From: Tachypleus tridentatus | Taxonomy: Eukaryota; Arthropoda; Merostomata; Xiphosura; Limulidae | Direction of reading: 5' to 3' | NCBI RefSeq assembly: GCF_004210375.1 | Contig: NC_134834.1 | Coordinates: forward strand, 151,747,009 to 151,811,008 | DNA: 64,000 nucleotides | Shown here: in pieces, positions 1 to 64,000 of the stretch | How positions within the stretch are numbered: position 1 is the first letter of the stretch | Layout of the letters: each line of letters begins with the position of its first letter | Position numbers and translations under genes: made by a program | Notes under the pieces: generated by a model | What the model saw: the letters and a program-made list of their open reading frames with translations, nothing else | What the model was told of the DNA's origin: nothing | Database searches by the model: none

Positions 1-114
1 ATTTTTCAAAGAATCTTCAAAATCCGAATCTTCTGAATCGCCACTGCTATCTTCAAACTCCGAACCAAGTTCAAAATACAACTCTAATGCTTCTTCATTT
101 TGTAACTTTTTCAT
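1..114 (-). CDS. piggyBac-like transposase, N-terminal fragment (partial)
   Basis: An open frame starts at the ATG on the minus strand at 114-112 and continues past base 1. About 38 residues are visible: a short basic start (MKKLQNEEALEL) followed by an acidic Ser/Asp/Glu-rich stretch, as is usual at the N-terminus of PGBD4-type transposases. None of the catalytic domain is in the window. Its place just inside a piggyBac-like terminus supports the call. An overlapping upstream ATG at about 122 is in another frame and stops at once. Whether the element is intact cannot be judged here. Confidence 0.5.
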   Translation of the reverse strand, partial: MKKLQNEEALELYFELGSEFEDSSGDSEDSDFEDSLKN

Positions 115-282
115 GACGCCATTTTGGATCGAAAGTGAAACAATTTGTAAGTAGGTCAAATGCATTTATGATGCTGATATCTAGCGTTGAAGTTAGGTAT
201 TATTGAGAACGAATTAACTCTTCCGTGGTTCTGTGTTACCGATCGGCTTGGACGAGTTATCTCGTCTACGGCACTGAACAGG
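1..282 (-). mobile_element. piggyBac-like element, 5' end, cut by window edge
   Basis: Read on the minus strand, the element begins beside a TTAA (283-286) with a terminus starting CCTGTTCAGTGCCGTAGACG. This resembles the ends of PGBD4-type piggyBac elements. A subterminal near-palindrome GACGAGTTATCTCGTC sits at about 251-266. An acidic open frame follows and runs off the start of the window. TTAA target use and the terminal motif are what I know of the family; the other end is not visible, so the element's completeness is unknown. Confidence 0.6.
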
Positions 283-550
283 TTAAATAGATGAAGATCC
301 GGCGAGTACTTATGTAAAAATGTGGTGTGACCTATAAAATGTTCACGCGGAATTGTAAACTTGATCTATTTAACAAAAACACGAAAAAGTATAAATTAGA
401 GATGATTCTGTCTTACATTCACTCCTGAAGATAATGTTGGAACGTTGAAACATGAAGTCAACGTTTTAGTAGTCATATATCTACCTTCAATAAAATGTTT
501 TAAATTGTGTATTTATTTTAACATTATACACAAGACTCAAGAAGTAATAC

Positions 551-990
551 TCATCTTTTATCAGACTTTCTAAAACTTCTCCCATAATGATGTGTAAGAC
601 TAATGGATCTATAATTAATAGAACAATTTTTATCACTTCCCTTTAGAAGAGTAGGTACATTAGCTAACTTCCAATCCTTTGGTACCTGTCCACCATTCAT
701 GCACTGATAAAAAATAGTGAGTGGCTCACATATCCAAGCTTTAACCTCTGTCAAAACTTTTTGGGAAATATTTGGCCCAGGAGCCTTATTGTTTTTAAAC
801 TTCCCAGTTTTTTCTTAACCAGTTCAGAATTAATGTACTCATTTTGTTTTATCTTGTTTCCATTTATCAACTGTTCAAGATGTGAAATACTGTTTAAGTA
901 TTCATTAGTAAAAACTGAAGAAAAAACACAAAATAATAACCCAGGCACCTCATAAAAATCAGATACTAACTTTCCTTTATTATAATTCAA
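551..990 (-). pseudogene. non-LTR retrotransposon reverse transcriptase fragment
   Basis: Two overlapping minus-strand frames (990-751, then 754-551) join across a frameshift into the N-terminal part of a LINE reverse transcriptase. Diagnostic pieces are KKLGSLKT/LGQIFPK followed by GQVPKDWKLANVPTLLKG and NYRSISLT. These correspond to the 'VP.DWK.A.V.P..K' and 'YRPISLT' blocks of CR1/Jockey-type RTs. The sequence stops after the ISLT block and carries no endonuclease or palm D-D motif. It is a dead fragment; the exact clade is uncertain. Confidence 0.65.
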
Positions 991-2200
991 GGGTTCTACT
1001 CCGATTTTAACATTCTATTCATCTTTAATATGTTTACAGAAATCCTTACTTTTACAATTTCAGTCACTTTTTTTTCAAACGTACCTTTTAATGCCCTAAT
1101 TTCCTGTTTCACTGACTATCTTGATATTTTATAATCTTCTAAGCTTCCTGTCGCACAAGGCAACTTAAATTCCATAAATTTATTATACTTTTCTTTAATT
1201 TTATGTATTATTCTCTTTGTGAACTAATTCAGTTTTGTTTGTTTTTTCACTTGCAGCTACTCTTTTCTTTTTGTAAGGAATATGTCACCTTGAATATTTA
1301 AATATTTCTTTAATTAGCTTTAATTCTTTAATTTATTAGCTCGGTTTTTCTGAACAACTTCGCTGACCAGTTCAAAACAAATAATTATTGTTGCATGCTT
1401 TCAACATTTGCAATCAAAATATTAACCTTGACCTACTTAGGCAACAAAACATCAAATCTGATAGAACTCATATTGGGCGAATAAAAAATAACTTGATACA
1501 AGAAGAATATTAGACACATTGTATTCCATTTTAACAAAAAATATTTTATGTTTAACAATTTCCATTTGTCATGTTTATTTACGTATTATATTTATTCACA
1601 CCATAATTTTAGTATGAACGATATAAAATGTAAAAATATATAATCTAAGAGAAGGTTGACAAGTTAAAAATTTAAAACTATGAAATTTGATAGAAAAATA
1701 AATACACTATTAACCATTATTTTAATAAGATCGTTAAATTCTTTATATTTTTAATTGTTCTTGAAAGTTAAATTATCGTGTGTCTCATTAATGTTGAAAT
1801 TTGAAGTATTGTGTTTTCATTATTGTTGAACTTTATATTATTGTGCTTTAATTATTCTTGAACATTAATTTTTTTATTATTATTATCGTTGAGAGAGGGT
1901 AATCGTGTAGGTTTGATGAAGCTAATGAAAATATCTATAATAGAGGGAGAATTTTCTTGCAGTTACATGACGTCATCTTTCAATGTCACCAGTTGTTCCA
2001 TTATTGCCTTCTAAATAATTTAATTTAGTCCATGACCTGGACACCAATGGATTATAACTAAACATATAACACACATGTGACGAAATACAAATGATATACA
2101 GTGTTTCAAAGAGATTGGTTCGTTTTGGATTTCTTGCTGTTTAATTTGATAAAGCTACACATGGGCTATCTCAGCAAGTCGTACCTAATTTTGTAGTGAT
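991..2200. other. no gene seen; AT-rich spacer
   Basis: Minus-strand sequence just beyond 990 may hold more decayed LINE sequence, up to about 1340, but I could not find a convincing block. The rest is AT-rich with short T/A runs and no open frame, splice-bounded exon or repeat that I can support. Confidence 0.5.
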
Positions 2201-2204
2201 AGTG

Positions 2205-2316
2205 TGTTTTTCTTATAGCAAAGTCACATCGGGCTATCTGCTTGGGCCACCGAGGGGACTCGAACCCCTGATTTTAGCGTTGTAAATGCGTAGATATACC
2301 GCTGAACTAGAGGGGT
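2205..2316 (-). repeat. tRNA-derived SINE, family B
   Basis: On the minus strand this carries a tRNA-like head: a box-A-like 'agcggtatatctacgcat', then 'acaacgctaaaatcagg' and the B box GGGTTCGAGTCCCC. A short body with GCAGATAGCCCGATGTGAC and an A-rich tail follow. The same family recurs at 17221, 43675 and, degraded, at 48625. Confidence 0.75.
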
Positions 2317-2349
2317 GCATGTAGTGATAGACTAGACTCTTTTTGGAAC

Positions 2350-2505
2350 CACTTACTACCAAATCTTTACCGACGAATAATAGGATTTATCACTGATTAT
2401 AACAGCCCCAGGACTCAAAGGGCGAGTGTGGTCGGTGGTAGTGTTCAATCCTGCGTCTCACACATTGGGAGTAGAGCATCACAACCATCGTGTTATTTCA
2501 TGTAG
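2350..2505 (-). repeat. degenerate tRNA-derived SINE, family A
   Basis: A diverged minus-strand copy of the long SINE family. Recognisable blocks correspond to the body segments 'taccaacgaatagtgggatt' and 'ataacgcccccacggctgaa', followed by a decayed head (gtggtcggtggtag, gcgtctcacac). It sits directly beside the family B SINE at 2205-2316. The ends are approximate. Confidence 0.5.
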
Positions 2506-4660
2506 GATTGCAGATTAAAATGTCACAAATGTGTATATCAACATTACCGTGTAATTTCTGTTATGGCTCTAAGTCGAAAACATCCAGCTGTAAAAATATG
2601 TTTGGAATCCGAGAATAACGAATCGTTACCAATATTTTCAGTTAGAAGAAAACTACTTTTGAAAATAAAAAACAAAGTTTTGAAATATATTGTCTATTGT
2701 TAGTTTCAAACCTCGTAAACGAAAAAAGGAACGTAATTCCAGTTTGGTAAGTGATCGAATAAATGTATCCGATACATTTATTTATTTGATTTACAAAGAT
2801 AATCGAACACAAGTTAAGACATAGAAAAAATAGACAAGGCTCCATTAAAACATAGTTTTATTTTTTGGATAGCTAATGACGCGAACTGCAACAGAAGTCC
2901 TATGGGACGGTAATTTTCAGGTGGTTGAGAATGGATTTGATTGTATACTGAAGGATGAAAGGTGAGTTTAACTTTCCTTTTCCTTGACGCTAAGACAGTT
3001 GTAAAGGCTTAGCTTTATGTTACATTATAATAGTCCTTGTATTTTTAAATAAACGATGGTAAGATAGTCAGGTCTAAGAATAAGGGTTCCTATAACCTGA
3101 AAACTTATTGTTGAAACTGAGAAAATACTAAATATCTTAATGGGCGTACTTTTAAATAGTGTAGTTTTTATCGCAAAAGTAGCTCTATCAAGTCTGAGAT
3201 TGTTTATTATAAATTATATTATTATTAAATGTTGACGTTTTTCTTATATGATATACTACGTTAGCAACAAGTAGAAGAAAAGCGTCAACAATATATTACG
3301 TTAGGAACTGTTCCACGAAAGCCTATATTTCACAACAATGAAATTATTTATGTTGCCCTGGTAACGGCGGGTAGTTCAAAAAGAGAGGTACGTTGGTTTT
3401 TGTCACTGGTCACATGATGAAAGGTTTTGTGAATCTGATATTTGTGTTTGCAAAAATATACATTAATATACCTTTTAGAACCAACATAAGGATAAACAAA
3501 AATAGTTACCAGTTTCTAAACAAAGAAAAAGTATCTAAAGATCACACATCTTCAACAGAGAAACCTTTAAGAATTCGCCTCTAGACAATTTTTTGAAGAA
3601 ACTTTTCATAAATCGAAATTAGGAATAATGAAAGATTAATATAGACAATTTCAGAAATAATTAGCATATCTTTTAATATATTTTAACAAAAAGTAAAAAT
3701 AAATTAATAATAATAGATTTTATCTCAGTCTGAAAAACGTACTTTCGTAAATACATCTTTCATAAAAAAAATCCAACTACAAAATACTTATTTTTATAAT
3801 ATTTTCTATCAGTACTAGAAATATCGCAAATCATAAATTTGGGAAAAAGAAGATCCTAAAAATATAAGAAATGTTCAATAAAGGATATATATCTGAACAT
3901 TTTAAAACTGCTATCTGCGTAAAGTTTTAATCTCCAATGCAGCGTTAGGTATATCACTGATGGTGGATGTACACGGTATAAGTTTGTAATGGTGATAGAT
4001 GGACGCGCACTTTTTGCAAATACACAAACCGTTGTGGACGTGTCCATAAGCTGTGCTGGACCTCAGTAGCGAACTGCTGGTTCTTTATTCCTCTTTTCTC
4101 TATAAATTGTTTCATTAAATACTGTTGGTTATAACTTTCAAATTTCTTCTACTGCCCATGCTCGTCTACTTTACAGAATTTCAAACATGAAAACTGTGTT
4201 TTGTTATGTTTCCTGAAAGCTATTTTTCGATTGAATATTCTAAGGTCCTATCAGAATGACTTAAGATATGTATGTTGCATGTGAGAAGGTGTATAGGTTG
4301 CATGTGAGGAAGGTTTTAATATGTACATGTTGCATATTAAAATGAATCAAGTTGTGTATGATTCATGTCAAAGCAGTTTCTGTGGAATTCTTTGTGACGT
4401 CTTATCTGATTCTTTGATACACTCTGATCTCCTTATGTTCATGTATCATATGAAGAGGACATTCACCATGGAGATCCAAGTGTTTTCAAAGAACTAGACG
4501 AAGAGCTGATATTAACCAAACTTTAATCATTATATTAAATGTTTTAATAATGGTAGTTTGTGCGAATAAATCTAAAACCAAGCTCAGGAACAATTAAACT
4601 AACAAGAGTATAATATGATTGGAGAAAGTGTTTCTGAAGCTTTTTGTTTAATTTGTATAA
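2506..4660. other. no certain gene; possible upstream exon
   Basis: No long open frame is present. A short segment, 2921-2961, is bounded by a good acceptor (taattttcag) and donor (AAAGgtgagt) and is open in one frame (VVENGFDCIL...). It could be an upstream exon of the MOSPD2-like gene, but its end phase (2) does not join the first confirmed exon directly, so it is not included. Sequence at 4443-4500 is briefly open but lacks clear splice sites. The rest is AT-rich. Confidence 0.35.
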
Positions 4661-4672
4661 GGAGAATGTGAA

Positions 4673-6223
4673 ATGACCGTGACCCCTGATGTGCCACACA
4701 AAAACATTGCCGACAGTAACGAAACAAAGAACCAAAATGAACGATTATTGGATATTTCGTAAGTTATAAATTACTCTGTCCCAGTATAATGTTTGGCTCA
4801 AGGCGTATGTGTGTAAATTAATGTAATCTTTAACTAAGCACGGTTACAAATAAAATATCTGTACCGTATATTTACTTGAATAATTGTTGCAAATATTTTA
4901 CTCTCATTGAATTCTAGGCCCAGTACTTTACAGTTTCATACGTCCCAACAAAATTGTGCGGCAATGGAGGCGCTGATAAAACTCCAAAACAAAATGGACA
5001 ATGCTGTTGCTTTCAAGGTAAATGTTCTGCTATTTTACAAAGATCTGGCATGTGCAGGTGATTAAGACACTTGACTCGTAATCCGAGGGTCGCGGGTTCG
5101 AATTTCCGTCACACCAAACATGCTCGCCTTTTCAGCCGTGAGGGCGTTATAAGTGATGGTCAATCTCACTATACTTTGGTAAAAGAATAGACCAAAGCCA
5201 AGAGTTGGCAGTGGGTGGTGCCTTCCATCTAGTCTTACACTGCTAAATTAGGGACGGCTAGCATAGATAGCCCTCGTGTAGCTTTGGCGAAAATTCAAAC
5301 CAAACTATTTAACAAAATAATAATATGTACAATTTATTATTTGAAAACATCTATTATTATATTATATAGCGTCAGTTTAATAGAGTTCTTGTTTTGTAGA
5401 TTTTGTCACATTCTATATTTTTATATTATTCTTAAAAATTTAAAACTGATGTACATTGATTACAAACGCCCCCAAGTAGCAGAGCGGTATATATGCAGAC
5501 TTACAATGCTAGAAGTCGGGTTTCGATACTCGTGGTAAGTAGAGAATAGATAGCCTGTTGTGTAGCTTTTGCTTAACTACAAAAAAACAAACAAATGATT
5601 TTATATATTATGGTGTCTAATTTAATTACATTTGTTTTTAATAGATTAAAACTTCCAACCCTGGTGCATTCAAAGTTCAACCAGCTTGCGGTGTTCTGTG
5701 GCCCAAACGATGTCTTACAGTGCTGGTTCAAACTATTCCTGGTAGGTAGGTTGTTTAAGAACGTCTTAAAGCTTTGGTTCAAACTATTGTTGGTAGGTTA
5801 TTGAAGAACGTCTTAAAGTGTTGGTTGAAACTATTTTCGGTAGGTTAATTGCTGAAGAACGTCTTAAAGTGTTGGTTCAAACTATTCCTGGTAATTAAGT
5901 CTTATAGTTGGTTCAAACGTCTTAAAGTTCAAACTGGTAGGAAGGTTCTTGAAGAACGTCTTAAAGTGTTGGTTCAAACTGTTCCTGGTAGGAAGGTTGT
6001 TGAAGAACGTCTTAAAGAGGTGATTCAAATGGTGGAATGTTTGGAGAACAATACACAATTATGGTCTGTGTGTAACCTAACGGTGTAGTACAAAACGTCA
6101 CTCTGACAACTGGAGTTAACACAACACACAATTATATATTTCTATAAGAAACTCACAACAATATTCATGTAGTTCGAATGTCATAAGAAAGAAAGAACTG
6201 AAGTACAACTCTTTCGAATATGG

Positions 6224-6261
<38 letters not shown>

Positions 6262-9200
6262 CAGTTAGTTAGAATACCATCACATAAGAAAAACACAACA
6301 ACAGTATTGTTCGTAATAATATCATAAGATAAGAAACATATTATTATGACAACGGGTTTGAACCAAAAAAAGAAAGAAACGCGTAACAATATCGCACGTA
6401 GTTTCGATATAAATTAATTTGTGGACCAGAAAGCAGCGATTCATCAACTTAACACTATATTGTAACATTTTAATAGTACATTTAATTTTTAAAATGTTTT
6501 ACTTTTCACCATATCTGTTAAAACAACTGGTTTATGATTCCTGCTTCTCTGTGACACGTGCTCCTCATGTGACATGGTTGTTAGATGGATGAAGGTACGT
6601 GATTACCAATTCTATACACTTTTACATTACAGTCAAGACTTTCGTGTTTTTATTTTTTGTAAAATATGGCACTATGACAATATTTACATTTAAATGATTT
6701 TACTCCAAGAAATGCCTGTTTTAAAAGTGATAATATATTTATATTTTTATAGGTATGGTCGTTCAACCAAACGATAAGATTCTGATTCAAATGGTTGCTG
6801 CAAATAAACATAACAAGAACGTTCACGAAATTAAAAAGTTGTGGAGAAATATTTCTTCAGAAAGAATAGTCAATCAGAAGTAATTACCGTCAGTATTTGT
6901 TCATGTTGTTTATTAATATTTGTTCTAATTGTTTGAAATCTATTATGAAGTGAAAACTGGAACAGACGGGACGCAACTCTGTATCACCCACCTGTATAGT
7001 AAGTAAATTTTAACTCTTAAAAATGCCACCTAGTGGCGCAGCTGTATGTTTACGGACTTGGACAGCTAGAAACCGGGTTTAGAAACCCATGGTGGCCAGA
7101 CAACAGATAGTCTGATGTGTCGGTCTTTGCTTAATTCCAAAGAAACAAACTCGAAGAAACCGATTGGCAATAAATTCTTCGTCAGAGTTAGTTAGGCCCA
7201 GTGATATGAATTAGGTAAACATCAAGAGTACATTGTTTATTAACTAATATACAGTACTGTGAAAAGTATTTCGGTAAAGTCAGGCTATTTTCAAACAACA
7301 GTGGAAGGTAAATCACAGGTGAAACATCAACATATTACTAACCTTCATATTTAGTACAACAGAAACTCACTTGAAGTGGTTGAGTTCAACAAACAGTTAA
7401 TATTTTGTTTTATAACTGCAGACAGTCTTAGAGACATTGTTATAACATATTTAATCAAAGTGTCCTTTGAGATTTTACTTCAAACGTCTCTAATACACTA
7501 CCATAAAGTTCCTTTACAAGTAACTTGTGATTTGTCAAGTTTTTGAGCTGTAAAATCCCAGATCTGTTCAACTAGATTGAGATCAGAGCTCTGTGGGGGT
7601 CATTGTATCATTTAAAGGACTTCAACAGCTTATTTCCTAGATAAGTAATTTCTGTATAAGTGGGATGAGTGTTTTGGATAACTATGTTCTTGGTAATGGA
7701 AACCTTTACCAATAATACGGTATACCAAATATCAAATTACGGTATACTATGATGGATCAGTATCTGATGGTACATGCACTAGTCCATTATTCCATCTATT
7801 TTGTAAATATCTCCTGTTGCCTCACCAGAAAAACACCCCTAAGTCATCACACTGCCTCCCCATGCTTCATGGTAAGTGTTATGCAGTAAGGGAAATATCT
7901 TTCATCTTTATTCCACTGAAGGTACAACCTACAATTTTAATCTATATATTTCGAACCTTGACTCATCAACAGTCCAGTTTTTGTGCTTTCTACAAAATTT
8001 CAGTCTCTTGACAATATTTGAAGATCAAAGTGGAGGTTTTTTTAAACTGCAACACGACCAAATATTCCATTCTAGTTGAGTCTTCTAGATACTTTAGGTT
8101 TGGACACTTTTCTATCATTTGATACATGGTTGTTTATCTTATGCCTAAGATCAGTAGTAGTCTTCCTTCTGCCCTGAAGGATACATAAACGAAGATACTT
8201 AACATCAGTATCAATAAGTTTAGGTGTTCTGTCTCTTCCTTTCCTATTTTCAAATTTACCTGTTTTGGTCTCACAACGTATGATGTTTTTGACAGTGTTT
8301 AGGGAACATTTCAAGTCTGCAGTAATCTGTCTAAGAGTCCAACCAGCATTATGTATAGCTTTTATGTAAACTCTCTGCTCTAATGACATTTGTATGTGTG
8401 TTTGGGGGCCACGGCATAACAACAAAACTTAATATATATTCTTAAACACTGTTTTTACCAAGGTTTATATGTGGAGTGTTATTAAATTGATTTCTTCTAA
8501 CATGCACTGCTGGCCAAAATCTTAAGGTCAATGGACATAAAGAAAAAATATGCATTTTGCGTTGTTAGACTCAACCACTTTTTTGAGTAGAGCTTCGAAA
8601 GATGGAAATAAGAAAAGGGGAAAAAAAAATTTAGCATTTAATAGGGAAAATGTGAACACTATGAAATTAGCCTAAATACTAGCTGATTAAAAGTTTAAGA
8701 CCATACTGAAACGAAGCATTAATTGGTAAATACTTAACGAAATTTAGCCATTTGTGTTCAAGCGTTAGCGTTGTCAACATCTCCTACTCACATCTCCTGT
8801 GTTACATTGAGTAAAAACATGGCAAAGGCTAAAAGTTGACAGTTTGAATGTGGCAGAATTGTCGAGCTGCAAAAGTAAGGTCTCCCTCAACGTGCCATCG
8901 CTGGTGAGATTGGGCGTAGTAAAACTGCTGTTGCAAATTTCTTAAAAGACCCTGAGGGATGCGAAACGAGAATTTCAAATGGTCGGCCTAAGACAATTTC
9001 GCAGGCGTTGAGCAGGAGGATTCGATGGGTTGTCTGGCAAGACACCAGCCGATCGTCGAACCAGATTAAGGCTCTTACGGACGCAGAATGCAGCTCAAGA
9101 ACAATAAGATGGCATCTACGAGAGAAAGGCTTTAAAAACCGTAAACATCTTCAAAGGCCACACCTCCTTCCGCACCACGAAACAGCTCAGTTAAACTTTG

Positions 9201-12200
9201 CTGAGAAGCATCAATCATGGGACTTAGAAAAGTGGACGAAGGTTTGTTCTCTGATGAGAAAAAATTCAATCTGGATGGTCCAGATGGCTTCCAACGTTAC
9301 TGGCACGATAAGGATATCCCACCGAAAACATTTTCTACACGAAACAGTGGAGGAGGTTCCATCATGATCTGGGGTGTTTTCTCCTTCCATGGAGCAATGG
9401 AGCTTCAGGTTATAGAGGCGCGTCAAACAGCAGCTGGCTACATTGGCATGTTGGAGAGGGCATCCTTATTGACTGAAGCCCCTCGCTTGTGTGGACATGA
9501 CTGGATCTTTCAGCAAGGCAAAGGACTTTTTCATGGCGAATCACGTGATTTTTTGGACCATCCAGCTTGTTCGCCCGAACTGAACCCCATTGAAAATGTT
9601 TAGGGGTGGATGGCAAGGGAAGTCTATAGAAATGGACGTGAATTCCAAACATTGCATGATCTTCGTGAAACCATCTTCACCACTTGGAATAACATTCCAG
9701 CCAGTCTTCTACAAACGTTTATATCGACCATGCCAAAGCGAATGTTTGCAGTTATTCGCAATGACGCCCGTGCAACTCATTACTGAGACCTTTTGTTGGG
9801 CATTTCCTACCCTAAACTAGGACTTCTTTTTGGAATGGTCTTAAACTTTTGACCAGCTAGTATTTAGGCTAATTTCATAATGTTCACGTTTTCTCTATTA
9901 AGTGCTAAAAAAGTTTTTTATTTTTATTTCCTTTTTCTTATTTTCATCTTTCGAAGCTCTACTCAAATAAGTGGTTGAGTCTAACAACGCAAAATGCATA
10001 TTTTTTCTTTATGTTCATTGGCCTTAAGATTTTGGCCAGCAGTGTATATATCAGTACCATACGCTAACTTTTTGCTAGTTTCTGTCTATATAGTTAAGAC
10101 ACTACATAGGGTACCATGACAGTTATTTCAGACCCTAAATTTGATCAGTACGTTCATTCAAACATAACCCTTATAACATGTCCTCGATACAAATATGTGG
10201 GAATTATAAAGAATGACAAGTATTCTCACCCTGGCTCATTCAATTGTCAATATGGATCAGTGAAACATTGCCATAGTGTTAAAATATACATTCTATAATG
10301 ACATGGAAGAATTAGCCCCATAAAATGGAAAGAATAAAGATATTCCCAACACTTTTACACAGTACTGTACCTGTGCTGTAAGTATTATCACGGGTTCGAA
10401 TCTCTGCTATTATTTAAGTTCAGGGTGATACACCCCACACAATTTTTTTTAAAAAACTTACTGTGGCCAAAAGTACACGTCGATAAAAGGCTTTGTGTCT
10501 CTCGATACGTTTTGTTCAAAAATGTAATTTTTTTTATAGGTAATGAGAAATTGAAGTTCAATTTATAAAATACATTTTTCACTCAGTAATATAACATGTT
10601 TGACACTGGTTTACTTCTGTGGTTCAATTTATAGAATACTGATATTTTTACATGTTTGTATATTTTGCTTAATACTGGTTTACTTCTCTAGTTCAATTTA
10701 TGAAATTTTGACATTGTTTACACCATAGTATACCATGTTTAATACTTGTTTACTTTTGTGGTTGAATTTATAAAATACTCACATTTTTACACCATAATAT
10801 ACCATGTTTAATACTGGTTTACTTTTGTGGTTGAATTTATAAAATACTCACATTTTTACACCATAATATACCATGTTTAATATTGGTTTACTTCTTTTGT
10901 CCAATTTATAAAATAATGATATTTTTTACACCAATTTATACCATCTTGATGCAGGTTTACTTCTCTAATTCAATTTATAAAATACTGAATTTTTTTACAC
11001 CGATGTATACCATATTAATACTGGTTTACTTCTCTGGTTTAGTTTATAAGACACTGACATTTTTTACACCATAGCATACGACGGTCAAAAAAGGTTGGCT
11101 TCTCTGGTTAAATTTCTACAATACTGGCATATTCGACACCATAGTGTACCATGTTTATTACAGGCTACTTTTCAGGTTTAATTTGTTAAATTAAAATTAC
11201 TGGTTTACTTCTCTAGTTCCATTTATATAATACTGGCATTTTTCACACCTTAGTATATTCTTTTTAATATAGATTAACTTCTCTGGATCAGTTTATAGAA
11301 TACTTAAATTTTTTACACCATAAAATACAATGTTTAATAGACGTTGACTTCTCTGGATCAGTTTATAAAATACTGAATTTTTTTGCACCATAAAATGCAA
11401 TGTTTAATAGAGATTGAGATTGACTTCTCCGGTTCAATTTATAAAATACTGACATTTTTACAGCATAGTATCCCACGTTTTATTCAGGCTAACTTCTCTC
11501 ATTCATTTATAATATACTGATATTTTTGCACAATAAATACCATGTTTAACACAGTTTTACTTCTCTAACCCAATTTATAAAATACTGACATTTTGTATAC
11601 CATGATATACTGTGTTTAATATGGGTTTACTTTTCTGGCTCAGTTATTAAAATACAGATATTTTTTGCAACATAGTATATCATGTTTAATACTGCTTCAC
11701 TTCTGTGGTTAAATTAATAAAATAGTGACATTTGTTACACCACAGTTTCGAATGTTTAATAGAGGTTTATTTCTCTGGTTCCATTTATAAAGGACTGGCA
11801 TCTTTTATACCATAATATAGTATACTTAATACTGCTTTGCTTATTTGATTAAATTTTTAGATACTCATATTTTTTCTCCTTAATATACCATGTTTAATAC
11901 TAGTTTACTTCTCTGGTTCAGTTTATAAAATACTGACATTTTTTTACACCATAGTGTACCATGTTTAATACAGGTTTCCTCCTCTGGTTTAGTTTATAAA
12001 ACAGTAACATTTTTTACAACATAATATACCTATTTAATACGTGCCGACTTCTCTGGTTCTATTTATAAAATACTGACATTTTTTTACACCATAGTATCAT
12101 ACGTTTTATACAGGTTAACTTTTCTTGTTCAATTTATTAAATACTGACATTTTTACACCATAGTATATCATGTTTAATAGTGGTTTACTTCTCTGGTTGA

Positions 12201-15200
12201 ATTTATAAAATACTAACATTTTTCACACCATAACCTACCATGTTGAATACTGGTTTATTCCTCTGGTTGAGTTTATAAAATACTGACATTTTTACACCAT
12301 TGGTTACCGCGTTTAATTCAGGTTCACTTCTCTGGTTAAATTTATAAAATACTATCATTTGTTACACCATAGTATATCATGTTTAATACTTCTTTACTTC
12401 TCTGCTTGAATTAATGAAATACTGGCATTTTTACACCATAATATACCATGTTTAATTCTGGTTTACTTCTCTGGTTCAAGTTATCTAATACTGACATTTT
12501 TCACATCATAATATACTATATTTAATATTGGTTGACTTCTCTGGTTTAGTTTATGAAATACTAATCTTTTTCAGACTATAATTTCTAAGTTTTATTTCCA
12601 TAATATCCTTTTGTAGATAAAGTTTTAAAACCCCTCGTTTTAATCATTAAATAATTTTGAGATGTTTGGAAGTCTGTTGAGTGATAAATTAGAAAAAAAA
12701 TCCAGAAAAATGTTTAGTGACGAAGCGAAAGCTAGACCAATCTTCAAAAGAAAAAATATCTCCATGACAACCGTTGATTCTTGATGAACTTGTGATTATA
12801 TAATAGCTCATTCGTTAAAAAAGTTCATTTTAGTTTCCTTTATATGTTCAATTAATAATTTCCTTTTGAATTTGGATAACATTTCATAATGAAATAGTTA
12901 CAAGTTATCTGAAGGTATTTTAGTTTCAATAATTTAGTTCATACATTATCGATAGATGGCAGTGTATACAAAGATGACTATTCCTTTTGTCAGGAAAGTA
13001 TTGAACTTTCTTTGATTGTTAGAAGTTTCAGTTGTTAGATATACCATTGAGCCACCTGTACACGTTATGTTTGTTTATTTTAATCGACGATGAATTTTAA
13101 ACTCGTCTATAAAACTAATTAAGTTATGAAAAATCTGTTTATTAAGCACCGCGACACTTCACTAATCAACTTTGGTGTCACCGACCTCGCTTGTCTCTTT
13201 AATTTGTTCTTTTAGGCTTCGCTCTACATTTTTTTTATTAATACATTTTAGACTTCATGGTTCCTGCTAATTTCCTTAATAACCACTTTGTTATTGCTTA
13301 AAGTATTCTACAAGGTACCACATAAAAAGATTGTTAAAAATGAACTTACTAAGTGAGAAGGAATAATTGGATTCATTGGATAGAAAGTGGTAGGATAGAA
13401 GTAATTAGAGAGTTGCTATTAAAGGAATTATATCACAAACTGGAGTAATGTCACAAGTTGGTACTCCAGGGTTCAATGCCAGTACCTTTGCTCTATTTAC
13501 TTTGGGTCCGGCATGGCCAAGCGTGTTAAGGCGAGCGACTCCTAATCTGAGGGGTGCGGGTTCGCATCCCTGTCGTGCCAAACATGCTCACCCTTTCAGC
13601 TGTGGGGGCGTTATAATGTGACGGTCAATCCCACTATTCATTGGTAAAAGAGTAGCCCAAGAGTTGGCGGTGGGTGGTAATGACTAGCTGTTTTCCCTCT
13701 AGTCTTACACTGCTAAATTATGGACGGCTAGCAGAGATAGCCCTCGAGTAGCTTTGTGCGAAATTAAAAACAAACAAACTTTTTGCTTTACACCATGACA
13801 TGACATAGATCAAGGACTGGTCAATAAATTACTTAAATTTGCTGATCGTCCGATGAGTTTGTCAAATAAATGGCAGGTGACTTTAATTATAATAAATGCA
13901 AGGTAATGCATGCGAATTTCAGACCTGAACTTGTGAAAGAGCTCATCACGTTGCCTTAGAACGCGTTCATGTACGTTTGTTTTGTTTGTTAACATGTTTT
14001 TTTACTCGTTTCATCAGTCTTTTTGCTGACACCAAGGACAAATTAATTCATGAAGTACGAATGACGGCTGTCATGTATTCAAACACGACCTATGATAATG
14101 AACATTATCGTTATATCTAATTTGTTAAGGTCATGGCCAGGTGGTTAGGGCGCTCGACTCGTAATCCGAGGGTCGCGGATTCGAATTCCCGTCACTACTA
14201 AACATGCTTCTCCTTTCAGCCGTGGGAGCGTTATAATGTGATAGTCAATGCCACTATTTGTTGGTAAAAGAGGGGTGGTGATAATTATCAGCCTTTCTTT
14301 TAGTCTTAAACTGCTAAGTTAATGACTGCTAGCGCAGATAGCTCTCATATAACCTTTCGGGAAATTCAATACAAACAAACAAACATAGCGGAGTTACATA
14401 ATGAACAAATCCTTTGTTTGCTCATTCATAAGCTCAGGCCTGAAATCAATGTTAAACGAAGTGGTAATATAGTGTTTCTAATTTTATTGAATTTTGTGTA
14501 AACATTTATACGAATAACCTCAAGAGTGTAATGAAAAAGAAAGATCCTAGCGTTATGGTTGACCAGTCTATTTAAGTCTTCCAAAACAGCGTAAATAGTG
14601 TCTTAGATTAAATCTATATAAATACATAATACAAGTTTAAAGAGGCTATAACCAAATTGTTTAGCAATAAAATATCTTTATTTCCCGTTTCGTAAAATAT
14701 TTTTTAAAATTTTACAAAGGTTTAACACTTCGTATTTATCTCAATACTTTTGTTTTTAGCTGTTTTTTAATAATGGTCTCGTTAATAAGTTTTGGTTTGT
14801 TTGTTTTTGGAATTTCGCACAAAGCTACTCGAGGGCTATCTGTGCTAGCCGTCCCTAATTTAGCAGTGTAAGACTAGAGGGAAGGCAGCTAGTCATCACC
14901 ACCCACCGCCAACTCTTGGGCTACTCTTTTACCAACGAATAGTGGGATTGACCGTCACATTATACACCCCCACGGCTCTCGTTAATAAGCTTTTGAAAAA
15001 AATATAGAAATATTGAATGCAAATCTAAAGTTACAGTATAGACCATTGGTAACACAATATTTTGTGAATTGTATTCATTCTTGTGATTCTTACCTCAGGA
15101 AGTACGTTGAGTTGTTGGAAGTGGTTAGGGAGAGAGATGCTAGGCTGATAACTGGGATGGGAAGAATGTAATACAAGAATATGCGAAGAACTCTTTAAAA

Positions 15201-18200
15201 AAGACGTTTTGTGGGAATCTGAATTGTGTGTTTAACTGAATTGCCAGGGTTGGTGCATCGTCTACTGGTAAGACAGGTAGGAATATGAGTTACGTAAGAA
15301 AAACTTTTTCGAGGTAGGGGCCATCGGAATGGCATGTTTAAAGGAATTGGTAGGGTTAGTGTAACGTCCATTGGTAAGACAGGTAGGAATATGAGTGACG
15401 TGAAAAACTTTATCGAGGTAGGGGTCATTTGAATTGCGTGTTTAAGAGAATAGTTATGGTTGGTGCATCGTCTACTGATAATAAAAGTATGAATATAAGT
15501 CACATACGAAAAACTTTATCGAGGTAAGGGTCATCTAAATGGCGTGTTTAAAGGAATTGCTAGGGGTGGTGTGTCGTATACTTGTAAGAAGGGTAGGAAT
15601 ATGAGTCACCTAAGAAAACCTTTATCGAGGTAGGGGTCATCTTCAGCTAAGACAATTTTTGAACAGAATAGTTAGTGTTTGGAATGAGTTTTCTCCAAAT
15701 GCTGTAAAAGCAGTAAATTTATGGGGAAGCTGAGTTTGGTTTGTTTTGAATTTTGCGCAAAACTACATGAGAGCTATCTGCACTAGCCGTCGGTAATTTA
15801 GTGGTGTAAGACTAGAGGGAAGGCAGCTAGTCATCACCACCCGCCGCCAACTCTTGTGCTACTGTTTTACCAACTAATAGTGGGATTGACCGTAACATTA
15901 TAACGTTTCCACGGCAAACATGTTTGATGCGATGGGGATTCGAACTTGCGACCCTCAGATTACGAGTCTAGCGCCGTAACCCCTTGGTCATGCCGGGCCA
16001 AAAGCTAACAAAATAAATTATTCAATGTACCCTATCACTCGTTTTGTTTTATGGATATTTTATTTCTTAGTGGTATGAATAATGTGAGATCTGGTCTACT
16101 TAGCAATAACAAATTAGTTAATTTATTCCACAGAGCCTGCTACAAGTTACGATCACTTTTACACAGTCGTATAATATTTGAACGTTCAGCAAACATTTGC
16201 TCGATAATGATACTGAGACCAACGTATAAATAACCTTGTACAGTTCTATGGTTAATCGATCGATTATCTGATCTGGATACTTCACTCACTTTTCAATCAC
16301 TTTCGAACCGGTTATTATCGTATTTATAATGGGTCTTTGTTTCTAGACTAACATTGAAGAATATTCTGGGTATACTGTTATTTTTTTTTTTAAACTAGTG
16401 ATCACCGTGTTAACAGCTCCCTCTAGTAAACAATTAAAATAAAACATTGAAAATATGGCTTACAACACATCCCTTTTCTGGATTCTCAAATTTCTTGAAA
16501 AATCCTAATATAAAACATTTTAATATGTGTGGTAACGACTAACCTTACGATCATTTTTATGTATGTGACGCCCTAAATGAACTAACAAATCCCATGTTGT
16601 GTTTGAATTTATGGTAAGTTACTTTTAGACGAAGCTAGTCTCATTAATGTGGTTTCAGACTTCATTCGTTTTGTTAGTTTTGACGTCGTTTTTTTATAAT
16701 TTATGTATCTCCGAGTTTTATACAATAACATTTCTTCTTTCATTTGTCTTTCCAACTTTGCCTTCCAACCCTATCACGGCAATTTACTTTAAGTTTCTGT
16801 TTTTGGCTTTTGTCAATCTCTAACTGTCTTATGAAAAAAGTGTGACCATGTTGACATAGAGCCAAACCGTTAAAATAATTCCTGTAAACCCGATGAACCC
16901 GAGCTCATGCTATTAATTATAATCGATTTCTAAGTATGGCTCATATATATGTTAATGTGCATCAATATACTTCTAAAGTAATTTCAACACTGCCCAGTGT
17001 TGCTAGAAGGACACGATAGGTTTTTAAACAATGGACAATGATTTAAAAAGAAAGGGTTTAAAAACGTAAAGTTTTACAGAATTATGTCACAGAATTTTCG
17101 TAGATACTTTAATTATTGTCCATTTTCTACTTGCCGGATGTTTTATGTTAATTAGTTCTGGTCAATGTATGAATTCTTTCTTCGAAAGTCAACAAAACAC
17201 TAACTTATCTCCCTCCACGGCCCCCCGCTAGTACAGCGGTATGTCTCCGGATTTACAACGCTAAAATCAGGGGTTCGATTCCCCTCGGTGGGCTGAGCAG
17301 ATAGCCCTTTGGGGCTTTGCTATACGAAAAACACACACACACACTCCTTCCACGTTGTTCACAAAGGTTACGTCACCAGTGACCAGTGTGATAACTATGT
17401 TTCCCCTTTACTTGGTCACATTTCTGATCATATTGTCTACCATTGTTGTTTTGGTTAATAGGATTAAAAATATAAAGGCTGAAATATTTGTGTCTGTCAG
17501 AAACTTGTATGATAATTTGAAATAAGTGCTAAGAATGTAGAGAGAATCGAACCTTGCCTCTGTTTACACTTTTACCCATTTAGTGTAGTGAATAAAATAA
17601 CGGTCTCAAAACTATAATACAATGAACATGTGAGAACCCTGAATAATCTTCTTTGACTGTTTTTTTCAGGTTAACCTGCAGCTTTCCATTTCATTCGGTG
17701 CTCCTGTCATCTGAATCTTTGGATATACAACAACAGTCATCCATTATGTTTCCTTCATCACCGGCGGTCAAAATGACCTCACATAAAGAGACTAGAGAGA
17801 CAAATATTACATCTGAAGACAAGGAATTTATTAAAAAGGTAGAGATATAATACCAGTGTTACTTCTAGATGTACATATAACAGCAGTGTTATTTCTTGAT
17901 GTAGATGTAATACCATTATAATATAGTAACACAACTATCCTACCCTGGATACACAACACATCTATTATGTTCTGTATACATATCACATCTGTCATTCTCA
18001 GTTTTCAACTATATTTATTTATATACATAAGAACTTCTTTTTCCTGTAGACTTAACGCATATTTTTCCTCTGTTTCAGATTGAAGCTGTCCGAGACCGTC
18101 TAGAGAGCCACAGTAATGTGTCAATACTAATTCTTGCTTTAGCACTGTTTTTGTTAATGCTTACGGTGTACATCATGTGGCAAGTTAGAAATTTCTCAGT

Positions 18201-18249
18201 CTTATTGTATAGCAACAAAAACTGTCAAGACTCGTGTTTTTTCTCTTAA
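4673..18249 (+). CDS. MSP-domain tail-anchored protein, MOSPD2-like (six exons)
   Basis: Exons 4673-4758, 4918-5017, 5645-5741, 6753-6879, 17670-17838 and 18079-18249 join in phase (86+100+97+127+169+171 = 750 nt) into 249 residues and a stop, all with GT/AG borders. Residues about 30-145 read as a major sperm protein (VAP) domain: PSTLQF, then VAFKIKTSNPGAFKVQP, then a late EIKKLWRNISSERIVNQKL matching the MOSPD2 'FWKE...RLRC' block. A polar linker, a short helix (EDKEFIKKIEAVRDRLES) and one membrane segment (ILILALALFLLMLTVYIMW) follow. MOSPD2 anchors at the ER and binds FFAT motifs at contact sites. Human MOSPD2 has an N-terminal CRAL-TRIO domain that I do not see. The frame is open upstream of this ATG to a possible acceptor at 4660-4661, so further 5' exons may exist. 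Family call is good; orthology is less certain. Confidence 0.75.
5046..5305 (+). repeat. full-length tRNA-derived SINE, family A
   Basis: In intron 2 of the MOSPD2-like gene. The tRNA-like head has 'actcgtaatccgagggtcg' and the B box GGGTTCGAATTTCC. It is followed by 'aaacatgctcgcc', 'ttggtaaaagaatag', 'cttacactgctaaattaggg', 'gatagccctcgtgtagcttt' and an AAAC-rich tail. This is the most abundant SINE in the window. Confidence 0.85.
5467..5605 (+). repeat. tRNA-derived SINE, family C
   Basis: A third SINE family: 'cccccaagtagcagagcggt' head, 'gacttacaatgctagaagtc', B box GGGTTTCGATACTC, a body 'gatagcctgttgtgtagctt' and a tail of AAC repeats ending just before exon 3 of the MOSPD2-like gene. 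Other copies lie at 7024, 28455 and 41088, and on the minus strand at 32262. Confidence 0.7.
5709..6030 (+). repeat. tandem repeat copying an exon 3' end and its splice donor
   Basis: About seven imperfect units of roughly 35-60 bases, built on 'cgtcttaaagtgttggttc', 'aaactattcctg' and 'gtaggaaggttgttgaa'. The first unit (5709-5755) is the 3' end of exon 3 of the MOSPD2-like gene with its donor (CCTG|gtaggt). Later units carry donor-like GTAGGT or GTAGGA near 5790, 5838, 5936 and 5986. The array therefore appears to have grown from the exon/intron border. Confidence 0.75.
6226..6259. repeat. (TA)n microsatellite
   Basis: About 17 uninterrupted TA/AT dinucleotides in intron 3 of the MOSPD2-like gene. 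Confidence 0.95.
7024..7150 (+). repeat. tRNA-derived SINE, family C
   Basis: The head starts 'gccacctagtggcgcagctg'. It is followed by 'agaaaccgggtttagaaacc', 'acagatagtctgatgtgtc' and an AAAC-type tail. It lies in intron 4 of the MOSPD2-like gene. Confidence 0.7.
7410..8425 (-). pseudogene. Tc1-like transposase, element 1, decayed
   Basis: The frame from the ATG at 8425 is open for 117 residues. It has a helix-turn-helix start (MSLEQRVYIKAIHNAGWTLR, QITADLKCSLNTVKNII), then a GRP-like basic segment (RKGRDRTPKL). After 8072 the frame is broken by many stops, but late blocks survive: PPQSSDLNLVEQIWDF near 7560, corresponding to 'PPxSPDLNPIExxW' with the third acidic position region, and KLDKSQVTCKGTLW. 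It cannot make an active enzyme. It lies in intron 4 of the MOSPD2-like gene. Confidence 0.75.
8505..10044 (+). mobile_element. Tc1-like transposon (element 2), nested in element 1
   Basis: It has long near-perfect terminal inverted repeats of about 80 bases, starting CACTGCTGGCCAAAATCTTA and ending in its complement (ttggccagcagtg). TA follows the 3' end (10045-10046). The 5' flank has TG where TA is expected, so one side of the duplication has mutated. It interrupts element 1 upstream of that element's transposase. Its length of 1540 bp is typical for a Tc1-like element. Confidence 0.85.
8819..9786 (+). pseudogene. Tc1-like transposase, element 2, inactivated
   Basis: From the ATG at 8819 the reading is an almost complete Tc1-type transposase, with stops at 8837 and 8876, a frameshift near 9238 and a stop at 9601. 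It ends at the TGA at 9784. Visible parts are the HTH region (QRAIAGEIGRSKTAVANFLK), a GRP motif (SNGRPKTIS), the first catalytic Asp in LFSDEKKFNLDGPDG, GGGSIMIWGVF, and the late HPACSPELNPIENV. The segment that should hold the second Asp (after IFQQ) is deleted or scrambled. The element is young enough to read through but dead. Confidence 0.85.
10580..12580. repeat. 2-kb minisatellite, ~70-bp unit
   Basis: About 28 tandem, diverged copies of a unit built from 'accatgtttaatactggttt', 'acttctctggttcaatttat', 'aaaatactgacattttttac' and 'accatagtat'. Successive 'acc(a)tgttta' starts at 11888, 11958 and 12028 give a 70-base period. Unit edges differ by a few bases, so it is an old array. It lies in intron 4 of the MOSPD2-like gene, just 3' of the Tc1 pair. 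Short open frames in it are a by-product of the period. Confidence 0.9.
12581..13505. other. intronic spacer, nothing recognised
   Basis: AT-rich sequence without splice-bounded open frames. A few tRNA-like words near 13040 (ccattgagccacctgtac) could be a very old SINE but are too weak to call. Confidence 0.5.
13506..13777 (+). repeat. tRNA-derived SINE, family A
   Basis: Full-length copy: 'gtccggcatggccaagcgtg' head, B box GGGTTCGCATCCC, the complete body, and an AAAACAAACAAAC tail. In intron 4 of the MOSPD2-like gene. Confidence 0.9.
14131..14385 (+). repeat. tRNA-derived SINE, family A
   Basis: Head 'ggtcatggccaggtggttag', 'actcgtaatccgagggtcg', then the body with a short deletion around the 'agagttggcggtgggtggt' segment, ending in repeated ACAA. 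In intron 4 of the MOSPD2-like gene. Confidence 0.85.
14790..14976 (-). repeat. 5'-truncated family A SINE with 13-bp target duplication
   Basis: A minus-strand SINE that starts within the body (…tgggggtgtataatgtgac) and lacks the tRNA head. It is bordered by the same 13 bases, TCTCGTTAATAAG, at 14777-14789 and 14977-14989. Direct duplications of this size are what LINE-driven target-primed insertion leaves, so the 5' truncation probably happened during insertion. Confidence 0.9.
15090..15730 (+). pseudogene. LINE 3' coding remnant with internal 106-bp repeats
   Basis: Two pieces resemble the C-terminal part of LINE polyproteins: 15121-15180 (RDARLITGMGRM, like 'RRATRLIPGL') and 15650-15730 (FLNRIVSVWNEFSPNAVKAV, like 'FFSNRVVxxWNxLPxxVV'). 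Between them lie four imperfect units of about 106 bases, marked by gaggtaggggtcat at 15311, 15415, 15521 and 15627. Many stops are present. The LINE assignment rests on short motifs and is tentative. Confidence 0.45.
15731..16003 (-). repeat. tRNA-derived SINE, family A, full length
   Basis: Complete minus-strand copy: tail 'gtttggtttgttttgaattt', body, then the head with GGGATTCGAACTTGCGACC and the 5' end 'ggcccggcatgaccaagggg' read on the minus strand. In intron 4 of the MOSPD2-like gene. Confidence 0.9.
16004..17220. other. intronic spacer, nothing recognised
   Basis: AT-rich intron 4 sequence of the MOSPD2-like gene. Short open frames here (for example 16051-16233) have no family resemblance or splice support. 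Confidence 0.5.
17221..17345 (+). repeat. tRNA-derived SINE, family B
   Basis: Clean copy: 'ccgctagtacagcggtatgt', 'ggatttacaacgctaaaatc', B box GGGGTTCGATTCCCC, 'gagcagatagccctttgggg' and a tail of (CA)n. It lies 325 bases before exon 5 of the MOSPD2-like gene. Confidence 0.9.
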
Positions 18250-18476
18250 CTTACAGTTAGCTTATTTCAAAATTTTTAAATGATTTTTCCTGTTTTCTTA
18301 TCACAATCCACTTTGTGAAACAACTTGCGATGAAATGTCGACGATTAAAGTCTGATATTAAAATATGATATAATGAGTAGTACAAACTAATTTGATTTAA
18401 ATGGAATTTCCGAACAAATCCATTCATTCAAATACTTGATGGTGGAGAAATCAAGTCTCCATCTTATTGATATAGA

Positions 18477-18482
18477 AATAAA
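18477..18482 (+). terminator. polyadenylation signal AATAAA
   Basis: First AATAAA after the stop of the MOSPD2-like gene, 228 bases downstream. Another occurs at 18715-18720. Use of either is inferred from position. Confidence 0.45.
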
Positions 18483-18764
18483 ATGTTTCCTAAATTACTA
18501 TGATAAAGTTTCAAGTTCAAAAGAAAAACATACCTATATAATTCTTCAAAAAATGCGACTGTATATAAATATTTTGATTCAGGTTTCTGGTACTATCGAA
18601 ACTAAGCTTCGGCAGTTTGTGAATGAAATAATGTATTTTACATCACAAATAAATAAATATTAATCAAACTGGTTTTGGGTAGAATGACTCTGGCTGATTA
18701 TGGCATCATACTCTAATAAAACTCTTGCTTGTATGATACTGGAAAAAAAAAACATTATTAAGCG

Positions 18765-19073
18765 ATGTGCAACTCCCAACTTCGCGAAATTTTTATCCTG
18801 TGTGCATATAGACTTGCAGTGGGGACAGAATTTTTCCATTTCGCCTCAGTTTCCTGTCGTGAACTTTATTTTCTCCATTCAAATGTGCAGGAAAAAAAAA
18901 TGAATTTGCTGCGCGTAGTGGAGCCCAACGAAGGTGAAGAATTTAACACGCAGATTCGATGTTTACGGAGTTATAAAGCGGTGAATATCATCAGAAACAG
19001 TTCTGTGTTATCAGTGTTTCAAGTACCAAGCGACTATTCAAGCGAAATCCTGTCATTTGTGGCCAGAAATTGA
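18765..19073 (+). CDS. unrecognised 102-residue open frame, doubtful
   Basis: An open frame from an ATG at 18765 to a TGA at 19071. It is less AT-rich and has more CpG than its surroundings, and reads as a plausible mixed protein (…ILCAYRLAVGTEFFHF…, LLRVVEPNEGEEFNTQIRCL). I know no family like it. It lies 3' of the MOSPD2-like gene's poly(A) signals, has no visible promoter, and could be a piece of an unknown repeat or chance. Confidence 0.2.
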   Translation: MCNSQLREIFILCAYRLAVGTEFFHFASVSCRELYFLHSNVQEKKMNLLRVVEPNEGEEFNTQIRCLRSYKAVNIIRNSSVLSVFQVPSDYSSEILSFVARN

Positions 19074-20479
19074 GAAAAAAAAACTTAGAAAAGTGTTTTT
19101 AAACACGTAGGGGGAAGATAGTACATCATGAACACTTTACACGCGGATCTAATTGTCTTTCATGAATAACAAAGTTAGAAATCGATAAATAGCTTCAGAA
19201 TGAGTTTTGTGTTGTCTATGACGCCATAAAACGTCATTTCCGGTTCTTGTTGGTGCGTTTTGAGATTCAGAAAAAAACGGTTGAAATTTACATTCTACTG
19301 AATGTAAAACATTTTCTTAAAACACTCAATCCGACCTATTTGTTCACATTTATTTTGTTTCTAGACGTAGTTGGTAGCTTCGTTTTACATCGTACAAAAT
19401 ACACGAACAGTGTCATTGTTGTTGAAACATTATAGCTGGTGACAACAAAATACACGACCAGTGTCATTGTTGGTGAAACACACGTGTGGCAGGGTAGGAA
19501 CGAAATTGGCCATAGCCGGTTGTAAGCCAGGATAATGTCACGAGTATACTGACATGAAGTATCAGCAACTCCCTGTCTGCCACTCAAATTATTGTAAAGT
19601 AACATAAAATGAAAGGTAAGATAAACAGTAGAAAATAATTATCATCTTAAACATTATTTATTTTATTTATTGAGTTTATATTGTATTCATTATGATGTGA
19701 TTTATTATAACCTTTCAACATGTATCCTTCCTTGAGAAAAATCGTATTCCGTAAAAAAAATATTTTTTGAGAATTTCAGAAAAGGACACGAAAAGTGAAC
19801 AATGAAGGGTGCATGATAAGGTAAGGTCCAATCTCTTGAGACTCCAGGTGAGTTTTATCATTAATTAGTACGTTGCTCACCAATAGCGAAGTAAATGTGT
19901 TTTGTCTTTGGACATGAAAACAAAATTCAACCGAGATTACTATACAAGGCTGCAAATCGCTCATAGCCACCATGCACTGTCTTCCCTACGATGGTTAGGC
20001 ACCCTAAGTGAGCACTGGCGCCACAGCTCTCTTACGGGGCAACAAATTGCCCTGCACGGTTAGTGTATGTTGAATGGTGTATTTGAATCTTTTCTAAGCT
20101 TCTGCATACATTTATATTTAAAATAAAACACGTGAATGACTTCATATTTCAATGAGTAACTTCGGTAACCATTCGAAAGGTGACTTAGTACATTACTGTG
20201 ATGATGAGACAAGAAAAATGAAATAATAATAATTTATTCGTTATATTCTCATTGATTTTTTCTGTCTTGTATTTATTTTGTTTTAGTTAAATTATGTGTA
20301 GAAATGGTTACATACAACTTCACAATTTGTATTTTATTGCATATGAAAGAAAACTGAGCAAATCTTAAATAAACGGCAGCAAAACGAAAACTTTAGGCCT
20401 AAGTCAGAGTTAGGTAAGTTACGGGTAAACCTGAACAAGTCACTGCTCCAGATCGAATTGAAACTATCAACTCTCCTTC

Positions 20480-20548
20480 CACGTGCTATTCACGTGCTTT
20501 GACCGTGTGTGTCTGAGTCACCCCAATTTTCTGAAAATTCTTCACGTG
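20480..20548. promoter_or_regulatory. three CACGTG E-boxes plus an AP-1-type site
   Basis: CACGTG occurs at 20480-20485, 20491-20496 and 20543-20548, with TGAGTCA at 20514-20520 between them. CACGTG is bound by bHLH(-zip) factors and TGAGTCA by AP-1 factors. The nearest assembled coding start is more than 4 kb away, so this is an orphan cluster, possibly an enhancer. Confidence 0.35.
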
Positions 20549-21671
20549 CACGATGACACAATACTGGCAACTTGTACTTTGTCACGAAAGATTTTCCGTG
20601 TTTACACTTAACTCCAGGCTTCGGTTTTTAATGTAAATTTAATTAAAAGCAGGGACATATAGAAAATGATATTGTTATAAACCTGAATTAAAGAGACGTA
20701 ACCATCTATGTACAGTTTTAATAGAAATATTTAGTTTAACTACGATGTTAAGTTTAGATCATAATATGTGCAATTCGTTGTAAAATGTAAGGGACAAGTA
20801 CCACCTCTCTCTGCCAAGTTTTATTAGCTTATTATAATTTTGAGTAACGTTTTATAGAAGAACACTTTATATATTTCCATGTACTTTCCACAGTAGCAAT
20901 GTTTGAAACCATTTTATCGTGTTTAACGCAGTGAATTAAACTCATTTGATTTTCAATGATTTCCTTCAAATGTTCTTTTGTTGTTGAAAAACAAACAAAA
21001 ACTGTCCTTATCGAACCATAAATTTTATTTTAGCTGTAACTTGTGTTTTGTGGTTATTGTATTTGATTCGTTTTGAGTAATTTTCGTTACAATAGCGCCA
21101 AACAGTAAAAGTGTCATCCAACAAAGATTGTACTTCGTGTATTTTTTTAAATAGTGAAATTTTATAACGATAATCGAATAATTATACTCAGATTAACTAT
21201 CTTAAGCCTAATGAATTAAGATTTAATACTGTGTTTTCAGTGTTGTTTTTTTTTTTTCTGTACGGGTCTGCGTGACGAAACAGGAAGTAGTGGTGCATTT
21301 TATACGGGTAGTTAAGCTATAAGTCACTATGAGAGTTTCAAAGTATAATATACCTTATTAATGAGGTAAGATATAACGTACATTTATCACGTGTTAAGTA
21401 AAAAGCCAAAAGTAGAACTTGGCAACGAGCCAAAATTCCTGAAATCTTATGAGAAATTGGAGCATGTTTTCAGTGATCTATTAAAATACATGTTGTAATC
21501 TTAGTTTTACAGCAGTTTGTGGTACACTAGGTAGTAAGTAATCTGTCGTATTTGGTCATGGGGCTTTATTCTACCGTTTTGTCTCGTGTCTTTCAGATTC
21601 GTAGTTTTCAAGGTTCTGAGTGTTAATATTTTTCTATTTGTGAAACGATAGTTTATACATTTTGACTTTTA

Positions 21672-21694
21672 AGAGAGAGAGAGAGAGAGAGAGA
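21672..21694. repeat. (GA)n microsatellite
   Basis: About eleven GA dinucleotides in intergenic sequence. Confidence 0.95.
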
Positions 21695-23050
21695 CAAACT
21701 GCAATGCTTTGTTTTTCAAAATGGAAATTAATCAAAAACCTAGTATACTAATAAAAATTACATGCAGGATAACATTTAATTAAACCAGCAAATTAATTTT
21801 ATCAAGTTTTGGGAAAATATTTTCATCCCTTCAAAACTATTTTACAAAGAGTGAAACTTAGACATTTCCGCTTTCAGCAATAAATAAAAGGAGAGACTGT
21901 CTAATTACCAAACAAAATGTTAAATTCCTAAAAGGCAAGTGAATACTCGTATTTATTGAGTTATATGGAGAACTGTAGTTTCCCTCCTGAGAACCAAACA
22001 TAGTTAATTATTTGACAATAACAAAATTCAAGTGTCATCGCGTGTGCTAAATTTCTGGAACTATTTTATAGGGAAAACAAATTATACAGAAAAGGAAAAC
22101 AAAATTGGTTTTATAACTCTATATGTAGCCAATCAAAATCAGTTTAATCTTTACGTCAACCACTGCATCATTGCTTTAAAATATAAAATATTTGACCTTC
22201 AAACGTCCATGAAAATTTCGAAAGAAAATTTGAGTACAACTTTACTACTATCGTAAGTATATCTGTAAAGTAATGTTTACTGCTATGACTAACATGTCTG
22301 TAAAATAATGTTCACTTTTGTAACAAACATGTTTCTAAAGTAATGTGTTCATGTCAACATATTGAATATAATGACTTGCAATATATTCAAAATAAAGTTT
22401 ACGTGTACGTGTTTGTGTGTATAGATGTATGACTAACACGAACAAACAGAATATTCTAAAGCATGAGCTGAAGAGATCGCATCTTTTTCGTTCAAGTTTT
22501 GCTTCTTGCTTGTTTCTGTGTTTTAAAATACCTAATACTTCAGCATATCATCTACATTTTGATATGATGTCGTAACTGATATATCAGTTTCAACAAAAAT
22601 GAAATAAACATGTTAAATCCTCAAAATATTCTGACATTAATTCTTGTTTTGGCAACAGCAATTAGGTAGAACCTTGTAAACTAACGAAGTGTTAAACAGC
22701 TATATTTGGTACACGAAACGTTCAGTAGTTCTGTTTCGTCCTGTTGGCATAGAAATCGTTCTAGGGATAACATTTTTCAACAATTTTTTGGTGTCTGTTC
22801 TGTGTAAGTTTCTTTGTGCTCGGTATGTTCTATAAGTTTCTATATCATTTGTTAACAATAATTTTAACACTTTAGTCATGCTGTAATGTCACATTACACA
22901 AACTCCAGTCTTATCACATCAGTTTTTCCAAGAATTTATTATTTATTGTTTGACGTTGAATTGTAATACTATAGCTTAAGACATGACAGGAATATTAATT
23001 TATGATACTGCGGTACAAGGAGGGATGCAGTAGGCGTTTGGTGTCCGCAT

Positions 23051-23103
23051 TGACGTCAATATTGTTTCGCTTTCATTGGTTGACTTAACTCTTATATAAA
23101 AGG
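23051..23103 (+). promoter_or_regulatory. promoter-like cluster: CRE, CCAAT, TATA
   Basis: TGACGTCA (CREB/ATF site) at 23051-23058, ATTGG (inverted CCAAT) at 23075-23079 and TATATAAAAGG at 23093-23103 have the order and spacing of a core promoter firing rightward. No coding exon follows before the separate promoter at 24185-24288. It may drive a non-coding first exon of the 24,715 gene or an unannotated transcript. Confidence 0.45.
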
Positions 23104-23394
23104 TAAAAACGTTGTGGATAATTGCGCTATTTATAGCAACAGCCGTGGGTTGGTTGAAAAGTCCAAGATTAAAAGAAAAAATATGAGAAGATGACAGAAA
23201 TTTCAGTGATTCATTTTGTGTATTATTTACTTTAAAACAGTGGCATTAATATTCGTTTATTTCGTTGTGTTTTTTTTTTCTTTAGCTGTTTATTTATTAT
23301 CCATCTCTCTATCTACTTATCAAACTGTTTTAAGTTTTAAGATCCTCTGTCACTTTCTCTGTAGCATATTTAATCTGATGTAGGGTGTTTTAAG

Positions 23395-23550
23395 AATTTA
23401 TTGAACATTGATAATTGATGAAACTGTAGAATGGACGGCAACTGCCAGTTGTGGAGAGACAAGTGTAGAGGACGACGTTTCGAAAGTCTTCCGCCTTTCG
23501 CAATCCACCAGGACACTATAAACGACCGACAACACCCCCCCCCCCCCACA
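23395..23550. repeat. copy of the dispersed foldback repeat, ending in C/CA runs
   Basis: The segment 23421-23495 (gaatggacggcaactgcc, aagtgtagaggacgacgttt, cgaaagtcttc) is the same repeat that forms the inverted pair at 60298-60450. It is followed by 13 C and a (CA)n run at 23527-23559. The short minus-strand open frame across it is not a gene. Confidence 0.65.
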
Positions 23551-23599
23551 CACACACACTGACCTAAACAATCTATCAAAGAATACATTGATAATTAGT

Positions 23600-24184
23600 G
23601 GTCTTTTTCACTAATCGCATATCTATTGTTTCAAATAATCACAAGGTATATACAACTGTTTTATATCTTGGCAATGTGAAAGTTAACCATTTTAAATATT
23701 TTCTGTATATATTCATATTGTAAAACTATGGAAATAATGCGTAAATATAAAATTAACGGATTATCCATTAGACATTTCTAACAGATTGAAGACCTTATAA
23801 CATGCAACATGAACATGAACTTATTATACTAATCTCAAGCTAATTTAGTGCCTGGTATTAGTAATAAAACATTATTATTTTTTATTTAGTTTTTGTTACA
23901 TGGGTGTGCTTTCAAGACAGTAGGCTGTATGTCAGATATCGTAACATACAGTATGATTATAAATCCATTTACGTTGTTTACAACATGCAGCGTTCAATAA
24001 ACTTTGGCAACTTGCCAAGACGCAGTCTGGTAGTGCGTTTTACTTTAGTATTGTTGAAAGAACGTAGAATGTCAGAAGGGAGGGGTAGGGATGGAAATGG
24101 TTACTCCATCTATACCCTGTTATACAATACCCACGACGTCAAAACTGCATCATTTTTAGAAAAAGGAATAAGTTCTAATGTTGA
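23600..24184. other. spacer upstream of the 24,185 promoter
   Basis: AT-rich. A 95-residue open frame at 23904-24191 has no recognisable domain and overlaps promoter sequence, so it is probably chance. Confidence 0.4.
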
Positions 24185-24288
24185 CCAATGAAAAATGAGG
24201 ATCCGCCCGATCACGTGCAGAGTGTGTGGATTCCTAGTAAAGAGACCAATAACAAGAACATCACGCAGTTTAGACTTGTGTTATAAAA
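24185..24288 (+). promoter_or_regulatory. core promoter of the unknown 307-residue gene
   Basis: CCAAT at 24185-24189 and 24246-24250 and TATAAAA at 24282-24288 are followed by unspliced sequence up to the ATG at 24715. Transcription would be expected to begin about 30 bases after the TATA box, giving a 5' UTR of roughly 400 bases. This is the nearest promoter-like sequence to the gene; the start site is inferred. Confidence 0.5.
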
Positions 24289-24714
24289 CCGGCGTTAAGG
24301 TGCAGTTGTTAAAGAAGAAAGAGAAGAAGTCTTTAATGTTAAAAGGTTTGAAGTTTTGTAATAAAGGATCGCATTTGAAAAACGCGTACTTTTCACAACC
24401 GTTCCATTAAGGTCTGATTATAAAAGTAAACGTCGCTTATTATTTTTGTAATAGACTCATAAATTGAAATTTCAGCTTACATTACTTACGGAATTGCATT
24501 TTATGTTTAAAAAGTTCCTTTATCTGGGATCAAAATATACATAATTACAAATCTGTACAGAGTGCTTAAGTGATAAGTATTTTTTATTGTTAAAATTGGT
24601 AAAAATTCAGACTATACCAAAGTAAAAACTAGTAACTCGTAGAATTTATTATTTTCGTAATAATAAAGTTTTCTAAGAAACAATTTTTCATTTGGATAAC
24701 TTGACTGGTTTGAA

Positions 24715-26822
24715 ATGGACTGTTATCCGAGTCAGCCCATCAATATTGAGATTAAAGATGAACGCCGTGTTGAACCTCTTTGCTCTAATGAAGATGATAA
24801 TGATGATGTACTAAACATGAGACTGGAAGAATTCTGGGATGCCGAAAAGCACCGAGTTCAGCTTGTCGAAAGTCAAGTTTTTTCTAGCAGTTTGGAGAAT
24901 CAATTTCTGTACGAAGATAGCGTTAGCAAACCCGTTTCAGATATATTGGATTTCGCCCAGAAGGTAGGACTGAATATTAGGGTTGGTTAGGCCTCAAATA
25001 GTAGTGAGGCACTTCATTTACTTCTCAACAAATAATATAAGTAGGCCTGTGTTTTGATACTCGCTTTGTATTTTAGGTATGAGAAAACGTAAAATTTATT
25101 TCGTTTGTATATACTGTTTTAAACAAGGTAACAAACTGTTGTTTACGGGTCTTTTATACGCTTTCTGGTATAATAGGTTTTTGTGTGTGTTTTTTAAGTG
25201 CATGTGATGTTTCGTTATCCCCCAACAAAGCCCTGGATTTCCTGTGTAATATAACAATATTCAGCATATTAACTGTATCAGTATTGCTCTATCCTTCCAT
25301 TCAGTTATACCGCGGTAAGTATGGGGCTTATAACACTAAACATCGAGCTCAGATACACACAGCCATTTTGTACCTTTCGAGCTATACAACAAACATGTAA
25401 TGTTAATAGTATGAGCTACGCCTAATAGATATTTTTTCTGTTTAGCAACGGAGTTTTCCAGGGTAATCAAAACAACCCATTTGTAAGTTATAAGTTGAAT
25501 CGGTTGTACTGTATTATATCAGTGCTGTAGGTTAACTTTATAACTATATATGTATATATTTTACATTTTAAACTTTTGATACGAAGTCAAAATTTGTCGT
25601 GCATTTTAAGCCTTGGTTATTGAAATATCGTAATATGTTTCGCATCAGTCAGTTTTCAAACTATGGGATGTATTCCGGTCTTTTCCAAAAAGAAATAAGG
25701 AAAAATTTGGTGCAAATAAATATTTTCCTTAAAAAGAACACTACCATACCACAAGTGATACAGTCTTATATCTGACTGTAGGAGGGTTTGGAAACATGTG
25801 AGACGTACATCATTTTATTTAAAATGCATATCTGAAAATAGTGGGAGTGTGGATGGAATCTATGAAGTGGAAGAACCTCTATTTTACATATTAGTTAGTA
25901 GCTACGTAGACATGAATATAAACGGTTAGTGTTTGTAACACATCCTCCCCCACTCCCAAGCTACTGGTGGGTTAATATTTGCCTTCTATAACAACAATGT
26001 ACTGACCTCAAGTATTCTTTGATTGGTTTTGTTAGCAGGTTCCCACTCGCATCTCTGATGTAGATACCGGTCTTACAATACGTGGCGAAGATATACCAAC
26101 AGTTTACACCATCAGTGGTCTGCAAAATTATGAATTTCCTGTCGTTGGTAAGAGGTTAATAAAATTGTCATTTTCTAATTATAAGATAATACTTTCCGTG
26201 TGTGTATATGTGTACACACGTACAATTTTATATTCTTTTCTTGAATGTTTTCACAGGTACCTACATAGATAGGCGAATTGTACCAGGTTTTAAGTACAGG
26301 GTTCGAATCATTCAAACCGACCTTTATCAGTTCGATGGCAAGGCCTTGAATTTAAAATCAATCGGAATGGGCTATGGAAAGCGGCTGACCTTTGAAAGCG
26401 AGAGCCTGAACTACAATGAAAATTATTTTTGGTCTGACACGGATCCAAATGGTTACGGTTTTACCGTTGTTGCCATGGAGAAGGGTGATGAGTTCATTAT
26501 CAAAGATGATAAAGATGTCGTCTGCGGAGAACTAACAGTAAGAAAATGTTCCAACTCTCAATCTGAGAGAGACATGCGGGTAACCAAAGATGGAGTCGTT
26601 GAAAAAACCATTGAAGTTAGGCTATGGGCTAAAATCAGAAACGCATGCAATGGGCTAGATATTCGGCTAGAAACGAGCCAGGACGTTGAGCTTATAGGAA
26701 TAGTCTCCCTCGTGAGATCAAAGCGAATAGCAGTAGCTGAGGTCCACAGGGTGGAATTTGATGACTGCAGCCTGAAAGGCTACCATCTTGAGACTCGTGC
26801 CAAGAGAAAGAGCGTGACTTGA
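24715..26822 (+). CDS. unrecognised 307-residue protein (three exons)
   Basis: Exons 24715-24963, 26039-26147 and 26257-26822 join in phase (249+109+566 = 924 nt) with GT/AG borders (AAG|gtagga, gttagcag|GTT, GTTG|gtaaga, tttcacag|GTA). Residues 1-83 are acidic, with a run of Asp/Glu/Asn (SNEDDNDDVLNM). From about residue 84 onward the sequence alternates in a way that suggests a beta-rich fold: VPGFKYRVRIIQTDLYQFDG, LNYNENYFWSDTDPNGYGF, EFIIKDDKDVVCGELTVRKC, KTIEVRLWAKIRNACNGLDI. There is no signal peptide or membrane segment, and the C-terminus is basic (RAKRKSVT), which could be a nuclear signal. Base use is clearly coding-like, with GC above the flanks. I recognise no family; the predicted fold is a guess. 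Confidence 0.8.
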
Positions 26823-27088
26823 GGTTGATTGAGTTTGCTAATCAACTGACACTGGCTTGACGAAAGGAGAACAGATTCTAGTCTTCCCACATCTGTAGTA
26901 AAGATAATTTGTTACATTGCTTTGAATAGGTACACACACTCCATGGCAAAAGTCGGTTAAATAAGTATTGTATGTATGTTTGTATAGTCAGTCTTATCAT
27001 ATTTATAAATTACCTGAAGAAACCACTTTCAGTCAGGTGAAGATGTTAAAAAGAAATATATCAACAGTATTCTGAATGTCCAAAACAA

Positions 27089-27489
27089 AATAAAGTGCAG
27101 ACGAGAAGATTGAGTTTTGCAGAACTACTTACTGTAATAACTTTAGAAACATTTTAAAAGTAAGAGAGAAAAATGTTCTTTGTTATTTTCTGGAACAATA
27201 ATATATATTTTACGTGTTTAGATTGTTTAGTCTTTGTATCTTTTGTTTAAATAAAGACAGTTTTACTTTTTATTTGGATTAGTGTTAGTGTTCACCAAGG
27301 TCAACAAGCTACATAAATTTTTAATTTTAGTTTCCAAATGGTTCTGAATTTTGTATCTGGGGTTGAAAAATAAAGTATGAGAACACTGTGCCGTCTCTTT
27401 TTAAAGTGTGAGATATTTGTATTTGAAATTAACTAGATGTATGTATCGTGATAATCGTTGTCATGTACGTTGTAAATATGCTGAATAAA
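27089..27489 (+). terminator. polyadenylation signals of the 307-residue gene
   Basis: AATAAA occurs at 27089-27094, 27250-27255 and 27484-27489, within 270-670 bases of the stop. The last is followed by GT-rich sequence. Alternative 3' ends are possible; which is used cannot be told. Confidence 0.45.
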
Positions 27490-28044
27490 CAATATTGAAT
27501 CGCATTTTCTTGGTTGTTGATTTTTATTCGCGTGTAGTTTCGTATTTTGGAGATCCATCCTTCCGGCAATTCCATATGGTAAACACAACATTAGAACAAG
27601 TGTTGTAGTGGTACAAGTTGCATATAAACTTTTTTTCGGGAAAAAATTATGAAAAACACATTGTTGTGTTACCGTGTATTAAAAATAAAAGGGAATTGAA
27701 GAAAAACAAGATAACTGAATGATTTACAAATGCATCATTTATTGCGATCTTGGTTTCACCAGTAAAGGTATTGTCAATAATTGTATTTACAAGCCCTAAT
27801 GATGGCAACTAGTTGACTGAAAGAACTAATAAAAACGTTATTTTACTGTGCCAAAAATAACGCACGCATATATACACTTGCACACTGAAAGTTTTCGGAG
27901 CGTTGCTGTTGTTTCTTAACATAAACCTCCAGAGTCAGCTGATTTGTCCTCTGTTCCATCAATAGGAGTCGAATCGTGAATGTTAAGAGTTTTGAGTTCG
28001 TAAACTTAAGCCTTCTAGTGGTATGTTTGCGGACAAATACCGGA
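27490..28044. other. intergenic, nothing recognised
   Basis: AT-rich sequence downstream of the 307-residue gene, with no exon or repeat I can support. Confidence 0.45.
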
Positions 28045-28450
28045 ACGGTACAAAAGCAAAACAAGGAACTGTATAAAAAGCAAAATGTACAATGAAATAA
28101 TAACAAAAATAGTGACAGTGAGAAAAAATGTACGGAAATGACAAAAATGTACAACAGTAGAAAAACAGCAAAATTATACAAGTGAAAAAAAAAAGAAGCA
28201 AATACGTACAAAAATTAAACAATAATGTAAAAAAAAAAGAAAAAATGTACAAATTAAACAAAGTAGATTAAAGTTAAACAAAAAACACAATTTTAATAAA
28301 CGGGTGAACTGTACAATGAAAAATGTACAAAAAGTGAGCAGAAATTAAAAGCAAAGCAAAATTATACAAAAGTAAAAATTCAAAACACAGTATACAAGTT
28401 AAATACAGCAAAATATACAAAAATTAAAGAAAGCAAAGATGTAAAAAAGT
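28045..28450. repeat. low-complexity array of 'aaaatgtacaa'-like units
   Basis: Irregular repeats of 'atgtacaa', 'aaaattaaac' and 'gcaaaat' over 400 bases. The T-rich minus-strand open frames across it (runs of F, L, S, Y) are artefacts of this composition. Confidence 0.75.
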
Positions 28451-28454
28451 ACGT

Positions 28455-28535
28455 TACAAACTGGGTTTTGATACACGTGGTCGGCAGACTACAGATAGCT
28501 CATTGTGTAGCTTTGTGGTTAATTACAAACAAACC
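28455..28535 (+). repeat. tRNA-derived SINE, family C, 5'-truncated
   Basis: Starts at 'ttacaaactgggttttgata', keeps 'acagatagctcattgtgtag' and ends in ATTACAAACAAACC. Confidence 0.65.
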
Positions 28536-28989
28536 GTAAATGAATGGTTTATGAATAACTCTTAACATGAAAGTTCAATTTTTCTTTTAAATTAGGGGGA
28601 ATCTGTTTGATTTAAAAATCAAGAATATTTTATAGAATTGGCCTATTAATATACTGTTGATATATGCCATAAGTACTTTGATAATTAGTGTAAACATTGT
28701 TCCAAAAACATTATAGGATAGGTTTGGCCATAGAAAAGAATTCTCCATAATATCCTCATTTGCGTTCTGAGCTCGTTTGCCAACAGCATGTAATATAAAG
28801 TTTATAAATCACGATATTTGGTCGTTTTGTTTTTATTATAATATACTAAACGTTAGAATTATTGACTTGAGACGAAGTTAAACATAACTAGGCGTGTTCT
28901 ATAAAAATAGAAAAATAGGTTAAGTGTCATTGTAAATAATAGTGAAAATATTTAGTAATGTAGGCCTAACAATTTCCTTCATCCTAGAT

Positions 28990-29110
28990 TTCTTTCCGGT
29001 GAGTCAGCGATAGGTTTACAGAGTTAAAAGGGCTAAGATCCGGGTCTCGATTCCTCATGGTGGACAGAGTGCAGATAGCCCTTGTGTAGCTTTACGCTAA
29101 TACGAAAAAA
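28990..29110 (+). repeat. tRNA-derived SINE, related to family B
   Basis: 'cggtgagtcagcgataggtt', 'ccgggtctcgattcctcatg', 'gcagatagcccttgtgtagc' and 'acgctaatacgaaaaaac' follow the family B order, with an extra 10 bases in the tRNA-like part. Confidence 0.6.
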
Positions 29111-31775
29111 CTCGCCAGAGATTAACTCTTAGTACTCGCCATATATCTAATTTAATCATAAAAGTACATGGTGGTTGTATTCGTGAATGAAACCGATTTC
29201 TCGACAACTATGAAATAGACGAACTCACAATAAAAGCAGAGTTCGTCCAGGAATTTCTGAGGGTTCTTGGGAGAGAGATAATTCGACAATTTTTTCCTTT
29301 AGTGTGAAAATCACAGGTGAATATGTTCTAAACAAATGAATAAAATAAGTTTAATGTGACTCACTATAAGAACTAACAGCCCTTTCTTAAACTGGATAAT
29401 GTTTAATTCTGTTATCTTTTTCTAGCAGAAGAACTAACACTGTAATATACAAAATAAGATCTCGGCTAGTGAAACAACTGAATCAAGGAAACGCTCGGAT
29501 CTAAAATGTGAAATCGCTTTCTTTGTTCAGTTGACTGTATCACCTCGTGACCACTTTTCTGACAGCAAAGGACATTCCAATGCTAACCCGTTCGGCTCGG
29601 ATGCTCCACCTAATTGTGAAATATCCTTGTAGACAGAGATGGCATAACCTATTAAAGAGAACAAAGGCACGAAGTAACTAAAACAAGGAAATGTTAACAC
29701 TTCTGGACCACACATTACCGCCATGACAGCGTGGAAACTACGTCATAAATATTGAAATTTCTAAAGCATTATAGAAAGTAGGGAATACTTGGTATGCTTG
29801 CACATTACATGGTAATAATGAAGTACTGGCAAAAATTATAACATGAGAAATTAACTTTACTTGTTTGAATATTCGAAAAATAAACAAATTACTAACTTTT
29901 AGGGTTCCAGAGTAGAAGGCTTAACTTTTAAACAGTTATCTTTAACCCTTATGTTATACAAACATAAAAGCAGAGACTTATCTACAATATTGTTAACTGA
30001 AATATTATAAAATATCATATTAAAATATAATTACATTTATAGTAAAGGCAGGTGTGTGATAACGATAGTTGTTGTTGTTCATCCTGTGAATTTCACGGTT
30101 CACAGTTTGTTGTTGCAATTACGCCCTGTGCGTTTTGGGCCGTTGGGGAAACAACAGTGTGGCGGTGGATGCTGTTTACTGGTTACATTCCATTTAGTCA
30201 GTCAGTTCAAAATCAGTTGTACAAAGAACTATCGTTGCATGAAAATTCTGGAGAAAAGAAATGTTTTCAATATTTTATAATAGATATTTGCTAGAGGGCG
30301 TCTGACATTAGGCGTCTGGAAATTTCATGAAAGTTAAGAATCAAGAAACTTCGTGTAATCAAACAGTTTGAGTACAATATGAATATTAGTAATTAAGGAT
30401 AATTGAGTTCACTTCTGACCAGTCAGTTAGTGAGTGAAACTGTGAAATAATAAGTGATATATTCAGTGTTATTTGTAAGAGTTATCGTGTCTCTTCAGTC
30501 ACTTCACTTGGAAAATTAACGCGGTTGTTTATCAATCGATTTACTTCCAGAAGAATTTCAATAAGTTTGGTGTATGTACCATTTGCCTCGCAGTTTCTGT
30601 TGAAAAGTTTATTTATGAAATTAGGATAATGAGTGAAAGTGGTTGCAAAAACGATATTGAAGAAATAAAAATAATTCATTGGTGTTACGTGGGCTGGACT
30701 AAGTATTATTTTTACCAAATAATTCAAAATAGAAAACAAAAACAGCCAAATGAGAGAACACCATAAAACAAAATTATACTCTAATGGTCAAGAAGCTCGA
30801 CTTTAATGATACTGTTTAAGAGGTTTATTTAATTTTATTAAAATATATTTAAATATTTTGCCATTTGTTAACAATATTTTAAATTCCTATTTAGAAAAAA
30901 AACTTATTTAAAATCAGTATTACACCTCTTGACTTATAATATCCAGAAGTTTAATATTATTTGCAACTTTATTGAAAAATACAAAACTTTCCACCTTGAC
31001 CGGTATTTTTATTTTTATTGTACTTTTCTAAGTGTCATTTATCTTTTAATTTTTTTATTGAAAATAAACCTTTTGATTAGATTAGCGCATTGTAAGTTTA
31101 AACTAATAAATCAGACTACTGAATCAGAAAATAAATAAAGACGAACAACATTTAGCACCGTAACATAAAACTAGATATATAAGGTATTAAACTGATTTTC
31201 AGTTTTGCTCTAAAAAAGCAGCTGATTTTTAATTGCAGTTCCTTCCTATTTATTTTAACAGTTTCAAATGAAGTTCCTATTGGTGGAACTGTTGCAATGG
31301 TGTTGTAACCTGTGTTATGATCATATTTAGATTAATTCAAACAGAAATGACTCATGAAAAAAATGCTATTCACTGTTAATTTAGGAATTACTTATTTACA
31401 ATTTAGTTTTCGTTATTTATTATAACTAACCATTAATTTTCGTTCGTTTGACGTGGAAAATTGATACAATTGTGAAAAACCATTCATTATACTTTTAAAT
31501 ATATGTTCAAAAATAAAATATATCATTTAATAATTCAGTTCCAATGTGTAGATGTCGCTACTTATAATTTGAATCAAAAAGTTTGTATGACTTGTGTATT
31601 ATTTATAATTGTACTGTTATAGTTTAGGATGAGTTAGTTGGAAGGTTGGTGTAGAAGTGAGGTTGGAAAATAATAAAAAATATTATACTCCTTATAGCAG
31701 TATTTTTATTCCAGAGTTTATAATGTGTTTTTTATGTTGATATTAACATAACTTATTTATTTTAGATTGTTCAAA
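29111..31775. other. intergenic; 5' region of the PRXL2B gene
   Basis: No coding exon seen. A splice acceptor (tttattttag) lies at 31754-31764, just before the PRXL2B ATG, so at least one non-coding first exon should lie here. A donor-like ATTTgtaagag near 30474 is one candidate. Open frames at 29527-29724, 30052-30294 and 30482-30739 have no recognisable product. Confidence 0.4.
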
Positions 31776-34700
31776 ATGAACGAAGCACAGAAAATTGCAA
31801 AAAACTTGGTGAAGTCTGTGGCTACACAAGAAGTAAGTTTGTATTAAAAAATTGGTATTACTCCATAAGTAAGTTGTAACCAATGTAACCTTAATAGTGT
31901 CTGTTATAGTTTGCATGCTGATTATAGGTATTGTTTTATTGCGACTTACAGATATTATAATAAATAATATTTTTAAAACGAGTACAACTTTTCAGTAACT
32001 GATACAATCATTTTTGACATATAATCTCAAGTTCAAAATAATGATCGCACTAACTATATTTTAGCATAAATTTAAAAGCTGTAACTCGTAGTAATTTAAC
32101 AATTTAATTTTAGTTTACCCTGCAGTATTGCCAACACGTACTTGTAAGTTCTAGGGTTAATTTTGATTAATATAAATTAATTACATATATATTTTAATTT
32201 TTAAAAGTAACGCTGCATAACTGCGTATTTGTATTTTGGTAGTTGTAGAAGTATTAATCTTGGTTTATTTAGGATTAAGCACAAAGTTACGTAATTTGCT
32301 ATCGGTGCTCTGTCCGCCACAGTTATCGAAACCCGATTTCTAGCGGTTTAGTCTGTAGACATAACATTGTGCCACTGGGTGGCAGTATAGTAATGACGCT
32401 CTACCGCTATTCATTATTTATAAATATCTTCTTTTATTCATTTTTATGAAGTTGTTAAGTTTGTTTTTAAAATGTCTGAAATTTGGTTTATAATTATTTA
32501 TTTAACTCGGTTACCAATAGAACATATATAGCTATCTACTTAAAAATATAAAGTGCTAAGTAGCTATGGAACACCTTATCATCCTCGGGAGTTTAGGATT
32601 TATAGGGTAATTAGAAATGTACGTAGAAAAACTTATTATTATAATAAGTTGCCTTTTTATAATTAGTAGGTCATTATGCAACAGGGATGGCACATTAAAA
32701 GATTTGAAAGGCTTTGGCTTCCCAGAGATATGTTCCCTCACTTTGTAGGGTATTGTTCTCACCAACTCAAAATATAATATACTATATATGGACAAAGACA
32801 GAGCGTGTACTCGCAAACTAATTATTCTTAACTGTGCAACAACCCACACCTGACAGAATAACATTCCTGAACAAAGTGATTGTGTTCCACGTCTGGTATG
32901 TGGTCTAATACAAGGTGTTCGGAAAGTCACTGTGCACTTATATATTTATTAACAGACATTTCAATATAGAATACAGGAGGTAAATATAAATGACAATTAT
33001 AAACAATGTTGAAAGTGACCCCCGTTGGCATCAATGCAGGCTTGGATCCTTCTTATTTTGTTTCTAAACACCGCTATCAGTTGCTGGCTTGAAATAGACT
33101 GAATTTTGTGAATTAACGTAACCCGAGAGATGGAACTATGCTCGTCGGTGAAAAAGGTCACATCCAACACATTAGCTGCATTCTCTTCGATAAATCGGTT
33201 AAACCATCTGCAATAGCGTATTCGTTTTTCATTATCAGTTGCTTCTAGTTCTTGTACCGCCATTATTTTGTATGGGGAGAGCTTTAATTTCTTTCTGACG
33301 GCCTTATGAGCAGTTCCAAGACCAATATCATGCTGGTGAGCTAACTTTCGTAATGAATTTGATGGACTCTGCATCACACTGTCAGAAATATCCAACAGTT
33401 TCTCCTCCGATAGCTTTGCTGGCCTTTCACAGCGTTTGGCATCATCCACTGATCCTGTTTCTCGAAACTTATCAACAAGGTTACGAACTGCATTGCGACG
33501 TGGAACAGGTGTATCTGGGAATTTTTCAGCAAATCGCTGTCGCATCACATCTGTGTATCTACCACTTTCTCAGAATACGTGTTCGACGAGCTATACACGT
33601 TCTTCAGTTGTTAAAACCATATTGGGATTAAAATCTGAAATATTATAAAATATGATTACAAAATTGCGCAGTGACTTTCCGAACACCCTGTAGTAAAGGT
33701 TTTATTAATGGTTAGAACAAACAGTGTTTTTCATGAAGTATTTAGCGTACTACATAAGGGAATTTTTTTACTGAAATGATTAGTGAACCAAATAGGGACA
33801 TTTTTTCTCTTCATGTATTTGGAGAACCAACTAGAGACAGTGATTTTCTTTAAAAAATTACAAAACCATTTAAGAACAGTGTTCCACCTTAAGTGGTTGG
33901 GGAAGTAACTAAGGACAATGTTTCTGACATGTAGTTAGGGGTACAGTTAAGAACAGAATTGTTACTATGAAACAGTAATAACTATATCGTCAGGAGAATA
34001 AAGTGCAGAAAAATTTAAGAGTCTGTAATCACTATTTAACTAGATACGAAGTTTTGTTATTGTTTTAAAATCACAGTAAAAATAACTAGTATTCTAACCT
34101 GTATGAAGCCAGAAAGGTGACAGTTTTATAATATCTTTTAACCTGTATGAAGAGAACCTGTATTAAACCATGAGGGTGACAGTTTTATAATATCTTTTAA
34201 CCTGTATGAAGACAGAAAGGTGACAGTTTTATAATATCTTATCTTATAACCTGTATTAAACCATGAGGGTGACAGTTTTATAATAACTTCTATTCCAATC
34301 ATTGTGAAGCTGTGGAGTTTCATGTTATCACAGATGGTCAATTTGAATTCTGAAAGGAAAAGTCGTGTCTTAAGATTTTGCTATCTTTGAGAATGTTGCA
34401 TTTAATCTTATGTTAAGAATGAAACAAATTTGTTGGATTGTTGGAAGGCTTTTGATAAAGCATTACAATAGAAATTACAAAGATGGGAACAAGATGTGAT
34501 AAGATTGTTAAAGTGTAGTTGTGTGGTGTATGACAGAGAACTGTTTCAAATGAGGTTAAATCACTATGGATTTTTGTTAAAACTGGTATATCCCATAATT
34601 CAATGCTGGTTTTAATTAATAACTTTGGTAATAAGGTAAAAATATGTTAATTTTATAGATATTCATGTGTATTTCCCACTTAACATAGATGCTTTACATT

Positions 34701-37700
34701 TCTAATTATATTTGGATTATCTGTGATCTGAAATGTTATGAGACCTTTTAATATTATTATGAGGAATATTACACATACCAGATACAATAAATAACTATAG
34801 AAGCAGTTGAGCAGAAACATTATTTGACTATAATATAGTCTCTAAAGTGTCCTAGACAATGAAGTTTAGTTAGTGATACATGATGTGAGGTTGTATACAT
34901 AGTTATAGAGTACAACTCTAAGGAAGGTGTAAGTTTACTCTATGAAGTACTTATTAAACCTACTTGGTACATTGTTTGTACTTTTTGGTGTGTTTTTTTA
35001 TAAAATTGTTTTACTGGAAAAAATTTAGGTGTGATTCCAGGTGTTTGGGTGCTCATGTAGGCTGAAATCTCCACTAGACTGATTCCATGTCTGGAGTTGT
35101 GTGTTGTTTTGGAATAAGTTTAAATCTCTTGACATGTTTCTGCTAGAATCTTTCCAGGTCTGGAGGGGTGTGTTGCATTTTAATAGGTCTAAATCTCCTG
35201 ACATGTTTCTGCCAGGTTGATTTTAGTTCTGGAGGGGTATATTGTATTGAGATGGGTTTAAATCTCTTGACATGTTTACACTTCAGAAAAAGAGACATGA
35301 CTGGAGGTTTTATGATTATTACAGACTAGGAATTCACATAATTACATAAACTAGGGGACACCAGTTTAAGATATAGATAACTGTTAGAACTCAAGTTGGT
35401 AAAATTTTACTTTTCTTTTAGATGACTGTTCTGTGAAATAGTTCACTTTGGGATCTGACAGTATAAGCAACTGCAGGAGTTTAAAATATTGGACAGATAT
35501 TTTGGATATAAGGAGTTTTAAATGTGTAGATCCAATAGACTGGTAGTAAAAGTGGGTTAGCCTAAATGGACTAAATGAACTCTTGTTATGCCTTGAATGA
35601 AACAGTTCTTTTAATATGTATGAAAAATGGTATGTACTGTGTAGAAATTAGTGATTATTACAGATACCACAGAAGAAACTTAGGGTATTGTACCTGACGT
35701 AGCTGTGTGATTGTTACAGATACCAGTGATGAAACTTGGGTATTGTACCTGAAATAATTTGCATAACTGTGCAGAGTTAACATATTTTTAAAACCATTTG
35801 GTTTCAATGCTGATTTTATACATTACATAATCCTAGAAAAACGTATCTCACATGTTATTTTTAAATACATAAATAAGAACAGCTTCTACTCTTCTGGTAA
35901 GTAAAATTTGTACAACACTGAAAAGTCTGGAAAGAAGTTATATTTCAGCAATGAATTTAAACCTTGAATTCTTGAAATGTAAATTATTTCCTCTTTCATT
36001 CTGTAGAATGTTGCCATTGAAAACTTCTGGGCTAAGCAGCCGTGTGTCATCACATTTTTTCGCCGTTTTGGATGACCTTTTTGCCGCCTGGGTGCCCGTG
36101 AACTGAGTAGTGTTAAGTCTCGGTTGGACGCCCATAATGTGCGGCTAGTTGGAATAGGCCTAGAAGACATTGGAGTTCAAGAATTTGTGGAAGGAAATTA
36201 TTTTAAAGGAGGTAAGAAAGAGTGCTAAGTACTATTGTTTCAAATTCTGGAAAACAAACTTATTTCTTTACTACATAGAAATGTTTAAAAACAGAAATAA
36301 TATAACTGAAACAACAACTAATGAAGATGAATTGTTTATTATTGATGTTTTAATACTAATTGATATATCAGTAATTCCTAAACTATCATTTTTATCACTG
36401 ACAAACATGTTTGTGGAAATATAACTTCATGCATAACTTCTCTGATTCACAGAACTTTACTTAGATAATCAGAAAAAAACATACCGAGCCTTAGGATTTA
36501 AAAGGTAAGGAATAGATTTTTGACATTTATGCTTTTATTACCTTTATCACATGAGAAAATTTTTTAATCTTATGTCATGAAATTTTCTTTACTTATCTCA
36601 GAGGGTTTTTATATTATTTGTTTCTCTTATTTTTACTTTACCAAGAGGGTTTCTACACTGTTATTTTTTAACCCTTTCAAGTTATACATCTGTATATCTT
36701 ATAACTGTGTTAGTGTTATTTTTTATAAGTATTAACCCATGAAATAATTGTATAAAATCTGTATGGTCATCAATACAGTTTTCTTTGGTTTTTTTAGGCT
36801 TAGCTTCTTCAACGTCTTATTAGGAATGTTCAATAAAAAGTCACGTGATGCTTTGGAAAAGGTAAGAAACTAGGCTTAGGAGAAATGAAAATTTACTTTG
36901 TCACTTTTATGATACTGTAAAATAGATTGAAATAACAAGAGTTACTGATAATTTCTTTTATTATGTATTTGTAATCTTTTCTAGTTTGGAATATTTCACA
37001 GTTGTTTTGTCTTTTGTCAAGTCTTGTGGTTCTCTGTTTTTGAAATAATAAACTGTTTTACTTATGGAAGCTTCCACAGTAGCTGTGTGATGATATTGGA
37101 TAGAATTTGTCATGTTTCAAAAGCTGTTCAGAAATTAGGCTTATGTAGATGTAAGCTGCTAGCTATGATGGTAATTGTCATTCTTGTTATTTTTATTTAG
37201 GTTAAAGAATTAGGTGTAGGTGGTGACAAGAAAGGAGATGGATATCAAAATGGTGGAGCATTAGTTGTCAGTCAAGGTAAGATGTTTTGACTAAATCAAA
37301 GAATAAAGAAGTTACTCACACAAAGGATGAGCTCTACGTTTTAGAAAATAGTGAGTGTAATTACTTCCTTGAACAAGAGATAAAACTGTTCTGTGTGCTC
37401 TTAAAAATCTTATCCTGTTAACTTGTGTTTTGGGTATGAGGTTCTAAAAAAAGTAAAATGCAGAGAGAATAAGTATGATATATTTTTTCATCGTTATTAA
37501 ACAGATGAAAGTACCATTATTGAACTTCCATAAATTAGTTGTTTCATATTTTCAGAAGTTTATGATAACCTAATCTGAACTTTTTATATTCTAATGCTAT
37601 GTCAAATTATTTGCTACTTACCAGCATGTTCTGTGCTGTTTATTGTGTACTGTTTATAGTATCTTCTCCACAAATTTAATTTAGAATGTTTTTTTTTTAA

Positions 37701-37845
37701 CCTTGATATGATAGGAGGTGAAGAAGTTTTATTATCTCACAAGCAAGATGAACCATCAGATAATGTAGATCCTGAGGAGGTCATCAAAGCTCTTGGCATT
37801 CTTCAAGAAGAAGCATCTGCTGAAGGTGGAAGATATACTGCTTAG
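31776..37845 (+). CDS. PRXL2B: peroxiredoxin-like 2B, predicted selenoprotein (SelU family)
   Basis: Exons 31776-31832, 36007-36211, 36453-36504, 36798-36861, 37201-37276 and 37715-37845 join in phase (585 nt) with GT/AG borders into 194 residues. That is close to the roughly 198 of human PRXL2B/FAM213B. The thioredoxin-fold redox site reads CVITFFRRFG-[TGA]-PFC-RLGARELS: an in-frame TGA at 36073-36075 takes the place of the first Cys of the family's CxxC. Downstream blocks match the family well: VRLVGIGLEDIGVQEFVEG, ELYLDNQKKTYRALGFKR, GDGYQNGGALVVSQGGEEVL. A SECIS element follows in the 3' region, so TGA is most simply selenocysteine at residue 42 (U-x-x-C). The mammalian protein reduces prostaglandin H2 and prostamide H2 with thioredoxin; the substrate in this animal is unknown. 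Five exons in phase with no other lesion argue against a pseudogene. PRXL2B rather than A or C is chosen by overall pattern from memory. Confidence 0.9.
32262..32388 (-). repeat. tRNA-derived SINE, family C
   Basis: Minus-strand copy in PRXL2B intron 1: 'gccacccagtggcacaatgt' head, 'agaaatcgggtttcgataac', then 'agcaccgatagcaaattacg'. Confidence 0.6.
32911..33690 (-). mobile_element. mariner-type element, internally deleted (780 bp)
   Basis: Near-identical inverted ends (GGTGTTCGGAAAGTCACTG at 32914 and its complement ending near 33687) are bordered by TA at 32909-32910 and 33691-33692. The interior is a transposase gene on the minus strand that lacks its middle. It sits in PRXL2B intron 1. 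The size is about half that of a full element of this group. Confidence 0.85.
32997..33548 (-). pseudogene. mariner-type transposase with the catalytic middle deleted
   Basis: An open frame of 183 residues. It begins within the HTH part (MMRQRFAEKFPDTPVPRRNA, KLLDISDSVMQSPSNSLRKL, GTAHKAVRKKLKLSPYKI) and reaches the first catalytic region DVTFFTDEH. It then jumps to the extreme C-terminal block of the family (RNKIRRIQACIDANGGHFQH). The second and third acidic catalytic positions are gone. Upstream, 33549-33631 holds the expected earlier N-terminus in a broken frame. The join stays in frame, so a truncated DNA-binding protein could be encoded, but expression is unsupported. Confidence 0.8.
34097..34300. 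repeat. short tandem repeat, ~50-bp units
   Basis: Four units sharing 'aacctgtat(g/t)aa' and 'gtgacagttttataatatct', in two alternating versions (…agacagaaag… and …aaccatgagg…). Located in PRXL2B intron 1. Confidence 0.8.
35060..35290. repeat. three ~85-bp tandem units
   Basis: Units share 'tctggaggggtgtgttg', 'taaatctcttgacatgtttc' and 'tgccaggttgattt'-like segments. In PRXL2B intron 1, where looser repeats also occur at 33730-33990. Confidence 0.7.
36073..36075 (+). other. PRXL2B: in-frame TGA, predicted selenocysteine codon
   Basis: Codon 42 of the assembled PRXL2B frame, in exon 2 and three codons before a conserved Cys (TGC, 36082-36084). Both sides are open and conserved. With the downstream SECIS this is read as selenocysteine in a U-P-F-C redox motif. 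A sequencing error or a recent TGT/TGC-to-TGA mutation is the alternative, but it would not explain the SECIS. Confidence 0.85.
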
Positions 37846-38005
37846 CTTAAACATTGTTTGGGGCATAATATAAAATCATAATATTTCAATATATATATAT
37901 TTTTAAGGATATAGATAGTTTTATAAGTATTTCAAATATCATGATTGTATTAATATGTCTGGTATGTAAAAACTATTTGTTGCTTCAGAAAATATTAAGC
38001 ACAAT

Positions 38006-38074
38006 CAAACTGTAACATATGAAGCTACACTGTAAACCAAAACAGCAGTGTAGTGGATGAACATTAATAGTTTG
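38006..38074 (+). promoter_or_regulatory. SECIS element in the PRXL2B 3' region
   Basis: The core has ATGA at 38019-38022. Helix II GCTACACTG (38024-38032) pairs with CAGTGTAGT (38046-38054), nine pairs with one G-U. The unpaired AAA at 38034-38036 lies 11 bases after ATGA, and the opposing GGAT supplies GA at 38056-38057. The lower helix is closed by CAAACT (38006-38011) with AGTTTG (38069-38074). This is the eukaryotic SECIS layout: non-Watson-Crick quartet, AA in a 13-base apical loop. It lies 174 bases after the PRXL2B stop and before the AATAAA. Confidence 0.88.
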
Positions 38075-38146
38075 GTATGGAAATGATGAGAGTCAGTTAC
38101 TAATACTACTGTTGTTTCTTTTATGTAATATAATCTCTCTAATATG

Positions 38147-38152
38147 AATAAA
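38147..38152 (+). terminator. polyadenylation signal AATAAA of PRXL2B
   Basis: About 300 bases after the stop and 73 bases after the SECIS element, placing the SECIS inside the expected 3' UTR. Confidence 0.6.
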
Positions 38153-38473
38153 ACGTTCTACAATATTAGTAACTAAAGCATTGTTGTTATGTTAAACCAA
38201 TAATTCATTGTAACCTGTTACACCCCCAGAAATTTTGAAATTTAGCTTCTAATAAGCATATTACTTTTGAAAGCCCCCCCCCTTCCACTGGGCCAGTCAT
38301 AACCAGATTGTTAGTCTGCTCAGGGTTGTGGGTTCAAATCTCTGTACCACTAAACATGCCCTTTCAGCTATGGGGTCATTATAAGGTGAAGGTCAATCCC
38401 ACTATTCATTGGTAAAAGAGTAGCCCAATAGTTGACGGTGGGTGGTGGTGATTTAGCTGTCTTCCCTCTAGTC

Positions 38474-40991
38474 CAGGGGTGGCCAAACAGCAGCTCTTTG
38501 ACATATAATGTGCAGCTCACAGAAATACATTGGCTGAGCTTCTTTTTGCATCACAATTAATACAAAAAGTAAATAAAAAAATTTCAAGCTTTATAATTAC
38601 AGTGTTTTACCAGAAAAAGGTGGGAGTCCACTGGATTAAAACGTAAGTTTAATGTTCATGGTGAGTAAATATATTTAAGAATTTAAATCTTAATTTTAAT
38701 GCTAGATTGGAGTCGGGGATTAAAGAAGTTTCAGATCAGCTAGGATTACAGAGGAATTGTGCTAGAGAATCAGTAGTCATACAAGCTGGTGCTGACAATG
38801 TTAGTCTTAATGGGCATGGCTTGTAGTTGTGTAATTGTGGCTGTGTTCGGGCAGTGAAATAAGCAGAGTGTTAGTGGGATACTGGGTGCTGTTGAGTTTG
38901 GTTGCATTGCATGTGTTGGAGCTTATTGTTTCTTTTCACTTTAATTTTTTTTTAGAAAAAACAAGTCTACTGTATTAAAATCATCACTAAATAGCCAGCA
39001 GATACTGTTCAGTAACGAAGTTGGCACAGTGACTGAAGCTAGTTTTGATATATCATGATGGTGAATTTGTTAAGAAGAATAAAGCTGAAGTTGTTGCAGT
39101 GTTAGATCCAAATAACACAAAACTTCAGCAACAAATAGCATAAACACCAGTTTCGTGCCACACTACAGAGAGACGTATCTGACAGATCAGTGCTGATGTT
39201 GCAGGCAAAATGCAAAATGATTTAAAGAATTCCCTGCATTCAACTTAGCCCTTAATGAATTTACAGACATACAAGACAACCCACTACTGGCAGTATTTGT
39301 TTGTTATGTTTCCTCTTATGTAACTGTGAAAGAAGAGATGTTGGACTTTGTGGCACTAAAAGAAACAACTCATAGTATTAACATTAAAAATGCATTTGAC
39401 AGAGCCTTAACAAATGCTGTTATTCCACTGGATAAAGTCATCAGTGTTGCAACAAATGGAGTACCTACAATGGTGGGGAAAAAGTATAGGATTAATTGCA
39501 CTTCTGAAAAGCAATTCCAACTTTCCAGAGTTTCTTCCTGTTCATTGCATTAGTCATTGTGAACACCTGGTAGCCAGATACTTCAAGTATAAAGGTGTTA
39601 TGAAATTTGTTCTTGAAATTGTCAATTTCATACGCTTAAATGGGAATACCCACCAATAGTTCAAAACGTTTATTGAAGAACTGGAGCTTGAAGATAAACC
39701 TAGTGATGTCTCTTTCTACTGCATTGTGAGGCAGCTGTCAACCAGCAATATTTTAAATAGGTTTATGGATCAGTTGGAGCCTGTTATTACTTTTCTTGAA
39801 GAAAATAAAAGATTCTATCCTCAACTGGAAAATGATGAATGGATGCAAGATCTAATGTTCCTTACTGATGTAATGAATCATCTACAAACTCTCAAATTGG
39901 CACTCCAGGGGAAGGATAAGATTGTTTCGATCTTACTCAGACAATTTTCAGCTTTTAGAATAAAATACTTTTTCAAAGAGACATATTGTCAAGAAACTTC
40001 ACTTACTTTCCCAGTCTAAAAATGAGAGTAAATACATTCCCTGATATTGAAATAAAAGACCACAAACTGAAAGAATACAAAAATAAATTACAAGGACTGC
40101 TTGATAATTTCCTAGATAGGTTTGAGGACTTGCAGAAACTGAAGCCCTGCTTTGCCTTTCTTGTAAATCCATTCATGGTTGATGTGATCAATGATGGTTG
40201 TCCAATTCTCAAACCTCTAGTTACAGAATCATCTGCTGTGGAAATGAAAATAATAGAACTACAGGAAGACCTTGGTCTAAAGTTGATCCATAAATCCCAT
40301 TCTACAATTGAGTTGTGGAAGCAAATTCCAGATATAAAATATCCTGAACTGAAGAAAACTAGTGTGTGACTCATCTCAATTTCCAGCATGACGTACTGCT
40401 ATGAATCACTGTACTCTGTAATAAACTTTCAAAGTCAAAGCGTCATGCAATCCTTACAAATCAACACCTGATGGAGGTAATTCATACAGCCTTGGAAAGG
40501 TGGCATCTGATTAAAATATCTAATTTTATTGTTTTACAAATTTTCCTCTATGTTTTGATCAGATATTTACTAAGACATATAAATATCATTAAAAATATCT
40601 GTTTTACCCCAAATATTTATGGCTGTCTCATTTAATGTTAATGAAATGCAAACTTGCATATTTTTCTTAAATGTTTCTGTAGTTCATTACCATGTTAAAT
40701 ACACTCAATAGAGTTAAAACAATAATCAGCGAGGATTTTGAAAACATTTGGTATATATATTATGTACTTTGTAATTATTGAAACAAATGCAAATTAACAG
40801 TTTGAAAACTACATACATGAATAAATATTATTACATACATGTATTTCTTAATATATATATACAATTTATGTAACAAAATGTGTATGTAACAATAAAAATG
40901 CGTGTATGATATTTGTTCATGTCTTGTGGCTCTCAAACATCTGAAATTTATCATATGCGGCTCTTAGGTTATGCAAGTTTGGCCACCTCTG
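38474..40991 (+). mobile_element. hAT transposon, 2518 bp, with 8-bp target duplication
   Basis: Ends CAGGGGTGGCCAAAC and GTTTGGCCACCTCTG form imperfect 15-base inverted repeats. The 8 bases CTCTAGTC appear on both sides (38466-38473 and 40992-40999), the hallmark of hAT insertion and close to the superfamily's nTCTAGAn preference. The interior holds a decayed transposase. Confidence 0.92.
39045..40510 (+). pseudogene. hAT transposase (SCAND3/ZBED/GTF2IRD2-type), decayed
   Basis: Across several frames the sequence reads as the RNase H-like and dimerisation parts of a hAT transposase: DGEFVKKNKAEVV, ISADVAGKMQNDLKN, LALNEFTDIQDNPLLAVFV, EEMLDFVALKETTHS, VATNGVPTMVGKK, EFLPVHCISHCEHLVARYF, and late SILLRQFSAFRIKYF, LKEYKNKLQGLLDNFLDRFE. 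These are the blocks of SCAND3/ZBED/GTF2IRD2-like transposases. Stops and at least four frameshifts break it. The N-terminal BED zinc finger is not seen, so it may be lost or never present. Confidence 0.85.
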
Positions 40992-41087
40992 CTCTAGTCT
41001 TACACTGCTAAATTAGGGATGGCTAACACAGATAGCCCTCGTGTAGCTTTTTACAAGTTCAGAAACAAAAACCATTGCCCATCCCAG

Positions 41088-41195
41088 TGGAAGTCTGAAT
41101 TCTTATGAGGCTAAAAACTGGGTTTCAATACTTTTGGTGGGCACAGGACAGATAGCCCCATTGTGTTGCTTTATACTTAACAATAAAAACAAGTA
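41088..41195 (+). repeat. tRNA-derived SINE, family C, diverged
   Basis: 'atcccagtggaagtctgaat', 'aaactgggtttcaatacttt', 'acagatagccccattgtgtt' and an AATAAAAAC tail, directly 3' of the split family A SINE. Confidence 0.6.
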
Positions 41196-42070
41196 CTTTT
41201 AACATTTGTTACATATTGAAGTGATCTGTATAAAACTTCCCAGTTATCAAGTGTTCATACAGGACAGTAATATGATGGTTACTTTGGGTAGTGTGGGGGA
41301 GTTATGCCACAGTAACTTTAGATGGTGTGAGAGTTGTGCCAGAGTCACTTTGATTTTTATGAATATAAGAAGAGAATTGGTCACAAAAGCCCACTTGGCT
41401 CAGCAAGAAAAGTTCTCAACTTAAATGCAGTGTTCAGTACATTATATTAAATTAATTTATGACATTCAAATTGCGATGTGGATCAACTTGGAGCACCAGT
41501 ACCACATAGGAGAACTCAAGTTCTGCCTCAGCCGTGCTAAATAAAGTAACATGTTGTAACATGAGATAATCCATGAACATAAAAGTAGCAATACCCAACA
41601 TAATGAGATAGAATCTTTATCTGTAAAGTAGGCCAGTAAAGTATGGGTTCATTAGGTAAGTCTTCCAGTCATACCTCACAATCAACTGTAATATATTCCA
41701 ATTAACTGGAGAAAAGTTATATGGGTTTTAATGCTATTCTGTATTAAGATATACTAAACGAGCTGCCAGATCTAGCACCTTTTGAATTTCTGTGCATTCA
41801 CGGTAGTGAAACAAGTAATTGGAAATCATTATACTTGTACATTAGCTCGATTATGGAAAAGAAACGGGGAATGTGTTGATGTGCTTTGGACATGACAGCA
41901 TTATGACAGAACCTTTTTGAAATTGAAACTTTGCCACAGAACTATTTTAAGACGTACACTGTACAAGAATAGAAAGATCTGTGGGAAGGAAATTTAAAAT
42001 GTTAACCGATGGCAGCACGTGTAAATATTTCAACATTTTATGTTTTCTTTCAGAACTAAATTTTCTTTGG
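41196..42070. other. intergenic, nothing recognised
   Basis: An open frame at 41206-41424 includes two diverged copies of a 30-base word (gggtagtgtgggggagttatgcc / gatggtgtgagagttgtgcc) and looks non-coding. No exon borders seen. Confidence 0.45.
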
Positions 42071-42072
42071 TT

Positions 42073-42115
42073 GTTTTGGAATTTCGCACAAAGTTACTCG
42101 AGGGCTATCTGTGCT
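42073..42115 (-). repeat. family A SINE tail fragment
   Basis: Only the 3' part remains (tggaatttcgcacaaagtta, ctcgagggctatctgtgct). It stops exactly where the Penelope-like sequence begins, suggesting the latter inserted into, or was joined to, a SINE. Confidence 0.75.
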
Positions 42116-42371
42116 CCATGAATGGTAAAAAGAAACAAGACGAAACTAAAGGTTTACAGACTTAACGTTAAACTGCAGGGCTCGATTGTGTTGTTGATCT
42201 CAGTGTGTGCGTATAATTTTGTCAATGGTTTTATACGCACACACCTAGATCAACAACAAACTATAATAAATCCCAAGATAATCTGTGATGACGAAAAAAC
42301 CCACGTGTAGAGAAAAATATATGTGTAAAAACGGCTGGTATGGGTTAAGAAAAAAAGTTTTATGTAGAAGA

Positions 42372-42414
42372 GCGAACAACGTTTCGACCTTCTTCGGTTC
42401 ATCTTCAGGTTCAC
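42372..42414 (-). ncRNA. hammerhead ribozyme-like motif
   Basis: On the minus strand: GTGAAC, CTGAAGA, T, GAACC-gaagaa-GGTC, GAAA, CGTT, GTTCGC. CTGAAGA fits the invariant CUGANGA and GAAA the second core box. GAACC/GGTC gives a short stem II. GTGAAC (42414-42409) pairs with GTTCGC (42377-42372) over six positions with one G-U, forming stem I with cleavage expected after GTT. Stem III is only the self-complementary AACGTT, so activity would need a dimer, as known for minimal type I hammerheads of Penelope-like elements. It faces away from the nearby Penelope coding remnant, which is unexpected. Confidence 0.6.
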
Positions 42415-42465
42415 AAAGAAAGAAAGAGGAAACTGACCGATAGCTGACCTGAACTTAACCTCAAA

Positions 42466-43140
42466 ATGACAAGAACCGATACACAATTTAAAACAGAAAT
42501 CCACCGAAAAATCACTCATACTGGTCTATACATTCCTTGGGACTCAGCACATAAAACAAAACAAAAACTCAACATACTAAGAAACCAAATAAACACAGCC
42601 ATAAAACTATGCTCACCAAATAAAACTAACGACGAATTAGACAAAATAAAACTATACTTCATTAACAACAATAAGTTTTCTCCACAAACGGTAGAAAACA
42701 TTATACGCACACACCTAGACAAAAAGCAAAATCAACTAACAAAAGTAAATATATCTCACGAATTAAAAAAATCACGAAACCAGATACTGCTACATACCAT
42801 ATATTCCCGACATCAGAAAAATAACCAACATTTGGCAAAAATTAGTAACATAATAAGACATTCCAATTAATACCAGATTTATTTTAAAAAAAACAGGCAC
42901 AAAACTACGGTCTATACTATGTAAAAACTAAACTGACAAACACCACACCAACATAGTTTATAAAATACAATGCAACAACTGCTGCGACTTCTGTATTGGG
43001 GAAACAAACAGAAAAATGGAAACCAGATTCAAATACACACACAAAAGAAAAAAAAAAACACCTTCATACATTTTTGAACACTGGAAATCAAATAAACACA
43101 ACATAACCATAAAAACACCAAGGTACTAAGTAGGGAAACA
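42466..43140 (+). pseudogene. Penelope-like polyprotein, C-terminal remnant with GIY-YIG
   Basis: The first frame is open for 134 residues (from 42466: GLYIPWDSAHKTKQKLNILR, QINTAIKLCSPNK, NIIRTHLDKKQ), then broken. At 42955-43110 another frame reads VYKIQCNNCCDFCIGETNRK, METRFKYTHKRKK and FEHWKSNKHNIT. These are the Cys pair, Y-(I/K), IGET and FEHWKS-HNI blocks of the Penelope GIY-YIG endonuclease. The reverse transcriptase catalytic core is upstream of the preserved part and absent. Several stops make it inactive. Confidence 0.75.
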
Positions 43141-43674
43141 AATATAAACAAACGCAAAATCAAAGAAGCCTACTTATACAACAACTAAAACCAAAATTAA
43201 ATCAATATAAGGGACCACTTTTATATCGATACCAATTAATAACCCAACATCTAACTGCAACGTCCCCTACAATGCAGTACCTGTTTATACTCTCGTCCCA
43301 TACTTTATTTTAATAAAAGTTGTAATACTCATACCAGCTGCCTTGAGATACATTTTTACTTCAAGTGGATTTATCGTCATCACGAATTGTAGGCCTAATG
43401 TTCATCAGGTTATTATATTACATAAACCAAAGTATGTATACAATGAATGTTGCACTAATGACACAAGTTGGTAGCTTTAACCTCTTATTGAAATTTCATA
43501 TAGTGCAACAATGGCGTGGCCATTTATCTACATATGCATGTGACCGAAATAACATATAATTTTCACATCTGTTACGATGAAATGCAACAATATCTCGATG
43601 TCATAAATGGTAAATGAGGCTTAAGAAGTGGGATCAATTGAATTGCACCACAAACGAAAATACATAAAAATATG

Positions 43675-43795
43675 TCGCCCGCTGGGACAGCGGTGAGTCT
43701 ACAGATTTACAACGTTAAAATCAGGGGTTCGATGCCCCTCGCTGGACATAGCAGATAGCCCCATGTGACTATATTGTATGAAAACACAAAAAAAA
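43675..43795 (+). repeat. tRNA-derived SINE, family B
   Basis: 'gtcgcccgctgggacagcgg', 'agatttacaacgttaaaatc', GGGGTTCGATGCCCC, 'catagcagatagccccatgt' and a tail of ACACAAAA. Confidence 0.85.
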
Positions 43796-43987
43796 CATAA
43801 AAAATTCATATTTTGAGTATTCAAGATCCAAATAATTAGAAAAATAACTTATATTTTTATTAATGCAATATTTTGGTTCATATGTTAATATTAATTTTGA
43901 AATATTTTCATTATTCATAAAATAATTTTATGTCAAAATAATGAAAGAAAATATTGTAATAAAATATTAATATTATCTTTTTCATTC

Positions 43988-44398
43988 GCGACGGTGGTAT
44001 AGTTGTTAGCATTTATTACCACTAATTTTCTATGAATGTATCTCAAAGAATTACCTTTGACTAATATTTCTTTACTCTCTAGATCAGTGGTTTCCAACCA
44101 GGGGTGCGAGATAGCGTTTCAGGGGGTGAAAGATAACATTCGTTTTGGCCACCTTCACCTTTATTCTTAAATAAATAATTACTGTGAGGGGTGCGAGGAC
44201 ATATTAAAACTTTTAAGGGGTGCGGGGCATAAAAAAGGTTGGGAACCACTGTTCTAGATAAATACAGTCTTTTTCAAAAGAATTCTTGAATCAATGATGT
44301 GTTTTGTTTATACCTCCTTTGTGAGGTTGTATTAATAAAGAAAAACAACATAATTTATTTTCAAGCACTTGACCCGGGTTTGATTCCCAGCCGTCGTA
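43988..44398 (+). pseudogene. tRNA-Gly copy split by a ~340-bp insert
   Basis: The 5' part 43988-44020 reads GCGACGG-TGGTATAGTTGTTAGCAT and the 3' part 44361-44398 reads AAGCACTTGACCCGGG-TTTGATTCCC-CCGTCGT. The acceptor arms GCGACGG and CCGTCGT pair with one G-U. The A box (TGGTATAGTTG) and B box (GGTTTGATTCC) survive. The pattern is that of eukaryotic tRNA-Gly with anticodon TCC. The anticodon arm is where the foreign sequence sits, so no tRNA can be made. The insert itself contains a hAT-type MITE. Confidence 0.7.
44085..44251. mobile_element. 167-bp hAT-type MITE
   Basis: Ends CAGTGGTTTCCAACC and GGTTGGGAACCACTG are inverted repeats with one mismatch. Flanks CTCTAGAT (44077-44084) and TTCTAGAT (44252-44259) are an 8-base target duplication with one change. 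No coding capacity. It inserted within the sequence that splits the tRNA-Gly copy. Confidence 0.88.
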
Positions 44399-44399
44399 G

Positions 44400-45740
44400 T
44401 TTTCACTTTTGTTTATTGTGTTGTGTTTTTATGTTTTGTTAGTTTCCATTTACGTGATTTATTGCAACATGACCATATATTCAACATGCAATGCTAAATT
44501 TCATATCAATATAATTCATATACATCTTATAATTTGTTTTTTTTTTTTAACTGTGTTAAAACTGGTGTAGTGGGACGACAGACAAACGAGTATACTGATT
44601 TATAATTTCATAAGACTTAAAGGAGTGTCTTGAGTACCAATACCAGTATTTAAATATGGAAGTAGAATTGAAGAAAAATATTTTTGGTTCCTCCTGCTGC
44701 TTCTTTGATATTTTAATGGATTGATTGTCGTAATTTAATTATCTTAATTAGCATCATTATAAATAATAATTCCTTCTATTCTATTGTGTTAGATACAGAA
44801 TATAACGATGGCATATATTGCTGACGGTCACTGTTATAGATATTAAATACTTTTGAAAAATGAGATGTAATGACAAGTCTCGCCTAGTGTTAAGTGAAAT
44901 TATGAGTACTATTTTTTCGAACGTTTGTTTTCTCTGTAAATTGATAGATGTTAACTTTAACCTTTATATGCTAAAAGAAGGCGATCATTGATACAACTGT
45001 ACACTTGAAAATGAACACTAGATTTTGTGAAGTAATCTGTCGAATTTTAATTGCCTCATTTATACAGTTATACTCAATTATACAGTTACTTGTATAAACA
45101 AGATTTAATACGTCCATATTTAAGAAATGAGACATTGTAGATTTGGAGATAGAATTATAAAACAACTAGACAGCTATTTTAATTGGTAAAGTAGTCATTT
45201 ATTATGTTTTAGAAAATGAAATGCTGGTAGAATAACGGAAATTTTTCTATCTAATGATAAGTAAATATAGTTATAATCAATATTTCTTAACGTTTTGATT
45301 TAGACGTTAGCTGGAGAAAGCACCATGTTGAAGTCCACTTAGTCCTAGCTTCTAAACAAGTTTTAATATACGAGATATTCTGCTAAATATCTAGGACAAG
45401 GATTTAGTTATAAATATGGGTGAGCTAGATAATTGGCTAAGTAAGCTTATAGTGAAATAAAGAGGCATGAGAAAGATAGACAGTCGCTTCCTAGCCGGTA
45501 GATTTATATCAATTATCACTAACTGTAACGTAGATGATATTTACATTAGTGCATTGTAGATAGCGTAGCTGTAAACGTAGACCTACAAAAAATTACAAAA
45601 TATGAACAAACCTGTACAAAATAAATACAATTGACTTTTTTTTTTGTTACATGGACTGAATAGTGAGTTGTTTTCATCGGATAATTTAAAAGAACCCACC
45701 GGGGAAAGAATAACACAACAACACTGATGCCAGAAGTTTT
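44400..45740. other. intergenic, nothing recognised
   Basis: AT-rich sequence with no splice-supported frame. The minus-strand open frame at 44971-45165 has no recognisable content. Confidence 0.45.
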
Positions 45741-45744
45741 TCTT

Positions 45745-46044
45745 TTTTATGAATATAAGATAGAACTCTGGATACCCGTGAAATAGAATTTCAACTGTTG
45801 AAGGTCAAATATTGAGATCCAAGAGTTGGTGGTGATGACTAGCTGCCTTCACTCTAGTCTTACACTGTTAAATTAGGGATGGCTAGCGCAGATACCCCTC
45901 GTGTAGCTTTGCGCGAAATTAAAAACAAACAAACTGTCTTAATATTTTCATCAGTTCAAGTGGTGCTTGGATCTCAATATTTGACCTTCAACAGTTGAAA
46001 TTCTATTTCACGGGTATCCAGAGTTCTATCTTATATTCATAAAA
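45745..46044. repeat. perfect inverted repeat: 79-bp arms, 142-bp spacer
   Basis: 45745-45823 and 45966-46044 are exact reverse complements over 79 bases (start ttttatgaatataagataga, end aatattgagatccaag in the first arm). The spacer holds a partial family A SINE. The arms have no transposon-like termini or target duplication, so this looks like a local inverted duplication, recent enough to show no changes, rather than an element. Confidence 0.95.
45824..45940 (+). repeat. family A SINE, 3' half
   Basis: Begins abruptly in the body (agttggtggtgatgactagc) at the end of the first inverted-repeat arm. It continues through 'cttacactgttaaattaggg' to an AAACAAACAAAC tail. Confidence 0.85.
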
Positions 46045-46176
46045 TATAATCATGCTCGTCCTTTCAAACATGCTCGTCCTTTCAGCTGTGAGGGTGTTAT
46101 AATGTAACGGGGATTTGAACCAGCGACCCTCGGATTACAAGTCGAGTGCCTTGACCACCTGGCCATGTCGGGCCTT
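46045..46176 (-). repeat. rearranged family A SINE, 5' half with inverted body
   Basis: On the minus strand a normal tRNA head (ggcccgacatggccaggtgg through GGTTCAAATCCCC) is followed by body sequence in the wrong orientation: 46060-46110 reads plus-sense 'catgctcgtcctttcagctg' and 'gtgagggtgttataatgta'. The word 'catgctcgtcctttca' is also repeated. Together with the preceding inverted repeat this indicates one complex rearrangement. Confidence 0.8.
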
Positions 46177-46329
46177 TATTAAGACAGAATCAAGAGGAAA
46201 GAAACAGACAATCCTAATACGACCAGGGAGAGTGAAAGAGAAGACCAGAAGAAAGTAATGAGAATTTATTAGAGGAGTTAAAAGAAACAGACCCATTATT
46301 TATATAGAATAATTACAATGAAGAATAAA

Positions 46330-47230
46330 TATGATTGTGGACAGGATCGACGAAGTTATGAATGAAGTAAGGATGCACATTGAGATTATAACAATAAGAT
46401 TGAGAGGATAATGGCAAAATAAATTAAGTCAAAACTGAAGTACATTATGGAAGTATAGAAAGACATCAGTGGGATAGAAAAGAGCATCATTGAAGTACAG
46501 AACATCAGTGACAAAGTAAAATATCTGGAAAACAAAAGATTAAATGCAAAAATCAAACCATTCACACTTCTTTAAACATTGACTCAAGAGTTTCAACTTA
46601 AAACATCATATGGTAGAAAATGTGGAATAGAAGACTCATTTGATCTATAATACATCTAAACATATTACTACTACTTCTGTACTACTTATTACTAAATGAT
46701 CTTCCTAGGCTATTTCAGCCATAACACTATCAAATTGAATTCTAGAATGTTATTAATAAGTTGACAATGATGAGAAAGTTTCACAAGAGTTATACCAGAT
46801 TCTGTTAGAAATAATTTCCGCAATGATTGAGCGGAATTGTGAGCAACAACTTATACAACTTGCTATCCATGTACAATGACCAATTTGGACTCCAGCTGAA
46901 AACCGTAACAACTACCAAGCATTAGTGTCCACCTTATTCAATAGGTTTGGAGCGTGTGCACCAGTAGGAAGTATCAGTAGCAAATTCCAGAACATGGTGC
47001 AAGCGAAAGAATAAATATTAGTCAGTCTTGCAGAAGGTATGGAAATGCTTGTCCAAATATCTTACCTGAATGCTTCTCGTGAAATGATGGATTCGTTGGA
47101 GGTGATAAATTCAGACACAATAAAAGATGAGGATATGATAATTATGCTGAAGCCAAATATTGTACATCCTGAAAAAAATCTCTAAAGCTGGTGATGGAAC
47201 TTGAGTCTGTCAAAGTTTAAATTACTAACA
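46330..47230 (+). pseudogene. Gypsy-like retrotransposon gag remnant
   Basis: Discontinuous reading: an early coiled-coil-like part (ISGIEKSIIEVQNISDKVKY, LENKRLNAKIKPF) and a capsid-like part (NRNNYQALVSTLFNRFGACA, LAEGMEMLVQISYLNASREM, MDSLEVINSDTIKDEDMIIM). These match the 'NYxALVxxLxxRFG … LAxDIExLVxxAYPxAxxEMxDxL' layout of arthropod Gypsy-type gag. Several stops break it. No LTRs or intact pol were found; 47231-47850 may be decayed zinc-finger/protease sequence but has no firm motif. Confidence 0.6.
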
Positions 47231-48624
47231 GTGCCATTTAGAAATTACAAGGATTTGAGGTCCTGTAGAATATAAACTTCTATTTACGCTATCAACAGTG
47301 TAGAAGTACTGAAAGTATAATTTAGCGAACCTGGTGAACATAACAGGGGAAATGGACTAAAAAACAATACATGCCTAACATATAACATCTGAAGAAACAC
47401 ACTGCAAAAAATTGCCAGCAAAAGTCTAAGTAGAGTAAGAGCTTTCTCAAAGTATACCACATAGAGAGAATCTAGCCATTACAGCCGATTTATAAAAATT
47501 GACAGCTGTTGTAAAACATAAGAGACAGATCTCAATCAGATCAGAGGAGATGCACAAAGCTAATAAGATGTCAAGAAAGCAAGAATTATTGTGCATCTGT
47601 TTAAGCTTTCTTTTCTTTTTCACCAGAGGTAAATCGAAAAGAGAATCTGTAACACGGAGACCTAATGCATTCATTGACTGGCCATACCTTCTGCTATGGA
47701 CTGCAGTTTCTCCTATTCAAGGCTTATCAGCACAGCTTGAGTTAATAAACCAAAGAACTATCACTAGCCTTTTATATTGGGAAGTGTATGTAATAGCTGT
47801 GAGATTTACAGTCAATTTTGCTTTCCCATATAGTAACTTAAAATAATTTAGGTATGTGAATAAGATATGACATTTATCAAATTCATTATTATCGACACAA
47901 AGTCTAAGCTTGAGCTTAGGGACGTCAAATATTGGGGAAGTAGGTGATACAATTGGATCATCTACCCAGAAGATTAGGATAACCTGGAATAAAACAAAGT
48001 ACCGATTTTACGATATGTGATACAAAGCAATGGTGCAATACGTTGCGAGGTTACATATAACTGAATTTTTTACTTTAGAAAAATCTAAGAAATTCCCTCC
48101 ACCTCAGTAAGAATTTGCCATCCTTACCCAAATTAGACATCAAATGGCGTTGCTATATGAGACAGTAGTCTACTAAAGATATAAAAAATCAGCATTACCT
48201 GGCTTGTTAATTTCAAAGAATGTTTTACATTCAAGTTGAGGAGCCGATAGAATATATACATTTAGCGGAATAGGCATAACAGGTAGCGTTCCCTGTGGAT
48301 AGTTTATTAGCATTATGGTTAATAGTATTTCCTAAGTGATTTAGCCTGCATGTTTGTAAGAATTGGATAAATAATTTCTTAGTATTTTTAAAAGAAGCAA
48401 AAATGAATGAGTAACAATGTATCAAACACACTCTATCTGATACATACAGGGCCGAATAAACCTTTTGCCTAATACCTGTGGTTATCGAACAGGCTAGGAT
48501 AAGACTTTTTGAGGTCGATACGCTAAGTTTAATATCAAATTGCATGAACGATATGATTAAATTATTGAATTTTGTCAAATTTGTTCGACTCTAAATCAAA
48601 ATTAAATTATTGTTGTTTTAATGA
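47231..48624. other. decayed retroelement or spacer
   Basis: The open frame 47499-47846 (115 residues) follows the gag remnant in the same orientation and may be derived from the same retroelement, but no protease or RT motif is visible. A minus-strand frame at 48231-48578 is unrecognised. Nothing else is supported. Confidence 0.35.
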
Positions 48625-48722
48625 AAAGCTACCAATGGGTTGTCTTCACTCTGTCCATTGCGGAAAATCAAACCACAGATTTTAGCATTGCAAATCCATA
48701 AACTTACCGCTGATCCTCCCAG
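48625..48722 (-). repeat. tRNA-derived SINE, family B, degraded
   Basis: Minus strand: 'ctgggaggatcagcggtaag', 'tttgcaatgctaaaatctg', then a decayed B box and 'aagacaacccattggtagct'. Confidence 0.6.
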
Positions 48723-48985
48723 AAATCAAATTTAGAGTAAGGAGTAATAAAAATATATTATTTATTTATTTAAACAGAGTTATTTCTTATTATTTATATT
48801 TTTCTTGAATTAATTTTACTCAACAATGTCATTATTCAGAAGAGTGGCTAAGTAATAAACTAATCTTGTTTCCGAAACGGGTCAAATGAACAGAGCGTGG
48901 AAGTTTAGTTTTAATTTTGAAATAATATTAAGACAAATTATTGGAATATAGCCCTCTTGTTTGCTTTATTACGTGAGGGTAGCGA

Positions 48986-48993
48986 TCACGTGA
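48986..48993. promoter_or_regulatory. palindromic E-box TCACGTGA upstream of MLF
   Basis: Lies 164-171 bases before the MLF start codon. TCACGTGA is a high-affinity bHLH-zip (USF/MITF/TFE-type) site. No TATA box is evident nearby. Function is inferred from position only. Confidence 0.35.
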
Positions 48994-49156
48994 TTAGTTT
49001 TCTAGAAATTTGTCCATTGCAAAGGTAGTTTGTGTACTTTACGTCTATTGTTGTAATTGTGAAATACTTCTCGATTTTTTGGAATAGATATAATTTGTTA
49101 CGATTTATCTAATTTGTTTGAAAAGTTACGATACATACTGTAGTTAGTAAAAATTC

Positions 49157-52100
49157 ATGTCACATTTCGACGCAATAATGAGAGATTTGGATGAAGATCC
49201 GTTTTTTAACGCTATGAAGTAAGTTTTGACCTCATATTTGCTTTTGCTAGTACTAGTAATAGTATGGATTATCGACATCACTTGTTAGGCTTAATCAAAC
49301 AAAAGTTATCTTAGGCCTAATTTGATATCATCAATTTATGCTTTTCAAATTTTAGTTTTAGTTAGCTTATTAGTTACATTACAACTAGTAGGATTACACA
49401 ATATTGTTGTTAGTATAACTTACAAATTTATTTTTATTTAAATTTGAAGTTTTCAAACATAGCGTAACACTAATATAGTAACAGATGTATAAATTTAGAC
49501 TAGTATATTAATGGTAATTATGTTGATAGCAGTATAAATTGTAATATAAGAAAGAATTACACATAACTCGCGCTTTTAAAATAAAAATAATAGGAATATT
49601 GCGATGAATAATATTTAATGTGATACTTAAATGTTCCCAACTGAGATAATAGAGATTAAATTTTAACAATATTTTAGGAACCTTTGTATTCTTTAATTAT
49701 ATACACTTATATAAACATGAATGTTTCTGTGTCTTTGTTCCTTATGCCATGTATTTAAAGTCATAAACCTTAAATCTGAGGTACAGGTACAACTTTGTGG
49801 AGGAAGTAACATGGGCTCAAGGCTGCAGACTGAGGCCAAAGTGACCAATTAATGTTTTTGCAAACAGGATAAACAGTTGGTTTCAGATTGAAAAGGCCAG
49901 ATTTCTATGATGTGTGATTAAGAGAACTATTATTTGTTTATTCTGTTAGGACTTTTCTTAATCATTGTATTCATAATCAGTTACAGTTTAAAATATTTAA
50001 AAATTTCATATAGCCTTCATTTGTTTGTATTATCTGGTTTACCCTCTTTTATTCTAGACATACATGTTTACTGTTTAACACCACTTAGCTGGTGATTCCT
50101 CTTAAATATGCATGAATACTTCAACTGAATAGGCTTGCTTCAGCCTTATCTTTTGCTTGCTGTACAATAATTTCAACAGATGTTTGGTATCTGAGTATTT
50201 AATCAGATCATGTTGTAGTGAGAAAATAAATGAATTCTTCATTAAATGGAATAATAATAAAGTCAGAATACATTGCAAATGATATTTGACCACACAGTAG
50301 AGGTCGGGACACCAGAAGGTTGGTAACTTGAAATGTTACCCAACACACATGTAAGAAGCAAGAGCAATGTACCAGGGCTTGATTTAATTGAAATTGCTTC
50401 AGCAAAATTTTATTTCAAATTATTTCATTAACATTTAATCAAAATATTTTATTAACCCTTTCATGATGGGTTATGGGTCAAAGGACGTGCCATTGTGTTT
50501 TTTGACTTGCATTCAAAATTTTATTGAACAACTATTTTATGAATTTATGTAAATACATTTGGTATCAAACTGTAGATTATAATTCAAACTTTGATATTAT
50601 ATGAGTTTGTTTCTTAATTTAGGAGTAAATATCAAAAGAACACACCTAAATATAGATTTTAATGAGTCATGTGGTATGTTGAATGCAGCACTGTTTTTAA
50701 TTAAAATCAGATGTTTAAGATGTCAAAATACTACGTCTATAGTTTTGTACAAATTAGGAACTTTCATTACATATACTAACAAACTAGAATGTACAATAAA
50801 AACCTTATGATGGTAATGAGGTTGGTTAGTTGACAGACTCCACATGGTTAGGGTACAGAAAATAACATCAAATATGAAATGTATGCAGGAGGTTTTAAAG
50901 ATTACACAAATAATATTTAAGATTTTGGGGCCCAAGAATAGTTTTTTTTTATCATAAAGCCACTTAGCACTCGGACTAGTAATGAAACAGACTCGATATT
51001 TTCACAAACAAATCTTTAGTGAAAATATTTCATTAAAAAATCCAATTTTTTATGTACAAAAATTTGTATTCTTTAATAAAAGTCTATTAAAATGAGTGTA
51101 TTAAACATGTACAAATGTGTGTATGAACTTGTGTATACCACCCTGTTGTGAAAAGGTTAATTAAGTTGAACACCAGGTTGAAAGAAAACCAAAAAACAGC
51201 AACCTGAGTTAAAGAAGAAAACCAGTCACTTATTTTCTGAACAGAATGTCACATTACTAAAACATTAGCTTGTAATTAACAAAAAAATATCAGAGAAGCC
51301 TTTAATAAAATTAAAGAATCTCATAATTAATAAATAACTAGACACATCTCTTTATCTTTGATTGCTCTTTTGAGAGAAATTCCTAATATTATAAAAGTAT
51401 TTTGCATGAGGAACTCACATTTTCATATTTACACCCTTTTTTCTTTATTCAGCCAAAAAATGTCAAATTCACATTGTGCACGTAACCATTATCAGTTCTA
51501 AAATTAAAGTACATTACTGAATGTTGAACTTAGTACTAAAATCCTCTTTAATTTAGGCCTAATATAATTCCTTATTTTTTCTTTCTTTCTGCCTTTCTGT
51601 TTTTGAACAATTTTTGTCTGTGATTTTGTTTCCTTGTGTGAACTGTTATTTAACTTTAGGCTTGACACTTTTCTCATGAATTATGTCTGTTTTATTTAGG
51701 CCTGTTGCCCTCCTCCTGTTTCTTTGTTACATCTCCTCTGCTTCTAAATATCACTTATGTATATAAATTACATATGCAGCATATGTGTTTAATGTTTAGA
51801 ATTTACCAGGTCAGTGTTAATCATATTCTTGGATGCTGGACAGTTTGAAGAACCTTCAAACTAGTGCTGGGCAATTAATTGATATAATAGATATTTATGA
51901 GCAGTTATTAGCTTGATCGGTGTCGCATAAATTAATCTACTAATTAAAATTAGTTCCAATTTCCACTGTGTTCAATTATTCTAACAATTTAATTGTACGT
52001 TGTCAGTTGTCGTGAAAGTAATCCAATTTATCAAAATTGGGGTTCTGTTATATTTTAATTATTCAAACAACTTGGGTATTACTGTTGTTTCATTTTAAAG

Positions 52101-55100
52101 CAGAAGCTACTTAATGGCCTATCTTTACTCTGCTCAATTTTAGTCTTAAAATTTATTTTTTTATTTCTAGTTTTTTAAGTTTGTGATTTGAGGATCTTGG
52201 GTTTAATTCCTCTTGTCACAAAACTTGCTTTCTCTGTTTTTGTCATGGCAAACCTTCTATGGCTGTCAGCACCTTTTGTCCATTATTTTTCTTTGTACTG
52301 GACAAATTGTAAACTCTGCTTAACACTAGTTTTTGTTCAACACACTTTTTGAGTGGCTGTTGGCATCTGTACTCCTGCTTTATGTTTAGACACATGATTG
52401 TTCAAGTGAAACACCACCTTCAGAGGCCTGTTGTTTTCGATGCACAATACTTGCCAGCTGCAAACAGTGTATAATAAGTATTGTTGTCACCACATTTTAC
52501 TTTTTTCTGTTTTGGGTGAACTAATGACCATTTTTGTTTATACTGTTATCATTATTGTGTATGTTGGTGGTAGTGGAGTGGTGACCAGAAGGAATGTAAC
52601 TGGCTGACATCTGCCACAAAGCTATATTTTTATTTATCCATTACAAGAATGCGTCTGAATCCACAACATGTATAGAGTTGTGGTATACTACTTAGTTTAC
52701 ATTTTTATCATGTTTCTCAGTGCACTTAGGACACTTTCAATCCACCATTTGCATGTTTGGCCTTTTGCTTTCTGTCTATTTATCTTTATATTGATTGCTC
52801 TTTGTGGCAAAGTAGTTTGTTAAATTTCTTTGTGTATGACAAGGCTGGAACAGTTTTCAACTTCATGCTAATGTTGTTGTTACATATTGGTGACATGCGG
52901 AATGTTTGAGATACCACAGTTCTGTTTTGACAGTGTGGTGTTGATATCCACATTTGGCACTGATAGATAATTGTTATGAAGATAATTTGTAGAGTTTTTT
53001 GTTTCAAGGGATTTTTTTATTTTTTTTTCCAACAAAGGTATTAATTATATTGTTTTCTGGCTTTGTTTATTGCATATGGCATCAATTTCTGCATCAAAGA
53101 TGCTATATTGTAAGATGCTGCTGCCCAGATCTTTGAACTCGCCTGCTTGCTTTAGTGTTTGATTTTCTATTTTAATGTTAAGATTTTGAAATTTTCATTG
53201 ACCTGAAAAGGCTTCAAAAATATCATTTAATTATTAATTTTTATAATGCCTACCCTTCAAAAATATCATTTAATTATTCATTTTTATAATACCAGTCCTT
53301 CAAAAATATCATTTAATTATTAATTTTTATAATACTCGTTCTTCAGAAATATGACTTAATTATTCATTTTTATAGGACCAGTTTTTCAAAAATATTGTTT
53401 ATTTATTTATTTTTATAATACTTATCTTTCAAAAATATGACTTGTTCATTTTTATAATACCCGCCCTTCAAATACATCATTTAATTATTCATTTTTATAA
53501 TACCAATCCTTCAAAAATGATTTAATTATTCATTTTTATAATACCAATCCTTCAAAAATGATTTAATTATTCATTTTTATAATACCTGTCCTTCAAATAT
53601 ATCATTTAATTATTCATTTTTATAATACCTGTCCTTCAAGAATATCATTTAATTATTCATTTTTATAATACCTGTTTTTCAAGAATATCATTTAGTTATT
53701 CATTTTTATAATACCAGTTCTTCAAAAATATGACTTGTTCATTTTTATTGTGCTAGTTTTTCAAAAATATAAATTATTCATTTTTATAATACCAATCCTT
53801 CAAAAATATATAATTATTCATTTCTATGATACCAGTTCTTCAAAAATATGGTTTAATTATTCTTTTTTGTAATACTCATCCTTCAAGAATATCATTTAAT
53901 TATTCATTTTTATAATACCTGTCTTTCAAAAATATCATTTAATTTTCAGTGTTTTTACACTAAAAAGCAGAATTCTTATAACTTGACAAAAATTGAATTT
54001 TTAAACGATTTTAGAAATTAGCAAAAGACTATTAGAAATATAAAACAAAAATTCAAACATGCTTATTGCACATAAATTTAAGTTATTAAATGTAACATTT
54101 TTTGTTGGCATAAACAACCTAAACAATACATAGAAATAATTTATGCATCTTGCATCATAACTTTTTGTTAAATTTTACAATATGTAGATGCAGAAATAAC
54201 ATTTAACAGGGACTGACACCTATACACATAATTTAATTTTATTTATTTATTCTTGTTTATATGCTTACAGAATGGATAGTCAAATTCCAATTTTCCCAAG
54301 TGATATTATTCTGATAGTAGAACATGTTGAAATTAACAAAATATATAGTTATGGTAGGTTAAAGTTCAAGGAACTTGTGTAAATATTAAAATACACAAAT
54401 GTTGTATATTACATAATTAAAATTTTATTTAAAAGCTGATGAAGCATCCTAAAGGATTACATGATTAACTTCCTTTACATTCTCAAGGGTGTGAAAAAAC
54501 ATGCTGGACTTCATATAGGTACATAAATATATGATTCTATAGCTACTAGTTTACATGTTTAAAAAATATACTTTCAGATTTTCTAAACCTTCATTCTTAT
54601 TTAAGTTTGAATTACTGTTATTGAAATATTTTTAAAGTAGATTATTTTTAAATGAGGATGAATGGTTAGAAAATCAGAAAATGTGATGTTCATTTATTGT
54701 CATGAACATCTGACTTTTATAGATCAGGTCCTCTGTTATTGTGGTAAATAGAATTAGGAGATACTGGCCACAGAATATTGTGGGTTAGGATCTGCCTTTT
54801 TTACAAACACTGTGGTTTTGCATTTTGAGTATGTTTATGGTTAATTCACAATAACCTGCTGTGATTGGCTTGCTTCCATTTATGTGGCTTCTATGTGTGT
54901 GGGCAATACATTTAAATTTCTCCTTTGAAGTATAGTCACAGTTCAATAAAACAAACTATAAACCTATGATGTACCTTAAAGAGACAGTATTATGTGACAC
55001 AAGTAGGTCTGAAATTAGCAGAGGGTCAGATTCTGGTATTTGAATGCTACACATTCACTGTATCCAGCTGATTGTAGGTGGTAGTTACCTGTTAATTTCA

Positions 55101-58100
55101 AATGAACAATCCAACTACAGGTAAAGCAAATTAATTCATGATGCTAATGACAGAGAAGTAATGTTATAAGATATGAGAGGATAAGTAAATGCAAAAATAA
55201 TTGCTTTATATATGATTGGAGAGACAAATTTTCATACCATTTGAATGGTAGTATGCAGTTGACACTACTTCTAATTGTAAAGGACTTTGACATTTTTTCA
55301 ATGTGTCGTTTCATTACATATTAAGATATTTTCATTTGTTGTTTTGTTTGCCGACAGCATCTGTCTGCTTGCACATCATGATGTTAAGCTTATTACCTGT
55401 TTTGTAATTGTATATTTATTAATAGATTCTAAGACCAGTCATAAATTTCTCTCCTTTGTGCTATATAGAGTGAAATTTGTGCTAACAAATTTAATTTATG
55501 AAGCAAGGCTCAAAGTTTTTTGTTTTAGTGTTAGATAGTTATAGGTGACTTGATTCAGTTAAAAATTAATATCTGATTGCCTGAGGTTCTTGAAGGAAGT
55601 CATTGGGTAGTGAATTTTAGAGATTATTAATGTGATCAAGAAATGTGAACATTTTTAAACCCACATCCATGCTGGCTGTGTGGCAAAACAATTTTTTGAT
55701 TAGTCAGAGAAGACATGTAAATGGCCATGATTAGTTTGACTAGGATATTTGAAGAGCTAAATATACCTCTCTCACTATATACATTGTTTTAATATAAAAA
55801 AATAGTTGCTGTTGAGACTTTTCTTTTACAGCCATTAAAATAGTAAATAGTTGAAAACTAATAAATAAAGATGAGTGGACTTGTATAAACCCACATAATT
55901 GTTTAAAATAAAATGTGACAAAATCCAAAGTAATAGAGGCAGTTTGGACTGTTGAGAAGTTAGCATTAATATGTCATATAGTTTTTCCCATTTAGACAGC
56001 TATTTAGGCCTTGTCTTACACACAAGTAGTGGTAGCTAAAACAATTTTTGATGAAATATGCATTATGAAGTCTTATATAGAGGTTTCAGATCATATTTGA
56101 TTTTGGTGTCCTGTGTAGTATTTAATAATTTATAAGAAAACGTATACCTGAAGGCGAATGATACGTACTTATAGGTACAATGTAGCTCGTGTGATACAAA
56201 TGTTTATTCTGATGTTTTTCTGTTTATTAAATATTTATATGGTGTGATATTAAAGACTTGCAAGCCCATTAATAAACTTGTATAGAAATAATTTACTCTT
56301 TGCTGTTGGATCCAGTTTCCTGAGAAGTGATTCTATTGTAATTTTAAAATGAACCTTAAATTAAACTTTGGTAACAGATCTGTTATGTGCTACTCTCAGT
56401 CTGTTATGCATGTAACTGCTCTACTGTTACAAGGGTGTATTTAATGTTTAATTTTTCATGGCTAATTAATGTAAAACAATGGCTATAATCTTGTAATTAA
56501 TTGCTCTATTTGTAGTTTTAATGTTTTTGTGTCAACATTTTTGTATTTTAACATCATTCAAAAGGTATGTACAAATGATTGTATCTGAGAGCTAAATTTT
56601 AGTTTGTAGTGACCTTGTTTATAATATATGTAACTTCTGTTTGCATTATTCTGGTAATTTAAATCTTAAATTGTTTGTTTTGTATGTTTTTATATGTATT
56701 TTACACTTATGCTATCAAAATTTTGAGTATGTGACTAAATTTGTTTGGCTGTATAAGTCGAATATTGTAGGATAATGAATGGATATTTTGATAAAAAGTG
56801 CCTAACTTGTTTAATGGATGACACATGGAATAGTTATTTTAGTAAAACTGTGTTTTGTTCTAATGCACTTTTAGTAAACTCAATCATCGTATTTCATATT
56901 TATCTGTAATGCACAGACATCTCAGTCTTTGAGTTGAAATGTTATTTGATACTGTAGAAAATGCATTAATGTCTGTGATTATTTATTTCATAGTGGACCG
57001 TTTCAAACAATGAGACAAATGATGGCTCCATTTGGTGGGATGTTTGGTGGAAGTATGTTTCCTCAGCTTATGGGGCCCAACCAGAGGCATAGTCAACATG
57101 GAGATAATTCAAGTTTAATGCCTTTTGGCTTTGGCCACTCTCTTTTTCCTAATATGGATGGCATGTTTAGAAATTTTGTACGTATACTGTAGTTTGTTCT
57201 TAAAGTAACTGATTTTTAAATTTAAAATGAAAAAGTAATGATACACTTGTAATTATAATTTCTGATGTATATTAATGATAATTTGGGAGTATTTGGTTAG
57301 TTGTGTTTTTGTAGGTTTTTCTTTTAACCCTCATTTGATATTCTGGAATCCATGCCGAGCTATTTTTTTCTTCAAAATACCCAAAACATTTAAACTGGGA
57401 AAAGCAGTGGGAGTAAAAAAAACTGTCAACCATGTTGAATCAATTGTTTGAATCTGAATAATTATTGATATGTGTGTGTATTTAAATGTATGTGAACTTG
57501 AATTTGTATTGAAACTACTTGCTTGAGGGTTGATAAATTTGTTCACAGATAGTATGGGCTTGGATTGTTGCTTTTCAGGACTTTCATTTTTTGTATTCTA
57601 CCAAACAAGTTCAAGATCAGAGATTTAGGTATATTTAAGTATAAAAAATAAATGATGTAACTTGGATCAGTTTGGGTGAAGAAGATTGAATTCCAGCCAA
57701 ACTGGCAGAGGTTTGACTCCATCATGTCAGTGATGATGAAAAACCTTAGTGTTAAATGTTGCTATAATATTAAATACAAGTGTAAATATTCTTCTAATTA
57801 AGTTTGCTAAAATAGTTTCTCAACTGATAAAGAAGATGAAATTTAAAATATGCTAATTGTGAAAACTATCGCAAGTTAATTGTAAAAACATGATAGCGTT
57901 GTATTTGTATGTTTTTAACTATGTTGTGTGAACCATGTATTGGTTTACATTTCCTGTATAACTTAGATGTTGTGCCACATTTTTACACAGATATTCACTG
58001 GACCTTTGTCTCTATTTAATAATTCATTATTTCCAAGGATTCACAACTATTAGTGACTGTCTGTTCAGCCAATACAACAGATTTATTTTTTTGCATTAAG

Positions 58101-61100
58101 TTTTTGGATACCATGAATTGGCTTAATTACAAATCTTTGGGTTCCAATTTTATCATTGTGTGTTATTTATTATTTTAACATTATTAACAAATGCCAAGAA
58201 ACAATCTTAGATGTCTAGATGTTAATATTTCACTATTTCTTATTGATTTGATAGAGTTCATAATTCAGTATGGAATTTTAATAAGGAAAGGAACTTGTAT
58301 AGCTACATTAAAACCAGTTGCTTTATAATAGAATAAAATAATAAAAATATGAATGATATAGTGATAGACATGAAACAGTGAATAAAATATATATATATTT
58401 CACAAGAAATATTTCCTTTGACATATATAAAATATTTAATAAGAATAAACATTATTACTGAGAATTAATAGTGATCTTCATCCAAGTAGAATACAAGAAT
58501 TAAAATAAATAATTCTGTTAGTTAAAAAGGGGAATATCAATAAATATTGTAGTTACCTAGCACTAAACATATTTATATATCACTGATGATTCAAAAGAAA
58601 TCTAAATATTGAGCTTGTTTAACTCAAGATGCAATATTTTTTGAAGTAATAAAATGAATTGTTGTTAATGTTAAGTATAATACTAAAAAGCTAATTTTAT
58701 TAAACCAGACAAGCTAAAACATCTTGGATTATAAATTGTACTTGTAAATGAAAAATAGTCAGAACTGGTAAGCAAAATATCTAATAAATTATTTCCATTT
58801 GAAAAGGATAATTCTAACTTGTGAATAATCTACTTTGTAAATTATATTGTCATAAGGAGGAGTAAATTTAATCAATTACCCTGGTAAGATTCTAGAAGTA
58901 TTTGTTTATAGAAGAAAACACTAATTTTAACATCATATAATCTTAACACGTTAATGTTATGTGTATTGAGCTGTTTTTTTTTAAGTATATGAGGTGTAGT
59001 AAACTACAAAGTTAATGGATATATTTTATTACAGGAACATCTGACTCAGAACCCTAACTCGCATTGTTATAGCTCATCATCAGTGATGACTTACACAACT
59101 GATGAGACTGGTCGCCCACAGCTTTACCAGGCTTCTTCGTCGACTAGAACAGCTCCTGGAGGGGTAAATATTCTTTTTTGGTGAAGTTTTCTTAAACGTG
59201 AAATTTACGCTTTTGAAAACTCGTGGATAATTTTTATACCTGGAAATGAATCATACCTGCTAGATGTAGCAAATGTTGGTAGAATTATGTTTCCAAAATG
59301 AATACACAAAACACCTTCTTTCCTGTGGAGGTTGCATGTTCTGCTTGAGAGATTTATAAACCAAGAGTCTTGTGAAACTCTCAACTAATCTCATGGGAAA
59401 CTAATGGCTGTACTTTCTAAAAAAAAAAAGAAGGAATATTTGTGAAGCCATGAATGTGCTCTATTGTTTGAGGAGCTAACCTGTGTGATAGGCAACAATA
59501 ATTGTGCATGGTATTTATGCATATTACAATTAACATTGTTAATTTAAAGCCTAAATCCAACAGAAATTAAATATAGGGAGAGAATACTTTTTTCTTGTAC
59601 ATGGCTTTGATTAAACAAACTTCATTTTCAAACATAAACTCTTCTTTAACAGATTTGTACACACAGGTGCTAACCACTTCTGTTTGGCAGAAACATTTCT
59701 GTTTCTGATTATGCCATTATTATCATACAAAATCCAATAAACTTATGAAATAAAGTGACACTGATGACATCATAGCTAGTGATGTTTTTGTACTTTAACA
59801 TTGTACTAAAACCATACTAAAGTGCTTTTATAATACTCAATAAAATATTTGTCAATAAATATCTATATTTGTAGTTAATCCATTATTAATGGATTATATT
59901 AATATAATGCTAAATATGCATTCTTAGCAATACATGGGAAGAGCATTCCATATTCAGATGCTACAAATGACAAATTAAGTTGTAAAGAATCACAAAATTT
60001 TTATTATTTAAAAGTTAATAATAATAGAGAAAACAACCATACAATTAAAATATAAGCAATTATACCCAAGTTAGTATCTGTAGGATGCTGGGACACAATC
60101 TTTACATCAAAATACTATAACAATCAAACAAGTTTAAGAGCTGAATGATACCAGTAAAGATAAAAGTAAAAACATCAACCACAACAATCAAACAAGTTTT
60201 AACAGCTGAATAATACCAGTAAAGATAAAAGTAAAAACATCAACCACAACAATGAAACAGTTTTTTTGATAGATTGTTTAGGGAGAGTATTCATGATGAA
60301 ACTTTGTTGAATGGACGGAAACTGCCTGTTGTGGAGACACAAGTGTAGAAGATGACATTTCGAAAGTCTTCAGGTGAAGGACTTTCGAAATGTTGTCCTC
60401 TACACTTGTGTCTCCACTACAGGCAGTTTCTGTCCATTCTGCAAAGTTTCAACAATCAAAAAAGTTTATTTGTTAAATAATACCACTAAAGTAAACTTAA
60501 GGTAAAAGTAAAAACAACATGAACCACAACAATTTGACATTAAAGTGACTACATAAATCATACATTTACTTTTTTTTGTACTCAGATTACATTTTTAATG
60601 CTGAAGTCCTCGTTTCACATCAGTTAGGATTAAAAACTGGTGGGCGTCTTTTCAGTATCAAAAGATTTGAGAGTTGAAGATCTAAAGAATATTGTTTTGT
60701 TTTTTCCTTTTGTACATTGTGTGTTTTGCAAACTGTTGGATCCTCCTAGGCTGAATAAGTATAAGGTTTGCTTTTAGAGTTTTGTTTTAAGGTAGTTTTC
60801 TTGGGTCTTAATCTCCACATTAGAATATTTCTGGTATTATCAAGACTGACTTTTGGTTAGAAGTAAATCATATTATTAACTACAACAGCTGCTATCTCAT
60901 GTTGTGAATTTATTTTAAGCTGACAGAATGTGATTATAATTATCTTAAGACAGTAATATTAGAACTAGTAATGTTTTTGTACAAAATCATTATTCAGTCC
61001 CTTTGGAACACTATTAGTGGAAAGTATGATGGACATAATGTGTTCAAAATATTATATACATTTCTTGAAAACCCTAAGAGACTTAATAAAGGATGTAGCA

Positions 61101-61443
61101 TAAAAATACCTTAGGCTTAATATTAATACATTATGGCAATTATAGCTAATTCTCATGAACTATTTTTATTTTATTATACCCTGCTTAGATACTTGTCATC
61201 ATTTTAACTTTTCATGGTGAACTAAACTCTTTAGAAACACTCTCTAGTAATAGCATTAATGTTTTATTTGTTTGTTTCCATAGGTAAAAGAAACACGAAA
61301 GACTTTACAGGATTCTAGGTCAGGAATGCAGAAGATCTCGATTGGACACCATCTTGGGGAAAGAGGTCATGTTTTGGAACATGTAAAGAACAGGGCTACT
61401 GGTGAAGAGGAGGAGAATGAAGAATTGTTGAACCTTGATGAAG
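49157..61443 (+). CDS. MLF: myeloid leukemia factor (MLF), first four coding exons
   Basis: Exons 49157-49218, 56994-57177, 59035-59163 and 61284-61443 join in phase with GT/AG borders and give 178 complete codons. The last exon ends in phase 1, so the C-terminus lies beyond the window. Family blocks in order: DEDPFFNAM at residue 12 onward, GPFQTMRQMMAPFGGMFGG, NPNSHCYSSSSVMTYTTDET, QLYQASSSTRTAPGGVKETR, DSRSGMQKISIGHHLGERGH, VLEHVKNRATGEEEENEELL. These match animal MLF1/MLF2. MLF proteins shuttle between nucleus and cytoplasm, bind 14-3-3 and DNAJ/HSP70 partners and act on transcription-factor stability and protein aggregates. Intron 1 is 7.8 kb and holds a minisatellite and a probable piggyBac MITE. 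The start is chosen because it precedes the conserved DPFF block; an upstream non-coding exon cannot be excluded. Confidence 0.93.
50456..51156. mobile_element. possible non-autonomous piggyBac-like element
   Basis: TTAA at 50452-50455 and 51157-51160 border ends that are imperfect inverted repeats (CCCTTTCATGATGGG and, on the other strand, CCTTTTCACAACAGGG). TTAA duplication and CCC(T) ends are piggyBac features. The 701-base interior codes for nothing recognisable. It lies in MLF intron 1. Imperfect ends in AT-rich sequence make this a moderate call. Confidence 0.5.
51161..53208. other. MLF intron 1, nothing recognised
   Basis: AT-rich. A weak SINE-like word at 52175-52250 (gatttgaggatcttgggttt, aattcctcttgtcac) may be an old family A head. 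The minus-strand frame at 52786-53007 has no recognisable product. Confidence 0.4.
53209..53952. repeat. minisatellite in MLF intron 1, ~43-bp unit
   Basis: About 17 copies of 'ttcaaaaatatcatttaatt', 'attcatttttataataccag', 'tcc', with small deletions in some units (for example 53510-53560 and 53750-53800). The copies are much alike, so the array is younger than the one at 10580. Confidence 0.92.
53953..56993. other. MLF intron 1, 3' part, nothing recognised
   Basis: AT-rich intron. The open frame 55287-55538 is hydrophobic and AT-driven, with no splice or family support. Confidence 0.45.
57178..59034. other. MLF intron 2, nothing recognised
   Basis: Donor TTTT|gtacgt and acceptor ttattacag|GAA. 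No repeats or frames of note inside. Confidence 0.6.
60298..60450. repeat. foldback repeat, ~75-bp arms, 4-bp loop
   Basis: 60298-60371 and 60376-60450 are reverse complements with a handful of mismatches, meeting at cttc-aggt-gaagg. Marker words are 'aatggacggaaactgcctgt', 'ggagacacaagtgtagaa' and 'catttcgaaagtcttc'. The same arm occurs singly at 23421-23495, so it is a dispersed repeat. Located in MLF intron 3 (59164-61283), which also holds a direct repeat of about 60 bases at 60120-60250. Confidence 0.9.
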
Positions 61444-64000
61444 GTATGTACAGTCATGTTGCCATGATGAGGGTGTGTGTGCAGTGATGTTGCTGTGATT
61501 GAAAGCGTGTGCAGTCATGTAATCTAACAGTTACAAAACAAGGTGTATTACCTTGATAAAGGTATGTTATGGTTTACTTAATATTAAGATGTTTCATATC
61601 TCTCTGTACAAGGAGATAATGTAAGATCTAGGTTTATTAAAAGAAAGAATTTTTGTTTGAAATGTTTTTGATTTTTACATCTTGACATTGGACGTAATTT
61701 TTGCCTCAGGTATTTCTTTTTGAAATTAAAATGTGCCTTAACTGTGTCACTACAAGTGTTGACAGTACCATTGTTGAGTGTAATATTGCAACTTCCCTTT
61801 CAAAAGTTAATTTAATAATAAAGTATGTTTCATCAACATTTGTCATTAACTAGTGTGAGAATATTATAACATGAAATGTTTTCAGTTATTGATTCATCTC
61901 TGAGTTCATTTCAGTATGTTGTGACCTTGATGCTTAGATCATGATACTCTGTTATGTTAGGCTTGTTTCCAATGTTTACATACACTGATGTTTTAAGCCA
62001 TCTTTTGATATATCCAGTAAACCTAGTTGCTTCAATAGACAATTAAATGCATAAATAACATATGCTATCGTTGGCAATATTCAGTTTGTAAACTGAAATC
62101 TACTTTTAGGTTTAGAGATACTTTTAAATTTAACTGTGGATGATATCTATGAAAAAAAACTTGTTGTTGATACAAGTTGCTTTGAAATATTGTAGTTTAG
62201 CTTTTATACACTGAATTCCCACAAATAAATGGTGATTTTAGAAAATCTGTTTGTTTTTTAAGACTCTCGGTTTTCTCAGCATTATCTGTGGTATTTGTTA
62301 ATGAATGGGTTTATTAATCAGTCAATACATTGTTCTTCTAACTGTAGTACATCTAGTAATAAAATATAGCCACAGTAGTATATTTGTAACAACTTTGACC
62401 ATGAAAATCACTCCTGATGTAGTCCACTGAATGTAACGTATCAGTGAGAGTTAAACACATTGATTTCTTTTACGAGTTTTCATATAGTCCACTAAATGCT
62501 ACTCTATGTGTTAGTTGAACACTGGTTCTTTTATAAACTTTCATGTAGTTCACTAAGTGCTACATGTGTTTTTTGAACACACTGTTTATAAGTACTTTCA
62601 CATAGTTTAATAAATGGTATATGTAGAGGCTTGAAATTTTTTAGATGTTTATTTCTTAGTTATGTTTTTATGTATATTTATACATACATACAATAAGTTT
62701 GTAATATTATGCATGATATCTACAAAAATATTGCTCTATAAAAGAGTTCAGGCTAGAATTTTTAGAGTTAGTTAGTGTGGCACTCTATAGTAGACCACTA
62801 CTCATCATACAGATATTTTTGGTATAATTGCTCCAGTGTGTCAAAAAAAATGTAAATTGAACAGTTTTCATAGTATGACTTAATACAGTAAACATATTCA
62901 TGAAAATTTGTAGATTATCAATAAACATTACAAGGCTACTTGTACACAAAATATTATATTCTTTTATTAAGTTTTAAGGTTTCTTAAGTAATGATTTGGT
63001 CATGAATTTTGTCATCTTGGACATGTAGAGCAATTTTGATTTTAAGATTAAAAATATTTTTATGCATCACAGAATTGTCAAATTTGACTTGCAAAATATT
63101 TAAACCTCTCAGGTAATTATTGAACATATTTGTTTCAAAAAAACACTTTAATTTCTGTTAATTTCACTGTTGTATCTCTGAATATGGTTGTTTGATTGGA
63201 CTAACCGTTTAAGGACCACAAGTAATTGAGAGGTAGACATAATTGTGTTTTTCATTCTAGAATGACTTCAAGTTATAACACAAAACCACAAATGTTGAAT
63301 CTAAATGTAAAATACTTGAATCTCATAACATGATCCATATATTTATTATTTTTAGTGTATTCACCTTCCAGATGTGTCTGACTAACATTATGAATAGAAT
63401 TAAAGTTATGCTGTCATGCTGCCCCATCCACTAGTATAAAACTGGTCTTAATAAAATAACCTGTCTTGACTTTGTCATAGTGAACCAGTATTATAAAATA
63501 GTCATGTTTTGATTGTAATGTATTTCATATGTATACAAGTTGTTACTGTTTACAGATAAGTTTTAAATTTTAGTTATTTTTCTTAAAACATAGAATGGAA
63601 ATAATTCACAAGAGAGTTGGTCATGTTTAAAATTCAGTGTACAAATAAGTAAATAATAATGTGGTTATTTGTAGGCATGCTATTGTGCTTTATGGATTCC
63701 TTTTTAAATGCACACTGAATTGAAAGAAAATGAGAACATAATTTTTTAACTGACTGTATAAGTCTCACAGTTTGTTCCACAAACCAAATTTTGAGTCACA
63801 GTAGCTGCTGTGTAAGTGAAACTCCTTCATTACCTTTTTTGTTGATAATGGCTTACATTCCAAGATCTGTCTGAAATCTACTGAGTTAGAGAAGACAGCT
63901 TATCAGGTCTGGCTTCATAACTGCCATGTACTTTTTGTTCCTTATGACTGTCAGGTGACACAATTTTGTGGAATTAACAGAAACATTTGTAATCAAAGTG
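61444..64000. other. MLF intron 4, runs off the window
   Basis: Starts with donor GAAG|gtatgt. A search by eye for the next MLF exon (acidic, FDxEW-type block) found none up to 64000. AT-rich without recognised repeats. Confidence 0.5.

Follow-up and report, generated by a model that had tools for sequence, protein, structure and literature searches.

A horseshoe crab PRXL2B (SelU3) gene with an in-frame TGA at the catalytic cysteine site and a 3' UTR SECIS element very probably encodes a selenoprotein

The window, by which we mean the whole 64,000-nt stretch of DNA analysed and to whose positions all coordinates refer, carries on its + strand a PRXL2B gene of six exons (31776-37845). Once spliced, the exons keep a single frame of 194 codons followed by TAG, and all five introns have GT-AG borders (Table 1). 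The sole internal stop in this frame is a TGA at codon 42 of 194. The initial annotation had described a six-exon gene lying within 36007..38152; the number of exons stands, but the interval does not, since exon 1 starts at 31776, 4.2 kb upstream of it. This exon was chosen among nine ATG-to-donor candidates, ranked by similarity to two PRXL2B N-termini, and it scored 43 while the next candidate scored 19. When searched alone against the genome it gave a weak match (E 0.79), and it is the least certain of the six exons, though its phase fits.

Table 1. Features of the PRXL2B locus, given as positions in the 64,000-nt window
Feature	Position	Strand	Details
Exon 1	31776..31832	+	codons 1-19 (MNEAQKIAKNLVKSVATQE); donor GTAAGT; best of 9 candidates
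Exon 2	36007..36211	+	contains the RRFG-U-PFC redox motif
In-frame TGA	36073..36075	+	putative Sec42, aligned to human PRXL2B Cys44
Exon 3	36453..36504	+	
Exon 4	36798..36861	+	
Exon 5	37201..37276	+	
Exon 6	37715..37845	+	stop TAG 37843-37845
SECIS element, 3' UTR	38002..38079	+	ATGA 38019-38022; AAA 38034-38036; GA 38056-38057; helix II 38024-38033 with 38045-38054
AATAAA polyadenylation signal	38147..38152	+	

For the Pfam and PDB comparisons, the alignment with the human protein included, codon 42 was entered as Cys. The product scored 92.7 bits against Pfam AhpC-TSA_2, whose cut-off is 27, and the two best PDB matches were the human PRXL2B entries 9us9 and 9usa, the second of which has Ser at both redox Cys positions. 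In the alignment with 9us9, gapless over 180 residues (7-186, E 3.3e-47), codon 42 faces human Cys44 and C45 faces Cys47, so that the TGA falls, as first proposed, on the first Cys of the redox CxxC. The motif itself stands directly after RRFG, as RRFG-U-PFC. Identity to human PRXL2B amounts to 11/35 residues before the TGA and 67/144 after it, which shows that the stretch downstream of the TGA is conserved protein. The gene has, as expected of a eukaryotic selenoprotein gene, an in-frame TGA at the Cys site of homologues and conservation continuing beyond it. Domain and full-length similarity together support the assignment of the gene to PRXL2B (SelU3, prostamide/prostaglandin F synthase), the identity that it had been given at the outset. 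The best NCBIfam match was SelL_rel_redox; at 71.8 bits it stayed below the cut-off of 120, and the product was left unassigned to that family.

A search of the genome (2.17 Gb, 205 contigs) with the PRXL2B protein, at E values up to 10, returned seven matches, namely the six exons of the gene itself and a weak one on contig C3 that proved to be an exon of PRXL2A; no second PRXL2B copy was found in this whole-genome search. A profile search of the genome with PF13911 gave no match at E 0.001 among the nine candidates scored, a result that we put down to the short exons.

The 3' UTR, whose extent to the SECIS element rests on the AATAAA, contains a hairpin with the features that characterize a SECIS, an ATGA/GA core and, at the proper spacing, an unpaired AA. 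Its ATGA lies 173 bases after the TAG, and the AAA follows 11 bases beyond the ATGA. In the predicted fold, helix II has 10 pairs (8 Watson-Crick and 2 G-U), and the closing lower helix has 10-12. The opposing strand, GGAUG, brings U-U, G-A, A-G and A-G face to face, which we take to be the SECIS quartet. The fold has a z of -3.1, and none of 200 shuffled sequences was equally stable. Every part that the initial annotation expected of a SECIS is present, and the element precedes the AATAAA as described; the length of helix II, given there as 9 bp, differs from the predicted fold. Elsewhere in the window, further SECIS-like matches lie at 49178 (+) and 55977 (-), and one at 51033 (-) was judged by eye to be a chance hairpin in A+T-rich sequence. 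Among seven other open reading frames, Pfam matches were obtained in two, both read as transposon-type and one of them below the cut-off. A viral-contig search found no relative.

The genome contains parts of the machinery for selenocysteine. At least 29 tRNA-Sec matches exceed the Rfam cut-off, with anticodon TCA in all eight loci checked; SEPSECS is represented by eight exon matches, in order, on C7, and selenophosphate synthetase by 12 exon matches, which are spread over C1 and C8 and none of which reaches the whole-protein cut-off. Other genes carry TGA at Sec sites as well. Among 17 glutathione peroxidase (GPx) exon matches, nine that cover the catalytic site were checked; eight carry TGA where Sec is expected, the ninth having Cys there. 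According to an energy-based scanner, each of the four GPx last exons examined (L055, L056, L058 and L059) is followed by a single SECIS-like element, those of L055 and L056 being identical. PRXL2A (SelU1), which contains Sec in fish and birds, has on C3 a TGA in its CxxC; further exons, joined to this one by homology and order alone, end in KPSYQ, and the same scanner gave a SECIS candidate after their stop. In a gene that we take to be SELENOH-like from its sequence, a TGA lies in a CxxU motif directly before a QVYKRNA stretch. The genome also contains 19 matches to coagulin, a family not known outside horseshoe crabs; the source, first called chelicerate-like, can accordingly be narrowed to a horseshoe crab.

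Taking into consideration that (i) the UGA stands at the catalytic cysteine and (ii) a matching SECIS follows it, we conclude that PRXL2B is very probably made as a selenium-containing form. The TGA on Cys44, the SECIS, the Sec machinery and the other TGA-containing genes all support the original proposal of a U-x-x-C protein served by its own SECIS. From the sequence, it is hence very likely that this intact gene encodes a selenoprotein in which UGA codon 42 is read as Sec. In eukaryotes generally, recoding of UGA depends on a SECIS that recruits SBP2 and, with it, eEFSec carrying Sec-tRNA. In the horseshoe crab, Sec-tRNA would decode codon 42 under the direction of the 3' UTR SECIS through SBP2 and eEFSec, and Sec would be inserted into a thioredoxin-fold, peroxiredoxin-like enzyme with the redox motif U-P-F-C. 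By analogy with the CxxC of the human enzyme, the selenolate of U42 may attack the O-O bond of a peroxide or endoperoxide substrate. Resolution of the intermediate would fall to Cys45, giving a selenenylsulfide for thioredoxin to reduce.

Homology suggests prostamide or prostaglandin H2 as the substrate, and the reaction would presumably be a thioredoxin-dependent reduction of prostamide H2 or PGH2. We give an even chance to a different main substrate, with the Sec protein reducing peroxides in general at the expense of thioredoxin; being about the substrate alone, this alternative does not conflict with the reading of UGA as Sec. A peroxide reductase would accord with the peroxiredoxin-like fold family, with the common role of Sec in reducing peroxides and with the putative standing of prostaglandin use in this animal; the closest PDB match, a human prostamide/PGF synthase, speaks against it.

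Whether the hairpin could be a chance structure, with the TGA read through by another route or ending a short protein, was weighed against how often such hairpins occur. The scanned set comprised the window and 16 loci on both strands, 440,002 strand-bases in all (220 kb), the remaining loci, among them L020 with the PRXL2A 3' UTR, being left out of it. A strict pattern, which asks for ATGA, 9 or more pairs, a correctly spaced AAA in the loop, an opposing GA and a lower helix of 7 or more, matched this set once, at the PRXL2B SECIS. When the 315-base PRXL2B UTR was dinucleotide-shuffled 20,000 times, the pattern turned up in 7 of the shuffles. Relaxed to 9 pairs, AA and a lower helix of 6 (the middle setting), it gave four matches in the set and 53/20,000 among the UTR shuffles, and with the mildest shuffled setting (8 pairs) five matches and 144/20,000. 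Because this type of pattern, when set more mildly, did not pick up the elements that follow three GPx exons (L055, L056 and L059), its rarity is a measure of specificity only. With the loose energy-based scanner, six loci in the 440,002 strand-bases reached -20 kcal/mol or better, a frequency that favours chance; one of the six is the PRXL2B SECIS (-22.0 kcal/mol), and three others are lower. However, this rate, about 1 per 73 kb of strand, corresponds to about 0.004 expected in a UTR of 315 bases, and the strict pattern gives fewer. Moreover, one of the six (L037:146, also matched at the middle setting) is located 670 bases past the SELENOH-like gene's stop and is probably a real SECIS.

Chance is also favoured by the fact that Rfam made no SECIS call on 15 kb around the gene or on the UTR, the PRXL2B element falling short of the gathering score of SECIS_1, which is a detector and not a defining feature. 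Over the genome, none of the 150 SECIS_1 candidates scored reached the cut-off, including one behind a GPx gene. Seven sub-threshold matches were listed, and the one recognised beside a selenoprotein gene (C4:70426909) is a SECIS-like element behind that GPx gene; SECIS_1 is a poor detector in the horseshoe crab genome. When the PRXL2B SECIS was aligned by sequence with three GPx elements, the cores stayed out of register. As for a short protein, truncation at the TGA would cost 152 codons of conserved sequence. Taken together, we regard a chance hairpin as highly improbable.

Still less credit can be given to a recent nonsense mutation that would make PRXL2B a decaying or polymorphic pseudogene. 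One in-frame stop is indeed present, and this is the sole PRXL2B copy found in the genome, so that there is no intact paralogue for comparison. Nevertheless, no further stop or frameshift occurs in the 194 codons, the splice sites are all intact, the part downstream of the TGA is conserved, and the TGA falls exactly at the catalytic Cys with a SECIS in the right place. A processed pseudogene was rejected in view of the introns, and a recent duplicate in view of the genome search, in which a second PRXL2B copy was not found. Equally negligible is a sequence or assembly error in an ordinary Cys PRXL2B: the TGA is one base away from TGC or TGT, but an error leaves the SECIS unexplained, and in the same assembly PRXL2A and eight GPx exons also have TGA at Sec sites.

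The tRNA-Sec matches, at least 29, lie within 419 kb of C9, another chromosome, on both strands. This number is a lower bound, since scoring covered the best 53 of 255,430 first-look candidates. Among these at least 29 matches, the score is 77.6 bits or more for 21 and 63-75 bits for 8, and 7 of the 28 intervals between neighbours measure 6.77-6.78 kb. When eight loci were compared, seven tRNAs were identical and one differed by one base, all with G73. The stretches of about 3 kb around these eight differ by 0.2-4.1%, and the loci are therefore not one copy assembled many times. According to the Secmarker survey, a genome has at most four tRNA-Sec genes when copies with compensatory mutations are counted, and one diatom has eleven non-identical predictions; these counts and that for C9 were not made alike, because Secmarker set aside copies identical including their 100-base flanks (PMC5330540). 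The C9 cluster may matter more than the PRXL2B finding.

With the Sec form in a chelicerate, at least one line of Ecdysozoa would also have retained the Sec-PRXL2B known from other non-deuterostome invertebrates, and because PRXL2A also carries TGA here, the conversion of SelU from Sec to Cys becomes datable within arthropods. A standard gene prediction would take the PRXL2B TGA for a stop. A broader reading, which we consider doubtful, is that horseshoe crabs retained a selenium-dependent PGF synthase-like enzyme within the Ecdysozoa, a group reported to lack general conservation of SelU, together with an unusually strong Sec decoding (about 29 tRNA-Sec genes), so that their eicosanoid or peroxide chemistry would be selenium-dependent.

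The initial annotation overstated the novelty of the gene. What is extended is the range of the Sec form, to a chelicerate; a Sec form of the B member is not in itself new: Jiang et al. (2012) identify SelU3 as prostamide/PGF synthase and report Sec forms in several non-deuterostome invertebrates (PMC3473315). The six survey species were sponge, placozoan, anemone, limpet, annelid and amphioxus; eight SelU3 proteins were counted in seven invertebrate species, three of them Cys forms, these three all from deuterostomes; neither "Ixodes" nor "arthropod" occurs in the main text (PMC3473315). Mariotti et al. (2012) assign all vertebrate Sec SelU to SelU1 (PMC3316567), and a 2013 flatworm study describes families including SelU as generally conserved in other phyla except Ecdysozoa (PMC3828610). 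The centipede genome paper counts 20 selenoproteins, with the list in its supplement and no occurrence of "SelU" in its main text (PMC4244043), and for shrimp a 2007 survey speaks of numerous selenoprotein genes that it does not list at that point (PMC2375036). Among the papers listed in the literature searches, with subscription journals mostly outside them, we found no report of a Sec-PRXL2B from a horseshoe crab or another chelicerate; the new part is thus the chelicerate member of Sec-SelU3.

Among known systems, the Sec SelU3 proteins of non-deuterostome invertebrates (PMC3473315) share with the crab PRXL2B the subfamily, the Sec form and an invertebrate host. Human PRXL2B (9us9, 9usa) aligns with the crab protein without gaps over 180 residues and has its CxxC at the same place as the crab motif; it differs in having Cys44 where the horseshoe crab has TGA (Sec). 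The crab Sec and human Cys forms would make a natural pair for asking why an eicosanoid-linked reductase uses selenium. PRXL2A/SelU1 belongs to the same superfamily, and in the crab its TGA is also at the first CxxC position, but it represents another subfamily (RRPG-U-SLC), and its SECIS candidate lies 1388 nt past the stop and has an extra stem.

In the horseshoe crab assembly that was searched (G000; contigs numbered with C, fetched loci with L), the in-frame TGA at the CxxC is not confined to PRXL2B, and PRXL2A (SelU1) also carries one, read as RRPG-U-SLC (C3:6301008-6321925; L018-L020), with a SECIS candidate 1388 nt downstream of its stop. On C2 (90579200-90580200; L029, L036, L037), an in-frame TGA precedes the last exon of a SELENOH-like gene, and a SECIS-like element lies 670 bases downstream of the stop. 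Nine GPx catalytic exons were also found (L043-L051, on C1, C4, C6, C2, C10, C3 and C12); at the Sec position eight of them read TGA, the ninth Cys. Two exons on C1, 29 kb apart, share an identical translated stretch.

The window itself holds transposon remains, repeats and an open reading stretch, collected in the table below. By eye only, the two transposon pieces without a Pfam match look like Tc1/mariner and Penelope-like fragments. The hairpin gave weak microRNA matches on both strands, every one under the Rfam cut-offs, and a Pfam search of the open stretch returned no match at E 0.01.

Other features of the window
Feature	Position	Strand	Basis or remark
Transposon remains	8879-9603	+	by eye only
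Long tandem arrays, units ~69-70 bases and 43 bases	10555-12562, 53212-53948		
Open stretch, 210 codons	26190-26822	+	protein-like sequence
Transposon remains, DUF4817 + HTH_32	32997-33569	-	Pfam match; inside PRXL2B intron 1
Transposon remains, DUF4371	39221-40369	+	Pfam match, below its cut-off
Long near-perfect hairpin	42182-42262		
Transposon remains	42448-43129	+	by eye only

On C8 (42.5-69.8 Mb), 81-nt tRNA-like sequences, often spaced by about 3 kb, match the tRNA-Sec model in arrays at 46.4 bits, under its cut-off; these are perhaps tRNA-Ser arrays. On C9, at least 29 tRNA-Sec matches above the Rfam cut-off, a lower bound from scoring the best 53 of 255,430 first-look candidates, are clustered on both strands within 419 kb (155303979-155722816). 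Eight of the 29 were fetched for inspection (L003-L010); all have anticodon TCA and G73, and their flanks diverge by 0.2-4.1%. The highest tRNA-Sec count that the Secmarker survey reports is four, obtained by a stricter rule than the one used for the C9 cluster (PMC5330540).
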